Source: Lachnospiraceae bacterium
GTDB lineage: Bacteria > Bacillota > Clostridia > Lachnospirales > Lachnospiraceae
Direction: 5' to 3'
Assembly: GCA_017618075.1 (NCBI GenBank)
Contig: JAFZUY010000025.1
Span: 1 to 64,000 of the forward strand
DNA length: 64,000 nucleotides
Under the pieces are notes generated by a model. That model was given only the letters and a program-made list of their open reading frames with translations. It was not told the origin of the DNA and searched no databases. This document shows, piece by piece, positions 1 to 64,000 of the stretch. The position numbers and the translations under genes are program-made. Numbering within the stretch: position 1 is the stretch's first letter; each line of letters starts with the position of its first letter.

Positions 1-63
1 AAGGTTAACAATGGTACGTTTGAATTCTTCATCGTACCGACAACCACGGTTACTTGTGGACAT
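1..63 (-). CDS. IS3-type transposase OrfA, first 21 codons only
   Basis: The minus strand from 63 reads MSTSNRGCRYDEEF and then KRTIVNL before leaving the window. The pattern RYDEEFKRTIVNL is typical of the N-terminal helix-turn-helix region of IS3/IS150-group OrfA proteins, which bind the terminal repeats of the element. The ATG is preceded by AGGAGG eight bases upstream. Only 21 residues are visible, so whether the element is intact and active cannot be judged. Confidence 0.6.
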   Translation of the reverse strand, partial: MSTSNRGCRYDEEFKRTIVNL

Positions 64-122
64 GTTAGATACCTCCTTTTGGTGTCTACTTTATTGTAGT
101 GAATAGTTACTATTCGTGTCCA
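1..122 (-). mobile_element. End of an IS3-like insertion sequence
   Basis: The first ~122 bases look like the upstream end of an insertion sequence whose transposase runs leftward out of the window. Reading the minus strand, there is a short non-coding stretch, an AGGAGG ribosome binding site (plus-strand 71-76) and then the start of an OrfA-type transposase. The outer end is inferred from the plus-strand motif TGTCCA at 117-122, because the subtilase reading frame becomes open and sensible just after it. The other end, the other inverted repeat and the target duplication lie outside the window, so the family and the exact edge are inferences. Confidence 0.6.
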
Positions 123-123
123 C

Positions 124-1764
124 TTTTTTAGTATAGATCCAGAAGCGAGAATTATCGAAGAATTTTTGCTGAAAATGAAAAATGCAGGATATGATTTTTT
201 AATTGTAGGATCTGCAGGAAATTCTAATAATGGGATTTATGAGAAAACAAATAAGCCCAATAAGTATGGTTATCTTAGAAATGGGACAGATAATACTCAA
301 TCAGCAAACACTGATGCAAAATATGGCTGGCATCTTGCGGCTATAGAAAATGAACAGCTAAAGAAAAGAATAATTATAGTGGGTTCAGTGGGTTTGGATT
401 CGCCAATTCCTTTCAAATGTTCAACTTTTAGTAATGGTGGAAATAGAGTGGACATTTTTGCACCGGGTGAGGATATATTAAGTACAACACCTCTTGGACT
501 TGATTATTCTCAATTTCCGAAGGCACTAAAAGGCTACAATGTTTTGAGTGGGACGTCAATGGCAGCGCCGTTTATTACAGGATTAGCAGCATTGATGTTA
601 CAAGTTAATCCTGACTTAAACGGGGCTCAGATAAAGAGCATAATATGTGATGATAATAACAAACGATTTTCTCTTTCGGATAGCATTGGTGTTATACATA
701 ATATTCCCAATGGTGAAAAATGTGTAAAGCAAGCAATCAATACAACAGGAATACCTAATGTTACTTTTCCTACAGGGGAAATAGCGGGAACTGTAAAGAG
801 TTCCGCAGGGGTTGCTATTTTTGATGCGGATATTTGTGCCATAAGAAAAGATTATGGTGAATATAATATCGATTTGGAATTATATAATTATATTTTTGGC
901 ACAGATGAAAATGGTGTTTTCCAAGGAGTATTGCCAGCAGGGAATTATGATATTATTATTTCTTCTGAAACATTTCTGCCGGTTGTGATAGAAAATATAG
1001 AGATTAATCCAAATGAAACAAAGACAATACCGGTTGAACTTATAAGTTATAATCCCCGAAATACGAATAGTCATATTGAGGGAAAAGTTATAGATGCAAT
1101 TACTGGAAATGCAATTGAAAACGCAAATATACGACTACGAAAAAATTGGAATAGACAAACCGGAACATACGTAAGTGATAATTCTGGATCAGTTTTATGT
1201 GTTAATACTTCTAATACTGGTGAGTTTAGGTTAAACACCCATTTGGGGAATTATACTCTCGAAATAGAAAAAGATGGCTATATAATCGGATATTATAACG
1301 TGATTTCTATTAAAGGGGACGACAATTATATAAGTACATTTGCATTATCACCAATTCTTCCAGATAATGAATATAGAATTATATTAACGTGGAGCGATTC
1401 CCCTAGAGATCTTGATTCGCATTTATGTTATTATGATAATGGTAATCGTGTGTTTCACGTTTATTGGGCGAATCGAGAAGGATATGTTAATGAAACGGAA
1501 GTTGCGACCCTTGATTTGGATGATGTTGATGGTTATGGCCCAGAAACAGTTACAATAACGATTGATACAAGTTTGATTGGTAATGGCAGCTTTGAATATT
1601 ATGTATATAATTTCTCAAATGAAAAAGAGTTGTCCGAATCAAATGCATGTGTAAAAGTATATAATGGAAATGCACAAATAGATGTTGTATATGTTCCACA
1701 GGACTTAACTGGGCTTGAATGGTATGTATTTGATATTACCTCCACAGGAATTACGTTTAGATAA
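124..1764 (+). pseudogene. Subtilase (S8 peptidase) gene cut by an IS element
   Basis: This is the 3' part of a secreted subtilisin-like serine protease gene. The frame is open from about base 103, but the protein only becomes sensible (SIDPEARIIEEF) from about 130, right after the IS end. What remains holds the oxyanion-hole region GSAGNSN, the catalytic serine motif SGTSMAAP (Ser codon 556-558), two carboxypeptidase-regulatory-like beta-sandwich repeats (GEIAGTVKSS and HIEGKVIDAITG) and a C-terminal domain starting LTWSDSPRDLDSHL, seen in secreted or surface proteins. The catalytic Asp and His, and any signal peptide, should lie on the far side of the IS. A TTG at 166 could start translation but would give an inactive fragment. 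A disrupted gene is the simplest reading. Confidence 0.75.
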
Positions 1765-1811
1765 TTATTTTTGCTCTCAGAATAAAGTGCTTGTAAAAAT
1801 TGAGGTTGATT

Positions 1812-2423
1812 ATGAAAAAGCGATTGAAAATACTAATAATATGCTTATCTTCCGTTTTAATCGTTGCATTTATTGTACTTGTAATAGTGAATTACTTTGT
1901 TCTTCCGCCTAAAGTAACAGCAAATGCACAAAAATTCAAATATAATCAAAATAATATACTTAAACTAAAATCTATAACGGTAGATGGTGATAAAGTAATA
2001 TATGAATTCAGTTCATTAAACAAGTATTTTAACAAGAATTATGCTTCAAAAAATAAAAGCAATAAATCCTATTTGGAACTATACAATGTTGAAAATGATC
2101 CGAATAATGAAGGGTTAAAATATAGTTCAAAAGATTTTGAGATTATGTCTACTATTACTTCAAATTATTTAATTATTACTATAGACCAGGATAAAAGTCC
2201 CGATTCAGTTTATTGTAACTATTTGGGAAAAATGATGAATAGGTATGATTTTCTATGTATTGGATTAAATAACTCAAGTGGATATGAAAATCTTGGAATA
2301 GGAATTCGGTATGATTATGCCAGTGAAAATCGAACAATTGGAAAGAGTCAACAATATGATAGCAAGAAGAAAAGATGGAGCAAAGTAGACAAGAAGTCTT
2401 TTCCATATTCAGAATATTATTAA
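1812..2423 (+). CDS. Membrane-anchored protein of unknown function
   Basis: A 203-residue protein with a positively charged N-terminus (MKKRLK) followed by one hydrophobic segment of about 22 residues, then a polar Lys/Asn/Tyr-rich extracytoplasmic domain. I do not recognise the family. The ATG at 1812 is preferred over the in-frame TTG at 1800 because GAGG lies five bases upstream of it. It starts 47 bases after the broken subtilase and runs the same way, so it may once have been cotranscribed with it. AT-rich base composition and codon use resemble the subtilase more than the genes that follow, which fits an accessory region. Confidence 0.6.
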   Translation: MKKRLKILIICLSSVLIVAFIVLVIVNYFVLPPKVTANAQKFKYNQNNILKLKSITVDGDKVIYEFSSLNKYFNKNYASKNKSNKSYLELYNVENDPNNEGLKYSSKDFEIMSTITSNYLIITIDQDKSPDSVYCNYLGKMMNRYDFLCIGLNNSSGYENLGIGIRYDYASENRTIGKSQQYDSKKKRWSKVDKKSFPYSEYY

Positions 2424-2455
2424 ACACTGTTTCCAAAAAAATTTTAAAAAATTTC

Positions 2456-2485
2456 TTGACAACAAAATATTATCAGGTGTATAGT
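2456..2485 (+). promoter_or_regulatory. Promoter of the glutamate synthase operon
   Basis: A perfect -35 box TTGACA (2456-2461) and a -10 box TATAGT (2480-2485) are separated by 18 bases. Transcription would start near 2492, just upstream of the leader hairpin and about 90 bases before the first gene of the nitrogen operon. Confidence 0.75.
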
Positions 2486-2499
2486 ACACGCAAATGAGC

Positions 2500-2552
2500 A
2501 AAGGTGTTCGTTTAAACACGGTAGTGTTTGAATGAGCGCCTTTTTCTTTTTG
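2500..2552 (+). terminator. Leader terminator (attenuator) before glutamate synthase
   Basis: A 20-base-pair stem without bulges (2500-2519 with 2524-2543, a few G-T pairs) closes on the loop GGTA and runs into a T-rich tract (2541-2552). It lies between the promoter and the first gene, so it must be read through for expression. That is the layout of a regulated attenuator. The operon ends with an ANTAR-domain antiterminator gene, the obvious candidate regulator. I could not find the two-hexaloop RNA motif that ANTAR proteins usually bind; the RNA between start site and stem is only about eight bases. The regulator assignment is therefore inference. Confidence 0.75.
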
Positions 2553-2580
2553 TTACAAAAATGAAAGGAAGATTTTTGTT

Positions 2581-3675
2581 ATGAGAATGGAAGGTGAAGT
2601 CAGAATTCCGTCCGGCTGTGCTATTGCGGCCGTTATCTCAAAAGACGGAAATAAAATGTCCGGCCAGAAAATATACGAATGCATGAAACCCATGCATGAT
2701 CGTTCCAACGGTCTCGGCGGTGGTTTTGCAGGCTACGGAATCTATCCGGACTATAAAGATTTTTATGCATTTCATATGTTCTTCGATGACAGAAATACGA
2801 GAAAGTCATGCGAAGAGTTTCTTAAGGAAAGATTTGAAATCGTCAAATCGGAAATCATTCCCACAAGAAAAATTCCGGCTATTACAAACGAACCGGATAT
2901 ATGGAGATATTTTGTCGCTCCGCTTAAATCACAGATGGAAAAAATGCAGGTCGATGAAAAGGAATTTGTTGCGAGAAGCGTAATGAAAATTAACACCGAA
3001 ATGAAAGGTGCTTATGTTTTTTCGAGCGGCAAAAACATGGGCGCATTCAAGGCTGTTGGTTTCCCCGAAGATGTCGGAGTATTCTACAGACTCGAAGAAT
3101 ACGAAGGATATTCATGGACCGCACACGGCAGATATCCTACCAACACTCCCGGCTGGTGGGGCGGCGCACATCCTTTCACACTGCTTGATTATTCAATAGT
3201 TCATAACGGCGAAATTTCTTCCTATGATGCGAACAGAAGATTTATTGAAATGTTCGGATATAAATGTAACCTCCAGACCGATACCGAGGTAATTACATAT
3301 ATTATGGATTACCTGATAAGAGTAAAAGGTCTTACTTTAAATGAAGCTGCAAGCGTTATTGCAGCGCCTTTCTGGAGCACTATTGAAGGAAAGGAAAACA
3401 TTGAAGAGAAAGAAAAACTTACATTCTTAAGAACAGTATTTCCTTCACTTCTTGTAACAGGTCCGTTCTCGATTGTATTCGGATTTAACGGCGGTCTAAT
3501 GGCTCTTAACGACAGACTTAAATTAAGATCCATGGTTATAGGCGAAAAGGACGACAAGGTTTATATCGCCAGTGAAGAAGCAGCCATCAGATCAATGGAA
3601 CCCGATGCCGAAAACATCTGGGCACCCGCAGGCGGCGAACCTGTAATCATCAAAGTAAAGGAGGGTGCATACTAA
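2581..3675 (+). CDS. Glutamate synthase, glutamine amidotransferase subunit
   Basis: A class II (Ntn-type) glutamine amidotransferase that releases ammonia from glutamine for glutamate synthesis. Maturation should expose Cys13 after the short leader MRMEGEVRIPSG. Other family motifs are HGRYPTNT (182-189), AHPF and HNGEI (208-212), followed by QTDTEV. At 364 residues it corresponds to the N-terminal domain of large GltB encoded as a separate protein, as in archaeal-type glutamate synthases. It is the first gene of the operon and overlaps the next by one base (TAATG), so the two should be translationally coupled. Confidence 0.88.
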   Translation: MRMEGEVRIPSGCAIAAVISKDGNKMSGQKIYECMKPMHDRSNGLGGGFAGYGIYPDYKDFYAFHMFFDDRNTRKSCEEFLKERFEIVKSEIIPTRKIPAITNEPDIWRYFVAPLKSQMEKMQVDEKEFVARSVMKINTEMKGAYVFSSGKNMGAFKAVGFPEDVGVFYRLEEYEGYSWTAHGRYPTNTPGWWGGAHPFTLLDYSIVHNGEISSYDANRRFIEMFGYKCNLQTDTEVITYIMDYLIRVKGLTLNEAASVIAAPFWSTIEGKENIEEKEKLTFLRTVFPSLLVTGPFSIVFGFNGGLMALNDRLKLRSMVIGEKDDKVYIASEEAAIRSMEPDAENIWAPAGGEPVIIKVKEGAY

Positions 3676-5180
3676 TGAGTATTAGATTCCTATATCCTGA
3701 ATTCGAAGTGGTACGAAACGAAAACCGATGCATCACATGCCGTGTTTGCGAAAGACAGTGTGCCAACGAAGTTCATTCATATAATGAAAACAAAAAAGTA
3801 ATGATAAGCGACGAAACAAAATGCGTCAATTGTCAGAGATGCGTATCGCTTTGTCCGACCAGAGCATTAAAGATAGTAAAGAGCGACTGCACTTTAAGAG
3901 AAAATGCCAACTGGCAGAACGATACCATAAAAGAAATATATAAACAGGCAGGAAGCGGCGGTGTACTTCTTTCTTCAATGGGTAATCCCAAGCCCCTTCC
4001 CGTTTACTGGGATAAGATTTTGATTAACGCTTCCCAGGTTACAAACCCTCCAATCGATCCCTTAAGAGAGCCGATGGAAACAAGAGTATTTTTGGGTAAG
4101 AAAAATGCAGAAATAAAGCGTGACGAAAACGGGAATCTTAAATGTGAATTATCTCCCCAGCTTGAACTCGCAATGCCTGTAATGTTCTCGGCCATGAGTT
4201 ATGGTTCAATCAGCTACAACGCACACGCATCACTTGCAAGAGCAGCCACGGAACTCGGAATTCTTTATAACACCGGTGAAGGCGGACTTCACGAAGATTT
4301 CTATGTATACGGTCCAAACACCATAGTTCAGGTTGCATCAGGCCGATTCGGTGTACATGAGGATTACCTTGAAGCAGGTGTTGCCATAGAAATCAAGATG
4401 GGCCAGGGCGCAAAGCCCGGTATCGGCGGACATTTGCCCGGAGCAAAAATCGTCGGAGATGTATCAAGAACACGTATGATTCCGGAAGGAAGCGATGCAA
4501 TTTCTCCCGCTCCTCATCATGATATTTATTCAATCGAAGATTTAAGACAGCTTGTCTTTTCACTTAAGGAAGCTACCGATTATAAGAAACCCGTTATCGT
4601 AAAAGTTGCAGCGGTTCACAATATCGCGGCAATCGCAAGCGGTATCGCACGAAGCGGTGCCGACATCATTGCAATCGACGGTTTCAGAGGCGGTACGGGC
4701 GCAGCTCCCACCAGAATCAGAGATAACGTAGGCATTCCTATTGAACTAGCCCTGTCAAGCGTGGATCAGAGACTTCGTGACGAAGGCATCAGAAACAATG
4801 TTTCACTTGTTGTAGGCGGATCTATCAGAAGCGCTTCGGACGTAATCAAAGCCATCGCACTCGGTGCGGATGCATGTTACGTTGCAACCGCAGCGCTCCT
4901 TGCACTCGGCTGTCATTTATGCCGTACATGCCAGAGCGGTAAGTGTAACTGGGGTATCGCAACACAGCGTCCCGACCTTGTAAAGAGACTTAATCCGGAT
5001 ATCGGAAGCGAAAGACTTGTAAACCTTATGACCGCATGGCGTCATGAAATCATGGAGCTTATGGGCGGTATGGGTATCAACTCCATCGAAGCACTTAAAG
5101 GCAACCGTCTGATGCTTCGCGGAGTAGGTCTTAACGAAAAAGAACTTGAAATCTTAGGCATTTCACATGCAGGAGAATAA
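3675..5180 (+). CDS. Glutamate synthase, FMN-binding central subunit with ferredoxin domain
   Basis: A 501-residue glutamate synthase core that reduces the imine formed from 2-oxoglutarate and ammonia. The N-terminus carries two [4Fe-4S] motifs (Cys19/22/25/29 and Cys50/53/56/60). It is followed by the TIM-barrel FMN domain with GEGG near residue 200, GGTGAAP at 339-345 and a cysteine cluster (Cys413, 416, 419, 424) where GltB proteins hold their [3Fe-4S] centre, then IATQRPDL. Fusion of a ferredoxin-like domain to the core is the archaeal-type arrangement. It sits between the amidotransferase and an electron-transfer protein, which should pass electrons to it. Confidence 0.9.
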   Translation: MSIRFLYPEFEVVRNENRCITCRVCERQCANEVHSYNENKKVMISDETKCVNCQRCVSLCPTRALKIVKSDCTLRENANWQNDTIKEIYKQAGSGGVLLSSMGNPKPLPVYWDKILINASQVTNPPIDPLREPMETRVFLGKKNAEIKRDENGNLKCELSPQLELAMPVMFSAMSYGSISYNAHASLARAATELGILYNTGEGGLHEDFYVYGPNTIVQVASGRFGVHEDYLEAGVAIEIKMGQGAKPGIGGHLPGAKIVGDVSRTRMIPEGSDAISPAPHHDIYSIEDLRQLVFSLKEATDYKKPVIVKVAAVHNIAAIASGIARSGADIIAIDGFRGGTGAAPTRIRDNVGIPIELALSSVDQRLRDEGIRNNVSLVVGGSIRSASDVIKAIALGADACYVATAALLALGCHLCRTCQSGKCNWGIATQRPDLVKRLNPDIGSERLVNLMTAWRHEIMELMGGMGINSIEALKGNRLMLRGVGLNEKELEILGISHAGE

Positions 5181-5182
5181 TC

Positions 5183-5614
5183 ATGAAAAGAGTATATGTT
5201 AACGAAGAATGGTGTCTCGGATGTCACCTTTGCGAATATAACTGTGCATTTGCCAATTCGGGCTTAAGCGATATGGCAGAAGCGCTCAAAGGCAAACAGA
5301 TTTATCCCAGAATCCATGTCGAAGGCAATGAAAAAATTTCATACGGCGTATCCTGTCGTCACTGCGAAGATCCGATGTGTGTCAAGAGCTGTATAGCAGG
5401 CGCAATCAGCAAAGTGGACGGCGTGGTACAGATTGACAGAAGCAAATGCGTCGGATGTCTTACATGCGTTCTGGTATGTCCTTACGGAGCACTTGCACCT
5501 TCTAAAGAAGGCACAATGCAGAAATGCGAACTCTGCCTCAAGAATTCCTGCGGAGAGCCCGCATGTGTAACAGGATGTCCCAACAAGGCCATAGTATATG
5601 AGGAAAGAGATTAA
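5183..5614 (+). CDS. Multi-cluster [4Fe-4S] electron-transfer protein
   Basis: A 143-residue ferredoxin-like protein with four cysteine groups: CLGCHLCEYNC at the N-terminus, CRHCEDPMCVKSC, CVGCLTCVLVCP and CELCLKNSCGEPACVTGCP. This resembles the CooF/HycB/DmsB type of iron-sulfur subunit that wires a redox partner to a catalytic subunit. Two bases separate it from the FMN subunit and it is followed directly by a flavoprotein oxidoreductase, so it most likely carries electrons between them. No catalytic motif is visible. Confidence 0.85.
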   Translation: MKRVYVNEEWCLGCHLCEYNCAFANSGLSDMAEALKGKQIYPRIHVEGNEKISYGVSCRHCEDPMCVKSCIAGAISKVDGVVQIDRSKCVGCLTCVLVCPYGALAPSKEGTMQKCELCLKNSCGEPACVTGCPNKAIVYEERD

Positions 5615-5618
5615 AATT

Positions 5619-6851
5619 ATGAGCAACTACGTAATATTAGGAAACGGTACCGCTGCAGTAGGCTGTATCGAAGGAATAAGAAGCGTTGACCAGGAAGGTC
5701 AAATCACTGTAATATCCAAAGAAAACCATAAAGTTTACTCAAGACCGCTGATTTCCTACCTTCTCGAAGGAAAGACCGATGTCGAGAGAATGAAATACAG
5801 AAAAGATGACTTTTATGAGAGTGAAAAGTGTGTATTTTTACCCGGAACCTCGGCTGTAAAAATCGACACAGAAGGCAAAACAGTCGAAACCGACAAAGGA
5901 GAAAAAATTCCTTTTGACAAGGTTTGCGTGGCAACCGGTTCATCACCTTTCGTACCTCCTTTTGAAGGACTCGATCAGGTAGATAAGAAGTTTTCTTTTA
6001 TGACTTTGGATGATGCACTTTCATTAAAAGATGCGCTTACACCCGAATCAAAAGTACTTATAATCGGTGCAGGCTTAATCGGCCTTAAATGCGCCGAAGG
6101 TATAAAAGACCTCGTAAAAGAAATAACTGTCTGCGATCTTGCCGACAGAATCTTATCAAGTATTCTCGACAGCGAATGTGCAGCCATAATGCAGAAGCAC
6201 CTCGAAGAAAACGGCATCAAGTTTATGCTTTCCGATTCGGCCGTAAAGTTTGAGAAAAACAAAGCTTACATGAAGAGCGGAGCAGAGGTTGATTTTGATG
6301 TACTTGTGCTTGCAATCGGTGTAAGAGCAAACATTTCGCTCATAAAAGATATCGAAGGCGAAGTAAACCGCGGTATCGTAGTTAACACAAAGATGGAAAC
6401 ATCCGTAAAAGATATTTATGCCGTAGGCGACTGCGCAGAAGGTTACGACTCATCAATAGGAAGCAACAGAGTTCTTGCAATTCTTCCGAATGCTTATATG
6501 CAGGGCTTTACGGCAGGCGTAAACATGGCAGGCGGAGACAGGGAATTTACCAATGCCATTCCAATGAACTCAATCGGTTTCTACGGACTTCATATCATGA
6601 CCGCAGGCAATTACGACGGAGAATGCTTTGAAGAAAAGCGCGATGGCGTTTTAAAGAGATTTTTCGTAAAAGACAACAAACTTATCGGATACATGTTAAT
6701 CGGCGAAACAGACAGAGCCGGAATATACACATCCATGATCAGAGAGCAGGTTCCTCTTGATACCGTGGATTTTGAACTTCTTAAAAAAGTTGCCACGACT
6801 TTCGCATTTTCAAGTGAAAATCGTAGAAAAAAGTTTGGAGGTGTGGTATAA
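5619..6851 (+). CDS. FAD/NAD(P)-dependent oxidoreductase of glutamate synthase
   Basis: A pyridine nucleotide-disulphide-type oxidoreductase of 410 residues. It shows an FAD-binding GxGxxA motif at the very N-terminus (VILGNGTAAVG), a second nucleotide-binding motif (LIIGAGLIGLK) near residue 145 and the FAD motif DIYAVGDCAEG in the C-terminal third. It should oxidise NAD(P)H and feed the iron-sulfur protein upstream, replacing the GltD small subunit. The ATG at 5619 gives the standard start MSNYVILGNG; an in-frame ATG at 5598 would overlap the previous gene by 17 bases and add seven residues. Substrate preference (NADH or NADPH) cannot be read from sequence. Confidence 0.82.
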   Translation: MSNYVILGNGTAAVGCIEGIRSVDQEGQITVISKENHKVYSRPLISYLLEGKTDVERMKYRKDDFYESEKCVFLPGTSAVKIDTEGKTVETDKGEKIPFDKVCVATGSSPFVPPFEGLDQVDKKFSFMTLDDALSLKDALTPESKVLIIGAGLIGLKCAEGIKDLVKEITVCDLADRILSSILDSECAAIMQKHLEENGIKFMLSDSAVKFEKNKAYMKSGAEVDFDVLVLAIGVRANISLIKDIEGEVNRGIVVNTKMETSVKDIYAVGDCAEGYDSSIGSNRVLAILPNAYMQGFTAGVNMAGGDREFTNAIPMNSIGFYGLHIMTAGNYDGECFEEKRDGVLKRFFVKDNKLIGYMLIGETDRAGIYTSMIREQVPLDTVDFELLKKVATTFAFSSENRRKKFGGVV

Positions 6852-6853
6852 AA

Positions 6854-7579
6854 ATGATGATTGATGCTAAAGAACTGGGTTATAAAGATATAAACGAGAA
6901 ACTTCGCGAAGCAGGCAGTGAATGCGAAATTGAAGGGTGCCTGGGACAGCGTTTTATAGCTGCCGGAATGTCCGGTAAAAACATCAGTATCAAAGGTGTT
7001 CCGGGCAATGCTCTCGGTGCATATTTAAACGGTGCAACAATTGATGTTTTTGCAAATGCGCAGGATGCTGTAGGCGATACCATGAACGCCGGTAAAATAG
7101 TTGTTCACGGTAATATCGGCGATGCTGCGGGATATGCGATGAGAGGCGGAAAAATCTTCGTTGAAGGCGATGCGGGATATCGTGCCGGCATACACATGAA
7201 GGCATACAAGGAAAAGGTTCCCGTAATGGTAATCGGCGGATGCGCAGGAAGTTTCCTGGGTGAATATCAGGCGGGCGGAATCATCACCGTTCTCGGTCTT
7301 GATGCCAAGGAAAAGAATAAAAAGATTGTAGGATTCTTCCCCTGCACAGGTATGCACGGCGGAAAAATGTATTTAAGATCCGACTGCGAAGGTGTACAGT
7401 TCCCCGGACAGGTTATCGTAAGCCATGCTAACGGAAAAGACCTTGAGGAATTAAGACCTATACTCGAAGAATATTGCAAAGAGTTCGATCTTGACGCTGA
7501 AGAGATTCTTAATGCCGAATTTACCGTTCTTACACCCGACAGCAAAAATCCCTATAAACAGATGTATGTAGCTAACTAA
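6854..7579 (+). CDS. Glutamate synthase, GXGXG-repeat structural subunit
   Basis: A 241-residue right-handed beta-helix domain with repeated G-x-x-G-x-x-x-G patterns (for example GNALGAYLNG, GDTMNAGKIVVHGNIGDAAG, GGKIFVEGDAGYRAG). It matches the C-terminal alpha-subunit domain of GltB encoded separately. In large GltB this domain is structural and helps shape the ammonia tunnel. Two bases separate it from the oxidoreductase. Together with the amidotransferase and the FMN subunit it makes up all parts of GltB as three polypeptides. Confidence 0.87.
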   Translation: MMIDAKELGYKDINEKLREAGSECEIEGCLGQRFIAAGMSGKNISIKGVPGNALGAYLNGATIDVFANAQDAVGDTMNAGKIVVHGNIGDAAGYAMRGGKIFVEGDAGYRAGIHMKAYKEKVPVMVIGGCAGSFLGEYQAGGIITVLGLDAKEKNKKIVGFFPCTGMHGGKMYLRSDCEGVQFPGQVIVSHANGKDLEELRPILEEYCKEFDLDAEEILNAEFTVLTPDSKNPYKQMYVAN

Positions 7580-7582
7580 ATC

Positions 7583-7609
7583 TACGGGGTATAAACTCTT
7601 AACCCCGTA
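7583..7609 (+). other. Stem-loop between glutamate synthase and glnA
   Basis: An 8-bp inverted repeat TACGGGGT/ACCCCGTA with an 11-base loop lies in the 61-base gap before glnA. There is no T-run after it, so it is not a standard terminator. It may protect the upstream message end or mark a processing site. No separate promoter for glnA is obvious. Confidence 0.5.
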
Positions 7610-7640
7610 AAACAATAAATGTTTTGAAAGGACGAGGGGT

Positions 7641-8849
7641 ATGAGATATTCAAAAGAAGAAGTAATGCAGTTTGTAGAAGAGGAAGACGTAAAATTCATA
7701 CGTCTTGCTTTTTGTGATGTTTTCGGCAGACAGAAAAACATTTCGATAATGCCGAATGAACTTTCGAAAGCCTTTAAATATGGAATAGCTTTTGACGGTT
7801 CCGCTATAGTCGGATTCGGTGACGAAACACATTCGGATCTTTTAATTCATCCCGATCCCGAAACTCTTGCATTTCTCCCCTGGAGACCCGAGCACGGCAA
7901 AGTAATTCGTATGTATTCAAGTATTACTTATCCTGACGGAAAACCTTTTGAATGCGATACCAGAACATTTCTTAAAAAAGCAATAGAGGAAGCCGCAAAA
8001 GAAGGCTATACTTTCTATTTCGGTGCCGAACAGGAATTCTATCTTTTCAATCTTGACGAAAACGGCAAACCCACCAAAGAACCTTACGATTATGCGGGAT
8101 ATATGGATATCGCACCCGATGAAAAGGGTGAGAATATCCGTCGTGAAGTGTGTCTGACACTTGAACAGATGGGCATTCGTCCCGAGAGTTCACATCACGA
8201 AGAAGGTCCCGGACAGAATAAAATCGATTTCAGATATTCGGACGCATTAACCGCAGCCGACAATGCAATGACGTTCCAAACTGTTGTTAAGACGGTTGCA
8301 GGCAGAAACGGAATTGCTGCAGACTTTAGCGCAAAACCTTTAAAGGGCAAACCTGGCAACGGATTCCATATCAATATATCCGTAAAACCCGAAGATAACG
8401 AAGAAAACATGAAGGGTCTTCTTGCAGGAATAATTGATAAAACAGTTGAGATGACTGCTTTCCTTAATCCTACGGAAAACTCATATGAAAGATTCGGAGA
8501 AAACAAAGCTCCGGGTTATGTTTCGTGGTCCAGAGAAAACCGTTCACAGTTGGTAAGAATTCCTGCAGCTGTAGGCGAATACAAGCGTATAGAACTTCGT
8601 TCTCCCGATCCTACCACCAATCCTTACCTTGCATTTGCACTTTTAATCTATGCAGGTCTTTACGGAATTAAGAACAAACCCGAACTACCTGAAGAAGCAA
8701 ATATCAATCTTTACAAAGCTGACGAGGAAACATTAAAGAATTTCACCAAGCTTCCTTCAAGTCTTGAAAAAGCTAAAGAGATAGCATCTAAGAGTGATTT
8801 TATAAAGACACATATTCCTTCCGAGATATTGAATATTTATCTCAAATAA
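7641..8849 (+). CDS. Glutamine synthetase
   Basis: Glutamine synthetase joins ammonia to glutamate with ATP. Visible motifs are FDGSAIVGF (the DGSS-type loop) in the N-terminal beta-grasp region, GAEQEFYLF near residue 128 with metal-binding glutamates, the ATP-binding run HHEEGPGQNKIDF near 185, GNGFHINIS near 240 and the terminal ELRSPDPTTNPYLA. At 402 residues it is shorter than the ~440 of the Bacillus-type enzyme. I do not see the tyrosine adenylylation segment of the enteric type, so control is likely by expression or feedback. Cotranscription with glutamate synthase gives a complete GS-GOGAT cycle. Confidence 0.93.
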   Translation: MRYSKEEVMQFVEEEDVKFIRLAFCDVFGRQKNISIMPNELSKAFKYGIAFDGSAIVGFGDETHSDLLIHPDPETLAFLPWRPEHGKVIRMYSSITYPDGKPFECDTRTFLKKAIEEAAKEGYTFYFGAEQEFYLFNLDENGKPTKEPYDYAGYMDIAPDEKGENIRREVCLTLEQMGIRPESSHHEEGPGQNKIDFRYSDALTAADNAMTFQTVVKTVAGRNGIAADFSAKPLKGKPGNGFHINISVKPEDNEENMKGLLAGIIDKTVEMTAFLNPTENSYERFGENKAPGYVSWSRENRSQLVRIPAAVGEYKRIELRSPDPTTNPYLAFALLIYAGLYGIKNKPELPEEANINLYKADEETLKNFTKLPSSLEKAKEIASKSDFIKTHIPSEILNIYLK

Positions 8850-8907
8850 ACCCGCTTAAAAGGGCATTTATTTTGGTGTCATATTCTAAAAGGAAGGAGG
8901 AGATGCA

Positions 8908-9492
8908 ATGAGCCTTGAAGAGCGTGATTACAGCGTACTCGTGGTATCTGCCGCAGAAAAATTTAATATTGTGATATCGGAATTGCTTCAGGAATCGGGC
9001 TACAGACAGATTAAGTATGAATCTTCTGTAACATCCGCTCGGAGGGCGTTTGCAGAAAGATTTTATGATTTTGTCATTATCAATGCTCCGCTTCCCGACG
9101 ATATGGGAACAAGATTTGCGATTGATCTTTGCACATCCGGAAGTACCGTCGCACTTATAGTTGTCAGAGCCGAAAACTTCGAAGAGATAAACGAAAAAGT
9201 TTCAAGACACGGTGTTTTTGCAATTCCGAAACCTATGAGCCGTCCCGTAGTTGAGATGGCGCTTAAATGGATGGCCTCCTCCAGAGAGAGGCTAAGAAAA
9301 ACTGAGAAGAAAACTCTTTCCATTGAAGAGAAGATGGAAGAAATCCGTATCGTAAACCGTGCGAAATGGCTCCTTATCAACGAACTTAAGATGGATGAGC
9401 CGGGCGCACACCGCTATATCGAAAAGCAGGCAATGGACCGTTGCGTCACACGTCGCGAGGTAGCAGAGGAAATCATCAGAACATATTCATAA
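8908..9492 (+). CDS. ANTAR-domain RNA-binding antiterminator with degenerate receiver
   Basis: A 194-residue response-regulator-like protein. The N-terminal half has a receiver fold, but the phospho-acceptor position is Asn59 (VIINAPLPDD) and the usual acidic pair is replaced by Ser14-Ala15, so phosphorylation is unlikely. The switch lysine (PKP) is kept. Residues ~130-190 form an ANTAR domain (RAKWLLI, MDEPGAHRYIEKQAM, VTRREVAEEII), which binds RNA hairpins and prevents transcription termination. Its place at the end of the GS-GOGAT operon, behind a strong AGGAGG site, and the leader terminator at 2500 suggest nitrogen-responsive autoregulation. That link is inferred. Confidence 0.85.
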   Translation: MSLEERDYSVLVVSAAEKFNIVISELLQESGYRQIKYESSVTSARRAFAERFYDFVIINAPLPDDMGTRFAIDLCTSGSTVALIVVRAENFEEINEKVSRHGVFAIPKPMSRPVVEMALKWMASSRERLRKTEKKTLSIEEKMEEIRIVNRAKWLLINELKMDEPGAHRYIEKQAMDRCVTRREVAEEIIRTYS

Positions 9493-9501
9493 ATAATTTT
9501 T

Positions 9502-9531
9502 ACGGTATCGATTTTTTCGATACCGTTTTTT
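9502..9531 (+). terminator. Intrinsic terminator after the nitrogen operon
   Basis: A 10-bp stem (ACGGTATCGA with TCGATACCGT) with a T-only loop is followed by six Ts. It ends the GS-GOGAT-ANTAR transcription unit ten bases after the stop codon. Confidence 0.85.
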
Positions 9532-9597
9532 ATGAGATATATGATAATATTAAATTGTGTTGTATTATTTTAATCTTTTATGATAAAGGGGGACAAT

Positions 9598-9879
9598 ATG
9601 AGAGTAAGGATTAATTATAATAACAGAAACAGAGAAAATGCGACAATTGTCATTGAGGTTGTTCAAATGAATCATTATGATGAGGGCACTATAGGCTTGG
9701 TTCTGCCACATTCGGAATACTTCTCAAGCAAAGGCTATAATGTCTATGAGTCTACAGAACAAGCAGATGAACATGATTTTTCTTACTGGAGCGATACACT
9801 GCTTAGGACAGGTTATTTGGATCTTACCCGCACTAATTTAAAATTTAATCGTTATAAAGCGAAACCCGTAAATACTTGA
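9598..9879 (+). CDS. Small protein of unknown function
   Basis: A 93-residue soluble-looking protein starting MRVRINYNNRNREN. The ATG at 9598 has a strong AAAGGGGG site just upstream, better placed than the ATG at 9580. No signal peptide, membrane segment or cysteine motif is visible, and I do not recognise the family. It stands alone between the nitrogen-operon terminator and the nucleotidyltransferase-like gene 52 bases downstream. Confidence 0.6.
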   Translation: MRVRINYNNRNRENATIVIEVVQMNHYDEGTIGLVLPHSEYFSSKGYNVYESTEQADEHDFSYWSDTLLRTGYLDLTRTNLKFNRYKAKPVNT

Positions 9880-9931
9880 GTTTTATTGCAAAGTAGCAGA
9901 CAGAGAGAAACGGGATTATTTGTAAGATACA

Positions 9932-10540
9932 ATGAAAGAACAGTTAAAGTATATTGAATACATCAAAAAATTTGCCGTTTGCAATAAATGCCACATATGG
10001 TTGGGCGGTTCTTTTTTACGGGGAAATGCGACCGATTTTTCCGATGTGGATACAAGCATTTATTGTGATAAAAGTATTCTGCCGGAGTTTATTAACGGAT
10101 ACGGCAAACCTGTTTTTATTTCTTTTACGAGCAATCCGCCCGGAATTCTTATAATCATTTATGAGGACGGGGTTGCGGTTGATCTGGATATCATCGAAAA
10201 GATTGATGTGACGGATGATGAATATTTTCATTTGGAAGATATTAAGAAGCATGAGTTTACAAGAAACGAGACTGTCTGTAAGGATCTGGCTTTAAGGAAT
10301 GATGAAGCGTATCAGATGTCGCGCCTGTTTCATAGAAGTCTCATAAAATATCTGGCAGGGAAAAAGGAAGCAGGCATAAGTGTAGCCAATGAAATAGTGG
10401 CTTTCCTTGATTCGGACGATTCTCTTAAAGAGGAAAACTATAAGGAAAAATTTGCACTTCTTTTAGAAAATTACAAAAACAAATATAAAATGGATTCGGA
10501 GTACTGCAATCTTTTATGCGATCTGGTAAAGCAGCTTTGA
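9932..10540 (+). CDS. Nucleotidyltransferase-fold protein
   Basis: A 202-residue protein with the polymerase-beta-type nucleotidyltransferase signature: GGSFLRGNATDFSDVD near residue 27 (GS followed by D-x-D) and a third acidic strand AVDLDIIEK near residue 88. These residues bind the two metal ions and the nucleotide. The rest is helical and resembles the C-terminal part of stand-alone nucleotidyltransferases, including aminoglycoside adenylyltransferases and antitoxin-like MNT proteins. The substrate cannot be inferred. No HEPN partner gene lies beside it, which argues against a toxin-antitoxin pair. Confidence 0.65.
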   Translation: MKEQLKYIEYIKKFAVCNKCHIWLGGSFLRGNATDFSDVDTSIYCDKSILPEFINGYGKPVFISFTSNPPGILIIIYEDGVAVDLDIIEKIDVTDDEYFHLEDIKKHEFTRNETVCKDLALRNDEAYQMSRLFHRSLIKYLAGKKEAGISVANEIVAFLDSDDSLKEENYKEKFALLLENYKNKYKMDSEYCNLLCDLVKQL

Positions 10541-10548
10541 TTATAAAA

Positions 10549-10578
10549 GAGACAAAAAAGCTTTAAATATGATATAAT
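10549..10578 (+). promoter_or_regulatory. Probable promoter of metF-metH
   Basis: A perfect TATAAT box (10573-10578) lies 55 bases before metF. The best -35 match, GAGACA at 10549, is weak with an 18-base spacer. A short inverted repeat AGATTG/CAATCT (10584-10603) follows in the leader. No SAM or cobalamin riboswitch is visible. Confidence 0.5.
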
Positions 10579-10632
10579 GCAAAAGATTGTGATTAAGCAA
10601 TCTGTTATTAAAGATACTAATAGGGGAAGATT

Positions 10633-11499
10633 ATGAAACTTACTGATATCTACAAAACAAAAAAGACGGTTTTATCATTTGAGATTTTTCCGCCTAAAAA
10701 AGACGACGAACTTGAAAATATCGATCCTACACTTGAGATTTTATCCGACTTAAAGCCGGATTATATTTCTGTTACTTTCGGTGCGGGCGGACATGCAAAT
10801 AACAGTAAGACAATAGCTTTGGCTAAGAGAATAAAAGAAGTGTATCACACAGAGCCTGTCGTACATCTGACAGGGCTTTGTTATGACAAGGAAGAGATAG
10901 ATTTGTTTGCAAAAGAAATTCAGAATGCAGGCGTTGAAAACATCCTTGCGTTACGTGGAGATATCAATCCCAACGTTCCGGCCAAAGGCGTCTTTCCTCA
11001 TGCATCGGACTTAATCGCATACCTTAAGGAATCATACGATTTTTGTATCGCAGGTGCATGCTATCCTGAGATTCATCCCGAGTCAAAGGACAGAGTGGAA
11101 GAGATGAAAAACCTTAAGAAAAAGGTAGATTCGGGCGCAGAAGTTCTTTTGTCGCAGCTTTTCTTTTCGAATAAAACCTTTTATGAGTTTACGGAAATCT
11201 GCCGTATAGCAGGTATGGATGTGCCCATTACACCGGGTATTATGCCTGCACTTAATGCAGCTCAGATTAACAGAATGGTTACGATGTGCGGTGCTACACT
11301 CCCTCACAGTTTCCAGAAGATAATCGAAAGATTTGGCAATAACAAGGATGCTTTGTTTGATGCAGGTATGTCATATGCACTCAGCCAGATAATCGACCTT
11401 CTTGCCAATGATGTTGACGGCATTCACCTTTACACAATGAACAATCCCGTTGTCGCAAAGAAGATTTGCGAAGGCGTAAAGAATATAGTAAACGCGTAA
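10633..11499 (+). CDS. Methylenetetrahydrofolate reductase
   Basis: A 288-residue TIM-barrel flavoenzyme that reduces 5,10-methylene-THF to 5-methyl-THF, the methyl donor for methionine synthesis. The N-terminus SFEIFPPKKDDELE and the segments YISVTFGAGG, HLTGLCYDKEE, NILALRGDI and FTPGIMP-like ITPGIMPALN are characteristic. It is encoded directly upstream of the methionine synthase activation protein and metH, so the three genes supply and use the methyl group in one pathway. Confidence 0.92.
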   Translation: MKLTDIYKTKKTVLSFEIFPPKKDDELENIDPTLEILSDLKPDYISVTFGAGGHANNSKTIALAKRIKEVYHTEPVVHLTGLCYDKEEIDLFAKEIQNAGVENILALRGDINPNVPAKGVFPHASDLIAYLKESYDFCIAGACYPEIHPESKDRVEEMKNLKKKVDSGAEVLLSQLFFSNKTFYEFTEICRIAGMDVPITPGIMPALNAAQINRMVTMCGATLPHSFQKIIERFGNNKDALFDAGMSYALSQIIDLLANDVDGIHLYTMNNPVVAKKICEGVKNIVNA

Positions 11500-11502
11500 A
11501 AG

Positions 11503-12150
11503 ATGGATAATAAAGAAATTTTCAACAGAATATTTCCGACTGCATGCAGATACATGAGAGTTGACCCTATAAAGGTTGACATGGAGTTTAACGACAAAGC
11601 ATTTACAACCTTCGAAACACTTATTGATAATGTCCGTTTTAAGGGACAGCATGAATATGTTAGCGTAGAGGATCTGTTAAATGTGGATAAGGGACTGACA
11701 TCAAAATCCGAGGATTTGACCTTTTATCTTGAAGGGTGCAGCGAGGCGGTTATATTTGCCACGACTCTCGGAGTAAATGTAGATGCATATTCAAAGAAAC
11801 TCCAGGCAAATGATATGAGCACGGCGGTTATTTATGATGCGCTTGCTTCCGCGCTCCTTGAGTTTTATACCGATGAATATGAGGACGGTTTAAATCTTGG
11901 AGCGCATACATTCAGATTTGCGCCCGGTTACGGCGATATTCCCATTGAACTTAATTACATCATAATAGATGCGTTTTCTATATCAAAGAAAATAGGAATC
12001 TTCAAGGCATCCAACAATATGATGCTGCCGCAGAAATCGATGATAACCTTTTGCGGAATGGGTAAGGAAGTTGCACCGACCTGCGCACACTGTGTGAGAC
12101 TAAAAAACTGCTCGCTTAGAAAAGAAAATCTGCGATGCTACAATTCGTAG
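11503..12150 (+). CDS. Methionine synthase activation protein (stand-alone)
   Basis: A 215-residue protein corresponding to the C-terminal activation domain of large MetH, here a separate polypeptide. The motif FRFAPGYGDIPIEL is the SAM-binding RxxPGYGD signature, and the C-terminus carries cysteines (CAHCVRLKNC) seen in the clostridial stand-alone form. In MetH this domain reductively remethylates oxidised cobalamin with SAM. It lies three bases after metF and 12 bases before metH, and metH lacks this domain, so the two proteins should act together. Confidence 0.85.
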   Translation: MDNKEIFNRIFPTACRYMRVDPIKVDMEFNDKAFTTFETLIDNVRFKGQHEYVSVEDLLNVDKGLTSKSEDLTFYLEGCSEAVIFATTLGVNVDAYSKKLQANDMSTAVIYDALASALLEFYTDEYEDGLNLGAHTFRFAPGYGDIPIELNYIIIDAFSISKKIGIFKASNNMMLPQKSMITFCGMGKEVAPTCAHCVRLKNCSLRKENLRCYNS

Positions 12151-12162
12151 AGAGGATTATAA

Positions 12163-14559
12163 ATGCTAAAAGATTTACTGGGTAAAAAAACACTGTTCTT
12201 TGACGGTGGCATGGGCACACAGCTTCAGGCCAACGGTCTTTCTGTGGGCGCAATCCCCGAAGAACTCAATATAGACAAACCTGAACTTATTGTGATGATT
12301 CATGAGAATTATCTTAAGGCAGGCGCGGATTTTATCACAACCAATACATTCGGTGCAAACGCTCATAAAATGAGCCGTGCGAAATATCCGAATACCGAAA
12401 TGATAAAGGCTGCGGTTAAAAATGCGGATACAGCCAGAAAGAATCTCGGAAGAGAAAAAGACTCATATATTGCACTGGATATCGGACCGATAGGTGAACT
12501 TCTTGCCCCGATTGGAACACTTTCTTTTGACGATGCTTATGAGCTTTTTAAAGAGCAGATTGTCTGCGTAAAAGACGATATCGATCTTGTTATTTTCGAA
12601 ACCTTCGGAGATTTGTACGAACTAAAGGCAGGCGTGCTTGCGGCAAAAGAAAACTGCGATAAACCCGTGTTTGTTTCAGTATCGTTTGACAAGAGCGGAC
12701 GTACCTTAACAGGTACCAATCCCGAGACATATATAAACGTAATGGAAGGCCTTAAAGTTGATGCGATAGGCGTTAACTGTTCTTTAGGACCCAAGGAACT
12801 TGAGCCCGTCATTCTGACATTACTTGAAAAATCCCACCTTCCGGTTCTTATCCAGCCCAATGCCGGACTTCCCACATTAAGGGACGGCAAGACTGTATTT
12901 GAACTCACCCCGGAATCTTTTATTGAGGCACTTTCAAATGTCATGAATGAAGGCATCGCTGTTATCGGCGGATGCTGCGGAACAACTCCTGATTTTATCA
13001 GACTTGAAAAGGAAAACTTCCCCGTAGAAGTTAAGCAGAGAGAAGTTCCCTTACGAACGGCCGTATCAAGCTCTACTATGACCGTATATCTTGACGAAGA
13101 TGTAAAGGTCTGCGGTGAGAGATTAAATCCCACGGGCAAGAAAAAACTTCAGGCAGCTTTACGCGAGGAAAACTACGATATGCTTATTTCCGAAGCAATC
13201 GCACAGGAAGATGCGGGAGCAAAGGTACTTGACGTAAACGTGGGACTTCCCGGAATAGACGAAGCTGCGGTAATGCGAAAAGTCATTCCCATGCTTCAGG
13301 AAGTGGTATCGATTCCCCTTCAGATTGACTCGTCAAACCCTGCGGCAATCGAAGCCGCATGCAGAATATATAACGGCAAACCGCTTATCAATTCCGTTAA
13401 CGGCAAAGATGCGGTAATGGAAGCTGTATTTCCGGTAGCAAAAAAATACGGCGGCGCAATAATCGGACTTGCACTCTCTGAAGAAGTACCCAAACTCTGC
13501 GAAGAGAGAGTTGCGATTGCAAAGAAGATTATTGCAAAAGCAAAAGAATACGGTATTCCCGAAAAAGACCTGCTTATCGACTGCCTGACACTTACCGTTT
13601 CGGCACAGCAGGCAGAGGCAGCAGAGACCTTAAAGGCATTAAAGGTAGTAAGCGATATGGGCCTTTCGTCTACACTCGGAGTATCCAATATTTCATTCGG
13701 ACTGCCCAACAGACCGCTTATTAACAGAACGTTCTTAACACTTGCAATGCACAGCGGTTTAAAGATGCCGATTATCAATCCTTTGGACAGATCGCTTATG
13801 GACTGCATTGATGCATTCAACGTAATCATGAATGTGGATGCGGGCTGTGAAAACTATATTAAGAATCAGGAAAATGTAGTTGTTCAGACCGTAACCGTTC
13901 AGAAAACGGCAGCAGGAGATGCAAACGGTGCCACGGCAGCAGGCGGTAAAAAAGACGTCGGTTTCTGCATCATAAAAGGCCTTAAAGATGAGATAACCGC
14001 AGTTACCGTGGAAGAACTTGAAAAAACCGATCCGATGGTTTTAATCAACGATACAATTATTCCCGCGCTTAACAAAGTCGGACGCGATTACGATTCAGGC
14101 AAGATATTCCTTCCCCAGCTTATTCAGGCAGCGGAGACTGCGAAGGTTGCTTTTGCCGAAGTCCAGAAGCATTTTACGGTAAGCAGTGAGAAAAAAGGTC
14201 CCGTTATCCTTTGTACCGTGGAAGGAGATATCCACGATATCGGCAAGAATATCGTCAAGGTTGTGTGTGAAAGCTACGGCTATGAAATAATAGACTTAGG
14301 CAAAGATATCCCCGTAGACAGCGTTGTAGACGCTTACAAGGAGTACAAACCAAAGGCAATCGGACTAAGCGCTCTTATGACCACTACAGTTGAAAATATG
14401 AAGCGTACAATTGCAGCTCTTCGTGCAAATGACTGCGACGTACCTATCATGGTAGGCGGAGCGGTTCTTACCGAAGAAATCGCCAAAGAAATCGATGCGG
14501 ATTACTACACTGAAGATGCTATGTCGCTTGTAAATTTATTTAAGGAACTCGGAGTATAA
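12163..14559 (+). CDS. Cobalamin-dependent methionine synthase without activation domain
   Basis: A 798-residue MetH that transfers the methyl of 5-methyl-THF through cobalamin to homocysteine. Domains in order are: homocysteine-binding barrel with zinc ligands (GVNCS and GGCCGTTP, ~1-290), pterin-binding barrel (CGERLNPTG to about 560), cobalamin cap region (~590-670) and B12-binding Rossmann domain with the DxHxxG motif DIHDIG (689-694). It ends where the activation domain of the ~1,200-residue enteric enzyme would begin. That domain is encoded by the preceding gene. Confidence 0.93.
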   Translation: MLKDLLGKKTLFFDGGMGTQLQANGLSVGAIPEELNIDKPELIVMIHENYLKAGADFITTNTFGANAHKMSRAKYPNTEMIKAAVKNADTARKNLGREKDSYIALDIGPIGELLAPIGTLSFDDAYELFKEQIVCVKDDIDLVIFETFGDLYELKAGVLAAKENCDKPVFVSVSFDKSGRTLTGTNPETYINVMEGLKVDAIGVNCSLGPKELEPVILTLLEKSHLPVLIQPNAGLPTLRDGKTVFELTPESFIEALSNVMNEGIAVIGGCCGTTPDFIRLEKENFPVEVKQREVPLRTAVSSSTMTVYLDEDVKVCGERLNPTGKKKLQAALREENYDMLISEAIAQEDAGAKVLDVNVGLPGIDEAAVMRKVIPMLQEVVSIPLQIDSSNPAAIEAACRIYNGKPLINSVNGKDAVMEAVFPVAKKYGGAIIGLALSEEVPKLCEERVAIAKKIIAKAKEYGIPEKDLLIDCLTLTVSAQQAEAAETLKALKVVSDMGLSSTLGVSNISFGLPNRPLINRTFLTLAMHSGLKMPIINPLDRSLMDCIDAFNVIMNVDAGCENYIKNQENVVVQTVTVQKTAAGDANGATAAGGKKDVGFCIIKGLKDEITAVTVEELEKTDPMVLINDTIIPALNKVGRDYDSGKIFLPQLIQAAETAKVAFAEVQKHFTVSSEKKGPVILCTVEGDIHDIGKNIVKVVCESYGYEIIDLGKDIPVDSVVDAYKEYKPKAIGLSALMTTTVENMKRTIAALRANDCDVPIMVGGAVLTEEIAKEIDADYYTEDAMSLVNLFKELGV

Positions 14560-14560
14560 A

Positions 14561-15208
14561 ATGAAAATCAAACAGTTTTTATTACCGGTATGTCTTTTCG
14601 CAATGTTTGCGATATACACAATCACCGTAAAATTCGTAGATGTATCCGCAATCGGACCGAACGGTTCGGAAGTAGGTTTCTCTGCAATTAACGGCTTTGT
14701 GGCAGGCATATTTTCATACAGCAAAATCTTTTATCTTTTAACCAAACTGATTGCGGCAGTATCCTTCCTTTACATTGCTGCATTTGCAGTACTTGGACTC
14801 ATACAGCTCATAAAAGAAAAAAGCTTCGCCAAGGTTGACTTCGCCATATACGCTATGGCAGTGATATATGTTATCACAGCGCTTTTCTATCTGATGTTTG
14901 AGATAGTAATCATCAATTACAGACCGATATTGGAGGACGGCGAACTTGAAGCATCCTTCCCTTCATCTCATACAATGCTTGCGGTATCGGTTTTCGGAAG
15001 CGCGATAGTATATGCAGTCTTCAGAATAAAAGACGATCTCATAAAAAAGATTGTTGTAATCGCAAGTGCTGTCCTGGCAGCAGGCATGGCACTCGGAAGA
15101 CTTATTAGCGGCGTGCACTGGTTCACCGATATCTTAGGCGGAGTGCTTTTAGGATGCGCGATTGTATCGCTTTACATGGCATTTGTTTTAAGCATTAAAA
15201 AGGAATAA
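14561..15208 (+). CDS. PAP2-family membrane phosphatase
   Basis: A 215-residue membrane protein with about six hydrophobic helices. It carries the phosphatidic acid phosphatase type 2 motifs: a basic RP segment (YRPILEDG), SFPSSHT near residue 130 and GRLISGVHWFTDILGG near 180, which together form the active site facing outward. Substrates of the family include phosphatidate, undecaprenyl pyrophosphate and diacylglycerol pyrophosphate. It starts one base after metH, so it is probably cotranscribed, though no functional link is evident. Confidence 0.85.
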   Translation: MKIKQFLLPVCLFAMFAIYTITVKFVDVSAIGPNGSEVGFSAINGFVAGIFSYSKIFYLLTKLIAAVSFLYIAAFAVLGLIQLIKEKSFAKVDFAIYAMAVIYVITALFYLMFEIVIINYRPILEDGELEASFPSSHTMLAVSVFGSAIVYAVFRIKDDLIKKIVVIASAVLAAGMALGRLISGVHWFTDILGGVLLGCAIVSLYMAFVLSIKKE

Positions 15209-15222
15209 AAGTGAAAAAATAA

Positions 15223-15252
15223 AGGGCGTGACATTTGATCTTGTCACGCCCT
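15223..15252. terminator. Shared terminator between convergent genes
   Basis: An 11-bp GC-rich stem (AGGGCGTGACA/TGTCACGCCCT) with an 8-base loop is flanked by A-rich sequence on the left and T-rich on the right. It can therefore stop both the PAP2 transcript from the left and the glycosyltransferase transcript from the right. Confidence 0.85.
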
Positions 15253-15269
15253 GCTTTTTATTTTATGAG

Positions 15270-16211
15270 CTATTCTTTTATTTTATCATTCATTTTAGAA
15301 GTCACATTGTAGAGACTCATTTCGAAATCCTGACGGTTTTTCTGATAAATCGTTTTAAGTATCTGTCCCGCGAAGAATGACTGGATTGCGGCGATTACTG
15401 CAAAGCCACAAACGATCAATGTCGGGAATCGGGGAACAAGTCCGGTCTGAATGTATTCGATTATAACCGGTACCATAAATCCTGCAGCAAGTGCTGTCAG
15501 AATAAACGAAATTAATCCGAAATATCTGGCAGGTCTGTATGTTCTGAAAAGTCTGAAGATTGTTCTTAAAACTTTAAATCCGTCGGAGTAGGTATTAAGC
15601 TTTGAAATACTTCCCTCGGGTCTGTCGCGGTAATCGATTACCACATTCTCCACATACATATTTTTATCGACTGCATGAATGCTCATTTCGGTTTCGATTT
15701 CAAAGCCCTTCGAAAGTACGGGGAAGGTTTTGACAAATCTGTAGCTGAACGCTCTGTAGCCTGTCATGATATCTTTTATATCGCTCTTAAAAAGCATATT
15801 GATGCAGGCTCTTACCAAAGAGTTTCCAAAGTTGTGGAAAGGTCTCTTGTTTTCCTGAAAATAAGTGGAAGAAAGTCTGTCGCCGACTACCATATCCGCA
15901 CGGTCGACTAAAACCTTATCAGCCATTTCTCTTACATTGGTAGCAGGATATGTATCATCGCCGTCAACCATGATGTAGCATTTTGCATCTATTTCGGAAA
16001 ACATTCTTCTTATAACGTTACCTTTGCCCTGCTGATGCTCATAACGAACTACGGCACCTGCATTCTTTGCTATTTCATCGGTTCCGTCGGTGGAATTGTT
16101 GTCGTATACGTAGATTACGGCTTCGGGAAGTGCCTCTTTAAATTCTTTTACGACTTTTTCTATTGTTTTGCTTTCGTTGTAACACGGGATTAATACCGCA
16201 ATTTCGTCCAT
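15270..16211 (-). CDS. GT2 family glycosyltransferase (DPM1-like)
   Basis: A 313-residue membrane-associated glycosyltransferase. The catalytic domain has AVLIPCYNES, a DNNSTDGT nucleotide-sugar motif, the metal-binding DGDDTYP and the acceptor-site region IMTGYRAFS. Two hydrophobic C-terminal helices (near 230-250 and 265-285) anchor it. This architecture is typical of polyprenyl-phosphate sugar transferases. The ATG at 16211 is chosen because GGAGG sits seven bases upstream; an upstream in-frame ATG at 16238 has no such site. It is the last gene after ktrB-ktrA, 50 bases downstream. Confidence 0.85.
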   Translation of the reverse strand: MDEIAVLIPCYNESKTIEKVVKEFKEALPEAVIYVYDNNSTDGTDEIAKNAGAVVRYEHQQGKGNVIRRMFSEIDAKCYIMVDGDDTYPATNVREMADKVLVDRADMVVGDRLSSTYFQENKRPFHNFGNSLVRACINMLFKSDIKDIMTGYRAFSYRFVKTFPVLSKGFEIETEMSIHAVDKNMYVENVVIDYRDRPEGSISKLNTYSDGFKVLRTIFRLFRTYRPARYFGLISFILTALAAGFMVPVIIEYIQTGLVPRFPTLIVCGFAVIAAIQSFFAGQILKTIYQKNRQDFEMSLYNVTSKMNDKIKE

Positions 16212-16261
16212 TTCGAATCCTCCGAAAACATTATACATTCCTTAATGTTTTATGTCCAATT

Positions 16262-16918
16262 TTATATGTCACGCAATTTGTTAATCTTGCTGATGTTGGC
16301 GATAACAACAAGCGTCATGCTCTTATCAAGAGGAATGGTGGGATCGATATAAGTTTCAATTTTTTTGTTCTGAATAATTGCAACTACATTTAAGGAATAT
16401 TTGGCACGTAAGTTTAATTCCATCAGAGTCTTGCCTTCCCATTCATCGCGTACTTCGATTTCCATCATGGAAACATCTTTTGAAATTTCAACCGCATCTA
16501 TAAAGCCTGAGCTTAAAAGATTCTTTGCAAGTCTCATGCCGGACTCTTTTTCGGGATAAATAGTTCTGTCGGCGCCGACCTTCTCAAGGATCTTACAGTT
16601 CATTGTGCTGCCGCATTTTGCGATAACGGTGGGAACTCCGAGTTCTTTGCAGAGCATGGTGGCCATAACGCTGGCTTCAAGGCTCTGAGCCATCGCGATT
16701 ATAACGACATCTATGTTCTGAATGCCGAGCTGTTTTAAAACTTCAATATCCGTTACATCGGCGCATTTGCAGTAAGGAATATCCGCAATGGCAGCGTTAA
16801 CCAAAGTTTCGTCTGCATCTACGGCGAGAACTTCCATACCGCATCTAACCAGTTCGGTTGCTACGGATTTGCCGTAACGTCCGAGTCCGAATACCGCAAA
16901 AGTTTTCTTTTTCTTCAT
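16262..16918 (-). CDS. KtrA-type potassium uptake regulatory subunit
   Basis: A 218-residue cytoplasmic RCK protein that gates the KtrB channel. The N-terminal Rossmann domain starts AVFGLGRYGKSVATEL, with the acidic residue of strand two in AVDADE, and binds NAD(H) or adenine nucleotides. The C-terminal half (from about 140) is a TrkA_C ligand-binding domain. It lies 14 bases downstream of ktrB in the same operon. Confidence 0.9.
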   Translation of the reverse strand: MKKKKTFAVFGLGRYGKSVATELVRCGMEVLAVDADETLVNAAIADIPYCKCADVTDIEVLKQLGIQNIDVVIIAMAQSLEASVMATMLCKELGVPTVIAKCGSTMNCKILEKVGADRTIYPEKESGMRLAKNLLSSGFIDAVEISKDVSMMEIEVRDEWEGKTLMELNLRAKYSLNVVAIIQNKKIETYIDPTIPLDKSMTLVVIANISKINKLRDI

Positions 16919-16932
16919 AATAAATCCTTTCG

Positions 16933-18288
16933 TTATCCGACGCTTATCTGCTCGGTCGGGTTCTTAATTGCATTGGGAGAGTACTTCTGTGTGTTGAGCG
17001 CGATAAACAGTGAAATAGGGCCGACTCTTCCCAAATACATGGTTCCTATTATTACTAACTTTCCGAAGAAATTAAGTGTCGATGTGAAGTTTCTCGTAAG
17101 GCCTACTGTAGCGGTGGCACTTACTGTTTCGTATAAAATATCAAGTATATTTGCTTTTGTTATGGCACATAAAAGAATCGTCGATACGGACATAATCGCA
17201 AAAGAAACGGCGATAACCGCAACGGATTTGTTAACCGACTGCTTGGGAATGGATCTGTGTAAAAGAGAGGTCTCTTCCTTGTTTTTTATGGTCGCAATCG
17301 CGGATGCGATAAGTACGGCAGCGGTTACGGTTTTGATACCGCCTGCGGTACCTGTGGGCGAACCACCTATGAACATGAGTATCAGCGATACAAATGATGA
17401 TGCATTCGTCAGATTCTCCTGGGGAATCGAAGCAAAGCCTGCGGTTCTCGTGGTTATCGACTGGAATAATGCAACCATGATTTTCTGAGGAACCGAATAT
17501 TCTTTTATGGTTAAGGGGTTGTTAAATTCAAAAATAAAGAAGAGTATTCCGCCGCCTGCAATCAGTATTAATGAAACGATAATGGCGAGCTTACTGTGGA
17601 ATGTAAGTTCTTTGAAACATCTGAATTTCTTCTTGGGAAACTCTTTTATGACTCCTAAAAAATCCCACCATACGATATATCCGATACCGGAGAGGATAAT
17701 TAACATCGAAGATGTGAAGTTTATCATCGGATTTAATGTGTAATTGCAGAGGCTGTTGTCGGAAATAATATCGATTCCCGCATTACAGAACGCGGAAATT
17801 GAATTAAATACGGATATCCATATTCCCTTGGGACCAAACTCGGGAATAAATACCGTCATATAAAGAAGCGCGCCCGTGCCTTCAACAATAAATGTACCTA
17901 TTAAAACTTTTTTGGTGAAATCAATGATACCCGAGAGGGTATTCAGATTAAATGCGTCCTGGATAAGCATTCTTCCGCCAATACCGATATTTTTATGAAA
18001 ACCGATCATAATGCCTGACATTACCGTTACAATTCCAAGCCCGCCAATCTGAATTAAGAACAGAATTACTATCTGTCCGAATACGCTCCATGTGGAATAG
18101 GTGGGAAGTGTAACAAGACCTGTAACGCAGACCGCTGTGGTGGCGGTAAAGAGTGCGTCTAAATAGGAAACGGAAACACCTTTCTGCCAGCTGATTGGGA
18201 GTGCAAGAATAACACTTCCTACAAGTATTGCAAGCAGAAAGAAAAGCATTATTAATCTGGTTGTGGATAATTGTTTGTGCTTTTTCAT
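16933..18288 (-). CDS. KtrB/TrkH-type potassium transporter
   Basis: A 451-residue membrane protein with four M1-P-M2 repeats. Four selectivity-filter segments are visible: TTAVCVTGLV, SAFCNAGIDII, TTRTAGFASIP and SATATVGLTRN, each with the conserved filter glycine. It imports potassium, with sodium coupling in characterised Ktr systems, and is regulated by the KtrA protein encoded next. The ATG at 18288 (MKKHKQL) follows an AGGAAAG site; an upstream ATG at 18351 would place a charged stretch inside the promoter and is rejected. Confidence 0.9.
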   Translation of the reverse strand: MKKHKQLSTTRLIMLFFLLAILVGSVILALPISWQKGVSVSYLDALFTATTAVCVTGLVTLPTYSTWSVFGQIVILFLIQIGGLGIVTVMSGIMIGFHKNIGIGGRMLIQDAFNLNTLSGIIDFTKKVLIGTFIVEGTGALLYMTVFIPEFGPKGIWISVFNSISAFCNAGIDIISDNSLCNYTLNPMINFTSSMLIILSGIGYIVWWDFLGVIKEFPKKKFRCFKELTFHSKLAIIVSLILIAGGGILFFIFEFNNPLTIKEYSVPQKIMVALFQSITTRTAGFASIPQENLTNASSFVSLILMFIGGSPTGTAGGIKTVTAAVLIASAIATIKNKEETSLLHRSIPKQSVNKSVAVIAVSFAIMSVSTILLCAITKANILDILYETVSATATVGLTRNFTSTLNFFGKLVIIGTMYLGRVGPISLFIALNTQKYSPNAIKNPTEQISVG

Positions 18289-18322
18289 TTCCCAAACTTT
18301 CCTTTTGGTAAATATCATTTCA

Positions 18323-18351
18323 ATTTTACCATTTTTGGGGCATTTATTCAA
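18323..18351 (-). promoter_or_regulatory. Promoter of ktrB-ktrA
   Basis: On the minus strand TTGAAT (plus 18346-18351) and TAAAAT (18323-18328) are separated by exactly 17 bases, about 35 bases before the ktrB start. The divergent serpin gene begins 85 bases to the right of this promoter. Confidence 0.6.
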
Positions 18352-18435
18352 ACTTTTAAAGTTTTTTGAAATTTTCCCATAAATCTTAAAAGACGATTCG
18401 TATATGTGTTGTAAAAAGAAAACGGAGGATTGGTT

Positions 18436-19773
18436 ATGAAAAACAAAAATCTTATAAAAATGACATCTTTAATCGGAGCAATGACAGTGATGACAGGCTG
18501 CACTGTTCCATTTACAAATCAGGGCAATACACTTCCCGCATACGGTGTTACAACATCATCCACGGTAACATCAGAAATGCCCGAGAACTTTTCCGGCACA
18601 CAGAAAGCTCCCGAAGCGGGAATGATTCCCGGTAATGAGGAATTAAGAGGTCTTTCAAATGCATCATTAAATGTATTTTACAACACCATAAAAGAAGGAG
18701 AAGAAGGCGAGAACGTACTCCTTTCACCCGCATCCCTTGCATTTGCGCTTACAATCGCAGAAAACGGTGCAGGCGGTGATACTCTTTCTCAGATGGAAGA
18801 GTACACAAACGGCGGTATTCCCGTTGAGGATATGAACAAGCTTTTAAACTACACTTCCTATAAATTAAACAATGCAGAAGATGTAAAATGGGGCGTTGCC
18901 AATTCGTTATGGTTTAACGATAACGGAACCTGCAAACTCGAGGATGAATTCGTAAGAAAGGCAATTGAGTTTTATGATGCGGAAATTTTCCAAAAAGAAT
19001 TTGAGCCTTCGATAGTCAATGATATTAATTCATGGGTTTACAAGAAAACCAACAAAATGATTGATAATGTAATCAATGATTTTTCATCTGATGCAATGCT
19101 CTTTATCGTAAATGCGATAGCATTTGAAGGCGAGTGGGAAGAGCAGTACTTAAATGAGGCAGTAATGGAGCACCAAACATTTACGAATGCCAATGGCACA
19201 GAGACTGAGTGCGTACAGCTTATAAGCACGGAAGACAGATATTTCAAACTCGGCGAAGGCATCGGTTTCATCAAACCTTATAAGGGCGGTGAGTACTCAT
19301 TTGTAGGCATCCTTCCCGATGAAGGCGTCAGCACGGAAGAATACATCAAAGGCCTTGTAGAAAACGGCGAAGATTTCAGCGAAGCGGTAAGAAACGCAGA
19401 ATACGGCGAAGTAGTTGTTTATCTTCCCGAATTCGAAAATGATTACAAAAATGATGAAATGAAGGAAATTTATAAGAAAATGGGAATGGATCTTCCTTTT
19501 AACAAAGAAAAAGCTGAGTTTAAGGGAATCTTCACCAACGATGCAACTTCACAGGTTTGGATTGAAAAGATTATCCACAAGACTCATATCGAAGTCGACA
19601 GAGAAGGAACAAAGGCAGCAGCCGTAACAGTAGTGGAAATGGATAAATGCGAAGCGGTTATTTCTCCTGTAGAACCTGTTATCATCAATCTCGACAGACC
19701 TTTCGTCTATGCAATCGTAGATAACGAGACAGGCGTTCCCGTATTCCTTGGTGTAGAGAATAATATGCAGTAA
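18436..19773 (+). CDS. Serpin-family protease inhibitor, lipoprotein
   Basis: A 445-residue serpin carried on a lipoprotein signal (lipobox VMTGC, Cys near residue 20), so it should be displayed on the cell surface. The serpin fold starts after a ~55-residue linker. Recognisable parts are VNAIAFEGEWEEQY (shutter region), the reactive-loop hinge REGTKAAAVTVVE, small residues as in inhibitory serpins, and the C-terminal RPFVYAIVDNETG. Counting from the hinge, the scissile bond falls around MDKCEA. Family members trap serine or cysteine proteases as covalent complexes. The target is unknown. The ATG at 18436 follows a GGAGG site; the TTG at 18430 does not fit. Confidence 0.88.
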   Translation: MKNKNLIKMTSLIGAMTVMTGCTVPFTNQGNTLPAYGVTTSSTVTSEMPENFSGTQKAPEAGMIPGNEELRGLSNASLNVFYNTIKEGEEGENVLLSPASLAFALTIAENGAGGDTLSQMEEYTNGGIPVEDMNKLLNYTSYKLNNAEDVKWGVANSLWFNDNGTCKLEDEFVRKAIEFYDAEIFQKEFEPSIVNDINSWVYKKTNKMIDNVINDFSSDAMLFIVNAIAFEGEWEEQYLNEAVMEHQTFTNANGTETECVQLISTEDRYFKLGEGIGFIKPYKGGEYSFVGILPDEGVSTEEYIKGLVENGEDFSEAVRNAEYGEVVVYLPEFENDYKNDEMKEIYKKMGMDLPFNKEKAEFKGIFTNDATSQVWIEKIIHKTHIEVDREGTKAAAVTVVEMDKCEAVISPVEPVIINLDRPFVYAIVDNETGVPVFLGVENNMQ

Positions 19774-19806
19774 AAAAACGAATATTCCGAAGAATACCCG
19801 TTTTTA
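19774..19806. terminator. Terminator after the serpin gene
   Basis: Directly after the stop codon, AAAACG and TATTC pair with GAATA and CGTTTT around the loop CGAA, with one small internal mismatch, followed by Ts. The A-rich left flank means it may also serve the convergent xpt gene. Confidence 0.7.
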
Positions 19807-19827
19807 AAAGATACATTTATAAATTAA

Positions 19828-20403
19828 TTATCTGAATACAATCTTTCCTGTGGAAGCGTCCATTGATTCAACTATTGCAAGGCTTTCGAGCTGAATTCCC
19901 TTATCGCGGATCATCTGACCTCCCGGCTGGAAGCCTTTCTCAATAGCGATTCCAACACCCTCGACGGTTGCGCCTGCGGCGTTTATTAAATCGATAAGCC
20001 CGTTTACGGCGCAGCCGTTAGCCAGGAAATCATCGATTATAAGTATATGATCATCAGCGGTTAAAAACTTTTTTGAAACGATGATGTCATATACTTTTTT
20101 CTTCGTAAAAGATTCAACCTTTGAAGTGTACATTTCGCCGTCAAGATTGATACTTTGTGCTTTTTTGGCGAAAACCACCGGAACATTAAAGCATTCTGCA
20201 GCCACACAGGCAATTCCTATGCCGGAAGCCTCGATTGTAAGAATTTTGTTGATATTTTTTCCTTCAAACAGTCTTTTCCATTCAAGCCCCATTTCGTGAA
20301 AGAGATTAACATCCATCTGATGATTAAGGAAACTGTCGACTTTCAGTACATTTCCTTCTTTTACGACACCGTCTTTCTGAATTCTTTCTTCCAGTAATTT
20401 CAT
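19828..20403 (-). CDS. Xanthine phosphoribosyltransferase
   Basis: A 191-residue purine salvage enzyme that makes XMP from xanthine and PRPP. The PRPP-binding motif [11 protein letters not shown] lies near residue 125, and the flanking [11 protein letters not shown] and KGFQPGG segments match Xpt. The ATG at 20403 has AGGG upstream and gives the usual start MKLLEERI; an in-frame ATG at 20436 would add 11 residues not found in the family. The adjacent BMP transporter also handles nucleosides by family, so the pair could serve purine salvage. I looked for a purine riboswitch upstream and saw none. Confidence 0.9.
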
Positions 20404-20508
20404 ATTTTTACCCTGGGCAGAAGCCGTTCCTTTCAAAAATTTTATGAATATATGTTAGCACATCGGGTATTTTTTAGCCATATTTAGTTTTTTGTTAGTT
20501 TTTTAGAA

Positions 20509-20538
20509 TTGACACTGATTTTGAATAGGGTATATACT
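20509..20538 (+). promoter_or_regulatory. Promoter of the BMP-family transporter operon
   Basis: TTGACA (20509-20514) and TATACT (20533-20538) are 18 bases apart; the overlapping TATATA at 20531 would give a 16-base spacer. The start codon lies about 40 bases downstream behind an AGGAGG site. Confidence 0.75.
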
Positions 20539-20580
20539 CCTTTTGTCAGATTATGACGATTTGCTTTTTAGGAGGATATT

Positions 20581-21786
20581 ATGAAAAAACTTTTAAGTGT
20601 TTTCCTTGCATGTCTTATGGTTTTATCCCTTGCTGCATGTACAGCAGGCGGAAAAGGAGGCAATGCAGCCAATGGTAAGGTTAAAGTCGGATTTATCTTT
20701 TTACATGATGAAAACTCCACTTATGACCTCAACTTCATCAATGCCGCTAAGGAAGCTTGTGAAAAAGCCGGCGTTGAGTACGTATTAAAGACAAACATCC
20801 CTGAAGGTCAGGAATGCTACGAAGCAGCTTGCGAACTCGCAGATTCAGGCTGCAACATCGTATTCGCAGACAGTTTCGGTCACGAAGATTACTTAATCGA
20901 AGCTGCTAAAGAATACAAGAACGTTGAATTCTGCCACGCAACAGGTACAAAGGCTCATACAGAGAACCTTCCCAACTACCACAACGCTTTCGCTTCTATC
21001 TACGAAGGCCGTTACCTTGCAGGTGTTGCAGCTGGTATGAAGCTTAACGAAATGATTGCTAACGGCGAGATTACTCCCGAGCAGGCTAAGATCGGTTATG
21101 TAGGAGCTTACACATACGCAGAGGTTATTTCAGGTTATACATCATTCTTCCTCGGCGCTCGTTCAGAATGCCCTACAGCTACAATGGAAGTTACATTTAC
21201 AGGTTCATGGTATGATGAAACAGCTGAAAAGGAAGGCGCTGTTAAGTTAATCAACAACGGCTGCGTTCTTATTTCACAGCACGCCGATTCAATGGGTGCT
21301 CCTACAGCTTGTGAAAACAACAACATTCCCGACGTTTCCTACAACGGAAGCACAGAGAGCGTTGCTCCCAACACATTCATCATTTCTTCACGTATCAACT
21401 GGGTTCCTTATTTCTCACTCTGCATCGATTCCGTTAAGAACGGAAATAAGATCCCTACAGATTACACAGGTACAATCGAAACAGGTTCCGTAGTTCTTAC
21501 AGACCTCGGTAAGATTGCTCCCGCTGAAGGAACAGCAGCAAAGCTTGAAGAAGTTAAGAAAGAAATCCAGTCAGGCCAGAGAAAGATCTTCGATACTTCA
21601 ACATTTACTGTAGGCGGTGCACCTGTTACCTCTTACATGGCAGACGTTGATACAGATCCCGCATACGAAGGTGATCATGAAGTTATTTCCAACGGTGCTT
21701 TCAATGAATCTTCAGACGGATTCAGATCGGCTCCTTACTTCGATTTAAGAATTGATGGTATTACACTTCTTGATGAATCATACTAA
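20581..21786 (+). CDS. BMP-family substrate-binding lipoprotein
   Basis: A 401-residue lipoprotein (lipobox LSLAAC) of the basic membrane protein family, the extracellular receptor of nucleoside-type ABC importers. Typical segments are VGFIFLHDENSTYDLNF, IVFADSFGHED, YEGRYLAGVAAG and QHADSMGA. Codon choice is strongly biased (GCT, ACA, GGT, AAG), unlike its weaker-biased neighbours, which fits high expression. It is the first gene of the operon and is followed by a terminator that should make the receptor more abundant than the ATPase and permeases. The exact ligand cannot be read; purine nucleosides are the family norm. Confidence 0.9.
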   Translation: MKKLLSVFLACLMVLSLAACTAGGKGGNAANGKVKVGFIFLHDENSTYDLNFINAAKEACEKAGVEYVLKTNIPEGQECYEAACELADSGCNIVFADSFGHEDYLIEAAKEYKNVEFCHATGTKAHTENLPNYHNAFASIYEGRYLAGVAAGMKLNEMIANGEITPEQAKIGYVGAYTYAEVISGYTSFFLGARSECPTATMEVTFTGSWYDETAEKEGAVKLINNGCVLISQHADSMGAPTACENNNIPDVSYNGSTESVAPNTFIISSRINWVPYFSLCIDSVKNGNKIPTDYTGTIETGSVVLTDLGKIAPAEGTAAKLEEVKKEIQSGQRKIFDTSTFTVGGAPVTSYMADVDTDPAYEGDHEVISNGAFNESSDGFRSAPYFDLRIDGITLLDESY

Positions 21787-21801
21787 TATGTGATAAACTT
21801 T

Positions 21802-21844
21802 AGAAAGGCAGTGAGCGTGCTCGCTGACTGCCTTTCTTTTTTAT
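21802..21844 (+). terminator. Terminator between receptor and ATPase genes
   Basis: A 16-bp stem (21802-21817 with 21822-21837, one G-G mismatch) with loop TGCT runs into a T-tract. No new promoter is evident before the ATPase gene, so this is probably a partial terminator that lowers expression of the downstream transporter genes. Confidence 0.85.
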
Positions 21845-21885
21845 TTTGTTAAGTCGTTTTTTATTCAATTATTCAGAGGTTCAAA

Positions 21886-23445
21886 GTGGCAGAAGCAGCT
21901 GTAAAACTCGTAAACATCACAAAATCTTTCGGTCAGGTCAGGGCGAATTATAATGTTTCGCTTGAGATTAACAAGGGCGAAATCCTTGCTCTTCTCGGTG
22001 AAAACGGAAGCGGAAAGACCACGCTTATGAATATGCTCTCGGGTATTTATTATCCCGATGAAGGGCAGATTTTCATTGACGGAAAAGAAGTTTCCATTTC
22101 TTCGCCAAAGATAGCCTATGAGCTTGGAATCGGTATGGTACACCAGCATTTCAAACTCGTGGATGTTCTTACCGCGACCGAAAACATCATCCTCGGATTA
22201 GAGGGTAAGTTAAACAAAAAGGAAGCCGCAGCAAAGATTAAAGAAATCTGCGACAAGTACGGATTTGACATCAATCCCGACCAGAAAATTTACGATATGT
22301 CCGTTTCCCAGAAACAGACCGTAGAAATCGTAAAAGTCTTATACCGCGGTGCAAACATCCTTATTTTGGACGAGCCCACGGCGGTTTTAACACCTCAGGA
22401 GTCCGAAAAGCTTTTCAACGTTATGCGTAACATGAAGGCTGACGGAAAGGCGCTGGTTATTATAACTCATAAAATGCACGAGGTTGAATCAATCTCCGAC
22501 AGAGTGGCAATTTTACGAAAAGGCGAATATGTCGGCAGCATGATGACTAAGGATACGAATGCCGGCGAAATGACCGATATGATGGTAGGCCGAAGCGTAT
22601 CACTTAACATTGAAAGACCGAAGCCCGTGGATCCGAAGCCCAGAATCAGGGTTGAGGGCCTGACTGTTAAAAACATTGAGGGAATTGATAAATTAAAAGA
22701 TGTTTCCTTTACAGCACGAAGCGGCGAGATACTCGGTATTGCGGGTATTTCGGGCAGCGGTCAGAAGGAGCTTCTTGAAGCAATTGCAGGATTACAGCCT
22801 GCCGAAAGCGGCAGCATTAAATATATAAACGAAAACGGTGAAGAGGAAGAACTCCTCGGCAAAGACCCGAGAAAGATTGAAGAGCTCGGTGTAGCATTAT
22901 CTTTCGTTCCCGAAGACAGACTCGGTATGGGACTTGTAGGAAACATGGACTTATCCGACAACATGATGCTTCGTTCTTTCAGAAAGGGCAAGAGTCCTTT
23001 TACGGAGAGAAAATCACCGCACTCGCTCGCTGAGAAGGTAGTCGACGACCTCGAGGTTGTAACACCTTCCATCGAAACTCCCGTCAGAAGACTTTCGGGC
23101 GGTAATGTTCAGAAAATCTTAGTCGGAAGAGAAATCGCTCATGCGCCTACGGTTTTACTTACGGCGTATGCGGTAAGAGGTCTTGATATCAACTCCTCCT
23201 ACACAATATACGATCTTATCAACCAGCAGAAGCAAAAAGGCGTAGCGGTTATTTTTGTCGGAGAAGATCTGGATGTTTTGCTTGAGATTTCCGATAAAAT
23301 CCTCGTTCTCTGCGGAGGCAGGGTAAGCGGCATAGTAAATGCCGAAGAGACCGACAAAAATACAGTCGGACTTATGATGACGAAAGTAATGACTGATAAC
23401 GAAAACAAAGAAGAAAATCCGAAGACCGGAGACAGTGATGAATAA
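21886..23445 (+). CDS. Nucleoside-type ABC transporter, double ATPase
   Basis: A 519-residue protein with two fused ATPase domains of the sugar/nucleoside importer type. The first has Walker A GENGSGKTT and Walker B ILILDEPTAVL. The second has GISGSGQKE, the signature LSGGNVQKILVGREIA and a Walker B region VLLTAYAVRGLD without the catalytic glutamate, which is normal for the second half of this subfamily. It starts at GTG (21886) behind AGAGG. It overlaps the first permease gene by eight bases, so the two are translationally coupled. Confidence 0.92.
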   Translation: MAEAAVKLVNITKSFGQVRANYNVSLEINKGEILALLGENGSGKTTLMNMLSGIYYPDEGQIFIDGKEVSISSPKIAYELGIGMVHQHFKLVDVLTATENIILGLEGKLNKKEAAAKIKEICDKYGFDINPDQKIYDMSVSQKQTVEIVKVLYRGANILILDEPTAVLTPQESEKLFNVMRNMKADGKALVIITHKMHEVESISDRVAILRKGEYVGSMMTKDTNAGEMTDMMVGRSVSLNIERPKPVDPKPRIRVEGLTVKNIEGIDKLKDVSFTARSGEILGIAGISGSGQKELLEAIAGLQPAESGSIKYINENGEEEELLGKDPRKIEELGVALSFVPEDRLGMGLVGNMDLSDNMMLRSFRKGKSPFTERKSPHSLAEKVVDDLEVVTPSIETPVRRLSGGNVQKILVGREIAHAPTVLLTAYAVRGLDINSSYTIYDLINQQKQKGVAVIFVGEDLDVLLEISDKILVLCGGRVSGIVNAEETDKNTVGLMMTKVMTDNENKEENPKTGDSDE

Positions 23446-24526
23446 AAAAGAACCTTTATTTCACATAGTTAAAAGAGATGTTCTCCCGTGGTACAAATCA
23501 TGGGGAATAAGAGCGGCCGCAATAGTTGCCGCACTCGTTGTATGCGGTATTATCACCACGATAACCACAGGTCTTAATCCGTTTAAAGTATACGGATCCT
23601 TTATCCAGGGCGCTTTCGGCTCAGGCAGAAAGGTCTGGATTACAATGCAGAATATGTCAATCCTTTTGATTATTTCACTGGCTCTGACACCTGCATTTAA
23701 GATGCGATTCTGGAATATCGGAGGCGAAGGCCAGGTACTTGTAGGTGCTCTTGCAACCGCAGCCTGCATGATTACTTTAGGCGATAAGATTCCCAATGCA
23801 CTGCTTATTCTTATCATGACGGTAAGTGCTATACTGGCGGGTTCAATCTGGGGTCTTATTCCTGCGATTTTTAAGGCTAAATGGAACACCAACGAAACTC
23901 TTTCCACACTGATGATGAACTACATAGCTACACAGCTTGTAGCGTTCTTCACAATCGTCTGGGAAGTTCCCAAGGGTTCTTTTACGGTTGGTATTATCAA
24001 TCAGTCTACAAACGCCGGATGGCTTCCGCAGCTTTTCGGTTCCAAATATTTACTTCCTATCGTGATTGCGCTTTTAACCACGATTTCGATGTTTGTTTAT
24101 CTTAAATACAGCAAGCACGGCTACGAGATTTCGGTTGTCGGCGAAAGTGAAAAGACGGCTAAATACGTTGGTATGAAAACCGAGAAAATCATCATTCGTA
24201 CGATGCTTTTATCCGGCGGTCTCTGCGGACTTGCGGGACTTTTGCTTGTAGGCGGCATCAACCATACAATCACAACCACGATCAACTCCGGACAGGGCTT
24301 TACCGCGGTTATGGTTTCATGGCTTGCAAAATTCAATCCGATTACAATGATATTTACCAGTTTCTTAATTATTTTCCTTGAAAGAGGTGCGGGCGAAATC
24401 TCCACCAACTTCGGACTTAATCAGTCATTTGCAGATATTCTGACGGGTATCATTCTTTTCTTCATCATCGGATGTGAATTCTTTATCTCGTACAGAATAG
24501 TTGGAAGAAAGAAGGGGGATAAGTGA
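23438..24526 (+). CDS. Nucleoside-type ABC transporter permease 1
   Basis: A 362-residue inner-membrane permease with 8-10 hydrophobic segments. The region FWNIGGEGQVLVGAL and the loop GLNPFKVY are characteristic of the larger of the two permeases in BMP-type importers. The ATG at 23438 is preferred over the overlapping GTG at 23435. It is translationally coupled to the ATPase gene. Confidence 0.9.
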   Translation: MNKKEPLFHIVKRDVLPWYKSWGIRAAAIVAALVVCGIITTITTGLNPFKVYGSFIQGAFGSGRKVWITMQNMSILLIISLALTPAFKMRFWNIGGEGQVLVGALATAACMITLGDKIPNALLILIMTVSAILAGSIWGLIPAIFKAKWNTNETLSTLMMNYIATQLVAFFTIVWEVPKGSFTVGIINQSTNAGWLPQLFGSKYLLPIVIALLTTISMFVYLKYSKHGYEISVVGESEKTAKYVGMKTEKIIIRTMLLSGGLCGLAGLLLVGGINHTITTTINSGQGFTAVMVSWLAKFNPITMIFTSFLIIFLERGAGEISTNFGLNQSFADILTGIILFFIIGCEFFISYRIVGRKKGDK

Positions 24527-24527
24527 T

Positions 24528-25523
24528 ATGTTTGATATAGTTGCATTTATACCCAGAGCAATAGGACAGAGTGTACCGTTACTTTTCGGTTGTTCCGGTG
24601 AAATTTTAACAGAAAAATCCGGTAACCTTAACTTGGGAATCCCCGGCGTAATGTATGTCGGCGGTATCAGCGGAGTTATCGGCGCTTTCTTTTATGAGCA
24701 GCACTGCGCGGGCGGAAATATGAACGGATTCTTAGCTATTATGATTCCGCTTCTCTGTTCGCTTTTAGGATCCCTGCTTATGGGACTTATATACTGCCTA
24801 TTGACGGTTTCACTGCGTGCAAACCAGAACGTTACAGGTCTTGCGATGACCACATTCGGTGTCGGCATCGGAAACTTCTTCGGCGGTTCACTCATAAAAT
24901 TATCGGGCGCAGACGTGCCTTCGATAGCGCTTTCAAGAACCAGTGCATTTTATTCGAGAGCACTTCCTTTTGCATCAAAGATGGGGTGGTTTGGCAAAGT
25001 ATTCTTAAGCTACGGATTCCTCTGCTATGCGGCATTTTTAATCGCAATTGTTTCTGCGATTGTTCTCTTTAAAACCCGCAAGGGACTTCATTTAAGAGCA
25101 GTAGGAGAGAATCCTTCAACAGCCGATGCTGCGGGAATCAATGTCAGCAGATACAAATATTTTGCAACATGCATAGGATGTATGATAGCGGGCCTCGGCG
25201 GTCTTTACTACGTAATGGATTACGCTTCGGGCGTATGGTCAAACGACGCATTCGGTGACAGAGGATGGCTTGCAATCGCGCTTGTTATTTTCTCAATCTG
25301 GAACCCCTTAATAGGTATATTCGCATCCATTCTTTTCGGCGGACTTTACATCGTATATCTCTACATTCCGACCGGTATGGATTACATGGAATTTAAGGAA
25401 CTCTACAAGATGATTCCTTATGTGGTAACGCTTCTCGTACTGGTACTTACCAGCATGCGAAACAAAAAGGAGAATCAGCCGCCGGCAAGTCTGGGACTGT
25501 CATACTTCAGAGAAGAAAGATAA
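24528..25523 (+). CDS. Nucleoside-type ABC transporter permease 2
   Basis: A 331-residue permease with about eight to ten hydrophobic segments. The N-terminal segment PLLFGCSGEILTEKSGNLNLG followed by PGVMYVGG matches the second permease of this importer class, and RAVGENPSTADAAGINV is the cytoplasmic coupling loop. The ATG at 24528 follows GGGGG; an in-frame TTG at 24501 would overlap the preceding gene. It completes a receptor, ATPase and two-permease importer. Confidence 0.9.
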   Translation: MFDIVAFIPRAIGQSVPLLFGCSGEILTEKSGNLNLGIPGVMYVGGISGVIGAFFYEQHCAGGNMNGFLAIMIPLLCSLLGSLLMGLIYCLLTVSLRANQNVTGLAMTTFGVGIGNFFGGSLIKLSGADVPSIALSRTSAFYSRALPFASKMGWFGKVFLSYGFLCYAAFLIAIVSAIVLFKTRKGLHLRAVGENPSTADAAGINVSRYKYFATCIGCMIAGLGGLYYVMDYASGVWSNDAFGDRGWLAIALVIFSIWNPLIGIFASILFGGLYIVYLYIPTGMDYMEFKELYKMIPYVVTLLVLVLTSMRNKKENQPPASLGLSYFREER

Positions 25524-25533
25524 AGACAAGGAT

Positions 25534-25574
25534 AAAGAGCGAATTGTGATAACCTCACGATTTGCTCTTTTAAG
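25534..25574 (+). terminator. Terminator after the transporter operon (weak T-run)
   Basis: A fully paired 16-bp stem (25534-25549 with 25555-25570) with loop TAACC. The T-run is only four bases and then reaches the ribosome binding site of the exonuclease gene, so some read-through into that gene is likely. Confidence 0.7.
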
Positions 25575-25582
25575 GTAAATAA

Positions 25583-26275
25583 ATGCTTGGTGATAAACTT
25601 GGAAACAGCATAGATGAATTTGTGGCCGATTACGTGGTCTTTGACTTCGAGACCACCGGCTTAAATCCATTCGATGGTGACAGGATAATTGAAATGTCTG
25701 CGGTCAGGGTAATCAATCACGAGGTGGTTGATAAATTTGCAACGCTAGTAAATCCCGAACAGCCGATATCTCCCGGCGCTACCGCTATAAACGGAATTAC
25801 CGATGACATGGTAAAAGATGCACCGAAGATGAAGGAAGCGCTCACGGAGTTTATTGATTTTATAGGCGATGACATTCTGGTGGGTCATAATATCAAATCA
25901 TTCGATATGAATTTTCTTAAGATTGAATGCATGCTTCAGTTCGACGGCAAAGTTCCCGACAACGATTACATCGATACGGTTTTAATCGCCAGACACTGCA
26001 TGCCTGAGCTTGCGCACAGAAACCTGACCGTCCTTGCGGAACACTTCGGATTATCGTCTGAAGGAGCCCACAGAGCACTGGCAGACTGCCTTATGAACCA
26101 GAAGGTTTATGAGCGCTTAAAAGAAGAAACCGAAAGGTTTGAAAACGGCGACAAAACAATTCCCATATGTTCGATATGCGGCAGAAGAATGGTCATAAGA
26201 AAAAGCAGATACGGTGAATTCTGGGGATGCACCGGATATCCGAACTGCAAGAATACAATAAATATCCTCAGGTAA
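25583..26275 (+). CDS. DnaQ-type 3'-5' exonuclease with topoisomerase-type zinc ribbon
   Basis: A 230-residue protein with a DEDDh exonuclease domain: ExoI VFDFETTGLNP (near 20), ExoII VGHNIKSFDMNF (near 110) and ExoIII HRALADC (near 160), as in DnaQ and the PolC proofreading domain. Residues ~193-228 form a zinc ribbon with CSICG and CTGYPNC, the type found at the C-terminus of topoisomerase I. The ribbon should help bind single-stranded DNA. The pairing suggests DNA repair or proofreading, but no polymerase gene is adjacent. Confidence 0.85.
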   Translation: MLGDKLGNSIDEFVADYVVFDFETTGLNPFDGDRIIEMSAVRVINHEVVDKFATLVNPEQPISPGATAINGITDDMVKDAPKMKEALTEFIDFIGDDILVGHNIKSFDMNFLKIECMLQFDGKVPDNDYIDTVLIARHCMPELAHRNLTVLAEHFGLSSEGAHRALADCLMNQKVYERLKEETERFENGDKTIPICSICGRRMVIRKSRYGEFWGCTGYPNCKNTINILR

Positions 26276-26304
26276 TTGACTTTTTTTAAAGGCAGCATTA
26301 CAAT
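26276..26304 (+). promoter_or_regulatory. Promoter of the metal-binding lipoprotein operon
   Basis: TTGACT (26276-26281) and TACAAT (26299-26304) are separated by 17 bases, directly after the exonuclease stop codon and 30 bases before the next start. I did not see a convincing Zur or Fur box. Confidence 0.65.
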
Positions 26305-26333
26305 TTGACATTGTGAATTAAGGAGAGACATAA

Positions 26334-26645
26334 ATGCGCGGCATAAAAGATTCAAAATTGAAAATCGCTGCAGGTATCATCGTCATGATGATGCTTTTAT
26401 ATATTATTTTCTCCACATTCTTTATTTCACTGGAAGCAAACCATCATTGCGAGGATGAGGAAAACTGTCCGATATGTGTATGCATGCAGATATGTCAGAA
26501 TACTCTGCATCAGATCTCGGATACTGCCTTAACCTGCGTGGCAGTGTTTGTTCCCGCTCTTTTAGTTTTAGGTGTTTCGTTTACTGCATCTTTATACCTC
26601 ATAAAAGAAACACCCGTCACAAACAAAATCCGACTTAACAATTGA
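26334..26645 (+). CDS. Small cysteine- and histidine-containing membrane protein
   Basis: A 103-residue protein with two hydrophobic segments (about 12-32 and 66-90). Between them lies an extracytoplasmic loop NHHCEDEENCPICVCMQIC with His and several Cys residues that could bind metal. I do not recognise a named family. It is the first gene of an operon with a ZnuA-like metal-binding lipoprotein and another lipoprotein, so a role in metal homeostasis is a reasonable inference. The start follows AAGGAG. Confidence 0.6.
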   Translation: MRGIKDSKLKIAAGIIVMMMLLYIIFSTFFISLEANHHCEDEENCPICVCMQICQNTLHQISDTALTCVAVFVPALLVLGVSFTASLYLIKETPVTNKIRLNN

Positions 26646-26727
26646 ATATAACCTTCGTTTGATGACAGATTTGCAGGGCATACTCTGTCTTTTTTACGTA
26701 CCTTTATTTACTCACGGAGGTTTTAAC

Positions 26728-27708
26728 ATGAAAAAAATATTAGCGTTTTTATTAACTGTTTTGGCGGCAGTCTGCCTTACTGCCTGCGGAAGTGTAAACA
26801 ACTCAAAGGCAGACGATAAAATTCAGATTGTAACAACGATTTTCCCCGAATATGACTGGGTTAAGAATGTTTTAGGAGAAAATCCCGCAAATGCGGAAGT
26901 TACATTACTTCTTGACAACGGAGTGGATCTTCACAGCTACCAGCCCACAGTGGATGACATTATGAAAATCACATCCGCTGATTTGTTTATTTATGTCGGC
27001 GGAGAATCCGACGAATGGGTTGACGATATTTTAAAGCAGTCCGAAAACAAAGACCTTATAGTAATTAATCTGATGGAAGAACTCGGAGATGCCGCCAAAG
27101 AGGAAGAAATCATCGAAGGCATGGAATGTGAGGAAGAAGAGGAAGAAGGAGAGGAAGGCGAAGAAGAAGTCGAATACGACGAACATGTATGGCTTTCCTT
27201 AAAAGATGCGGCTCTTTTCGTTAACAGCATCGATGCAGCAATGGAAACGATAGATTCAAAGAATGCGGCAGTTTATAAGGCAAACGCAGATGCATATATT
27301 TCAAAACTAAATGCCCTTGATATGGAATACGAAAAAGCAGTTTCCGAGGCGAATGTAAAGACACTTCTTTTCGGAGACCGTTTTCCTTTCAGATATCTCG
27401 TGGATGATTACGGCCTTTCTTACTATGCAGCATTTGTAGGCTGCTCCACGGAAACCGAAGCAAGCTTTCAGACCGTTATTTTCCTTGCTGAAAAGATGGA
27501 TGAACTCTCGCTTAAAAATGTAATGACCATCGAAGGAACGGATCATAAGATTGCTGAAACAATCATTCAGAACACTGCCGATAAAAATCAGAACATCCTT
27601 GTAATGGATTCAATGCAGTCCGTAACCTCAAAGGGTGTTGAAGAAGGCATTACATATCTTTCTATAATGGAAAGTAATCTCGAGGTTTTAAAAGAGGCTT
27701 TAAAATAG
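26728..27708 (+). CDS. ZnuA-like metal ABC transporter substrate-binding lipoprotein
   Basis: A 326-residue lipoprotein (lipobox CLTAC) of the cluster A-I family that binds zinc or manganese. Family segments are IVTTIFPEYDWVKNVLG, the metal-ligand region DLHSYQPTVDDI, DEHVWLS after the variable loop, and the C-terminal EGTDHKIAETI. The loop that is His-rich in ZnuA is here Glu-rich (about 17 acidic residues, near 130-155). The ATG at 26728 follows CGGAGG; the upstream ATG at 26659 has no site. No permease or ATPase gene follows, which is unusual. Confidence 0.85.
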   Translation: MKKILAFLLTVLAAVCLTACGSVNNSKADDKIQIVTTIFPEYDWVKNVLGENPANAEVTLLLDNGVDLHSYQPTVDDIMKITSADLFIYVGGESDEWVDDILKQSENKDLIVINLMEELGDAAKEEEIIEGMECEEEEEEGEEGEEEVEYDEHVWLSLKDAALFVNSIDAAMETIDSKNAAVYKANADAYISKLNALDMEYEKAVSEANVKTLLFGDRFPFRYLVDDYGLSYYAAFVGCSTETEASFQTVIFLAEKMDELSLKNVMTIEGTDHKIAETIIQNTADKNQNILVMDSMQSVTSKGVEEGITYLSIMESNLEVLKEALK

Positions 27709-27720
27709 GAGAAATCATAT

Positions 27721-28200
27721 ATGAAAAAATGGACTCGTATATTTCTTATAATGATACTGACCGTAATGGCTATCGGATGTATTAAAGGCGGTACTGCACA
27801 GATTGAAAGCAATGATACAGAGGCGGTAAAAACCTCGGAAGGCTCTGACGATGTTGATGTTGATTTAACAGCGATTTCAGGTATCCTTGTATATTCCGAA
27901 GTTTATAACATGATGTCAACGCCGGAGAATTATAAGGGTAAGAAAATCAAAATGGAAGGTACATATACTATTTATTTTGATGATACATATTCAACAAGAT
28001 ATGACGCCTGCATAGTGCAGGATGCAACCGCATGCTGTGCAACGGGAATAGAGTTTGAGTTATCTGATGAATTAAAGTTTCCGGACGATTATCCTGAAGA
28101 AGGAGAAACGATTACCGTTGAGGGTATTTTTGATACATACGATGAAGGCAGTTACACATACTGCACATTAAGAAACGCGAGTCTTTTAAAAGCTGAATAA
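27721..28200 (+). CDS. Small lipoprotein with a predicted OB-like domain
   Basis: A 159-residue lipoprotein (lipobox AIGC near residue 19). The mature part has a Ser/Thr/Asp linker and then a beta-rich domain with IKMEGTYTIYFDD, CIVQDATACCATG and ETITVEGIFDTYDEG. This resembles OB-fold proteins often encoded next to zinc ABC transporters. It is 12 bases downstream of the metal-binding lipoprotein. Its role is unknown; a paired Cys-Cys could bind metal. Confidence 0.65.
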   Translation: MKKWTRIFLIMILTVMAIGCIKGGTAQIESNDTEAVKTSEGSDDVDVDLTAISGILVYSEVYNMMSTPENYKGKKIKMEGTYTIYFDDTYSTRYDACIVQDATACCATGIEFELSDELKFPDDYPEEGETITVEGIFDTYDEGSYTYCTLRNASLLKAE

Positions 28201-28216
28201 TAATTATCTTTTATGA

Positions 28217-28247
28217 GGGCGGGAGATTTGTTCTCCTGTCCTTTTTT
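28217..28247 (+). terminator. Terminator after the metal lipoprotein operon
   Basis: A 10-bp stem (GGGCGGGAGA/TCTCCTGTCC, two G-T pairs) with a five-base loop is followed by six Ts, 17 bases after the stop codon. Confidence 0.85.
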
Positions 28248-28250
28248 AAT

Positions 28251-28279
28251 TTGAATATAATCCTGAGACATAGTAAAAT
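28251..28279 (+). promoter_or_regulatory. Promoter of the phosphoesterase gene
   Basis: TTGAAT (28251-28256) and TAAAAT (28274-28279) are exactly 17 bases apart. They lie immediately after the terminator and 22 bases before the start codon. Confidence 0.6.
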
Positions 28280-28300
28280 AGAAGAGTTGAGGGAATTCTT

Positions 28301-28888
28301 ATGAAATATTTTACAGCAGACTTACATTTTGGTGACAATGAAATAATTGAGCGTGAGTGGAGACCGTTTAAAGACATCAAAGAGTTTGAAGATGTCTTTG
28401 TCGAAAACGTAAACAATATGGCGGGAGAGGTAGACGAACTATATGTGCTCGGTGACTGGATTAATTATAATGCCGGCCATCATCCCAATCCTGACGAAGC
28501 GTTTGCCATCGTTAGGAGGCTAAATCCGAAAGTCATTCTTATAATGGGCAATGGCGAAGAGAGAGTTTTAAGAGAATTGTACGGAAACGATTTTGAGTAC
28601 ATGCGAAACAAACTTAAAAATCATGGCTTTTATGATGTTTTAAAAGATGCGGATGTAGAGATTGGCGGTATTAAGTTCCATCTTATTCACCGTCCCGTAG
28701 ATCATAAAAAAGACTGCCTGAATCTTTTCGCACATACGCACAGAGGAACTGGTCTCTGGAAGCCGTTCGGATTTAATGTCTGTGCGGATTTAAACTACTT
28801 CAGGCCTTTCACGGAAGATAATATTTTGTCAATGGTTAAGACAAAAAATAATTACTGGGACAAGGACCCCGACACCAATTGCATGTAA
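28301..28888 (+). CDS. Calcineurin-like metallophosphoesterase
   Basis: A 195-residue protein with the metallophosphoesterase motifs D-x-H at the start (TADLHFGD), GDW near 50, GNGEE in place of the GNH(D/E) motif near 87, HRP near 125 and HTHRG near 145. The GNH-to-GNG change is visible. Small members of this family include phosphodiesterases of unclear substrate. No neighbour points to a substrate. Confidence 0.8.
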   Translation: MKYFTADLHFGDNEIIEREWRPFKDIKEFEDVFVENVNNMAGEVDELYVLGDWINYNAGHHPNPDEAFAIVRRLNPKVILIMGNGEERVLRELYGNDFEYMRNKLKNHGFYDVLKDADVEIGGIKFHLIHRPVDHKKDCLNLFAHTHRGTGLWKPFGFNVCADLNYFRPFTEDNILSMVKTKNNYWDKDPDTNCM

Positions 28889-28977
28889 GCACCCAAACTT
28901 CATAAAATATGAGAAATATGGTATCATAATAAGTTGAGGATTTAAAAAATCATTCGGATATTAAGGGAGAAGAAGCT

Positions 28978-29475
28978 ATGAAAACTCTGATAGTAATAGA
29001 CATGCAGAACGATTTTATCGACGGAAGCCTCGGAAGCAAAGAGGCAGTGGAAATTGTTCCTGCGGTAAAAGAAAAAATAAACGAGTACAGAGCAAACGGC
29101 GATGAAGTTATTTTTACGAGAGATACCCATCACGAGGATTATCTTAACACCAACGAAGGACATTATCTTCCCGTGGTTCACTGTATCGAAAACACAGAAG
29201 GATGGGAGATAAAGGAAGGGCTTTACTTTGAAGGCGCAGAGATTATAAATAAGCCTTCGTTCGGATATACAGGCTGGAAAGAGCGCTCATTCGATGAAAT
29301 CGAAATTATCGGACTCTGCACCGATATCTGCGTTGTTTCCAATGCGCTTATTTTAAAAGCACTTTTCCCGGAAATTAAAATATCCGTTGATTCGAAATGC
29401 TGCGCGGGAGTTACACCTGACAGCCATAACGCGGCACTTGAGACGATGAAGATGTGCCAGATAGAGATTATTTAA
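28978..29475 (+). CDS. Isochorismatase/nicotinamidase-family cysteine hydrolase
   Basis: A 165-residue hydrolase. The catalytic triad is visible as Asp8 in VIDMQNDF, a lysine in the region EIINKPSFG and the nucleophile cysteine in GLCTDICVVSNAL. Metal-binding residues typical of nicotinamidase are suggested by DTHHEDY. Nicotinamidase (PncA-like) is the best guess, but other amidases share the fold. Confidence 0.75.
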   Translation: MKTLIVIDMQNDFIDGSLGSKEAVEIVPAVKEKINEYRANGDEVIFTRDTHHEDYLNTNEGHYLPVVHCIENTEGWEIKEGLYFEGAEIINKPSFGYTGWKERSFDEIEIIGLCTDICVVSNALILKALFPEIKISVDSKCCAGVTPDSHNAALETMKMCQIEII

Positions 29476-29509
29476 GAAAGGCAGAGGAGTATTCCGTCTG
29501 AAATAAGAT

Positions 29510-31633
29510 ATGGCCAATACACCCAAAAGAAAAAAGAATAAAGTTTTAAAAATCGTAAGAAAAAATCACATCTGGGTTACAATTGCAATTTGTCTGGTAA
29601 TTGCGCTTGTTTCTGATGCTTTTATTGCTTTGTTTTCCACCGTTATAGGAGAATATTTGCTTAATTCAAAAATAGGTGAAGAATATGAAGCTGTCGCTTA
29701 TATGGCCAAACTGTATGACTATAGCAGCAATGAAGAAACCAATAACATTTTTGCCCTTCTTAATGAGGAAGGAAGAAGCTATTATATTACGGACAACCAT
29801 GGCAATGTGATTTACCAAAACGGCGAAAACACAATGGGCACCACTAACGGAATCTTAACACTATCCTTTAAAGACGAAGACGATGTTGTGGTGAAAGCTT
29901 ATCTTGATAATACCGACGAAGGAGCTTTCGTACCGAATGAGGACGGAGATTTTGTGCTCTCTGCAACCTCAATATTTTCATTTGTAGTAAAATTTTGGGC
30001 AGATACCTTCGAAAAGTCGAAAAACAACAGAAATTCGGTAGATATGCCGTTTTGGTTTGCGATAGATGTAAAGGACGGAAAACAGATTTTTTATGCTAAA
30101 ACCATTTTCAATATATCTGTTACAGACGTGATGTTTTTAGGACTTTTTATATGCATAGCGCTGGTGCTAGTCGGATGTATCATCATTCTTATGCTGATAA
30201 ATATGATTAACACTATTGTACATCAGAACAGATTGTCCAAAGTATTCTTTACGGATCCGATTACAAGAGGACACAACTGGATGTGGTTTTCTTTCCACGG
30301 TGAACAGCTTTTAAAGAAAAAAAGAAGCGCCAAAGAAACATATGCAGTACTTGATCTGGTATTCGTAAAATTCAGGAATTACTGCGTCTGCCATTCTGTT
30401 GCAGAAGGTGAGGAAATGCTTTACAGAGTGGACAGAATTGTAAAGGAAAGCCTAGGTAAAAAAGAACTCTCAGCCCATTACGCATCGGCGAACTTTGCAC
30501 TTCTTTTAAAATTTAAGGACCGCGAGGAATTAAAGGCAAGAATACAGCAGCTAATCGATAAACTCGAAAAGATTGACCAAGATCATAAATTTACTTTCCA
30601 CGTTGGCGTTTATGTGGTTGAGAATGTGAAAAATGCCAAAGGTAAGGCAATCAGAAGAAAAGATATAGATATTGAAAGAGAATACAATAATGCCTGCACG
30701 GCCAGATCAACGCTTGAAGAAAGTGATGATTCGGCTATTGCGTTCTTTGATGAAAATCTTGTGGAAGAACAAAAGTGGATTGATACTGTTATGGAAAAGC
30801 GCAGGTCTGCCATAGAAAACGAAGAATATGTGATTTATTACCAGCCTAAGTACGATCCTAAAACAAACAAACTTAGGGGTGTTGAGGCACTTATCAGATG
30901 GAATTCACCCGAGCTTGGATTCAAGTCTCCCGGAACCTTTATTCCTATCTTAGAAAAGAACGGTTTCATTCAGGATATCGATCATTATATGATTACGCAT
31001 GTTGCCAGAGACCAGAAAGCATGGCTTGATGCAGGATATGAGTGCGTTCCTGCATCCGTAAACGTTTCCAGAGCTCATTTTAGTGAAAACGACCTGGCTG
31101 AGCAGATAAGAGATGCTGTTGATGCAGAAGGCTGTCCCCGCAATCTGCTCGAGATTGAACTTACAGAAAGTGCTTTCTTTGATGACAAGAAGGCTATGAT
31201 TGATACAATTCTTAAACTCAAAGAATACGGTTTTATGGTTTCAATGGACGATTTCGGTTCAGGTTATTCGTCGCTTAATTCACTTAAGGATATGCCTCTG
31301 GATATTCTTAAACTTGATGCCGAGTTCTTCAGGGGAGATGTTAACGGTGGCAGAGGAGAGATTGTTATTTCCGAAGCCATTGCTCTGGCAAAGAGTCTTA
31401 ACATGCTCACGGTTGCAGAGGGTGTAGAATTCAAAGAGCAGGTTGACTTTTTGGCAAGCAAAGGCTGCGATATGATCCAGGGTTACTTCTTTGCAAAGCC
31501 CATGCCGGGTGAAGAATATGCAGACAAAATGAACAGAAAAGAGGGTTTTGCCGATTCTAAGGAAGAAAAAGCCCCTAAAGAAGAGACAGCAGATGAAACT
31601 CCCGAAGAACAGGAGATTTCCACTGAAAATTAA
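29510..31633 (+). CDS. Membrane c-di-GMP phosphodiesterase (degenerate GGDEF plus EAL)
   Basis: A 707-residue signalling protein. Residues ~20-45 and ~205-230 are membrane helices flanking an extracellular sensor region. A GGDEF-like domain follows (FTDPITRGHN), but the signature loop is lost (HYASANFALLL), so it cannot make c-di-GMP. The EAL domain (~425-675) keeps the catalytic residues: GVEALIRW, SVNVSR, ELTES, DDFGSGYSS, LKLD, AEGVE and QGYFFAKP. It should hydrolyse c-di-GMP to pGpG. An acidic tail rich in Glu ends the protein. The ribosome binding site is weak. No riboswitch or other c-di-GMP gene lies nearby. Confidence 0.85.
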   Translation: MANTPKRKKNKVLKIVRKNHIWVTIAICLVIALVSDAFIALFSTVIGEYLLNSKIGEEYEAVAYMAKLYDYSSNEETNNIFALLNEEGRSYYITDNHGNVIYQNGENTMGTTNGILTLSFKDEDDVVVKAYLDNTDEGAFVPNEDGDFVLSATSIFSFVVKFWADTFEKSKNNRNSVDMPFWFAIDVKDGKQIFYAKTIFNISVTDVMFLGLFICIALVLVGCIIILMLINMINTIVHQNRLSKVFFTDPITRGHNWMWFSFHGEQLLKKKRSAKETYAVLDLVFVKFRNYCVCHSVAEGEEMLYRVDRIVKESLGKKELSAHYASANFALLLKFKDREELKARIQQLIDKLEKIDQDHKFTFHVGVYVVENVKNAKGKAIRRKDIDIEREYNNACTARSTLEESDDSAIAFFDENLVEEQKWIDTVMEKRRSAIENEEYVIYYQPKYDPKTNKLRGVEALIRWNSPELGFKSPGTFIPILEKNGFIQDIDHYMITHVARDQKAWLDAGYECVPASVNVSRAHFSENDLAEQIRDAVDAEGCPRNLLEIELTESAFFDDKKAMIDTILKLKEYGFMVSMDDFGSGYSSLNSLKDMPLDILKLDAEFFRGDVNGGRGEIVISEAIALAKSLNMLTVAEGVEFKEQVDFLASKGCDMIQGYFFAKPMPGEEYADKMNRKEGFADSKEEKAPKEETADETPEEQEISTEN

Positions 31634-31664
31634 ATTTAGATTTAACATAGATTTTTGAGGTTTT

Positions 31665-32741
31665 ATGAGCAAAAAAGTGGTAGTTGGTATGTCAGGAGGC
31701 GTCGACAGCGCCGTATGTGCATATCTTTTAAAAGAAGAAGGATATGATGTTATAGGACTCACTCTTCGAAGCTGGGAATCATCAGACGGAGAAGAGAGCA
31801 GATGCTGCGAGATTGATGATGCAAAAAGCATAGCAGACCATCTCGGATTTCCTTTCCATACTTTTAACTGTATATCGGAATTTGAAGAAAAAGTTACAAA
31901 GCCTTTTATCTGTGATTATATAAACGGAATGACTCCGAATCCCTGTATCGAGTGCAACAGATACGTAAAATGGGAAAGAATGCTTTATTTTGCTAACATC
32001 CGTCAGGCTGATTTCGTTGCAACAGGCCATTATGCTTCGGTGGTTAAGCTTGATAACGGCCGTTATACCGTAAAAAAAGCAGATTTCGCAGCAAAAGATC
32101 AGACCTACATGCTTTATAAACTCTCCCAGGAGCAGCTTGCAAGAACTTTAATGCCCCTTGGAAAGTATTCAAAGGATGAAGTAAGGGAAATTGCAAGAAA
32201 AGCCGGAATAATTGTGGCAGAAAAGCCCGATTCTCAGGAAATCTGCTTTGTTCCCGACGGTGATTATGCTAATTATATAGAAAAGAACACTTCGGAATTG
32301 ATTCCGGAAGAAGGCAATTTCGTGGATGAAAAAGGCAAAATCCTCGGAAAGCACAGAGGAATCATTCATTATACCATCGGGCAGAGAAAAGGTCTTGGCA
32401 TAGCATTCGGTGTTCCTATGTTCGTAAAAGAAATACGACCGGAGACGAATGAAGTAGTTTTAAGCGAAGACAAAGCTTTGTATAATGATGAGATATTTGT
32501 AAATGATCTTAACTTCCTTAGTATAGAAGATATAAAAATGGGCGAGGAAATTCCCGCCAAGGTTAAGATCCGTTACCGCCACGACGGAGAAAATGCCATC
32601 CTTACACGTTTTAATGAAGATACGCTTCGAATCGTATTTGAAAAGCCCGTTCGCGCGGCAACCGCAGGGCAGTCTGCCGTCTTTTATGATAAAAACGACT
32701 GTGTTATCGGCGGTGGCAAGATTATCAGAAAGACATGGTAA
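31665..32741 (+). CDS. tRNA-specific 2-thiouridylase MnmA
   Basis: A 358-residue enzyme that thiolates U34 of tRNAs for Lys, Glu and Gln. It has the ATP PP-loop SGGVDS at residues 10-15, the first catalytic cysteine in NPCIECNRYVKW near 100 and the second in EICFVPDGDY near 195. The central and C-terminal beta-barrel segments (HRGIIHYTIGQRKGLG, AATAGQSAVFY) are complete. Length matches the family. The start follows GAGG. Confidence 0.94.
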   Translation: MSKKVVVGMSGGVDSAVCAYLLKEEGYDVIGLTLRSWESSDGEESRCCEIDDAKSIADHLGFPFHTFNCISEFEEKVTKPFICDYINGMTPNPCIECNRYVKWERMLYFANIRQADFVATGHYASVVKLDNGRYTVKKADFAAKDQTYMLYKLSQEQLARTLMPLGKYSKDEVREIARKAGIIVAEKPDSQEICFVPDGDYANYIEKNTSELIPEEGNFVDEKGKILGKHRGIIHYTIGQRKGLGIAFGVPMFVKEIRPETNEVVLSEDKALYNDEIFVNDLNFLSIEDIKMGEEIPAKVKIRYRHDGENAILTRFNEDTLRIVFEKPVRAATAGQSAVFYDKNDCVIGGGKIIRKTW

Positions 32742-32762
32742 TTAATTAAATAATGTAACAAC

Positions 32763-32801
32763 AAAAATATCGGTCTCGCCGGGCGTCTCCGATATTTTTT
32801 T
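32763..32801 (+). terminator. Terminator after mnmA
   Basis: An 11-bp stem AAAAATATCGG/CCGATATTTTT with a 15-base loop is followed by further Ts. The symmetric A/T flanks could work in both directions, but no minus-strand gene needs it. Confidence 0.8.
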
Positions 32802-32871
32802 AAAAAATAAAAAATTTTTGTAACATTATTAAAACCCAAGTTGTTTATCATACAGAAAGCAGGGTAGAAAG

Positions 32872-33378
32872 ATGAACAGCGCTTCCACTAAAGAGATGGA
32901 AGAGATATATCTTAAATACTGTATACCGCTTAAAAAGTATGTCGTTTCGATTTGCCGCAATCAGGACCTGGCGGACGACATAGTATCGGAAACTTTTTAC
33001 AGGGCGATTAAGAATTACGATTCTTTTACGGGTGGCAACCTATTCGCCTGGCTGTGTACGATAGCTAAGAACATATATTTCAACCACTTAAAGAAAAAAG
33101 ATAATACGAACGCATCGATAGACGATGAAAACTTCATGGAAGTGGCAGGAAACACCGATGTTGAAGCCGAAGTCATGAAGAGAGAGGAACAGAGAAAATT
33201 AGCGGAAAGCATCAATTCCCTGGCCGATGTCGAAAAAGAAGTAGTTAAGTTAAGAATCGATTCGGGACTCTCATTTAAGGAAATCGGAGATGTGCTTCAC
33301 AAAAGCGAAAACTGGGCAAGAGTAACTTTCTACCGCTCAAAAGAAAAACTGAAAGGAATGATGAATGATGAAGAATGA
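32872..33378 (+). CDS. ECF-type RNA polymerase sigma factor
   Basis: A 168-residue sigma-70 family protein with region 2 (YLKYCIPLKKYVVSICRNQDLADDIVSETFYRAI) and region 4 (LADVEKEVVKLRIDSGLSFKEIGDVL) joined by a short linker, as in extracytoplasmic-function sigma factors. It overlaps the next gene, a zinc-finger anti-sigma factor, by 14 bases. An AT-rich upstream region with the partial inverted repeat AATAATGT (32750s and 32820s) may hold an autoregulated promoter. The regulon is unknown. Confidence 0.88.
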   Translation: MNSASTKEMEEIYLKYCIPLKKYVVSICRNQDLADDIVSETFYRAIKNYDSFTGGNLFAWLCTIAKNIYFNHLKKKDNTNASIDDENFMEVAGNTDVEAEVMKREEQRKLAESINSLADVEKEVVKLRIDSGLSFKEIGDVLHKSENWARVTFYRSKEKLKGMMNDEE

Positions 33379-34129
33379 AAAATGTAGTCTCATAAAAGAT
33401 TTGCTTCCATCATACATAGATGAACTAACAAGCGAAGAAACAAAAAAGGAAATAGAAAATCATTTAAACGAATGTCCCGACTGCAAGAAAGCATATGAAT
33501 CCATGAAGGGCGATATTCCCGGCGAAAAGGAAATAGAAGACAGTGCTGAATATGACGAGAAACTGATTAAAAAAATCGGCCTTGACGTTAAGAGAAAAAA
33601 TGACAGATCGAAAGTTGGTTTTATTGTAGCGATTGTTTCGATAGTACTTCTTTTCATACTGCTTAATCTTCCTATCGTTCCAATTAGTCAGAAGAATATA
33701 TACGTTAAGATTACGAAGCCTTCACTGATGCTGGATTCTGCGGGACGAAAGTATAATAACGTAGAGGAAAATTCGGTTTTACTTTACGAGGATGAGGATG
33801 ATTTTGATGAAGTATATTTCCACAAGGTTATTTTCAAAGATTCAAGCATGGAAAATGACGGAATAATATACTATGCAACAGACAATGTTGATTTGATGAA
33901 TTTCTCCATTGTGGAAATCGATTCGAAGAAACCGATCAGAGCATACAAGACAAAGATAACAAGCTATGAAGGCAAAAACGTGATGGCTGTTTACGGCTTA
34001 AGAACTTCTGTACTCGGCAGCATTTTCGCAAGAAAAGATACAACATCCAAAGTAAACTTAGTTGATTCAAACGGAATTGAAGGAGTTTATCTTAAAAAAG
34101 GAAAGAAGCTTGAAAATATAGAATTATAA
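33365..34129 (+). CDS. Anti-sigma factor with zinc-finger and membrane anchor
   Basis: A 254-residue membrane protein. The N-terminus has the anti-sigma zinc finger (LPSYIDELTSEET, then HLNECPDCKKAY), a single membrane helix at about 80-100 (VGFIVAIVSIVLLFILL) and an extracytoplasmic sensor domain. The usual arrangement holds the sigma factor until a signal triggers release. Translational overlap with the sigma gene supports the pairing. The last six bases overlap the convergent Rrf2 gene. Confidence 0.85.
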   Translation: MMKNEKCSLIKDLLPSYIDELTSEETKKEIENHLNECPDCKKAYESMKGDIPGEKEIEDSAEYDEKLIKKIGLDVKRKNDRSKVGFIVAIVSIVLLFILLNLPIVPISQKNIYVKITKPSLMLDSAGRKYNNVEENSVLLYEDEDDFDEVYFHKVIFKDSSMENDGIIYYATDNVDLMNFSIVEIDSKKPIRAYKTKITSYEGKNVMAVYGLRTSVLGSIFARKDTTSKVNLVDSNGIEGVYLKKGKKLENIEL

Positions 34130-34519
34130 AAGGTCGGTTAATTTCTTACCATAAAAGAAATTATGCACGAGTTCACCATACTCTTTCCACAAAGGAAGAG
34201 TAATGCAGGCAGATGCTCTGGGGCATTCTTCGGCTTTCTCCGCGAGACATGCTACCGGAGCAAGTGAGCCTTCGGTTAATTCAATGATTTCGCCTACCGT
34301 ATATTCTTCGGGTTTTCTCTTTAATTTGTAACCGCCGCCTTTACCCGAAAGACTGATAAGAAGGCCGCCCTCAACAAGATCTTTTATGATTATTTCCAGA
34401 TATTTCTTGGAAATATTTTGTCTCTCCGCAATATCTTTAAGCGGAATGAAACTCTCATTATCCTGTGATGCAAGATCAATCATTATTCTAAGTGCATATC
34501 TTCCTTTTGTCGAAATCAT
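34124..34519 (-). CDS. Rrf2-family transcription regulator
   Basis: A 131-residue winged-helix regulator starting MISTKGRYALRIMIDLA, the standard Rrf2 N-terminus. The wing GKGGGYKLKR and three cysteines in ACLAEKAEECPRASAC are present, the positions that hold the iron-sulfur cluster in IscR and NsrR. It could sense Fe-S status, nitric oxide or sulfur. No isc, suf or cys genes are next to it in the window. Confidence 0.85.
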   Translation of the reverse strand: MISTKGRYALRIMIDLASQDNESFIPLKDIAERQNISKKYLEIIIKDLVEGGLLISLSGKGGGYKLKRKPEEYTVGEIIELTEGSLAPVACLAEKAEECPRASACITLPLWKEYGELVHNFFYGKKLTDLL

Positions 34520-34552
34520 ATCTGTACCCGCCTTCTCTAAAAAGAAAACTTA

Positions 34553-34583
34553 GGCGCCTGGCTCGCACAGCGTGCCCGGCTCC
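34553..34583. other. GC-rich imperfect hairpin upstream of the Rrf2 gene
   Basis: GGCGCC-t-GGC-t-CGC-aca-GCG-t-GCC-c-GGCTCC folds into a 31-base stem with a three-base loop and three evenly spaced mismatches. It lies 34 bases upstream of the Rrf2 start codon (minus strand) and is followed on the plus strand by a T-rich run. It could be a terminator or part of the Rrf2 leader. The GC content stands out from the surrounding AT-rich 200 bases. Confidence 0.5.
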
Positions 34584-34677
34584 GAAACTTTTTATTTTCC
34601 GAAAACATTATATACCCCCTAAAATAAAAAATAAAGAAAAACCTATCAAAATGATGGGTAAATTTTTAAGCAAATAA

Positions 34678-34704
34678 AAACCGGAGCCAAACTAGCTCCG
34701 GTTT
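34678..34704 (-). terminator. Terminator of the aldolase gene
   Basis: A 10-bp stem AAACCGGAGC/GCTCCGGTTT with a seven-base loop; on the minus strand it runs into a T-rich stretch. It lies 30 bases after the fba stop codon. Confidence 0.85.
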
Positions 34705-34733
34705 ATTATCTTTAGTGCTTTAAAATTCTTTAA

Positions 34734-35702
34734 TTAAGCCTTACCGTCTGAACCAAGAACGTTGATGATCTTGTGAGCAACCATGTCCTTAACAGCCTGA
34801 CGAGCGGGCTTTAAGTACTGACGAGGATCGAAGTGATCGGGATGCTCTGCGAAGTACTTTCTGATGTTACCTGTCATAGCAAGACGGATATCGGAGTCGA
34901 TATTGATTTTACATACAGCAAGTTCAGCTGCCTTACGAAGCTGCTCTTCAGGGATACCTACTGCATCGGGCATATTTCCGCCGTATGTGTTAACCATCTT
35001 AACGAATTCCTGAGGAACTGAAGATGAGCCGTGAAGAACGATAGGGAATCCGGGAAGTCTCTTGATGCACTCTTCAAGTACGTCGAAACGAAGGGGTGGC
35101 GGAACAAGGATTCCGTCAGCGTTTCTTGTACACTGAGCTGCTGTGAACTTGTATGCACCGTGTGATGTACCGATTGCAATTGCAAGTGAGTCACAACCTG
35201 TTCTGGAAACGAACTCTTCAACTTCTTCGGGTCTTGTGTAAGCTTCTTTGCCTGATTCAACAACAACTTCGTCTTCGATACCTGCAAGTGTACCAAGCTC
35301 TGCTTCAACAACTACGCCGTGAGCGTGAGCATATTCAACAACCTGCTTTGTAAGTGCGATGTTGTCTTCGAATGACTTGGAAGAAGCATCGATCATAACT
35401 GATGTAAATCCACCGTCGATACATGATTTGCAAAGTTCGAATGTATCGCCGTGATCAAGGTGAAGTGCGATAGGAATGTCGGGATTCTCGATAACTGCTG
35501 CTTCAACAAGCTTTACAAGATAAGTGTGGTTAGCATAAGCACGAGCGCCCTTGGAAACCTGAAGAATTACAGGGCTCTTTAATTCGCCTGCAGCTTCTGT
35601 AATACCCTGAACGATTTCCATATTGTTTACGTTGAAAGCGCCGACTGCATAGCCGCCGTCATAGGCTTTCTTAAACATTTCTGTTGTGGTAACTAAAGCC
35701 AT
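34734..35702 (-). CDS. Fructose-bisphosphate aldolase, class II
   Basis: A 322-residue zinc-dependent aldolase of glycolysis that splits fructose-1,6-bisphosphate. The motifs VGAFNVNNME, HLDHGDTFE (zinc and catalytic residues), EAELGTLAGIED, AIGTSHGAYKF, VLHGSSSVP and KINIDSDIR are all present. Codon choice is strongly biased, as expected for a highly expressed gene. The start lies behind AGGAGG, and a monocistronic unit is bounded by its own promoter and terminator. Confidence 0.95.
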   Translation of the reverse strand: MALVTTTEMFKKAYDGGYAVGAFNVNNMEIVQGITEAAGELKSPVILQVSKGARAYANHTYLVKLVEAAVIENPDIPIALHLDHGDTFELCKSCIDGGFTSVMIDASSKSFEDNIALTKQVVEYAHAHGVVVEAELGTLAGIEDEVVVESGKEAYTRPEEVEEFVSRTGCDSLAIAIGTSHGAYKFTAAQCTRNADGILVPPPLRFDVLEECIKRLPGFPIVLHGSSSVPQEFVKMVNTYGGNMPDAVGIPEEQLRKAAELAVCKINIDSDIRLAMTGNIRKYFAEHPDHFDPRQYLKPARQAVKDMVAHKIINVLGSDGKA

Positions 35703-35757
35703 TTTAAAACCTCCTAAAAAAGATAGAAATTGTTGCGCTAAAAGCGCGTTCGTTCAG

Positions 35758-35786
35758 ATTATAGCATAAAGAAATTGAATTTACAA
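35758..35786 (-). promoter_or_regulatory. Promoter of fba
   Basis: On the minus strand TTGTAA (plus 35781-35786) and a perfect TATAAT (35758-35763) are 17 bases apart. The leader contains a short stem GCGC/GCGC (35735-35747) that may stabilise the message. The rest of the 205-base gap towards the adaptor gene shows no other clear element. Confidence 0.75.
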
Positions 35787-35907
35787 AAGGAATTCACTAA
35801 AAAATAGGTATATTGTCTAAAATTTGTCATATTTTCCGCGTATGTATTTTATGATAAAATAGCAAAATAGGTACAAGCGGACTAAATTTATTTAACTGGA
35901 GAGACAA

Positions 35908-36963
35908 ATGAAACCTATTAAAGGAATAATTTCATGTGCGGTTTTATCATTCGCAGTCCTTCTTTCGGGGTGCGAAAAGACCGATATTCACAAAATCGAC
36001 CCCATTTCCAAGGAATTGTATCAGAAAACCATTCCCGAAACTTTTATAGTTCAAAGGGGCGATATGCAGCCTACCATCAGGCTTAAACTCACCCAGAATT
36101 CTTTAAGATATTATAACTATTCGGTTGATCTTGATGACCTCGAGTTCGGCGAGCTTAATGTTGCAAACGGCGATTACGTAAAAGAAGGCCAGATAATGTG
36201 CGTTCTTAAATCGGACAAGATTGAGAAAAAAGTAGCTGATGCAAGAGAAACACTCGAAAAAGACCAGCTGCTGTTAGAGCATGTAAAAAAGCTTAAAAGC
36301 ATCAATTTCGATCCCGAGAAGACCGATCCCGAAGTAAAGGAATATGCCGCCAATATTGCGCTTGGCAAGAATTACGACGATCAGATAGCAGCAATAGAAG
36401 ATGATATTAAATTAAAACAGATAGAGCTTTACGAGAGCCAGAGAGACCTTGACAAGTGTATTGTTAAAGCCAGAGAAGACGGCGTTATTACTTATGTAAG
36501 TGATGCCATAGCAAACGGCGTTGTGGTTAAGGGCAAGGATATTTTAACCGAAGCCAGCGGTGACGTGGGCTTTTATACTGAAGTAAGGAATACGGACTAT
36601 GATTTCGAAGTAGGCGCAGTTTACAAGGCTCAGTCCCCTACCATGGAATTTGATGTTGAAATAACCGAGATAGAAGAAAATACTACCGGAAGCAAAACGC
36701 TTCATTTTGAACCTGTCAGTGATGACGTTGTCTATGTAAGTACCGAGAAATTCGAAGTTGTTATTCCTCTCGAAAAAATGAGGGATGTTGTTTATATAGA
36801 GGAAAGACTTGTTTACACCGCCGTAAACGAAAAGAGATTTGTTTATCTGGTGGATGAAAACGGATTCAGAGATCCTGCGTATGTGGAAGTCGATTCCGTT
36901 GTGGACGGAATGGCAATTATTTCGAGCGGACTTGAAGGCGGAGAAGAGGTGGCAGCAAAATGA
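35908..36963 (+). CDS. ABC exporter adaptor lipoprotein (HlyD/MacA-like), short form
   Basis: A 351-residue lipoprotein (lipobox LLSGC). It has a half lipoyl-like motif (GELNVANGDYVKEGQIMCVL), a coiled-coil hairpin (about 105-195, rich in Glu/Lys/Leu), the returning motif KAREDGVITYV and a beta-barrel region ending in RFVYLVDENGFRDPAYVEV. This is the layout of membrane-fusion adaptors that work with MacB/FtsX-type exporters. In a Gram-positive cell it would sit outside the membrane. It overlaps the next adaptor gene by four bases. Confidence 0.78.
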   Translation: MKPIKGIISCAVLSFAVLLSGCEKTDIHKIDPISKELYQKTIPETFIVQRGDMQPTIRLKLTQNSLRYYNYSVDLDDLEFGELNVANGDYVKEGQIMCVLKSDKIEKKVADARETLEKDQLLLEHVKKLKSINFDPEKTDPEVKEYAANIALGKNYDDQIAAIEDDIKLKQIELYESQRDLDKCIVKAREDGVITYVSDAIANGVVVKGKDILTEASGDVGFYTEVRNTDYDFEVGAVYKAQSPTMEFDVEITEIEENTTGSKTLHFEPVSDDVVYVSTEKFEVVIPLEKMRDVVYIEERLVYTAVNEKRFVYLVDENGFRDPAYVEVDSVVDGMAIISSGLEGGEEVAAK

Positions 36964-39248
36964 TGAAATTTAAGAAATTTAAAACTCTGGCTCTTGCGTT
37001 AGGTGCCGTAATAGTTCTTGCATCCTGTACTTCCAACAGTGATGTTCCGACTCTTTTAGAGCCTGTCGGGGCAGAACCTACATTCAGACCCGTTGAAAGG
37101 GCGGACATGGGTATTGCCAAGATTATTATCGGAAATGTAATGGGTCAGGAATACTGTCATTTTTATGAGAAAATTATTGAAATAAAAGATATTTACGTTT
37201 CCGTCGGTGACTATGTCAACGAGGGTGATGTTTTGGTGGAAGCTAATCTTGATTCCGTAAGAGAACAGATAGCAAGTCTTAATTCGGAATTAAGTGTTTT
37301 AAACGCAAGTCACGAGGCTGACGAGAAGAAGTACGAAATAGAGCTTGAAAGACTTAATCTTCAAAAAGAAGAGGCAGAATATAATAAGAATCTCGGCCTT
37401 GTAAATGAAGACTATGTAAAATCTTTTGACAAGACTATTGAAACCTTCGAAGAGAACCATACATACAGTATAGAAATGTATGAGTTCCAGAAAAGGAAAA
37501 TAAACGAGAGTATTACCGATTATAACAAAATAGTTAACGAGGGCGTTATCAAGGCTAAAAAGAGCGGATACGTAACCTACAAAAAGGATCTTAAATCCGG
37601 AAATACCGCAACGGCTTACGAAAACCTGGTAACAATTACAGATCCGGATGATTTATATATTGTCTCATCGGGAGATACAAGATCGTACAACTATTCCAAG
37701 TATCCGGTGAAATTTGCATTTATTGAAGGCAGAAAGGTGCCTGTTACCGAATATACATATACCGACAGTGAAACAGTTTTTGCCAAGGCACAGAATATGT
37801 ATCCCATACAGCGCTTCAAGACCGAAGAAGAAGTCGATATAAAAATTGGTGATTATATTCTGATGGAGTTTTATTCCACCGACAAAAATAATGTTCTGGT
37901 AGTCGGAAAAGATTCGGTTAATACCGATGATACGGGATCGTTTGTATATGTCAGGGCTGATGACGGCTCACTTGAAAAGAAATATTTTGAAATGGGAGCA
38001 GCAGACGAACACAATTATGAAGTTGTAAGCGGCCTTGAAGAGGGAGAAATGGTCCTTTATACACAGGAAGCCACTCTTCCCAAAAGGGACGGTCAGTACG
38101 AAGTAAAATTAAAAACATTTGCCCAGTCTGAAACGGCAAAAGGAATTAAGTATGTAGAGGAGTCGACACATTCTTACTTCTCAACCGACGAGGGCGAAGT
38201 AGACGAGATTTATGTTTCGGAACTTGACGAAGTCAAAAAGGGCGATCCTATTATGAGAATCGTGATAGATTCGGAAAAAGGAACATTAGTCGGAATCGAA
38301 AACATGATTAAGAGCGAAAACAGGGATTACGACAATTTTGTTAAGGATTCAGAGAAAGAATATGAAGATCTAAACAAAACCATCAGTGATTCTGCGAGTG
38401 AATCAAAACAGTCGGTTGCGATACTCGAAGAAATAAAGAAAGCCCTCGCAGACCCCAATACAAGCGCTACTGATATGCTCGATCTGTCTAAAGAAAAAGC
38501 AAAGCTTGAAATGGAAACAAACAGCAAAGCTTATGATATTAAATATGCAGAGATGGATTTAAAAATCCTTGAAATAAATAAGGAAATTCGTAAAAAACAG
38601 CATGACAATACCATAGCTTCATTAAACAGACAGTATGCCAACGCCAAGAAGAACAATGACGGTACCGGATATAAGATTATTTATGCCGAATATGACGGAA
38701 AAATTACTTCGATACCTGTTGCAAAACTTGATAAGGTAAATGTGGGCAAGAAGCTGGCAGAGAGTTCATACTACTTTGACAATATTGTTAAATTCGGCGG
38801 ATCTCATGATCCCGAACCTGTGGGTTACAATTATACGATTACCATAAAAGATGATCAGTACACCGCAGAGGTAGTAGCCGGAAACAACAATACGTTTGCA
38901 CATGTGTTTACGGAAAACGGCAAAGTTTACTGCACGCCGCCTGCAATGGATTTAAATACTTTCTATGTACGTGTTGATGATGAAGGATTTTTCAACTATG
39001 ACAGCCAGTTTATGACCGTGGAAGTAAGCTACGATAAAATGCGACTGGATAACATGTTGACAATTCCCGGCAATTATCTGTTTACGGAAACTTCGTTCGA
39101 CAAGAAAGAATACAATTATGTATGGGTATTAAACGGAGACGAAGTTTATAAAAGATATGTACAAACCGGAATGGATCAGAGACTCGGAAGTCTGGACAAA
39201 CCGGTAATTATAAACGGCTTATATGAAGGAGACATTCTTGTTAAGTAA
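36960..39248 (+). CDS. ABC exporter adaptor lipoprotein, long duplicated form
   Basis: A 762-residue lipoprotein (lipobox VLASC). The lipoyl-coiled coil-lipoyl-barrel unit occurs twice: the first half has DIYVSVGDYVNEGDVLVEA, a long coiled coil and IKAKKSGYVTYKK; the second has EVDEIYVSELDEVKKGD, a coiled coil near 450-560 and IIYAEYDGKITSI. This looks like an internal duplication of an adaptor such as the preceding gene. Two different adaptors, one of them tandem, suggest an unusual assembly around the exporter. The ATGATG start overlaps the previous stop codon. Confidence 0.75.
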   Translation: MMKFKKFKTLALALGAVIVLASCTSNSDVPTLLEPVGAEPTFRPVERADMGIAKIIIGNVMGQEYCHFYEKIIEIKDIYVSVGDYVNEGDVLVEANLDSVREQIASLNSELSVLNASHEADEKKYEIELERLNLQKEEAEYNKNLGLVNEDYVKSFDKTIETFEENHTYSIEMYEFQKRKINESITDYNKIVNEGVIKAKKSGYVTYKKDLKSGNTATAYENLVTITDPDDLYIVSSGDTRSYNYSKYPVKFAFIEGRKVPVTEYTYTDSETVFAKAQNMYPIQRFKTEEEVDIKIGDYILMEFYSTDKNNVLVVGKDSVNTDDTGSFVYVRADDGSLEKKYFEMGAADEHNYEVVSGLEEGEMVLYTQEATLPKRDGQYEVKLKTFAQSETAKGIKYVEESTHSYFSTDEGEVDEIYVSELDEVKKGDPIMRIVIDSEKGTLVGIENMIKSENRDYDNFVKDSEKEYEDLNKTISDSASESKQSVAILEEIKKALADPNTSATDMLDLSKEKAKLEMETNSKAYDIKYAEMDLKILEINKEIRKKQHDNTIASLNRQYANAKKNNDGTGYKIIYAEYDGKITSIPVAKLDKVNVGKKLAESSYYFDNIVKFGGSHDPEPVGYNYTITIKDDQYTAEVVAGNNNTFAHVFTENGKVYCTPPAMDLNTFYVRVDDEGFFNYDSQFMTVEVSYDKMRLDNMLTIPGNYLFTETSFDKKEYNYVWVLNGDEVYKRYVQTGMDQRLGSLDKPVIINGLYEGDILVK

Positions 39249-39263
39249 CAGGAGAAAGATAAA

Positions 39264-42110
39264 ATGATAAGATTTATCAAATACAAAATACTGAACAAAA
39301 AGTGGCTTAATATCTGTTTGCTTACAGGCGTTATTCTTCTGTCGGCATTTTTAAGCGTATATCCGATGTTTAAGGAAGGAAGCCTTAACCGACTGCTTCA
39401 GAATCTTTTTAAAGATTATACCGAGAAGTATGTGACATATCCCGCGGTAATGTCTACCAAAGGAACCTTAAACGGTGGCAACTATGCGGATACCGAAGCT
39501 GCATTGGGATTTTTAAACAGCCTTGAGAACAAATGGAATTATTACATCGATGTTCCCGTGATTCAAAGGCAGCAGGTTCTTGAAATACCTGTAGGTTATG
39601 CCGAAGAAAATCTGACGGGCAAATCAAGACAGCTGACATTCGGTTATCTGGATAATTACCGTGCTCATGCGGATCTTTTGGCAGGCACATGGCCTGAAGA
39701 AGCCGAAAATTCCACGAACGAAATGGTTCAGGAGGCCCTAAAAGAAGGCGCAATTCCTGTTGTGGTATCACAGAAAACCTATGATACAGAGGATTTGACC
39801 ATCGGACAGTTCTGGACTGCAGTGGTTAAAAAAGACGACGAGAAAATACATGTAAAAGCGGTAATCTGCGGTATTATCGAGGAAGTTGACGACGGCGATC
39901 CCTTTTGGGACAGAAGATTAAGAACCTTTGACAGAGTTCTTTTCACATCCAAGGATGATTTTTCGACTATTCTTGATATATACAGTCAGTCACAAATCAA
40001 TTATACCGAAAGGGTAATGTTTGATTATACATATATCAACTATAACAATGCCGAAGAATACTTATCATATTTAAGACAGTTCAGAGCAATCGATTCGAAT
40101 CTTACTTCGAACTTTGAAAACATTCTGTCTTCCTATGTTGAATCAAAGAAGACCATCAGTATAATTCTTTTAACATTTGAAATTCCGATTATTGCACTTT
40201 TGCTTCTTTTCATTTATATGATTTCAAGCAGAATTCTTGAGATGGAAACAGGCGAAATTGCAATGCTTAAGAGCCGTGGCGTCTCCAGATTCAAAGTCAT
40301 CAGACTCTATATGCTGCAGTCATTTGTTATATCGATAATCGGCTCCGTGATTGGTTTGCCGTTCGGATATCTTTTCTGTAAGATGGGTGCCGGAACGGAT
40401 GCGTTCCTTGTATTCACCCTAAAAGATACGACCATCTATCAGCCGACATACATGATGCTTGCATTTGCGGGAATAGCTTTTGCATTGTCTATGCTTTTTA
40501 TGACAATACCTGTTATTCCGCTTTCAAGATTTACGATTATCGAAAGAAGATCGCATAAAAACTCCGGCAAATCCAAAGCATTCTGGGAGAGATTTTTCCT
40601 TGATATTCCGCTCTTGGCTTTATCCGGATATCTTCTTTACAACTATATGAAACAGAGAGAATCAATCTCGCTTACCGTTATTGCAGGCGGTCAGATTGAT
40701 CCGATTATTTTCCTTGATTCTTCACTGTTTATTTTAGGATGTGGATTGTTTGCATTAAGAATAATTCATCTTATTATCAATCTTATCTACAAGCTTGGAA
40801 GAAACAAATGGAAACCCGCAGAATACGTTGCATTCCTGCAGATTATAAGAAACACCAAGAAACAGGGATTTATTTCGGTATTCCTGGTAATGACAATTGC
40901 AATGGGTATATTCAATTCAAACCTTGCGCGAAGTGTCAATGAAAACATGGAAAACAGAATCAACTACAACACCGGTTGCGATTATGTGGTTGAGGAAAGA
41001 TGGAATCTTATCATCAAAAAGTCCTCTGCGGGAGGCGAAGCATACTGGCGTTATACAGAGCCCGATTATCAGCGTTTTGAGCCCTTAAAGGGAATGGGCG
41101 TTGAAAGCATGACGAGGGTTGCCCGCGATGATGATGCACTCATATCCAAGGATAAAAAGAAAGAAAACGGAGTACTTCTTTTAGGAATTAATACCAAGGA
41201 ATTCGGTGAGACGGCATCTCTTATGGACGGACTTAACGACAGGCACTGGTATTATTACTTAAATGACCTCGGACAAAAACCCAAGGGAATTCTGATTTCA
41301 AAGAACCTTGCGGAAAAGTATGAATTGCAGATCGGCGACAAGCTTTCTTACAGCAGAGTTTCTCCGATTGATTCAAGCAAGATAGATGCTACTACAAACG
41401 GCGAAATCGTAGGCATAGTAGATTCCTTCCCCGGATATGAATCCACGGTATACGAAGAACAGCCCGATGGAACATATAAAAAGAGAGATAATTACCTCAT
41501 AGTGGCAAATTACAATACTGTAGTTAATGCCTTTAAATTGAGACCTTACCAGGTTTGGATGAAGTTATCCGATCCCGGCGACTATGATGATATAAGCGCA
41601 TTTGTTGACGAAAACGGCAGAATCCCCAAACATACTGCAAGAGAGGAACTTATACAAAATCAGAGAAACTCCACTCTTATTCAGATTACAAACGGTATGT
41701 TCTCGATAGGATTTGTTATATCACTGGTTGTCTGCGGTGTAGGATTCCTAATCTACTGGATACTCACCATAAAAGAAAGAGAACTGATTTACGGTATCTA
41801 CAGATCCATGGGTCTTACCATGGGAGAGATTTTCAGAATGCTTATCGTAGAGCAGATCTTCTCTTCATTATTCGCGTGCGGAGCGGGCTTTGGTGTCGGA
41901 ATGCTGACAACATTCTTATTTACTAAACTTATCTCGACGGTATATCTGCCGAGAGAACACAATATTCCGCTTACAATTATATGTAAGGCCGAAGACGGTA
42001 TGAAGATGGGTGTAATCGTAGGATTTGTACTTATCCTCTGCTTTATCGTAATCTACAGAATCATTAAGAACATGAACATTACCAAGGCTATCAAGCTTGG
42101 CGAAGACTAA
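39264..42110 (+). CDS. FtsX-type ABC transporter permease, large
   Basis: A 948-residue permease with an N-terminal helix, a large extracellular domain (~40-290), three helices around 300-420 (first FtsX domain), more helices near 450-530, a second extracellular domain (~560-800) and three final helices (second FtsX domain). This is the duplicated 10-helix-type layout of mechanotransmission transporters that move or extract lipids, lipoproteins or peptides. It is the only permease of the operon and sits between the adaptors and the two ATPases. Confidence 0.82.
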   Translation: MIRFIKYKILNKKWLNICLLTGVILLSAFLSVYPMFKEGSLNRLLQNLFKDYTEKYVTYPAVMSTKGTLNGGNYADTEAALGFLNSLENKWNYYIDVPVIQRQQVLEIPVGYAEENLTGKSRQLTFGYLDNYRAHADLLAGTWPEEAENSTNEMVQEALKEGAIPVVVSQKTYDTEDLTIGQFWTAVVKKDDEKIHVKAVICGIIEEVDDGDPFWDRRLRTFDRVLFTSKDDFSTILDIYSQSQINYTERVMFDYTYINYNNAEEYLSYLRQFRAIDSNLTSNFENILSSYVESKKTISIILLTFEIPIIALLLLFIYMISSRILEMETGEIAMLKSRGVSRFKVIRLYMLQSFVISIIGSVIGLPFGYLFCKMGAGTDAFLVFTLKDTTIYQPTYMMLAFAGIAFALSMLFMTIPVIPLSRFTIIERRSHKNSGKSKAFWERFFLDIPLLALSGYLLYNYMKQRESISLTVIAGGQIDPIIFLDSSLFILGCGLFALRIIHLIINLIYKLGRNKWKPAEYVAFLQIIRNTKKQGFISVFLVMTIAMGIFNSNLARSVNENMENRINYNTGCDYVVEERWNLIIKKSSAGGEAYWRYTEPDYQRFEPLKGMGVESMTRVARDDDALISKDKKKENGVLLLGINTKEFGETASLMDGLNDRHWYYYLNDLGQKPKGILISKNLAEKYELQIGDKLSYSRVSPIDSSKIDATTNGEIVGIVDSFPGYESTVYEEQPDGTYKKRDNYLIVANYNTVVNAFKLRPYQVWMKLSDPGDYDDISAFVDENGRIPKHTAREELIQNQRNSTLIQITNGMFSIGFVISLVVCGVGFLIYWILTIKERELIYGIYRSMGLTMGEIFRMLIVEQIFSSLFACGAGFGVGMLTTFLFTKLISTVYLPREHNIPLTIICKAEDGMKMGVIVGFVLILCFIVIYRIIKNMNITKAIKLGED

Positions 42111-42122
42111 AAGGTTGAAAAT

Positions 42123-42812
42123 ATGGACAGTATAATTAAAACAATTGATCTTCATAAAAGTTTCCCGCTTGGAAACCATGAAATCCTTGAAGTATTAAAG
42201 GGCGTTGATATTGAAGTACCGCCTGCGTGCCTGACAATTTTAAAGGGACGTTCCGGTTCGGGTAAAACAACTCTTTTAAATATTTTAAGTATGCTTGATG
42301 ACCCCACGAGCGGAAAAGTTATCATCGACTCAAGGGATGTCGGAAGCATGAGCTTAAGACAGAGAGAAACCATGAGAAGATACAATATCGGATTTGTATT
42401 CCAGTCGGTAGCACTGGTTCCGATAATGAGTGCTTACGAAAACGTTGATTTTGCTCTTAAACTTGCCGATTACCAGGGAGACAGAGATGCCAGAATCAAA
42501 GAGGTTTTATCCATCGTCGGACTTGAAAAAAGAATGACGCACATGCCTTCACAGATGTCCGGTGGTGAGCAGCAGAGAGTTGCCATCGCGAGAGCGGTAG
42601 CGCATAAGCCTAAAATCATTTTTGCCGACGAGCCTACCGGAGCGCTTGATACAAACACAGGTCTTGGAATCATAAAGCTTTTCAAGGAACTCATCGCAAA
42701 AGAAGGAATCACCATAGTAATGACAACGCATGACCCCAACCTGATGGATTTTGGTGATGCTGTATACGAGATGGAAGACGGAGAATTAAAGTATGTACCC
42801 GGAGAACAATAA
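42123..42812 (+). CDS. MacB/LolD-type ABC transporter ATPase 1
   Basis: A 229-residue ATPase with Walker A GRSGSGKTT, Q-loop FVFQSVAL, signature MSGGEQQRVAIARA and Walker B IIFADEPTGALD with the H-loop TTHD. This is the LolD/MacB subfamily that pairs with FtsX-type permeases. It overlaps the second ATPase gene by 20 bases in another frame. Confidence 0.92.
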   Translation: MDSIIKTIDLHKSFPLGNHEILEVLKGVDIEVPPACLTILKGRSGSGKTTLLNILSMLDDPTSGKVIIDSRDVGSMSLRQRETMRRYNIGFVFQSVALVPIMSAYENVDFALKLADYQGDRDARIKEVLSIVGLEKRMTHMPSQMSGGEQQRVAIARAVAHKPKIIFADEPTGALDTNTGLGIIKLFKELIAKEGITIVMTTHDPNLMDFGDAVYEMEDGELKYVPGEQ

Positions 42813-43812
42813 CGAAATGAACAACGAATATGTTAATAACGAGGCTGTAGCACCGGTTTACGCTGAAGAGAACTATGTAGCTGACGAAGTGACAGAAGTG
42901 ACTGAAGAAGGTGCTCCCGAGGCAGAAAAGGATAATATACTTGTCTGTGACGGTCTGGTAAAGATTTATAAGACTGACGACGTGGAAGTACTGGCTCTCC
43001 AGGGTCTTGAACTTGAAATCGAGAGAGGCGAACTTGTAGCCATCATCGGTAAATCCGGTTCCGGTAAGTCCACACTTCTTAATATGATAGGCGGTCTTGA
43101 AAAACCTACAGCAGGACGTCTCTATGTGGACGGCAATGACCTCTTTGCCATGTCCGAAAAAGGTCTGGTTGAATACAGAAGAAAGTCTGTAGGCTTTGTA
43201 TGGCAGAACAGCGGACAGAACCTCTTCCCGTACTTCACCGCACTTCAGAACGTAGAGGCCCCACTCTACTTTGACCATATGAGTCAAAAAGAAAGAAGAG
43301 CTAAGGCAATGGGCCTTCTTAAGATGATTGGTATCGATCACAGAGCCAATTCTTATCCCGCACAGATGTCCGGTGGTGAACAGCAGAGAGTCGCTATCGC
43401 TGTAGCACTTGCACACGATCCCAAGATTCTTCTTGCCGACGAGCCCACAGGTGCCGTTGATTCAAAGACATCCAATATGATTCAGGATATTTTCAGAAAG
43501 ATCAACGAAGAAATCGGTATCACAATCATCATCGTTACCCACGACTTAAGCCTTGCCAACAAGGTTTCGCGTGTAATCATGATTTCCGACGGTAAGATCA
43601 GTACCGAGAAGATTATGAAAGAAAAATACCGTCAGCAGCTCGACAATATGACCACAGAAAGCCTCGCAGCTGTTGAATCACACGAAGAGTACTCAATTCT
43701 CGACAAAGCCCGCCGAGTTCAGTTATCCCAGGATGCGCTCGAGATGGCTGGAATCGATTCGAATAAGGTAAGAGTAGAAGTTAAGGATGGTAAGATTATA
43801 ATCTCGAAGTAA
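42793..43812 (+). CDS. MacB/LolD-type ABC transporter ATPase 2 with acidic N-terminus
   Basis: A 339-residue ATPase of the same subfamily: Walker A GKSGSGKST, FVWQNSGQN, signature MSGGEQQRVAIAVA and Walker B ILLADEPTGAVD. It carries an extra ~50-residue N-terminal stretch rich in Asn, Glu and Val (YPENNNEMNN, EVTEEGAPEAEKD) and a C-terminal extension of about 60 residues after the ATPase core. The two different ATPases probably form a heterodimer under the single permease. The start is placed by the overlap with the upstream gene; a later ATG (NEMNNEYV) is possible. Confidence 0.88.
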   Translation: MYPENNNEMNNEYVNNEAVAPVYAEENYVADEVTEVTEEGAPEAEKDNILVCDGLVKIYKTDDVEVLALQGLELEIERGELVAIIGKSGSGKSTLLNMIGGLEKPTAGRLYVDGNDLFAMSEKGLVEYRRKSVGFVWQNSGQNLFPYFTALQNVEAPLYFDHMSQKERRAKAMGLLKMIGIDHRANSYPAQMSGGEQQRVAIAVALAHDPKILLADEPTGAVDSKTSNMIQDIFRKINEEIGITIIIVTHDLSLANKVSRVIMISDGKISTEKIMKEKYRQQLDNMTTESLAAVESHEEYSILDKARRVQLSQDALEMAGIDSNKVRVEVKDGKIIISK

Positions 43813-43815
43813 TTT

Positions 43816-43843
43816 TGACACAGGGGACGGGGTTTTAGTGTCA
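43816..43843 (+). repeat. REP-like element with GGGGACGG core
   Basis: TGACAC and GTGTCA (six-base inverted repeat) flank a core beginning AGGGGACGGGG. In many Clostridia and related bacteria I recall dispersed repeats of the form GACACAGGGGACGG followed by an inverted end, associated with REP-type Y1 transposases. Only one copy is in this window and no transposase is next to it, so the assignment rests on resemblance. Confidence 0.45.
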
Positions 43844-43898
43844 TTATTCATCTAATTTTATTTTTTATGGAAAATAAACAGATACTCTTGATTAAAAC

Positions 43899-43926
43899 AA
43901 AAAAACCGGCATTAGCCGGTTTTTTT
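43899..43926. terminator. Bidirectional terminator after the exporter operon
   Basis: ACCGGC and GCCGGT pair around the loop ATTA, with seven As before and seven Ts after. It separates the exporter operon (plus) from the convergent DUF6320-like gene (minus) and should work for both. Confidence 0.88.
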
Positions 43927-43940
43927 ATTGTTATATATAT

Positions 43941-44627
43941 TTACAAATGAAATCTCTTCTTAAACTCTGCCAACACTGTTCTTCCTTTAAATACTATCAA
44001 ACCGAAGAACGCGAGCACATTTATTACAAGGCATATCGACCATGTAAGAGGGGGCTTGTCGCGATAGAAGATAAGAAGTGCTATCCACGGCACTACGCCC
44101 ACCAGAATGTTTAAAAACATGTATATTAGCGAGTAGTCGGTAAAATGCTTGTCGATGAACGAAAGGATGAAATTAGCTACCAAATTTCCGCTGCAGAGGA
44201 TGGGTACGATGTATCCGGCTGTGATGCCAAGATACGGCAAATCCCATGCAAGTGTGATGAAGGCTTCGGAGAAGAAGCTTAGCACCACTATCGCAATCAT
44301 CGTAAAGAACATTGATTTTAGGAGGTTGTAATGCTTCCTGATGATAAATTCAATGATCCAGCCGATTACAAGGAGCCAGGCGACTACCAAAGGACTCCAT
44401 GATTTATGGTCCGCCTCAATGAAAAGGAAATCCAGAGCAAGGTTTATGATAATCGTAGCGATGAAGACAAACATGACTATCTTAAAAGCCTTTCGTCTAA
44501 GCCTTGTTTTAATCTCGATTTTGGGAATGTAATCCCTTTCGCCTTCGCCTGTTAACAGATTCTGGCAGAGAGGACATTTCTCAAGATTTCCACCGATATT
44601 TATTTTGCAGTGCGGACACTTTTTCAT
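43941..44627 (-). CDS. DUF6320-like membrane protein with zinc ribbon
   Basis: A 228-residue protein with an N-terminal zinc ribbon (CPHCKINIGGNLEKCPLC) and about six membrane helices from residue 50 onward. The architecture matches proteins I know as DUF6320, which occur beside condensation-type acyltransferases in Firmicutes. The function is unknown. It is the last gene of the minus-strand cluster behind the TetR, hydrolase and acyltransferase genes, which suggests a role in the same lipid or acyl pathway. Confidence 0.65.
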   Translation of the reverse strand: MKKCPHCKINIGGNLEKCPLCQNLLTGEGERDYIPKIEIKTRLRRKAFKIVMFVFIATIIINLALDFLFIEADHKSWSPLVVAWLLVIGWIIEFIIRKHYNLLKSMFFTMIAIVVLSFFSEAFITLAWDLPYLGITAGYIVPILCSGNLVANFILSFIDKHFTDYSLIYMFLNILVGVVPWIALLIFYRDKPPLTWSICLVINVLAFFGLIVFKGRTVLAEFKKRFHL

Positions 44628-44665
44628 TTTCCGCCACTCCTTTTTATATCAATTATTGTTTGTGT

Positions 44666-45922
44666 TTAGTCAACGACTTCGTTGGAATACAGAGTCATTT
44701 CTATGCCTTCGTCGGAGAGACTCTTAATAAAATCCCTAATAACCTGAGTGCTCTTATATGCGCTGCTGATACCGAGTACAAATTTGTCTTTGTAGGTCGA
44801 GCATACCACGAACATTGTACCTGTGGAGCAGTAAGCATTGTAAGAAACGATATAGTCGGAAAGCTCGTCGGGAACTTTTAATATTCCGAGGTTTGAAACC
44901 ACGGCCGTAACCTTTTTGGCCTTTTGGTTTGTACCGAATTTAACCACAGGATTTTTAAGGAATAAAGGAGCCAGTCTTATAAAGAATATTTTCTCTAACT
45001 TTTCATAGTCATACATTCTGGCTTCTACCATTTCGGGAGTCAGTTCATTTTTAAGATCCGCATTAAACTGCTCTGCCACACTTTCAAAGGTATCCGTACT
45101 CTTAAAAAGGTGGCTTACATTAACCGAATTGAAAAAGTTTCTCGATGTATCAGAAGGATAATAATTCCTTAAATTCACGGGCATACTGATTGTGACAGGC
45201 TGGATTCTGTTTAATACCGGCATGTCTTTATAAATACTCATCATAAGCTTCGAGGCGATGTATGATGTCAGAGAAACGTGAGTTTCCTTTGCTTTCGCCA
45301 AAACATCGCTTACGTTCATGTGAACTTCCATAAAACGAAGCTGATTGTAAGGAAGTTTCTGACCTTTTATGTGATAAGCTCTTCTTAATTTCTTCTTTTT
45401 TACGTCCTTGTTTTTCTTCGCAAAATAATGTCTGAAACTGTCCTGTGAAAGAGCAGCTTCCGAAGCGCCCGAGGTCATGGGGATATCGGGAATTTCGTTC
45501 GGATGTTTTAACTTAAGATAGTGATAAACAATCAGATTTAAGAACTCAATCGCACCGTTTCCGTCTGCGATGGCGTGGAAGAAATCAAGATTGATTCTGT
45601 TGTAATAATATGTCACGTGATAATGCAGTTTGCCGAATGTTTTCTGGTCATTTAACATGGGGCAGGGTCTCTCGTTTTCGATGGTTACGACAGGCTCGTC
45701 ATCTGTGGGCTCCATGTAATGCCAAAAGAGACCGCGAAGAATCGTCACCTGATACTGGGGACGCTCCTTGGCAGCATTCTTTACTGCAACGTTTAATATA
45801 TCTTCTTCGATGTCTTCGTTTAAAGTACAGGTAATGCGAAAAGATCTGGTGTCGCGGTCGTTTGCGCTCGCCAGAAAGACTTTTGCCACATTATCCATTC
45901 TGTACCATGTATCGTGAGCCAT
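44666..45922 (-). CDS. Condensation-domain-like acyltransferase
   Basis: A 418-residue protein of the chloramphenicol acetyltransferase/condensation/PapA superfamily. The catalytic HxxxDG motif is visible as FHAIADGNG near residue 110, and the C-terminal half has the structural region typical of the fold (VSNLGILKVP). Such enzymes move acyl groups from CoA or carrier proteins to hydroxyl or amino acceptors. The divergent gene set encodes an acyl carrier protein and chain-building enzymes, so it could use their product. That link is inference; alcohol acetyltransferase is the usual database label. Confidence 0.75.
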   Translation of the reverse strand: MAHDTWYRMDNVAKVFLASANDRDTRSFRITCTLNEDIEEDILNVAVKNAAKERPQYQVTILRGLFWHYMEPTDDEPVVTIENERPCPMLNDQKTFGKLHYHVTYYYNRINLDFFHAIADGNGAIEFLNLIVYHYLKLKHPNEIPDIPMTSGASEAALSQDSFRHYFAKKNKDVKKKKLRRAYHIKGQKLPYNQLRFMEVHMNVSDVLAKAKETHVSLTSYIASKLMMSIYKDMPVLNRIQPVTISMPVNLRNYYPSDTSRNFFNSVNVSHLFKSTDTFESVAEQFNADLKNELTPEMVEARMYDYEKLEKIFFIRLAPLFLKNPVVKFGTNQKAKKVTAVVSNLGILKVPDELSDYIVSYNAYCSTGTMFVVCSTYKDKFVLGISSAYKSTQVIRDFIKSLSDEGIEMTLYSNEVVD

Positions 45923-45949
45923 TTTTAGTGGACTCTCCTTTAAACTTAG

Positions 45950-46939
45950 TTAGTATAATTCTTCAATAAATTTGCTGATTGATTCCATCGCACGAAGGGC
46001 CTTTTTAAAAGGCATCATCTGGAATACATGCCATGCGTCCTCGTACTCTTCGAGAGTAACGGTTACGGTGTCTTTTATGAGTTTTTCGTACAGATTATAT
46101 GCATCGGATTTTAAGATTTCATTCGAGCCGACCTGGATTAAGAAAGGCGGGAAGCCTTCGAAATCCGCGAAGAGAGGGCTGTATTTGGGATCGGCATAGT
46201 TGAAGCCGTAATCCTCAATCTTAAAATCTTTTATGTTTTCGTTGAATTTATCGTTTAAACCTACGAAGGAAAAACGCGAAGTCTGGATGTATTCCTTGGT
46301 AAGTATGGGATCCTGATCCTTACATGTTTTATAGGATTCGCCGGACATGGTCATATCTGTCCAGGGACTCATCAAAACAATGCCTTTGGGAAGAAGCCTT
46401 CCCTGAGCTTTTAATTTGAGTGCAAGTTCGAGTGCGAGGTTTCCGCCTGCCGAATCGCCGATTAGTACGACTTCTCTGGCGCCGAAACCAAGCTGCATGA
46501 GGTAATTCCAAACAGTCAGCGCATCTTCGATGGCTGCGGGATAGGGATTCTCTGGAGCGAGACGATATTCAAAAGACATTACTTCCATACCTGTGTTTAA
46601 GGCAAGTTTTGCTGCGAGAACTCTCGCATATTTAAGGCTGCCGCAGGTATAACCGCCGCCGTGACAGTACATGATGATATGCCTTTTATCATGTTTGTAT
46701 TCAGGTCTGACCCATTCGCAGGGGATGCCCTTCACCGTAAAATCATCGGTTTCGATGTTGTTTGAAAGTGTTGACAAGGTCGCAAACAAATCCTGACCCG
46801 CGCGCTGTTTTTTGATATCTTCAAGCGAAATCGAATCTCCTGACGAAGAAACCGCGTGGATGGATTTTACCGCCTTCATCAAAGGCGACATCTGATTGTC
46901 TTCAGTTTCCTGTTTTACAAATCTGATAAGTCTGCTCAT
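45950..46939 (-). CDS. Alpha/beta hydrolase (HSL-type esterase)
   Basis: A 329-residue hydrolase of the hormone-sensitive-lipase family. The oxyanion motif HGGGY, the nucleophile elbow GDSAGGN, the acidic residue region FPPFLIQVGSNE and a final histidine (EDAWHVFQMM) are all visible. It cleaves short-chain esters in family members. It lies 27 bases upstream of the acyltransferase gene in the same operon, which suggests making and breaking of the same ester type. Confidence 0.82.
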   Translation of the reverse strand: MSRLIRFVKQETEDNQMSPLMKAVKSIHAVSSSGDSISLEDIKKQRAGQDLFATLSTLSNNIETDDFTVKGIPCEWVRPEYKHDKRHIIMYCHGGGYTCGSLKYARVLAAKLALNTGMEVMSFEYRLAPENPYPAAIEDALTVWNYLMQLGFGAREVVLIGDSAGGNLALELALKLKAQGRLLPKGIVLMSPWTDMTMSGESYKTCKDQDPILTKEYIQTSRFSFVGLNDKFNENIKDFKIEDYGFNYADPKYSPLFADFEGFPPFLIQVGSNEILKSDAYNLYEKLIKDTVTVTLEEYEDAWHVFQMMPFKKALRAMESISKFIEELY

Positions 46940-46987
46940 TTATAAACCTCATAAAATACACAACACTTAATTATATCACATTTATAC

Positions 46988-47566
46988 CTATTTTGCCACA
47001 TTGGTAAGCATAAGCTCTACGACGCCGTCGAGCATTTCGATACCGTGTTCGAGAGTGTCCACAGGGTCATCGCTTGATTTGCCTCTGAGCCATTCCACGG
47101 TGGTTTCGGCGAATAATTTTGAAAAGAAATATGCAAGTCTCTTTTTTTCTTTTTCGCTTACCTTTTTGCCGGTAGGCACAATCTTTGTCTCGTAAAGATT
47201 GTCTATATTCTGATAAGCCATTTTCGATACGACATCAACGATATAGTCTCCGAACGCGTCACGTCCCATTGAATTAAAAAGATTTCTTATAAATATTTCA
47301 TTTTTTCTCGCATAGGCTCCGACGATTCTTAGGTTTGATTTCCAGGAGCCGGGAGAGGAGAAATCAAGGTTTACGAAAAGCTTTTCCGCCTTGACGTAGA
47401 TGATTTCCTCTTTGAGAGAATAGAGGTCCTGATAATAGTAATAAAATGTGTTTCTGTTGATTTTGCAGTTGTCGCAAACCTGTTTTATGGTGATTTTATC
47501 CATGGGAATACTTTGGGCAAGTTCGACAAAGCTGTCCATTATGGCTTTTTTAGTAAAATTTGACAT
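46988..47566 (-). CDS. TetR/AcrR-family regulator
   Basis: A 192-residue regulator. The N-terminal helix-turn-helix is clear (ITIKQVCDNCKINRNTFYYYY), followed by a helical ligand domain of the DhaS-like type. It lies between the minus-strand acyltransferase set and the divergent ketosynthase set, and a near-perfect palindrome covers the spacer of its probable promoter. It may repress its own operon and perhaps the divergent genes, with an acyl-CoA or product as ligand. Confidence 0.82.
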   Translation of the reverse strand: MSNFTKKAIMDSFVELAQSIPMDKITIKQVCDNCKINRNTFYYYYQDLYSLKEEIIYVKAEKLFVNLDFSSPGSWKSNLRIVGAYARKNEIFIRNLFNSMGRDAFGDYIVDVVSKMAYQNIDNLYETKIVPTGKKVSEKEKKRLAYFFSKLFAETTVEWLRGKSSDDPVDTLEHGIEMLDGVVELMLTNVAK

Positions 47567-47654
47567 ATTTTCGTCCTTCCAATCCTCATAAAAGAATCGC
47601 CGCGCCTTTTATTTTAGGCAAAAACGCCGTTTTTTAAGAAAATTATAAAAAGTT

Positions 47655-47671
47655 AATATTAAGTTAATATT
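47655..47671. promoter_or_regulatory. Candidate TetR operator
   Basis: AATATTAA-G-TTAATATT is a 17-base palindrome, perfect apart from its centre base. On the minus strand it lies just upstream of a TATAAT box (plus 47642-47647), so a bound regulator would block the tetR promoter. A second TATAAT on the plus strand (47713-47718) without a good -35 box may serve the FMN reductase operon. The rest of this 219-base gap has no other clear element. Confidence 0.55.
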
Positions 47672-47785
47672 TCATTTAGGCATTCAGGGGGTATTTGTCT
47701 GAATTTCATACATATAATACCAAATGTTTATTGAAAATGGAATGATTTTACGAAAAAATAATCACGATAATAGGGAGATAGTGTT

Positions 47786-48538
47786 ATGAAGGTTTTACTC
47801 ATAAACGGAAGCATGAGAGGAAATCAAAGTTCGTCCCTCAAGGTGGCCGAAGCTTTCGTTCGCGGAATGGTATCGGAAAACGGTGAAGAGAATACCGAAG
47901 TCGTTAAGATCAATTTACGCGAGAAAAATATCGAGCATTGCTACGGCTGCTTTTGCTGTTGGAAGTTAAATAAGGGCGAATGCATCATAAGAGACGATAT
48001 GGATGAGATCAGAAAACTCGTACTTGAGTCGGATGTGATTATTGAAAGTTTTCCTCTTTATTTTTTTGGGCTTCCGTCTAAAATGAAAGCCTTTATGGAC
48101 AGAATGATTAATTTCGTGTCGGAATACAGAGCCGTCAACGGGGATGAGGCTACGGGAAGATTCTTACACGAGATGAGATATCCGGAATTAATGAATAAAA
48201 AGCTTGTTCTTGTTTCCGCATGCGGATATGAGGAAACCGTGGACTGTTATGATGCGGTTATCGACCAGTTCGACAAAATCTGCGGTCACGACAATTACAC
48301 GAGAATATTCGTACCTCAGGGAGGAATGCTCGCGGAGAAAACATTCGAGAACAAAATTGCAAGGTACATGATTAAATTTGAGGAAGCCGGAAAGGAATTC
48401 GTAAGGTGCAAAAAACTTTCGAAGGAGACGGAAGAGAAGCTGAGTGTTCCGATGCTCGGACACAATACTTTTGCACAGGCCATAAATCTTAACTGGGACG
48501 AACCCGGTGTAGGCCCTTACGGAAAGGTTGTTAAGTGA
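47786..48538 (+). CDS. NAD(P)H-dependent FMN reductase/flavodoxin-fold protein
   Basis: A 250-residue flavodoxin-like protein. The FMN-phosphate loop INGSMRGNQSSS is at the N-terminus, followed by the CYGCFCCWK motif typical of the iron-sulfur flavoprotein-like subfamily and the FMN-isoalloxazine region SFPLYFFGLPSKMKAFMDR. It is the first gene of the ketosynthase set and overlaps the acyltransferase gene by one base. It could reduce an intermediate or supply electrons. It is not a recognisable enoyl reductase. Confidence 0.78.
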   Translation: MKVLLINGSMRGNQSSSLKVAEAFVRGMVSENGEENTEVVKINLREKNIEHCYGCFCCWKLNKGECIIRDDMDEIRKLVLESDVIIESFPLYFFGLPSKMKAFMDRMINFVSEYRAVNGDEATGRFLHEMRYPELMNKKLVLVSACGYEETVDCYDAVIDQFDKICGHDNYTRIFVPQGGMLAEKTFENKIARYMIKFEEAGKEFVRCKKLSKETEEKLSVPMLGHNTFAQAINLNWDEPGVGPYGKVVK

Positions 48539-49254
48539 TGTTAAAAAAATTAAACTGGGCATTCGAGTCCGTAATAATATTCTTTCTATATGTAGGAACG
48601 TGGCCCGTACTTCGAATACTTTATCCGAGAAGAATTATCTGGGAAGATAAAAAAGCATCAACAGCGGTAATGAAGAAACCCTGTGTAATTTATTCAAACC
48701 ATACGGGTTATTCAGACGGCTTGTTCGCATTTGATATTTTACGAAAGTTTTATCCGTACACATTCATCGGCAAAGACTGGTACGAAAAGAACAAACTTTT
48801 CCACAGACTGTTAATGCACAGAAGATATATTCCTCTTGACAGAGAACAGATGGATACATCGTGGCTGATGAAGGGAAAGAAAGTAATAGACGACGGATAC
48901 AGCATTTTCTTCTTCCCTGAAGGACATACCTCAAAGGACGGTTTGTTACTTGAATTCCAGCCGGGATTTTTAATGCTCGCAAAACAGAGCAATATTCCGC
49001 TTGTTCCGATCTGTCTTGACAGAAAGGTAGATTTCTTCAAGCCCGTCAGAGTAATCATCGGAAAGCCTATTTATATCGACTTTAAAAAGGAACCCGGCAG
49101 ACCTTCGGTGGTTCTTAAAAAATATGCAGAGGTTTGCAAGGATGCAATCATCGATCTAAAAGACAGATACGGCAATCCTAAATTCGTAACCGACGATGTA
49201 ATCAAATACAGAGAAAAGGTCGCCAATAAAGAAGCCGACGAGACGGCCGTTTAA
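48538..49254 (+). CDS. PlsC-like lysophospholipid acyltransferase
   Basis: A 238-residue membrane-associated acyltransferase. The catalytic HxxxxD motif is His55-Asp60 (NHTGYSD), and the glycerol-phosphate-binding motif FFPEGHTS lies near residue 123. An N-terminal hydrophobic segment (10-28) anchors it. Members transfer acyl groups from CoA or ACP to lysophosphatidate or related acceptors. Its stop-start overlap with the flavoprotein gene and its place directly before the ACP suggest it accepts the chain made by this cluster. Confidence 0.82.
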   Translation: MLKKLNWAFESVIIFFLYVGTWPVLRILYPRRIIWEDKKASTAVMKKPCVIYSNHTGYSDGLFAFDILRKFYPYTFIGKDWYEKNKLFHRLLMHRRYIPLDREQMDTSWLMKGKKVIDDGYSIFFFPEGHTSKDGLLLEFQPGFLMLAKQSNIPLVPICLDRKVDFFKPVRVIIGKPIYIDFKKEPGRPSVVLKKYAEVCKDAIIDLKDRYGNPKFVTDDVIKYREKVANKEADETAV

Positions 49255-49339
49255 GTAAGTTTATTAACCGAGGGGAACTCCGGAGGTTTATAAAATAAAT
49301 AAAAACAAATTATATTTCTTATTCAAAAGGAGAGTAAAA

Positions 49340-49588
49340 ATGAACGAGAAAGAACTCGCAATTGCTGCAAGAATCAAAGAGATGTTGTCAGAGAATTTAA
49401 GAATTCCCGCAGAAGAACTTGATTATGAAATCCCTCTTTTCGGTGACGGAATCGGTCTTGATTCAGTTGATTCACTTGAAATCATCGCTTGCATCGACTC
49501 AGAATACGGTGTAGCTATGACAGGTGTTGCAAAAGAGAACTTCTACAACATTACAAGTCTCACAAAGTACGTAGTAGAAAACATGTAA
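49340..49588 (+). CDS. Acyl carrier protein, polyketide-like
   Basis: An 82-residue acyl carrier protein. The phosphopantetheine attachment serine is Ser42 in the motif GLDSVDSLE. The preceding segment LFGDGIGLDS differs from the common fatty-acid ACP motif (LGADSLD) and recalls ACPs of aryl-polyene and similar type II clusters. It lies 85 bases after the acyltransferase gene and has a strong AAAGGAGAG site. A GC-rich hairpin follows, which may make this small protein more abundant than the synthase. Confidence 0.88.
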   Translation: MNEKELAIAARIKEMLSENLRIPAEELDYEIPLFGDGIGLDSVDSLEIIACIDSEYGVAMTGVAKENFYNITSLTKYVVENM

Positions 49589-49597
49589 TTATTTTAT

Positions 49598-49623
49598 GAT
49601 GCCTTCCCGCTTGGGAGGGCATC
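49598..49623 (+). other. Stem-loop between ACP and ketosynthase genes
   Basis: An 11-bp stem GATGCCTTCCC/GGGAGGGCATC with the tetraloop GCTT and no T-run. It could stabilise the ACP message end or act as a processing site, a common way to overproduce the carrier protein relative to the synthase. Confidence 0.6.
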
Positions 49624-49651
49624 AACTAAAGTTTAAAAGGAGATTATCCAA

Positions 49652-52033
49652 ATGAGTAAGAACATCAATGCCAGATGCGTTGTTACAGGCTTAGGAATGA
49701 TCAATGCAATCGGTAAAAATGTTGAAGAATGCTGGGAGAATGCCCTTAAAGGCACACCCGGAATAGATAAAACAAGAAGTGTAAATTCAGATGACTGTTA
49801 CGCACATCTCGGAGCTGAAGTAAAAGATTCAGACATTGAGATGAACGATAAGGTAGACAGAGTTTCAATGCTCTGCTTACAGGCTTCAAAGGAAGCACTT
49901 AACGATGCAGGTATTACAGATGCAAACGTAGATGCAGCACGTTTCGGCGTTATTATGGGAAGCTGTGTCGGCGGCGTCGTAAGTATTGAAAACTACATCG
50001 AAAAAGGCGAAAAGACAGAAGATATTAATAAGATGACAATCGCATCCATCGCAAACCATGTTGCAAACATGGCAGGCGCAAAGGGTGTCGTTACAAATAT
50101 AGGTAATGCGTGTGCGGCAAGTACAATGAGTGTTGCTTATGCATGCGAACTCATCAGAGCAGGAGTTGGCGATGTATTTATCGCTGGCGGTGCAGATGCT
50201 TTTGCAAGCGTTCCCTTCGCAGGATTTACCGCACTTCATGCTCTTTCAGAAAACCCCTGCTCACCTTTTAACCATTCAAACGGTATCACATTAGGTGAAG
50301 GTGCAGGCGCAATTATCGTTGAGTCTTATGAGCATGCAAAGGCCAGAGGCGCAAAGATTTACTGCGATGTTTTATCAGCAGGTATTTCTTCCGATGCTCA
50401 TCACATTACAGCTCCCAGACCTGACGGAATCGGCCAGATGTATGCAATCAGAAGAGCACTTGATAAATCAGGTGTTGATAAGAAAGACCTTGATTACATT
50501 AACGCACACGGAACAGGAACAGCCAAGAACGACGAAGCAGAGTTCCTTTCAATTCATACAATTTTTGATGATGCAAACGATCACTTAAGCGTTTCATCTA
50601 CTAAGGCAATGGTTGGTCACTGCCTCGGTGCAGCAGGCGCAATCGAAGCCGTTTATGCAATAAGAGCCCTGACGGATAACAAGGTTCCGCCCACAATCGG
50701 TTACACGAAAGAAGATCTTGAAGCCTTAAAAGAAAAGGCAGGAAAGATTGACTTTATGCCCAACGAAATGAAGGCTAAGGAACTTAATTACGTAATGAGC
50801 AACTCCTTCGCATTCGGCGGAAGCAACGCAAGTATCATCTTCGCAAAGAACGAAGGTAAGATGAGCGAGAGTGAAAACAACGAAGACATTTATATCACAG
50901 GTATGGGTATTGTTTCTCCCATCGGCAACGGCATCGAAAACTATATCGAAAAGGTTAAAGCCGGTGAGACAATTACTTCCAACAATCTTTCTTCAGAACT
51001 TGGCAAAGAAGATTTTGACAAATACGATATCAAGCTTGCTTTCTACAGAAAACTCGACAAGCTTTCAACAATGCAGGTTGTATCGGGAATTGAAGCAATC
51101 AACAATGCAGGCTTCACATTCAACGATGAAAATGCGGAAGATTTCGGTATGATAATCGGTACAGGCGACGGCCCTCTTACAACCGTTTACGAGTTCCAGG
51201 ATCATATTTCCAAGGAAGGCACACAGAACGGTTCGGCATTCAACTTCCCGAACACCGTTTACAACGCAGCAGGCGGATATCTTTCAATTAAGACCGGCAT
51301 GAGAGGCTACAACGTTACAATCACAAACGGCAGCCAGTCAGGTCTTTCGTCAATCTGCTATGCGGCAAATGAAATCAGACAAAACAGAACAGTTGCAATG
51401 CTTGCTTCGGGTACTGACGAAAACAGCGCAGTAATGAACAAGCTTTATACACAGTTAGGACTCATAAAAGAAGCAAAGACGGACATTTACGGAGACGCCA
51501 ACGCAATGAACCTCTCCGACGGTTCCGTTACAATCGCACTTGAAAGCGCATCACAGGCAGCATCACATTCTGCCAAGAAGTATGCAAAGGTCGCAGGCTT
51601 CGCACAGACACACGAAGGTGTTGAATACGGTACTGTAGCAGGTTCTGACGAAGGTCTTGCTAATGCAATCAAAGAAGCATGCGCAGATGCAGGAATCACA
51701 GTAGATAAGATTGATGCGGTATTCGGTTTCGGTAACGGTGTTAACGAAGTAGATACACTTGAAAAGAATGTATATTCAAATGTATTCGGCAAGGAAATCG
51801 CAGTCATCAACGTAAAAGATTACGTAGGTGAAGCAAGAGCGGCAGCAGCTACACTTTCTGCAGCACACGCAGCATTAACTCTTGCAGGCGAGCTTGGCGA
51901 TTCACAGGATGCTTACTTCATTGCAGGCGGTAATGTTCGTAAAGATAAAGTCGATACAAAGAACTTTGAATATGTAATTGCTACATCCTACGGTGTAGGC
52001 GGATCCTACAGCGCAGTAGTACTTCAGAAATAA
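49652..52033 (+). CDS. Ketosynthase fused to a chain-length-factor-like ketosynthase
   Basis: A 793-residue fusion of two thiolase-fold ketosynthases. The first (1-~400) is FabF-like and complete, with Cys154 (NACAAS), His286 (HGTGT), Lys318 and His323 (VGHCLGAAGA). The second (~410-793) starts YITGMGIVSPIG and keeps the fold, but the cysteine position is Ser561 (NGSQSG), the HGTGT motif is FGNGV, and the last histidine is Glu (VGEARAAAA). An inactive partner fused to an active one matches the KS-alpha/KS-beta pair of type II polyketide synthases, where the second subunit sets chain length. An in-frame ATG at 50861 with GAAGG upstream marks the likely old gene boundary. Confidence 0.85.
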   Translation: MSKNINARCVVTGLGMINAIGKNVEECWENALKGTPGIDKTRSVNSDDCYAHLGAEVKDSDIEMNDKVDRVSMLCLQASKEALNDAGITDANVDAARFGVIMGSCVGGVVSIENYIEKGEKTEDINKMTIASIANHVANMAGAKGVVTNIGNACAASTMSVAYACELIRAGVGDVFIAGGADAFASVPFAGFTALHALSENPCSPFNHSNGITLGEGAGAIIVESYEHAKARGAKIYCDVLSAGISSDAHHITAPRPDGIGQMYAIRRALDKSGVDKKDLDYINAHGTGTAKNDEAEFLSIHTIFDDANDHLSVSSTKAMVGHCLGAAGAIEAVYAIRALTDNKVPPTIGYTKEDLEALKEKAGKIDFMPNEMKAKELNYVMSNSFAFGGSNASIIFAKNEGKMSESENNEDIYITGMGIVSPIGNGIENYIEKVKAGETITSNNLSSELGKEDFDKYDIKLAFYRKLDKLSTMQVVSGIEAINNAGFTFNDENAEDFGMIIGTGDGPLTTVYEFQDHISKEGTQNGSAFNFPNTVYNAAGGYLSIKTGMRGYNVTITNGSQSGLSSICYAANEIRQNRTVAMLASGTDENSAVMNKLYTQLGLIKEAKTDIYGDANAMNLSDGSVTIALESASQAASHSAKKYAKVAGFAQTHEGVEYGTVAGSDEGLANAIKEACADAGITVDKIDAVFGFGNGVNEVDTLEKNVYSNVFGKEIAVINVKDYVGEARAAAATLSAAHAALTLAGELGDSQDAYFIAGGNVRKDKVDTKNFEYVIATSYGVGGSYSAVVLQK

Positions 52034-52044
52034 AGGGGAAAAAC

Positions 52045-52788
52045 ATGGATAACGAAAAGAAAATTGCTCTTGTAACCGGCGCAAGCCGCGGTATCGGAAG
52101 AGCATGTGCCATAGCACTCGGAAAGAAAGGCTATACGGTCATCATCAACTACAATTCAAACGAAGATGCAGCAAACGAAGTTAAGAGCATCATCGAAGGT
52201 TTTGGCAGCGAGGCTGATATTTACAAAGCAAATGTTGCAAATCTTGATGAAGTTAAGCCCATGTTTCGTGAGATTACCAAAAAGTACGGCAAGATTGACG
52301 TGCTTGTAAACAACGCAGGCATCGTAAAAGACGAATATGTACTTATGATGACACCCGATACGATTGATAAATGTCTCGACCTGAACATCAAGGGTTATAT
52401 GTACTGCTCACAGCAGGCAGCACTTAAGATGTTCTCAAAGAAAAAAGGCTGCATCATCAATGTATCTTCGGTAAGCTCCAAGCTTGCCGTAGCAGGCCAG
52501 AGCGTATACTCGGCTACAAAGGGTGCCGTTAATTCAATGACAGCTACAATGGCCAAGGAACTTGCTCCTTACGGTATCAGAGTAAATGCGGTAGCTCCCG
52601 GATTTATCGGAACGGATATGGTTGAAAAGCTTCCCGAAGAGAAGAAGACAGAATACCTTGATACAATTCCGATGAAGAGATTCGGTACACCCGAAGAAGT
52701 CGGCGAAGTTGTTGCAATGCTTGCAAGCGACGAAGCTGCATACATCACAGGTCAGGTGCTTGTAATCGACGGCGGATTAAGCCTGTAA
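52045..52788 (+). CDS. 3-oxoacyl-ACP reductase (FabG-like)
   Basis: A 247-residue short-chain dehydrogenase with the NAD(P) motif TGASRGIGRA, NNAG near 90, the catalytic Ser in NVSSVSSK and the YxxxK motif YSATKGA near 155. The C-terminal GQVLVIDGG is typical of FabG. It reduces the beta-keto group after each extension cycle. It lies 11 bases after the ketosynthase fusion and is surely part of the same operon. Confidence 0.92.
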   Translation: MDNEKKIALVTGASRGIGRACAIALGKKGYTVIINYNSNEDAANEVKSIIEGFGSEADIYKANVANLDEVKPMFREITKKYGKIDVLVNNAGIVKDEYVLMMTPDTIDKCLDLNIKGYMYCSQQAALKMFSKKKGCIINVSSVSSKLAVAGQSVYSATKGAVNSMTATMAKELAPYGIRVNAVAPGFIGTDMVEKLPEEKKTEYLDTIPMKRFGTPEEVGEVVAMLASDEAAYITGQVLVIDGGLSL

Positions 52789-52816
52789 AGAAAAGAAAAT
52801 TCCGGAGGTTTCTTTT

Positions 52817-53260
52817 ATGATGAATATCAACGAAGTTCAGAAAAGAATTAAACAGCGTCCTCCTTTTCAGATGATTGAAAAGGTTGTTGAAATAAGAGGC
52901 GGAGAATATGCAAAGGGAATCAAAAATGTTTCCATTAATGAGCCTTATTTTATGGGACATTTTCCCGATGCTCCGATAATGCCGGGCGTACTTATCGTTG
53001 AGGCATGTGCACAGCTTTGTTCTGTAACAATCGAGAGTGACGGAACAGACGACAGTAAGATCTACGTGCTTCTTAAATGTGACGAGTTTAAGTTCGTAAA
53101 ACCTGTTCTTCCCGGAGATACACTTACGATAGAAGTTACAAAGGACGGCGGCGGAGCAGGACTTGTAAAATTTGACTGCAAGGCATTTGTTGACGGCGAG
53201 ATAAGAGCTAAAGGAAAACTCGCATTCTGTGCTGTTGATAAGGCTAATATATACGGATAA
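52817..53260 (+). CDS. 3-hydroxyacyl-ACP dehydratase (FabZ-like)
   Basis: A 147-residue hot-dog-fold dehydratase. The catalytic His and Glu are in MGHFPDAPIMPGVLIVEACAQ, spread over residues ~48-68. It removes water from 3-hydroxyacyl-ACP to give a trans-2-enoyl chain. Because the cluster has no enoyl reductase, repeated cycles would leave double bonds in place unless an enzyme encoded elsewhere reduces them. GGAGG sits eight bases before the ATG at 52817; a second ATG follows at once. Confidence 0.92.
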   Translation: MMNINEVQKRIKQRPPFQMIEKVVEIRGGEYAKGIKNVSINEPYFMGHFPDAPIMPGVLIVEACAQLCSVTIESDGTDDSKIYVLLKCDEFKFVKPVLPGDTLTIEVTKDGGGAGLVKFDCKAFVDGEIRAKGKLAFCAVDKANIYG

Positions 53261-53316
53261 GTTAGGAATAAAGCTTAAATCATTTTACTAGTTTTTTATA
53301 CGAGAGGAGATTAAAG

Positions 53317-54273
53317 ATGAGCAAACGAGTATTTATGTTCCCGGGACAGGGATCGCAGTACATCGGAATGGGAAAGGAAATTTACGAGACTTTTCCGAAA
53401 GCAAAGGAAGTTTTTGACAAAGCTTCCACAATCACAGGGCTTGACGTAGCCGCAATGTGTTTTGAAGAAAACGAAAAAATCAATATTACAGAGTATACGC
53501 AGATTTGTATGCTGACAGTTGAAGCAGCACTTTTCGCAGTACTTGAAGAAAAGGGCATTACATACGATCTGACAGCAGGATTATCCTTAGGCGAATACGG
53601 TGCACTTATTGCATCGGGTGCAATGAGCATGGAAGATGCTTTTGCAATCGTTCGTAAAAGAGGTATCTACATGCAGAACGCAGTTCCCGAAGGTGGCGGA
53701 ATGAGCGCTGTAATCGGACTTGATGCTTCCGTAATAGAAGATGCTTGTGCTGAGGTAATGGATAATAAGGATATGTACGATAAGGGGGACAGCTCTTTAC
53801 CTTTCACTGTATCTGTAGCAAACTACAACAACCCCAAGCAGTCCGTTATTACAGGAAGAAAAGATGCGGTTCAGGCAGCAGGAAAGATTCTTGAAGAAAA
53901 GGGTGCATTAAAAGTTGTTGAACTTAATGTATCAGGACCTTTCCATTCAGCTCTTTTGGAAGGTGCCGGAGAGCAGCTCGCAGAGGCCTTAAAAGATATT
54001 GAATTAAGTGATATCAAAGTTCCTTACATCGCAAACGTAACCGCAGAATATGTAACCGATAAAGGCGATATCAAAGAGCTTTTAAAGAAGCAGGTATCCT
54101 CATCGGTTAAATGGCAGCAGTCACTCGAACTTATGATAAAAGACGGTGTGGACGAGTTTATCGAAATCGGTCCCGGACACACGCTTACAGGCTTCGTAAA
54201 GAAGATTGACCGCGGACTTAAGACAGTAAATATAGATACACTCGAAGATTTAAACAAGTTTATTGAAGCGTAA
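53317..54273 (+). CDS. Malonyl-CoA:ACP transacylase (FabD-like)
   Basis: A 318-residue acyltransferase that loads malonyl units onto the ACP. It shows FPGQGSQYIGMG at the N-terminus, the nucleophile serine in GLSLGEYGAL near residue 90 and the histidine in GPFHSALL near 208. A conserved Arg in the FVRKRG-like stretch AIVRKRGIYMQ supports malonyl specificity. It lies between the dehydratase and the carboxyltransferase that makes malonyl-CoA. Confidence 0.92.
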   Translation: MSKRVFMFPGQGSQYIGMGKEIYETFPKAKEVFDKASTITGLDVAAMCFEENEKINITEYTQICMLTVEAALFAVLEEKGITYDLTAGLSLGEYGALIASGAMSMEDAFAIVRKRGIYMQNAVPEGGGMSAVIGLDASVIEDACAEVMDNKDMYDKGDSSLPFTVSVANYNNPKQSVITGRKDAVQAAGKILEEKGALKVVELNVSGPFHSALLEGAGEQLAEALKDIELSDIKVPYIANVTAEYVTDKGDIKELLKKQVSSSVKWQQSLELMIKDGVDEFIEIGPGHTLTGFVKKIDRGLKTVNIDTLEDLNKFIEA

Positions 54274-54347
54274 TTTTATATAATTCTACTTTTATTTTGA
54301 CTGAAATTATGAGACTTGAAGATTAGAAAATTAAAGGGGATTATCAT

Positions 54348-56045
54348 ATGGGTTTATTTGATTTTAACAAAAAAGCAACCGTTAAAAAAACAGACATAGT
54401 AGTTTCTCCGGAATCTATTATATGTCCTGTTTGTAAAAAGGAAATATTCAAAGAAGAAGCCAAGCGCATGAAGTATGTCTGCCCGGAATGTAACTATTAC
54501 TTCAGGGTTAGAGCCAACAACCGTATCCGTATGGTTGTTGATGACGGTTCATTCGAAGCATGGTTTGATGATATACGCACCGAAAATCCGCTCAATTTTC
54601 CTGATTACGAAGGAAAGATTGAAGACACCATGGAAAAGACCAAACTTTCCGAAGGCGTAACAGTCGGAAGCGCGACTTTGCGTGGTGAAAAGATTGTAAT
54701 CGGTGTAATTGATTCCAGATTTCTCATGGGAAGTATGGGTCATGTTGTAGGCGAGAGAATTACTCTTGCTGTTGAAAGAGCTACAAAGGAAAAACTTCCC
54801 GTCATTCTTTTCTGCTGTTCGGGTGGTGCGAGAATGCAGGAAGGTATCGTATCCTTAATGCAGATGGCCAAAACAAGTGCCGCACTTAAGAAACATTCGG
54901 ATGCGGGTCTTTTATACATTTCCGTATTAACAGATCCGACCACAGGCGGTGTAACCGCATCGTTTGCAATGCTCGGAGACATTATCCTTGCAGAGCCCAA
55001 AGCATTAATCGGATTTGCGGGCCCGAGAGTAATCGAGCAGACAATCGGAGAAAAACTTCCCGAAGGTTTCCAGAGAGCTGAATTCCAGCTTGAGCACGGA
55101 TTTGTCGATGCGATTGTCGAGAGAGACAATTTAAGAAATGTACTTGCCAATCTGGTTAAGATGCACATTCGCAAAGAAGGCTACGCAAACTTCGATCCGC
55201 AGTTTGACAATGTAAGATACGATGCAACCGAACTCATGAAAGAGAGAGCAGCCAAGAGCAAGCCTTTAGGTGTATGGGATAAGGTTTGTGCTGCAAGACA
55301 GCTTTTCAGACTTCAGTCCGAAGATTATATAAATACGATTTTTGATGAGTTTATAGAACTTCACGGTGACAGATATTTCAGGGACGATCCCGCCATCATG
55401 GGAGGTATCGGATATCTTGACGGCCAGGCAGTAACCGTAATCGGTGTTAACAAGGGTAAGAGCCTTGAGGACTGCAAGAAACACAATTACGGCATGCCTT
55501 CACCCGAAGGATACAGAAAAGCTCTGCGTCTGATGAAGCAGGCAGAGAAATTCCACAGACCGGTTATTACTTTTGTAAATACATCAGGTGCATATCCCGG
55601 ACTTAAAGCCGAAGAAAACGGACAGGGCGAAGCGATTGCAAGAAACCTGTTTGAGATGGCTGGTTTGAAGACTCCGATTTTAACCATTATGATCGGAGAA
55701 GGCGGAAGCGGCGGTGCACTTGCACTTGCGGTAGGCAACGAAGTGTGGATGGAAGAGAATGCAACTTATTCGATTCTTTCACCCGAAGGCTTTGCATCCA
55801 TTCTCTGGAAGGATTCGAGCCGTTCCACAGAAGCTGCGGAAGTCATGAGAATCACAGCTCACGATATGAAGGAATTAAAAGTAATCGAGGACATTATTCC
55901 CGAATACGGAATGGCCGATGAAGATGCTCTTACATCGATTTCATCTTACATGAAAGGTCATATGAAAGAATTCCTTAAAAAGATGAATGAAAAGAGTATC
56001 GATCAAATCGTTGAGGAAAGATATACACGATTCAGAAAATTCTGA
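54348..56045 (+). CDS. Acetyl-CoA carboxylase carboxyltransferase, fused beta-alpha
   Basis: A 565-residue fusion of AccD and AccA. The beta part (1-~290) starts with a four-cysteine zinc ribbon (CPVCKKE and CPECNYY) and contains SGGARMQEG and [10 protein letters not shown]. The alpha part (~300-565) has [36 protein letters not shown] and [15 protein letters not shown]. It transfers the carboxyl group from carboxybiotin to acetyl-CoA. The biotin carrier and biotin carboxylase (AccB, AccC) are absent from the window, so they must come from elsewhere. A terminator follows directly. Confidence 0.9.
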
Positions 56046-56051
56046 TATAAT

Positions 56052-56086
56052 ACAAAGTGTCTGATGTTTCAGACACTTTGTTTTTT
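56052..56086 (+). terminator. Terminator of the ketosynthase-AccDA operon
   Basis: A perfect 13-bp stem ACAAAGTGTCTGA/TCAGACACTTTGT with a four-base loop is followed by Ts, seven bases after the AccDA stop codon. Confidence 0.92.
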
Positions 56087-56105
56087 ATGTAAAAGAGGTA
56101 CGGAT

Positions 56106-57278
56106 ATGAAAAAAGGAATGATTTATGTACTTGCGGTTTTAAGTTCTTTTATGCTTGCAAGCTGTACGTTAACAGGTACAGATGAGGTTGTAACTCTTGA
56201 GCCTGCGACAACTGTAGCAGACCCCGTAAAACCCTCAAATGACGGTGACACAAATGTTACAAAACCTGAAACGGATATTGATGTAACAAATCCCGGCGAT
56301 GATACAACCGGAGAGCCTGATATTAAAACTAATAATGTTTTACCTGTAAGCTTTGTGATAGAAAGAGAAAATACTGAAAACGCAAGCTTTTATGAGCATT
56401 TAAAAGCTTTGGACGAAAAAGGCAATGTTGTTTGGCAGTTCGATACCGATGAAATAATGGTCGGCCAGTATGAAAGCACCGTTAATGTGGGTCTTAAGGA
56501 TAATGGTTATTATTATATCGCAGACTATGTACTTTATCTGTTAAATCCTTATACTGGTGAAATAATCTGGCAAACCGATTGCGGAACAGGCGCATATGAT
56601 TTCGACGAAGAAGGAAATTTCTATTCAACCGGAAATGAAGGACCTTCTCTCAGAGTAATCGATCCCAACGGTAAAACGCTTCATAAATACGGTTTAAAAG
56701 ATACCGATGGCGATTTAAGTTTGTTTTACTGGCCATATGACCTTAAATATGACGGTGGTCTTGTTTATATCAAATGCGAGAGCATGCCCAAACTTCTTGT
56801 AGTCGATCCCGAAACAGGCGATGCATGGGCCGAAGTATTTGACGGCAATGCCGACTGGAGCGATTTATATAATATTGACTGGGAGATGACAGGCTGGGAA
56901 TGCAGTGACGGCAGAAACAATCAGACGGATGGCGGAACCTTTGAAATTGAATTTCCTTATGATAATTATATGACTCTTAAATATACAGATGACGACGGAA
57001 ATGTTCGGGATTTCGATTATATGTCTGTTATTTTCAGACCTTACGATCTTTACGATGGAGTAAGCGATTATTACTACGGAGTGTGGACCGGAGAGTGCGA
57101 ACCATGGGATGATGTGAATAATTCCTTTGCATTCCAGTTAACCGACCCCGATACTCTTGAGATGATCTGGTTCACTTATGACGATGAAGGAAATCCTTCA
57201 GGCAGTTATACAATTGTTAAGTTTTTCAATGCAGAATTACTTAAGTACTATCAGGATAAGTTGAATCTTAACAATTAA
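56106..57278 (+). CDS. PQQ-repeat-like lipoprotein of unknown function
   Basis: A 390-residue lipoprotein (lipobox MLASC) with a Thr/Asp/Pro-rich linker (about 25-75) and then beta-propeller-like repeats such as DEKGNVVWQFDTDE and NPYTGEIIWQTD, followed by a less regular acidic C-terminal region. The repeats recall PQQ-type propellers that scaffold protein contacts; no enzymatic motif is visible. The ATG at 56106 follows AAGAGG. An in-frame ATG at 56064 lies inside the terminator hairpin and is rejected. Confidence 0.7.
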   Translation: MKKGMIYVLAVLSSFMLASCTLTGTDEVVTLEPATTVADPVKPSNDGDTNVTKPETDIDVTNPGDDTTGEPDIKTNNVLPVSFVIERENTENASFYEHLKALDEKGNVVWQFDTDEIMVGQYESTVNVGLKDNGYYYIADYVLYLLNPYTGEIIWQTDCGTGAYDFDEEGNFYSTGNEGPSLRVIDPNGKTLHKYGLKDTDGDLSLFYWPYDLKYDGGLVYIKCESMPKLLVVDPETGDAWAEVFDGNADWSDLYNIDWEMTGWECSDGRNNQTDGGTFEIEFPYDNYMTLKYTDDDGNVRDFDYMSVIFRPYDLYDGVSDYYYGVWTGECEPWDDVNNSFAFQLTDPDTLEMIWFTYDDEGNPSGSYTIVKFFNAELLKYYQDKLNLNN

Positions 57279-57297
57279 TATCATAAAAAAATCATTT

Positions 57298-57332
57298 GTG
57301 CCGGGCTTTGAAAAAAGCGCCGGCACTTTTTT
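57298..57332 (+). terminator. Terminator after the PQQ-repeat lipoprotein
   Basis: GTGCCGG pairs with CCGGCAC, extended by GCTTT/AAAGC after a one-base bulge, and is followed by six Ts. Confidence 0.85.
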
Positions 57333-57467
57333 AATTACACTATATGTCCCGAAAAAGTCATAATTTTTCCCATATTTAGTTAGAGTTTGTCCACTTGTTC
57401 ATAATTTGTTCATATTTTGATAACAATTTGTTAACTTCATTAACATTGTTTGTTAAACTACATCTCA
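57333..57467. other. AT-rich non-coding stretch with TTGTT repeats
   Basis: This 135-base stretch has no open frame of note. It holds repeated TTGTTCAT and TTGTTAAC-like words (TTGTTCATAATTTGTTCAT, GTTAAC) upstream of the promoter at 57446. They could be operator sites or chance repeats in AT-rich DNA. The last 22 bases are the -35 box and spacer of that promoter. Confidence 0.5.
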
Positions 57468-57473
57468 TATAAT
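57446..57473 (+). promoter_or_regulatory. Promoter of a candidate small RNA
   Basis: TTGTTT (57446-57451) and a perfect TATAAT (57468-57473) are 16 bases apart. No gene starts within 150 bases, but two terminators lie about 75-125 bases downstream. Confidence 0.55.
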
Positions 57474-57479
57474 TAATAT

Positions 57480-57586
57480 CGTAGAAAGCAGATAATCATG
57501 CAGAGATTACACTAAATAATACTTATGTCACAGTTTTTCAGATCTAATGCCCGAATACAAAAGTGTTCGGGCATCCTCCTTTTTTA
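57480..57586 (+). ncRNA. Candidate small RNA or leader ended by a strong terminator
   Basis: About 105 bases lie between the promoter and a 12-bp terminator stem. They contain only tiny reading frames (for example MQRLH at 57498) without a clear ribosome binding site. I do not recognise a known riboswitch or RNA family: no c-di-GMP, purine, SAM or T-box features. It could be an independent small RNA or an attenuated leader for the membrane-protein gene at 57659. Confidence 0.4.
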
Positions 57587-57610
57587 GAACCTTTTTAGGG
57601 TTCTTTTTAT
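57547..57610 (+). terminator. Tandem terminators
   Basis: The first is a 12-bp stem ATGCCCGAATAC/GTGTTCGGGCAT with loop AAAA and a pyrimidine/T tract (57575-57585). The second, directly after it, is AGAACC/GGTTCT (57586-57604) with a T-run. Two terminators in a row imply that tight stopping matters here. Confidence 0.85.
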
Positions 57611-57658
57611 TTTGCCTTATGATATACTTAAGTTAGTGTTTTTAATGGGGAAAATAAT

Positions 57659-58138
57659 ATGATATTTGGTGAATTCCTAAGCATACTTTTTAAAATTGTT
57701 TTTATTGCGCTTATAATCGTATCGATTGTTGCAATAAAGAAAAATAAAGATATGAAAAAAATAGTTGTAGTGCCTTTGATTCTTGAAGCCCTTTCTATTT
57801 TTGGATTTGCCTTTTGGGATGTGATTGAAAATATTGTTTATAAAACCGATCTGCAGTCATATGCTATATTTGATTTGGTTCTGGGAGGAATTTTTGTAGC
57901 CGGACCGATTTTTGCTATAGCAGGAATAATTATTTCAAATAAAAACCGTTCAAAAAATATTAATGAAGATTACAGGGTTTTATGGTCAATCGGAATGATA
58001 GGCAATTTAATATCGCTTGTAATATCGTTATTATTTTTTGCATTGATTGCATTTGTCTGGTTTTATGTAGTTCCTGCTATCGAAGAATGGCTTAAAAATT
58101 TTATTGATGAATTGAGTAAATGGGGCGGGAATACATAA
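57659..58138 (+). CDS. Four-helix membrane protein of unknown function
   Basis: A 159-residue protein with hydrophobic segments at about 8-25, 35-50, 72-92 and 112-140. It has no recognisable motif, only short polar loops. It starts 19 bases before the DMT transporter gene ends of spacing, behind GGGGAAAA, and may be cotranscribed with that gene. I do not recognise the family. Confidence 0.6.
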   Translation: MIFGEFLSILFKIVFIALIIVSIVAIKKNKDMKKIVVVPLILEALSIFGFAFWDVIENIVYKTDLQSYAIFDLVLGGIFVAGPIFAIAGIIISNKNRSKNINEDYRVLWSIGMIGNLISLVISLLFFALIAFVWFYVVPAIEEWLKNFIDELSKWGGNT

Positions 58139-58156
58139 AAGATAGGTTTATAAGTC

Positions 58157-59071
58157 ATGGAAAAAAAAGAAACAGTGCATAAAAGAAAATTTAATTACGG
58201 ACCTCTTTGGATTATTCTGGCAGCGTGCTTCTGGGGAAGCATGGGTATCTTCGTAAGAAGACTCAATGCGTATGGTTTTTCTTCCATTCAGATAGTGGCA
58301 GTTCGTGTGACGCTGGCGGCTTTGGTTTTCAGTCTGATTTTATTAATCAGGGATCGTAAAGGATTTAAGATATCTCCCAAAGATATACCTTTGTTTTTGG
58401 GACTGGGACTAGGAAGTATTTTATTCTTTACAGTATGTTATTTTGCAGCTATAACGATAATGCCATTATCGACCGCTGCAATTCTTTTATACACATCGCC
58501 TTTCTGGATAATGCTAATGTCGGTATTGTTTTTCCGGGAGAAGATGAATGCCGTAAAAATAATAGCGCTTATCATGGCGTTTGGCGGATGCGTTCTGGTT
58601 TCGGGAATTTCCGGCGAAGGAATTACTATTGTCGGACTGCTTTTAGGCCTCGGTTCAGGTATAGGATACGGACTTTACAGCATACTCGGTACAATTGCTC
58701 TTAAAAGATATTCACCATATACGGTTACGACATATACGTTTGTAATTGCGGCTGTCGGCTCATGGTTTATATGCCATCCGATAGAGATGTTCACCAAATT
58801 TGCTGCCGCACACAATCTTTTATGGCTGATATTTTTCTGCTTCTTAACAGCGCTTATAACGGCCGTAATTCCGTTCCTTTTTTATACACTGGGACTTCAT
58901 ATGGTCGAGGCTAGTAAAGCGGGAATTCTGGCCACTGTGGAGCCTATGGTGGCAACGATAATCGGTATCGTATTCTTTTCAGAACAGCTTACGATTTTTT
59001 CAGGTCTCGGAATACTTTTGATACTGGTTGCGGTAATTATTCTTTACCTTAAAAAGAACGACACGAAATGA
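58157..59071 (+). CDS. EamA/DMT-family transporter
   Basis: A 304-residue membrane protein with ten hydrophobic helices in two EamA repeats. The first repeat starts LWIILAACFWGSMGIFVRRL, and the second includes YGLYSILGTIALKRYSPYT. Helix ten is followed by the short basic tail LKKNDTK. Family members export amino acids, nucleotides or other metabolites. The substrate is not evident. It is followed within 16 bases by an acetyltransferase gene. Confidence 0.85.
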   Translation: MEKKETVHKRKFNYGPLWIILAACFWGSMGIFVRRLNAYGFSSIQIVAVRVTLAALVFSLILLIRDRKGFKISPKDIPLFLGLGLGSILFFTVCYFAAITIMPLSTAAILLYTSPFWIMLMSVLFFREKMNAVKIIALIMAFGGCVLVSGISGEGITIVGLLLGLGSGIGYGLYSILGTIALKRYSPYTVTTYTFVIAAVGSWFICHPIEMFTKFAAAHNLLWLIFFCFLTALITAVIPFLFYTLGLHMVEASKAGILATVEPMVATIIGIVFFSEQLTIFSGLGILLILVAVIILYLKKNDTK

Positions 59072-59087
59072 TTTTATGAGGAATAAA

Positions 59088-59879
59088 ATGGATAATTTTG
59101 TTGATGAAAGAGATTATGAACTTTTAAATAAAGACATGCACACTTTTTCAGTAATGATCAGAATCATCGGACTTGACTGTAAGATTCGCCTGACTGACCA
59201 TAAGGATATTATTTTATGCTATTCGGGAGAACCATTTCCTATCTGGATCTGGACTGAGGATGATGCATCCGAAGAAGTGATGGAGCGTGCTTATCAGACG
59301 GTGAAGGACTGTTCACTTTTAGACGGCGAACACAATTTTAATTTAAAATATTCTCTTGCGGATTATTTCATAAAAAGAGCAGAAAAGGACGGACTTTCGC
59401 TTTCGATTAAAACAAATATGTTTGCCTATGAATGTCCCGTATCGATTCCTCCTAAAACAGAAACTGACGGAAAGATTCATAAATGCACCATGGAGGATTT
59501 GGATGTTCTCACAGATTTTTATGAGATGATGCATGATGCAATAGGAATTGATAAGGAGAGCCGTGAACAGTACATGAAAAATGCCGAAGAGGCAATAAAG
59601 GATGAGACTGTGTATCTTTGGGAAAATGCGGCGGGCGAATTTGTGTCAAGCTGCAAATGGATGCCTGTGCAGAATATGGCTTCAATCAATTTGGTTTACA
59701 CCAGGGAAGAACACAGAAGACATCATTATGCGGAACACTTGGTATATCAGGTAACGGAAATTGCAAGAAATGCTGGTTATATGCCTAAACTATACACTGA
59801 TGCGGATTACGCTGCATCGAATGCGTGCTATGAAAAAATAGGGTATGTTTTACGAGGAAAACTTTGCCTTATAGGTTAA
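59088..59879 (+). CDS. GNAT-family N-acetyltransferase
   Basis: A 263-residue protein whose C-terminal half is a GNAT domain: the acetyl-CoA loop is seen as YTREEHRRHHYAEHLVYQV, followed by LYTDADYAASNACYEKIGYV, the typical final strand-helix. The N-terminal ~125 residues are a different alpha/beta region found in two-part GNAT proteins. The ATG at 59088 follows GAGGA; an ATG at 59076 overlaps that site. The substrate is unknown. Confidence 0.8.
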   Translation: MDNFVDERDYELLNKDMHTFSVMIRIIGLDCKIRLTDHKDIILCYSGEPFPIWIWTEDDASEEVMERAYQTVKDCSLLDGEHNFNLKYSLADYFIKRAEKDGLSLSIKTNMFAYECPVSIPPKTETDGKIHKCTMEDLDVLTDFYEMMHDAIGIDKESREQYMKNAEEAIKDETVYLWENAAGEFVSSCKWMPVQNMASINLVYTREEHRRHHYAEHLVYQVTEIARNAGYMPKLYTDADYAASNACYEKIGYVLRGKLCLIG

Positions 59880-59891
59880 CGGGTATCGAAT

Positions 59892-60656
59892 ATGGAAAAA
59901 ACTAAAGGAAAAAATAATAAAACAGCTGCCATTATTTTTCTGATTCTGATGATTGCAGCCTTAGTGGGAACCGTTTCAACACTTACAAGCGGTGTTGTCG
60001 TAACGGGGCTTACTGTTTTTGGGTTTAGCAGTGCTAAGAAGATGCTCAACAACTATAATACGCCTGCACCACAGATTCCTCAGCCCGCAGGTGACAAGGT
60101 GGCATTTAAGGATGACAGACTTGATTTGGGAGAGAGAGGCGACGGATGTTATTATACGATTATCCGAATGGTTGATGGTTCGGGTTACCCTCAGAATGAC
60201 GGGGAATTTGTTGTTCTGAAGAAAAAAGGAACGACTCCTACTGTTCAGTATTATTCGTATAATGCGGAAGCCGGTCAGATGAGTGCATATCTTATAAATC
60301 AAGGTTTATATACGGATGATTTTTCGGATATGATAGATATAGTCATGGTTGCGAATAATCCTGAGATTTTTCAAAACAAAACGAATTTGGAATTTAAAAT
60401 TGTTGATTTGGACAACGATATCATAAAAACACCGTATGATTATCAAAAAGAGAAAGATGAAGCTCTTGGCGAAGCATTTGCAGGTATTCTTGGTTATATA
60501 GTTGTCCTTATTGTAAGCATCCTGGGTGCAATTCTGGCAGGGTTACAGTTCTTAATTGCGTTGCTGGCGTTTGTTGTATTTATTGTCTTTTTGATTCTGT
60601 TTCTTGTGTTTTTATCAAAAAACCAAAAAGAAAAAGAACAGCGAAAATATGATTAG
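59892..60656 (+). CDS. Membrane protein of unknown function
   Basis: A 254-residue protein with one N-terminal hydrophobic segment (about 12-45), a polar, probably extracytoplasmic domain (50-190), and two strongly hydrophobic C-terminal segments (about 198-245), then a charged tail. I do not recognise the family. It lies 12 bases after the GNAT gene and eight bases before the GH32 gene, in a closely packed same-strand run. Confidence 0.6.
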   Translation: MEKTKGKNNKTAAIIFLILMIAALVGTVSTLTSGVVVTGLTVFGFSSAKKMLNNYNTPAPQIPQPAGDKVAFKDDRLDLGERGDGCYYTIIRMVDGSGYPQNDGEFVVLKKKGTTPTVQYYSYNAEAGQMSAYLINQGLYTDDFSDMIDIVMVANNPEIFQNKTNLEFKIVDLDNDIIKTPYDYQKEKDEALGEAFAGILGYIVVLIVSILGAILAGLQFLIALLAFVVFIVFLILFLVFLSKNQKEKEQRKYD

Positions 60657-60664
60657 AGAATCTG

Positions 60665-61768
60665 ATGAGTGAAAATATTAAAAGGCCGATTGTTCATTTT
60701 TCTCCTAAAAGAGGATGGATGAACGATCCGAACGGCCCGGTATTTTATAAAGGCGAATATCATTTGTTTTTCCAGCATAATCCCGACAATGTTTATTGGG
60801 ATAATATGCACTGGGGACACGCTGTTTCCAAAGATCTTATGCACTGGAAAGAGCTTCCGATTGCGCTTTTTCCGGATGAGCAGGGAATGATTTTTTCGGG
60901 CTCGGCAATCGTGGATAAAGACAATATTACGGGCTTTGGAAAAGAGGATTCACCCGCACTTCTTTTGTTTTATACATCGCACGATCATAAAACAAAAAGA
61001 GAGATGCAGTGCCTCGCATATACGACGGACGGAAAAGAGTTTAAAAAGTATGAAAAAAATCCTGTGATAGCTGGTAAAGAACATACGCCCGCAAGAGACC
61101 CGCATGTTTTTGAAAATAAAATAATCGGAGGATATTCACTCTGTTTTACGACTGAAGAAGCGGTAGTTTTTTATCATTCGACGAATCTTTTATGTTGGGA
61201 AAAAACAGGTGAATTCAGGCTTCCCGAACATGCGCTTAAAGGTATGATTGAATGCCCGTGCATGCTTGAATTTGAAAAGTCTGTTTTAATGATGAGCATG
61301 GATGTGCCGGAGTCTGAGTTTATTAAATTTCCGAAAGAGGCGAAAGCGCATTCAAGAACCATGCAGTATTTCGTCGGTGAATTTGATGGATTATCTTTTA
61401 CGGCGGATAAAGAACAAGGCGAAGTGTTACTCGTGGATTACGGAAATGACTTTTATGCCGGAACAGTTTTTTCGAACGTAAAAGAAAAAATCCTGATTGC
61501 ATGGATGGGCGATTTTTCCGAGGAAGCAAAGGCTGTAAACACCGAAGCGGAAGGATTTAAAGGAACTTTAAGTTATCCGAGAAAACTTGATTTATGCAGG
61601 ACCGAAAAAGGCTACAGACTTCATCATGAGTTTTATCCCTGTCCTAAGGGTTTAGATGGAATCTTTTATGAGAAAAACGACGAGGAAGAAAAACTTACCG
61701 ACAGGATAATTTCGGAAAGCATAAAAGAAAACGGATTTTTACCGGTATCGGAATATATAGTGAATTGA
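60665..61768 (+). CDS. Glycoside hydrolase family 32 (sucrose/fructan hydrolase), short form
   Basis: A 367-residue GH32 enzyme without a signal peptide, so probably cytoplasmic. The nucleophile is Asp21 in WMNDPNG, the stabiliser is in ARDPHVF and the acid/base residue is in MIECPCM. It would hydrolyse sucrose, sucrose-6-phosphate or small fructans. Typical family members have 450-500 residues with a C-terminal beta-sandwich; here the protein stops just after the propeller, so the sandwich is missing or strongly reduced. No sugar transporter is adjacent. Confidence 0.87.
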   Translation: MSENIKRPIVHFSPKRGWMNDPNGPVFYKGEYHLFFQHNPDNVYWDNMHWGHAVSKDLMHWKELPIALFPDEQGMIFSGSAIVDKDNITGFGKEDSPALLLFYTSHDHKTKREMQCLAYTTDGKEFKKYEKNPVIAGKEHTPARDPHVFENKIIGGYSLCFTTEEAVVFYHSTNLLCWEKTGEFRLPEHALKGMIECPCMLEFEKSVLMMSMDVPESEFIKFPKEAKAHSRTMQYFVGEFDGLSFTADKEQGEVLLVDYGNDFYAGTVFSNVKEKILIAWMGDFSEEAKAVNTEAEGFKGTLSYPRKLDLCRTEKGYRLHHEFYPCPKGLDGIFYEKNDEEEKLTDRIISESIKENGFLPVSEYIVN

Positions 61769-61789
61769 TTCAGAGTTGGGGGAGAGAAT

Positions 61790-62428
61790 ATGAAATACGG
61801 AGAAAGCAGTTTTGATATTATATATCTGATTTTTGCGATTACCGCAGGAATAATCATTCTTGCAAAGCGTAAGGATTCGATTGGAAAACTGATGGGCAGC
61901 GCAGCTTTGATTTTAGGCTTCGGAGATGCGTTTCATCTGGTACCGAGAGTCCTGAATTATTTCGTTGAAGGCGATTTTAATTTCTGGCTCGGTTTCGGCA
62001 AACTTGTCACATCCGTTACGATGACGATATTCTATGTTTTAGTGTATCGTCTCTGGGTAAAAGTCTATGATATCAAAGAATCAAAACCCTTTGCGATTTC
62101 TTTTTATATTTTTGTATTCTTAAGAATCGCATTGTGCCTCTTCCCGCAAAACCGCTGGTTTACAAACGACTCGCCTCTTTTATGGGGAATACTGAGGAAT
62201 ATTCCTTTTGTGGTTGTCGGAGTGATGATAGTGGTTATATATTTTATGAAGCGCAAGGAAGATAAGGCATTTAAATTCGTATGGCTTCTCGTGCTTCTTT
62301 CGTTTGCATTCTACATTCCGGTAACGGTCGGCGCTTCGTTCGTTCCGATACTCGGAGCACTGATGCTTCCGAAGACAATCTGCTATATGCTTATGATGAT
62401 CTGCTTTTTAAGGAAGGCTAAAGAATAG
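61790..62428 (+). CDS. Multi-helix membrane protein of unknown function
   Basis: A 212-residue protein with about seven hydrophobic segments. Notable polar residues inside the helices (GFGDAFHLVPRVLNYF near 44-58, FPQNRW near 118) suggest a conserved function, but I cannot name the family. The start follows GGGGGAGAG. Confidence 0.6.
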   Translation: MKYGESSFDIIYLIFAITAGIIILAKRKDSIGKLMGSAALILGFGDAFHLVPRVLNYFVEGDFNFWLGFGKLVTSVTMTIFYVLVYRLWVKVYDIKESKPFAISFYIFVFLRIALCLFPQNRWFTNDSPLLWGILRNIPFVVVGVMIVVIYFMKRKEDKAFKFVWLLVLLSFAFYIPVTVGASFVPILGALMLPKTICYMLMMICFLRKAKE

Positions 62429-62448
62429 GTGAAAATAAGGAATGGCGA

Positions 62449-63237
62449 ATGGGTAATAAAGAAAAGAAAATTGCAGAGCTTAAATCAAAGAAAAAAGGCG
62501 ATATTATTATCGCTGCGGTTTTTCAGTTATTTCCTCTTTTGAGTATTTTTTTTATAGTTGTCGGTGTCATTAACAGGGGAGATACCGTCAATACAATTAT
62601 CTGCCTGGTATTGGGCTTTCTGCCCGCCGAAGTGATTGCGCTTCTGCTTATTTTAGATGCAAAGAAGTGCAGTAAACTGATTGCTGAGGAAGAGGCCAGA
62701 CCTTACGAGCCGCCGGCAGAATTTGCGAAAACACTGTATAATAACGACGGATATACATACAATACCGCGCGCGAATTTTACCTCGCTCAGACCGGCAGGA
62801 ATCCGAAGAAACTTACGCGCGAGGATGAAAATGCAGTCTGGGAATATGCATATGATGATTTTGCGTATCTTTTAATGTGGATAATTGAAAATAATTTCTA
62901 CCAGGCCTCGAAAGATAATGATGAGAACACCGCAGCTGAGATAAAAGAATTAATGGCCCGGATTAAGAAGCGCGAAGTAAAACCGACGGACTATCTTACA
63001 GGAAACAACTGGTTTATGGAAGATGAGGTTAAGAAAAAGGCACGCGGATTTGTGATTGAATATTATAACGGCGCATACACGGATGATGTTAAGGCGTTTG
63101 CAAAAGAACATCTTAATGCAGAGCTTTACGGCTTTCCGTTCCGCTTTGAAGATTATGATGCTTTTAAGGTTCAAATAGATGAGGCGTATGCGAAATACAA
63201 AGAAGAAAATGAACAGACCAAGAAGGAAAATGAATGA
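62449..63237 (+). CDS. Protein of unknown function with two membrane helices
   Basis: A 262-residue protein. The N-terminus is Lys-rich, two hydrophobic segments lie at about 20-40 and 48-68, and the rest is a charged, helical cytoplasmic-looking domain with a Lys/Glu-rich tail. I do not recognise the family. Its stop codon overlaps the hydE start (ATGA), so the two are translationally coupled. Confidence 0.6.
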   Translation: MGNKEKKIAELKSKKKGDIIIAAVFQLFPLLSIFFIVVGVINRGDTVNTIICLVLGFLPAEVIALLLILDAKKCSKLIAEEEARPYEPPAEFAKTLYNNDGYTYNTAREFYLAQTGRNPKKLTREDENAVWEYAYDDFAYLLMWIIENNFYQASKDNDENTAAEIKELMARIKKREVKPTDYLTGNNWFMEDEVKKKARGFVIEYYNGAYTDDVKAFAKEHLNAELYGFPFRFEDYDAFKVQIDEAYAKYKEENEQTKKENE

Positions 63238-64000
63238 AAGACATAATTGACAGACTTGTAAAAGAAAGAGACTTAACCGACGAAGAATTTGAAAAATTAA
63301 TTCTATGCGAAGACAAGGAAACAACAGAATATCTTGCATCGAAGGCGAGAGAGGGTAGAGAAGCCGTATACGGTAAGGAAGTTTATTTAAGGGGACTGAT
63401 TGAGTTTACGAATTACTGTAAGAACGACTGCCTCTACTGCGGCATCAGACGAAGCAACAAGAATGCCGAGAGATACAGACTGACCGGAGAGCAGATTTTA
63501 AACTGCTGCGAGATCGGATATAAATTAGGCTTCAGGACATTCGTGCTGCAGGGCGGAGAGGATGCATATTTCAGTGATGATGTGCTCGTCCCGCTCATAA
63601 AAGAAATCAAGGAAAAATATCCTGAATGTGCTCTGACACTGTCGATTGGCGAGAGAGAAAAAGAAAGCTATCAGAAGCTTTTTGATGCGGGTGCCGACAG
63701 ATATCTTTTACGACATGAGACTGCGGACAAAGAGCATTACGAGTCGCTTCATCCCGCGGAGCTTTCATTCGACCACAGAATGAAATGCCTTTGGGATTTA
63801 AAAGAAATCGGATATCAGGTCGGCTGCGGAATGATGATCGGTTCGCCGAACCAGACCGTAAAACACCTCATAAAAGACTTAAGATTCCTGCAGGAATTCA
63901 AGCCCGAGATGGTCGGAATCGGACCTTTTATTCCACATCACGATACGCCTTTTGCAGACCGTGAGACAGGCAGTGTGGATATCACTTTAAAACTTTTATC
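63234..64000 (+). CDS. [FeFe]-hydrogenase maturase HydE, 5' part
   Basis: A radical SAM enzyme, cut by the window end after 255 codons. The translation starts MKDIIDRLVKERDLT and carries the SAM cluster motif as NYCKNDCLYCGIR, then LQGGED and the strand motif LSIGERE, followed by RHETADKEHYESLHP and GMMIGSPNQT. This pattern matches HydE, which helps build the dithiomethylamine/iron part of the H-cluster. The start overlaps the preceding stop codon (ATGA) behind AAGGA. Related radical SAM proteins such as BioB or PylB are less likely. Confidence 0.85.
   Translation, partial: MKDIIDRLVKERDLTDEEFEKLILCEDKETTEYLASKAREGREAVYGKEVYLRGLIEFTNYCKNDCLYCGIRRSNKNAERYRLTGEQILNCCEIGYKLGFRTFVLQGGEDAYFSDDVLVPLIKEIKEKYPECALTLSIGEREKESYQKLFDAGADRYLLRHETADKEHYESLHPAELSFDHRMKCLWDLKEIGYQVGCGMMIGSPNQTVKHLIKDLRFLQEFKPEMVGIGPFIPHHDTPFADRETGSVDITLKLL

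What the first reader, a model, noticed from the sequence alone, without database searches (positions are those of the whole stretch)
49340..56045. Type II polyketide-like operon with a ketosynthase/chain-length-factor fusion and no enoyl reductase
Seen: ACP, a 793-residue double ketosynthase whose second half lost Cys, His and His at the catalytic positions, ketoreductase, dehydratase, malonyltransferase and fused AccDA, ended by a strong terminator. Known: an active KS paired with an inactive KS is the hallmark of type II polyketide synthases, including aryl polyenes, and fatty-acid FabF has no such partner. The ACP motif LFGDGIGLDS also differs from fatty-acid ACPs. Inferred: without an enoyl reductase the product should be a conjugated polyene or another unsaturated acyl chain, passed on by the PlsC-like or condensation-type acyltransferases nearby. 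A single-chain KS-CLF in an anaerobic Firmicute would be unusual.
Basis: partly seen in the sequence, partly recalled or inferred. Interest (0 to 1): 0.8.

Follow-up and report, generated by a model that had tools for sequence, protein, structure and literature searches.

The report
Polyketide-style lipid-making operon in gut bacteria
These anaerobic gut and rumen bacteria carry a small set of genes, built around a fused pair of an active and an inactive chain-building enzyme, that probably makes an unusual unsaturated chain for their membranes instead of ordinary fatty acids; the product is still unknown.

Summary
An operon at 47786-56045 encodes a flavodoxin-fold protein, a PlsC-type acyltransferase, its own ACP, a 793-aa KS-CLF fusion, KR, FabZ-type dehydratase, FabD and fused AccDA, and ends in a terminator. 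In 24 of 24 aligned fusions the first half keeps Cys-His-His and the second has lost it. The KS halves do not group with Lachnospiraceae FabF (p-AU 0.003); they fall with KSs of two Streptomyces highly-reducing-type clusters and beside NodE. Four of 14 relatives also hold a canonical FabH-FabK-FabD-FabG-FabF operon, so this is an added pathway. Best reading: a highly reducing type II PKS-like system making an unsaturated acyl chain for a membrane lipid. Two corrections: a flavodoxin-fold protein, distantly like an ene-reductase, accompanies 23 of 23 operons with enough flank, so "no reductase" is unsafe; and single-chain KS-CLFs also occur in Streptomyces and Bacillaceae. Unexpectedly, a 100%-complete genome of the same genus lacks FabK and canonical FabH but keeps this operon.

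The parts
46988..47566 (-). TetR-family regulator (TetR_C_8), divergent, probable operon regulator
   Evidence: PF14278; a TetR-like gene lies within 10 kb of KS-CLF in 18 of 27 close-family loci
47786..48538 (+). flavodoxin-fold FMN protein with invariant C-X2-C-X2-C-X7-C; candidate C=C reductase
   Evidence: PF02525/PF03358; best solved relative 7d38 = flavone reductase FLR, E 5.2e-8; Cys invariant in 12 of 12 aligned; within 10 kb of KS-CLF in 22 of 27 close-family loci, the other five (L007, L009, L013, L072, L075) being cut near the operon
48535..49254 (+). PlsC-type (lyso)phospholipid acyltransferase, reads NHTGYSDG (HX4D motif, recalled)
   Evidence: PF01553 8.6e-19; PlsC-type gene in 24 of 27 close-family loci; L009 and L013 are cut, L026 (E. 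eligens) has none and has PlsX
49340..49588 (+). dedicated acyl carrier protein (GLDSVD)
   Evidence: PF00550; best NCBIfam model PRK09184-type 44 bits, other ACP models under 28 bits, all below cut-off; only 27% identical over 41 aa to the FAS-block ACP
49652..50863 (+). KS half of the fusion (catalytic C154, H286, H323)
   Evidence: tree
50864..52033 (+). CLF half of the fusion (no Cys/His/His; invariant Gln one residue after the Cys column in 20 of 20 close-family rows)
   Evidence: tree
52045..52788 (+). 3-ketoacyl reductase (FabG-like)
   Evidence: PF13561 7e-69, TIGR01830 274 bits (below cut-off 298)
52817..53260 (+). FabZ-like dehydratase
   Evidence: NF000582 141 bits over cut-off 113
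53317..54273 (+). FabD malonyl-CoA:ACP transacylase; only one found in the genome
   Evidence: TIGR00128 296 bits; own-genome search found 1 match
54348..56045 (+). fused AccD-AccA carboxyltransferase
   Evidence: TIGR00515 369 bits, TIGR00513 336 bits; only other PF01039 match in the genome is a 480-aa frame on C14 (a lone AccA was not searched for)
56052..56081 (+). rho-independent terminator (13-pair stem, T tail)

Best explanation
[quoted passage not shown] Steps: AccDA and FabD supply malonyl-ACP, shared with fatty-acid synthesis in this genome (inferred from single copies). The KS half condenses, and the catalytically dead CLF half, held in the same chain, forms the other half of a pseudo-heterodimer and sets chain length (inferred by homology). 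KR reduces and FabZ dehydrates (inferred from families). No FabI/FabK-type reductase follows in the operon, so double bonds remain. The flavodoxin-fold protein then reduces or rearranges one or more of them, or regenerates a redox partner (speculative). The PlsC-type enzyme puts the chain on a lyso-phospholipid; in some genera a patatin-type lipase beside it would make the lyso-lipid (inferred from neighbours). Shown here: gene content, catalytic residues, phylogeny, conservation, co-occurrence. Not shown: activity, chain length, product, lipid.
For: Catalytic triad kept or lost as in KS/CLF pairs in 24 of 24. KS halves + Lachnospiraceae FabF as one clade rejected, p-AU 0.003. KS halves form a clade with KSs of two Streptomyces highly-reducing-type clusters (100/96), with NodE next (96/85); fused CLFs and the two HR-type CLFs together are split from all other rows at 97/83. 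The dead half is well conserved: mean column identity 74% over 11 rows. Canonical AccA/D-FabH-FabK-FabD-FabG-FabF operons on other contigs coexist with the KS-CLF operon in 4 of 14 relatives (G002, G005, G012, G013). Flavodoxin-fold gene in 23 of 23 and PlsC-type gene in 25 of 26 operons with enough flank, window included. Patatin-type gene within 10 kb in 5 loci. Rare in the family: 7 of 397 genomes at over 500 bits.
Against: FabD of this operon is the only one found in the window's genome and AccDA its only AccD-type frame besides a 480-aa carboxyltransferase, and five of 22 genomes with a close-family KS-CLF show no FabK, so at least part of the operon may do housekeeping work. The FLR-like protein could make the product saturated. 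The HR-type reference set is small (two Streptomyces loci, called HR by gene content); no aryl-polyene, ishigamide, Pfa or Amc KS-CLF was in the trees. The fused CLFs alone as one clade have only 92/61, several CLF branches are long, and one relative (L023) has no DH in its operon.
Confidence: 0.6

Rival explanations
1. In part of this lineage the operon is the main fatty-acid synthase: the KS-CLF fusion replaced FabF (and FabH), and the flavodoxin-fold protein replaced FabK as enoyl reductase.
For: G134 (same genus, 100% complete, 10 contigs) has no FabK-type match (best 21 bits) and only a FabH-like protein and a KS in a different cluster; G003, G004, G006, G007 lack FabK, FabH and any stand-alone KS; G031 (99% complete) has FabK but no stand-alone KS. 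FabD and AccDA sit in the operon in G134, G003, G004, G006 and G007. The flavodoxin-fold protein's best solved relative is an ene-reductase.
Against: The flavodoxin-fold gene is also present in FabK-positive genomes, so it does not appear as a replacement. The same operon core coexists with canonical FAS operons. Fatty-acid uptake could explain the losses. FabI/FabV-type reductases were not searched for. The KS of the other G134 cluster groups with FabFs and could serve as FabF. Completeness of G003, G004, G006 and G007 is not given.
Confidence: 0.17
2. The operon is the missing anaerobic route to ordinary mono-unsaturated fatty acids: KS-CLF takes over a dedicated unsaturated intermediate, and the flavodoxin-fold protein acts as isomerase or reductase.
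For: No dedicated unsaturated-fatty-acid enzyme had been found in Clostridia according to PMC2700279 of 2009 (start of abstract in search listing); operon has KR + DH without FabI/FabK, next to a phospholipid acyltransferase.
Against: Only 7 of 397 family genomes carry it at over 500 bits, too rare for a general solution; KS groups with HR-type KSs, not with FabF.
Confidence: 0.12
3. A small secreted or free metabolite of the cispentacin/coronafacic type (KS with cyclisation factor) rather than a lipid.
For: Weak matches to AmcF (261.7 bits), AmcB (25.1) and AmcE (57.3) models.
Against: All below cut-off; no aminotransferase or AMP-dependent acyltransferase in the window operon; phospholipid-type acyltransferases are the constant partners.
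Confidence: 0.05

Closest known systems
Highly reducing type II PKS KS-CLF (polyene type; here Streptomyces loci L103, L104)
   Same: Active KS + inactive CLF, own ACP; KS and CLF group together in the tree; the family is described as KS-CLF + KR + DH making polyenes (PMC10698177, passages read)
   Different: Single chain here; phospholipid acyltransferase and flavodoxin-fold partner; no NRPS or KASIII in the window operon; Lachnospiraceae
Single-chain KS-CLF of Streptomyces plasmid clusters (L092, L093, L102), Priestia (L027) and Pseudalkalibacillus (L101)
   Same: One-piece KS-CLF of 764-809 aa with ACP, KR and an annotated dehydratase nearby, 30-33% identity
   Different: These clusters variously add KASIII, extra KSs, dioxygenase, GCV-T-like or oxidoreductase genes and look like natural-product clusters; no PlsC annotated in the stretches shown
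PUFA synthase (PfaA-D)
   Same: KS-CLF didomain in one chain, KR, DH, malonyl transferase, enoyl reductase; some carry an AGPAT domain (PMC9702510, passages read)
   Different: Pfa are multidomain type I proteins; here all other activities are separate proteins; weak match to the PfaA model (TIGR02813 104 bits against cut-off 1010)
Aryl polyene synthase (ApeO-ApeC)
   Same: KS-CLF of polyene type; aryl polyenes occur in lipids (PMC8041823 and PMC8358021, start of abstracts)
   Different: No aryl starter genes among the window genes scanned; no second KS in the operon
NodE/NodF (Rhizobium)
   Same: KS + special ACP; nearest outside row to the KS clade, 96/85; recalled to make conjugated polyunsaturated acyl chains
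   Different: No CLF half; product goes on a lipo-oligosaccharide (recalled)

Membership tests
Highly reducing type II PKS | KS with intact Cys-His-His | tested here: met
   24 of 24 aligned fusions
Highly reducing type II PKS | Partner KS-like protein without the triad | tested here: met
   24 of 24; well conserved
Highly reducing type II PKS | KS and CLF group with polyene-type KS/CLF, not FabF | tested here: met
   (100/96 for KS with HR-type KS; 97/83 for CLF with HR-type CLF); FabF alternative p-AU 0.003. Only two HR-type reference loci, named HR from gene content
Highly reducing type II PKS | Own ACP, KR and DH beside KS-CLF | tested here: met
   for the window; L023 has no DH in its operon
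Highly reducing type II PKS | No enoyl reductase acting on the chain | tested here: inconclusive
   No FabI/FabK-like gene in the operon, but a constant flavodoxin-fold protein whose best solved relative is an ene-reductase
Highly reducing type II PKS | KS and CLF as two polypeptides forming a heterodimer | tested here: not met
   One 793-aa chain; pseudo-heterodimer not modelled because structure prediction was off
Highly reducing type II PKS | Polyene product | not testable with these tools
   needs biochemistry
Aromatic type II PKS CLF | Gln in place of the active-site Cys (seen in L095) | tested here: not met
   Cys column holds S/A/N/T/P/M in the 20 close-family rows; their invariant Gln is one residue later
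Housekeeping type II FAS (FabF) | KS clusters with FabF of the same family | tested here: not met
   p-AU 0.003
Housekeeping type II FAS (FabF) | FabK/FabI in the same operon | tested here: not met
   FabK lies on C28
Aryl polyene synthase | Aryl starter supply (lyase, ligase) and second KS | tested here: not met
   none among the 20 window proteins scanned (34734-35702, 36960-57278 and two further genes); an AMP-ligase beside the operon was seen only in the two g18 relatives
PUFA synthase | Multidomain PfaA-PfaC architecture | tested here: not met
   separate ORFs
Cispentacin AmcF-AmcG | AmcF model over cut-off | tested here: not met
   261.7 bits against 325

The most novel reading that the evidence does not exclude
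A bacterial lineage has replaced its canonical fatty-acid synthase by a polyketide-type one: the single-chain KS-CLF, with a flavodoxin-fold (FLR-like) protein as a new kind of enoyl reductase, makes the membrane acyl chains of FabK-less members such as G134.
Probability: 0.13. Interest if true: 0.88.

Novelty: new variant of a known kind. Interest (0 to 1): 0.6.

Why it matters
It points to an undescribed membrane-lipid pathway in gut and rumen Lachnospiraceae, including Lachnospira (Eubacterium) eligens. It also places single-chain KS-CLFs in this anaerobic family and raises a testable question: how members without FabK and FabH make or obtain acyl chains. The listings of my ten literature searches (PMC open-licence papers only) named no paper on this operon. 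A catalogue of KS-CLFs (PMC10132072, passages read) includes Firmicutes and gut metagenome sequences; whether these proteins are in its data set I could not see.

Tried and rejected
Housekeeping FabF operon: rejected by the tree test and by coexisting FAS operons. Aromatic type II PKS: rejected, different CLF site and no cyclase in the operon. Tandem duplication of the local FabF: the halves are 24% identical to each other and 38% and 23% to the own FabF, and they fall in separate clades. Fused and aromatic CLFs as one clade: not rejected in the first tree (p 0.25); all CLFs are one side of a branch at 84/80 in the second, so one CLF origin is neither shown nor rejected. One clade of all fused KS without HR-type KS is not rejected (p 0.47). 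A PDB search with a Streptomyces KS to obtain the ishigamide KS as a reference did not bring it up, so APE and ishigamide sequences are not in the trees. E. eligens paper searches gave nothing on the operon.

Limits and dropped rows: the search for related loci finds close relatives only and gave 20 loci; trees used 11 of them (L010-L012, L014-L016, L018, L019, L022-L024). Left out: near-identical or redundant L006, L007, L008, L009, L013, L017, L021 and partial L020, L025. The second tree used 14 of 26 fused proteins at hand and dropped 8 of the 21 single KS/CLF rows of the first (among them one odd Streptomyces KS without Cys that had joined the aromatic CLF on long branches). One search scored at most 4 candidates per genome and its match table was cut, so its 7 of 397 is a lower bound. 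The 8 genomes are those, own genome aside, whose listed CLF match lies in a frame over 700 aa. The two genome sets may overlap in species. For the flavodoxin count the five loci cut near the operon were left out (L075 has 11.7 kb upstream without the gene but ends 93 bp downstream; L072 ends 3.2 kb downstream), for the PlsC count L009 and L013. Own-genome accB/accC, a lone AccA, FabI and FabV were not searched.
Full report
What is there. The window is contig C43 of a 2.44-Mb draft genome, 89% complete. Related contigs are titled Lachnospiraceae, mostly MAGs from rumen and other animal guts, plus strain G41 and Eubacterium sp. MSJ-21. From 47786 to 56045, on the + strand, run a flavodoxin-fold protein, a PlsC-type acyltransferase, an ACP, a 793-aa double ketosynthase, a FabG-like KR, a FabZ-like DH, FabD and fused AccDA, with short gaps and a 13-pair terminator at 56052-56081. 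A TetR gene points the other way at 46988-47566.

The double ketosynthase. Its first half keeps Cys154, His286, Lys318 and His323. In the second half the columns of the Cys and the two His hold other residues. This is true of all 24 fusions aligned: the window, 19 other Lachnospiraceae of the close family, the distant G034, Priestia and two Streptomyces. In the 20 close-family rows the second half has an invariant Gln one residue after the Cys column; in the aromatic CLF of L095 the Gln sits in the Cys column itself. The second half is well conserved (mean column identity 74% over 11 rows), so it does not look like a decaying domain.

Phylogeny. In a 69-row tree all 24 fused KS halves form one clade (100/97) and all 24 fused CLF halves another (100/99). 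NodE is the nearest other row to the KS clade (99/89). A second tree (47 rows; 14 of 26 fused proteins) added KS-CLF pairs from two Streptomyces clusters that I read as highly reducing type from gene content (L103: ACP, KS, CLF-like, KASIII, carboxylase; L104: ACP, KS, CLF-like, FabG, isomerase, NRPS; the reading of the isomerase as a mark of cinnamoyl-type clusters is recalled). Their KSs fall inside the fused-KS clade (100/96). Their CLFs and the fused CLFs together are split from all other rows (97/83); the fused CLFs alone have 92/61. Some CLF branches are long and the reference set is small, so the fine order is not settled.

Single-chain KS-CLFs elsewhere. In the plasmid collection 16 of the 60 records listed (650 matched) show one-piece matches over 88-100% of the protein: 2 Lachnospira eligens, 4 Priestia megaterium, 9 Streptomyces and 1 Pseudalkalibacillus (rows H131-H146). 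In E. eligens ATCC 27750 the operon is on the 627-kb plasmid. PUFA synthases also carry a KS-CLF didomain and some an AGPAT domain (PMC9702510, passages read). So the fusion is not unique, but the relatives outside Lachnospira are only 30-33% identical.

Distribution. A profile of the CLF half found over 500 bits in 7 of 397 genomes of the family, the window's own included. The next fused frames are G120 (252 bits) and G034 (150 bits), and stand-alone KSs reach 149 bits. Only four candidates per genome were scored, so this is a lower bound. The system looks rare and patchy in the family.

Partners. In the census (27 close-family loci) the flavodoxin-fold gene lies within 10 kb of KS-CLF in 22; the other five are cut near the operon. 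With the window that is 23 of 23 with enough flank. A PlsC-type gene is present in 24 of 25 loci with enough flank, 25 of 26 with the window; E. eligens lacks it and has PlsX. A patatin-type gene is present in 5 loci. The flavodoxin-fold protein has an invariant C-X2-C-X2-C-X7-C in 12 of 12 aligned rows, recalled as typical of iron-sulfur flavoproteins. Its best solved relative is 7d38 (E 5.2e-8, about 107 residues), which is FLR, an ene-reductase that reduces the C2-C3 double bond of flavones (PMC7862272, passages read). The match is weak and covers about the first 107 residues, so the function is a lead only.

Other fatty-acid genes. Own genome: one FabD; one AccD-type frame, the operon's AccDA, plus a 480-aa carboxyltransferase on C14; no FabH by PF08541 or PF08545; and a separate block on C28, ACP-FabK-FabG-FabF-FabZ followed by an acyl-CoA synthetase whose best model is MbcS (382 bits, cut-off 850). 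In 14 relatives each genome has exactly one FabD match. By coordinates it is in the KS-CLF operon in 9 of the 14, in a canonical FAS operon in 4 (G002, G005, G012, G013), and on an unresolved contig end in G011. In those four no FabD or AccDA is seen in the KS-CLF operon (L014 is cut after its DH), so there the operon is clearly an addition to normal FAS. Of the other genera, G037 and G372 hold FabH-FabK-FabG-FabF-FabZ elsewhere.

FabK-less members. FabK-type matches (over 400 bits) are present in 11 of 15 genomes and 6 of 8. They are missing in G003, G004, G006, G007, G134 and G034 (67% complete, distant type); that is 5 of the 22 with a close-family KS-CLF. G134 is in the window's genus and 100% complete in 10 contigs. 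Its only other KS and its FabH-like protein (25% identical to FabH) sit together in a different cluster with an MBL protein, an epimerase-type reductase and AMP-ligases. Six of the 23 genomes show no stand-alone KS match (G003, G004, G006, G007, G011, G031); G011's FabK contig ends just after FabG, but G031 is 99% complete. Either these members live on outside fatty acids and keep this pathway for something else, or the KS-CLF system makes their acyl chains. This is the most surprising part and is not resolved here.

Mechanism. Best-supported reading, with steps marked in Best explanation: a highly reducing type II PKS-like synthase for an unsaturated chain that is esterified into a membrane lipid. 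Against it stand the shared FabD/AccDA, the possible ene-reductase and the FabK-less members. I give it 0.6.

Verdict. Observation confirmed, interpretation partly supported, new variant of a known kind, product unknown.

Noticed in passing
L004 7378-12711 (G000:C28): FabH-less FAS block ACP-FabK-FabG-FabF-FabZ followed by an acyl-CoA synthetase nearest MbcS; suggests priming from outside short or branched acids (rumen volatile fatty acids) in place of FabH.
   Followed up: partly
L077 5415-13558 (G134) and L032 2897-8424 (G008): Another cluster with FabF-like KS, metallo-beta-lactamase-fold and epimerase-type proteins and an AMP-binding-like protein; in G134 also a FabH-like protein, an ACP and an MbcS-like synthetase. 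Function unknown.
   Followed up: partly
G031 (L071, L080, L081): 99%-complete genome with FabK and the KS-CLF fusion but no stand-alone elongating KS found.
   Followed up: partly
window 43941-46939: DUF6320, alcohol-acetyltransferase-like and alpha/beta-hydrolase genes next to the operon, in 9 of 27 close-family loci, near relatives of the window.
   Followed up: partly
L070 14209-15750 and L071 13329-14870: In the g18 genomes the AccDA slot holds a 513-aa carboxyltransferase-like protein only 21% identical to AccDA.
   Followed up: no
L027 8013-10442, L101 8989-11283, L092 7705-10059: Single-chain KS-CLFs in apparently uncharacterised plasmid clusters of Priestia, Pseudalkalibacillus and Streptomyces.
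   Followed up: partly
L026 19068-26391: The E. eligens plasmid region also carries ftsZ and plsX, so this plasmid may be a chromosome-like second replicon.
   Followed up: no
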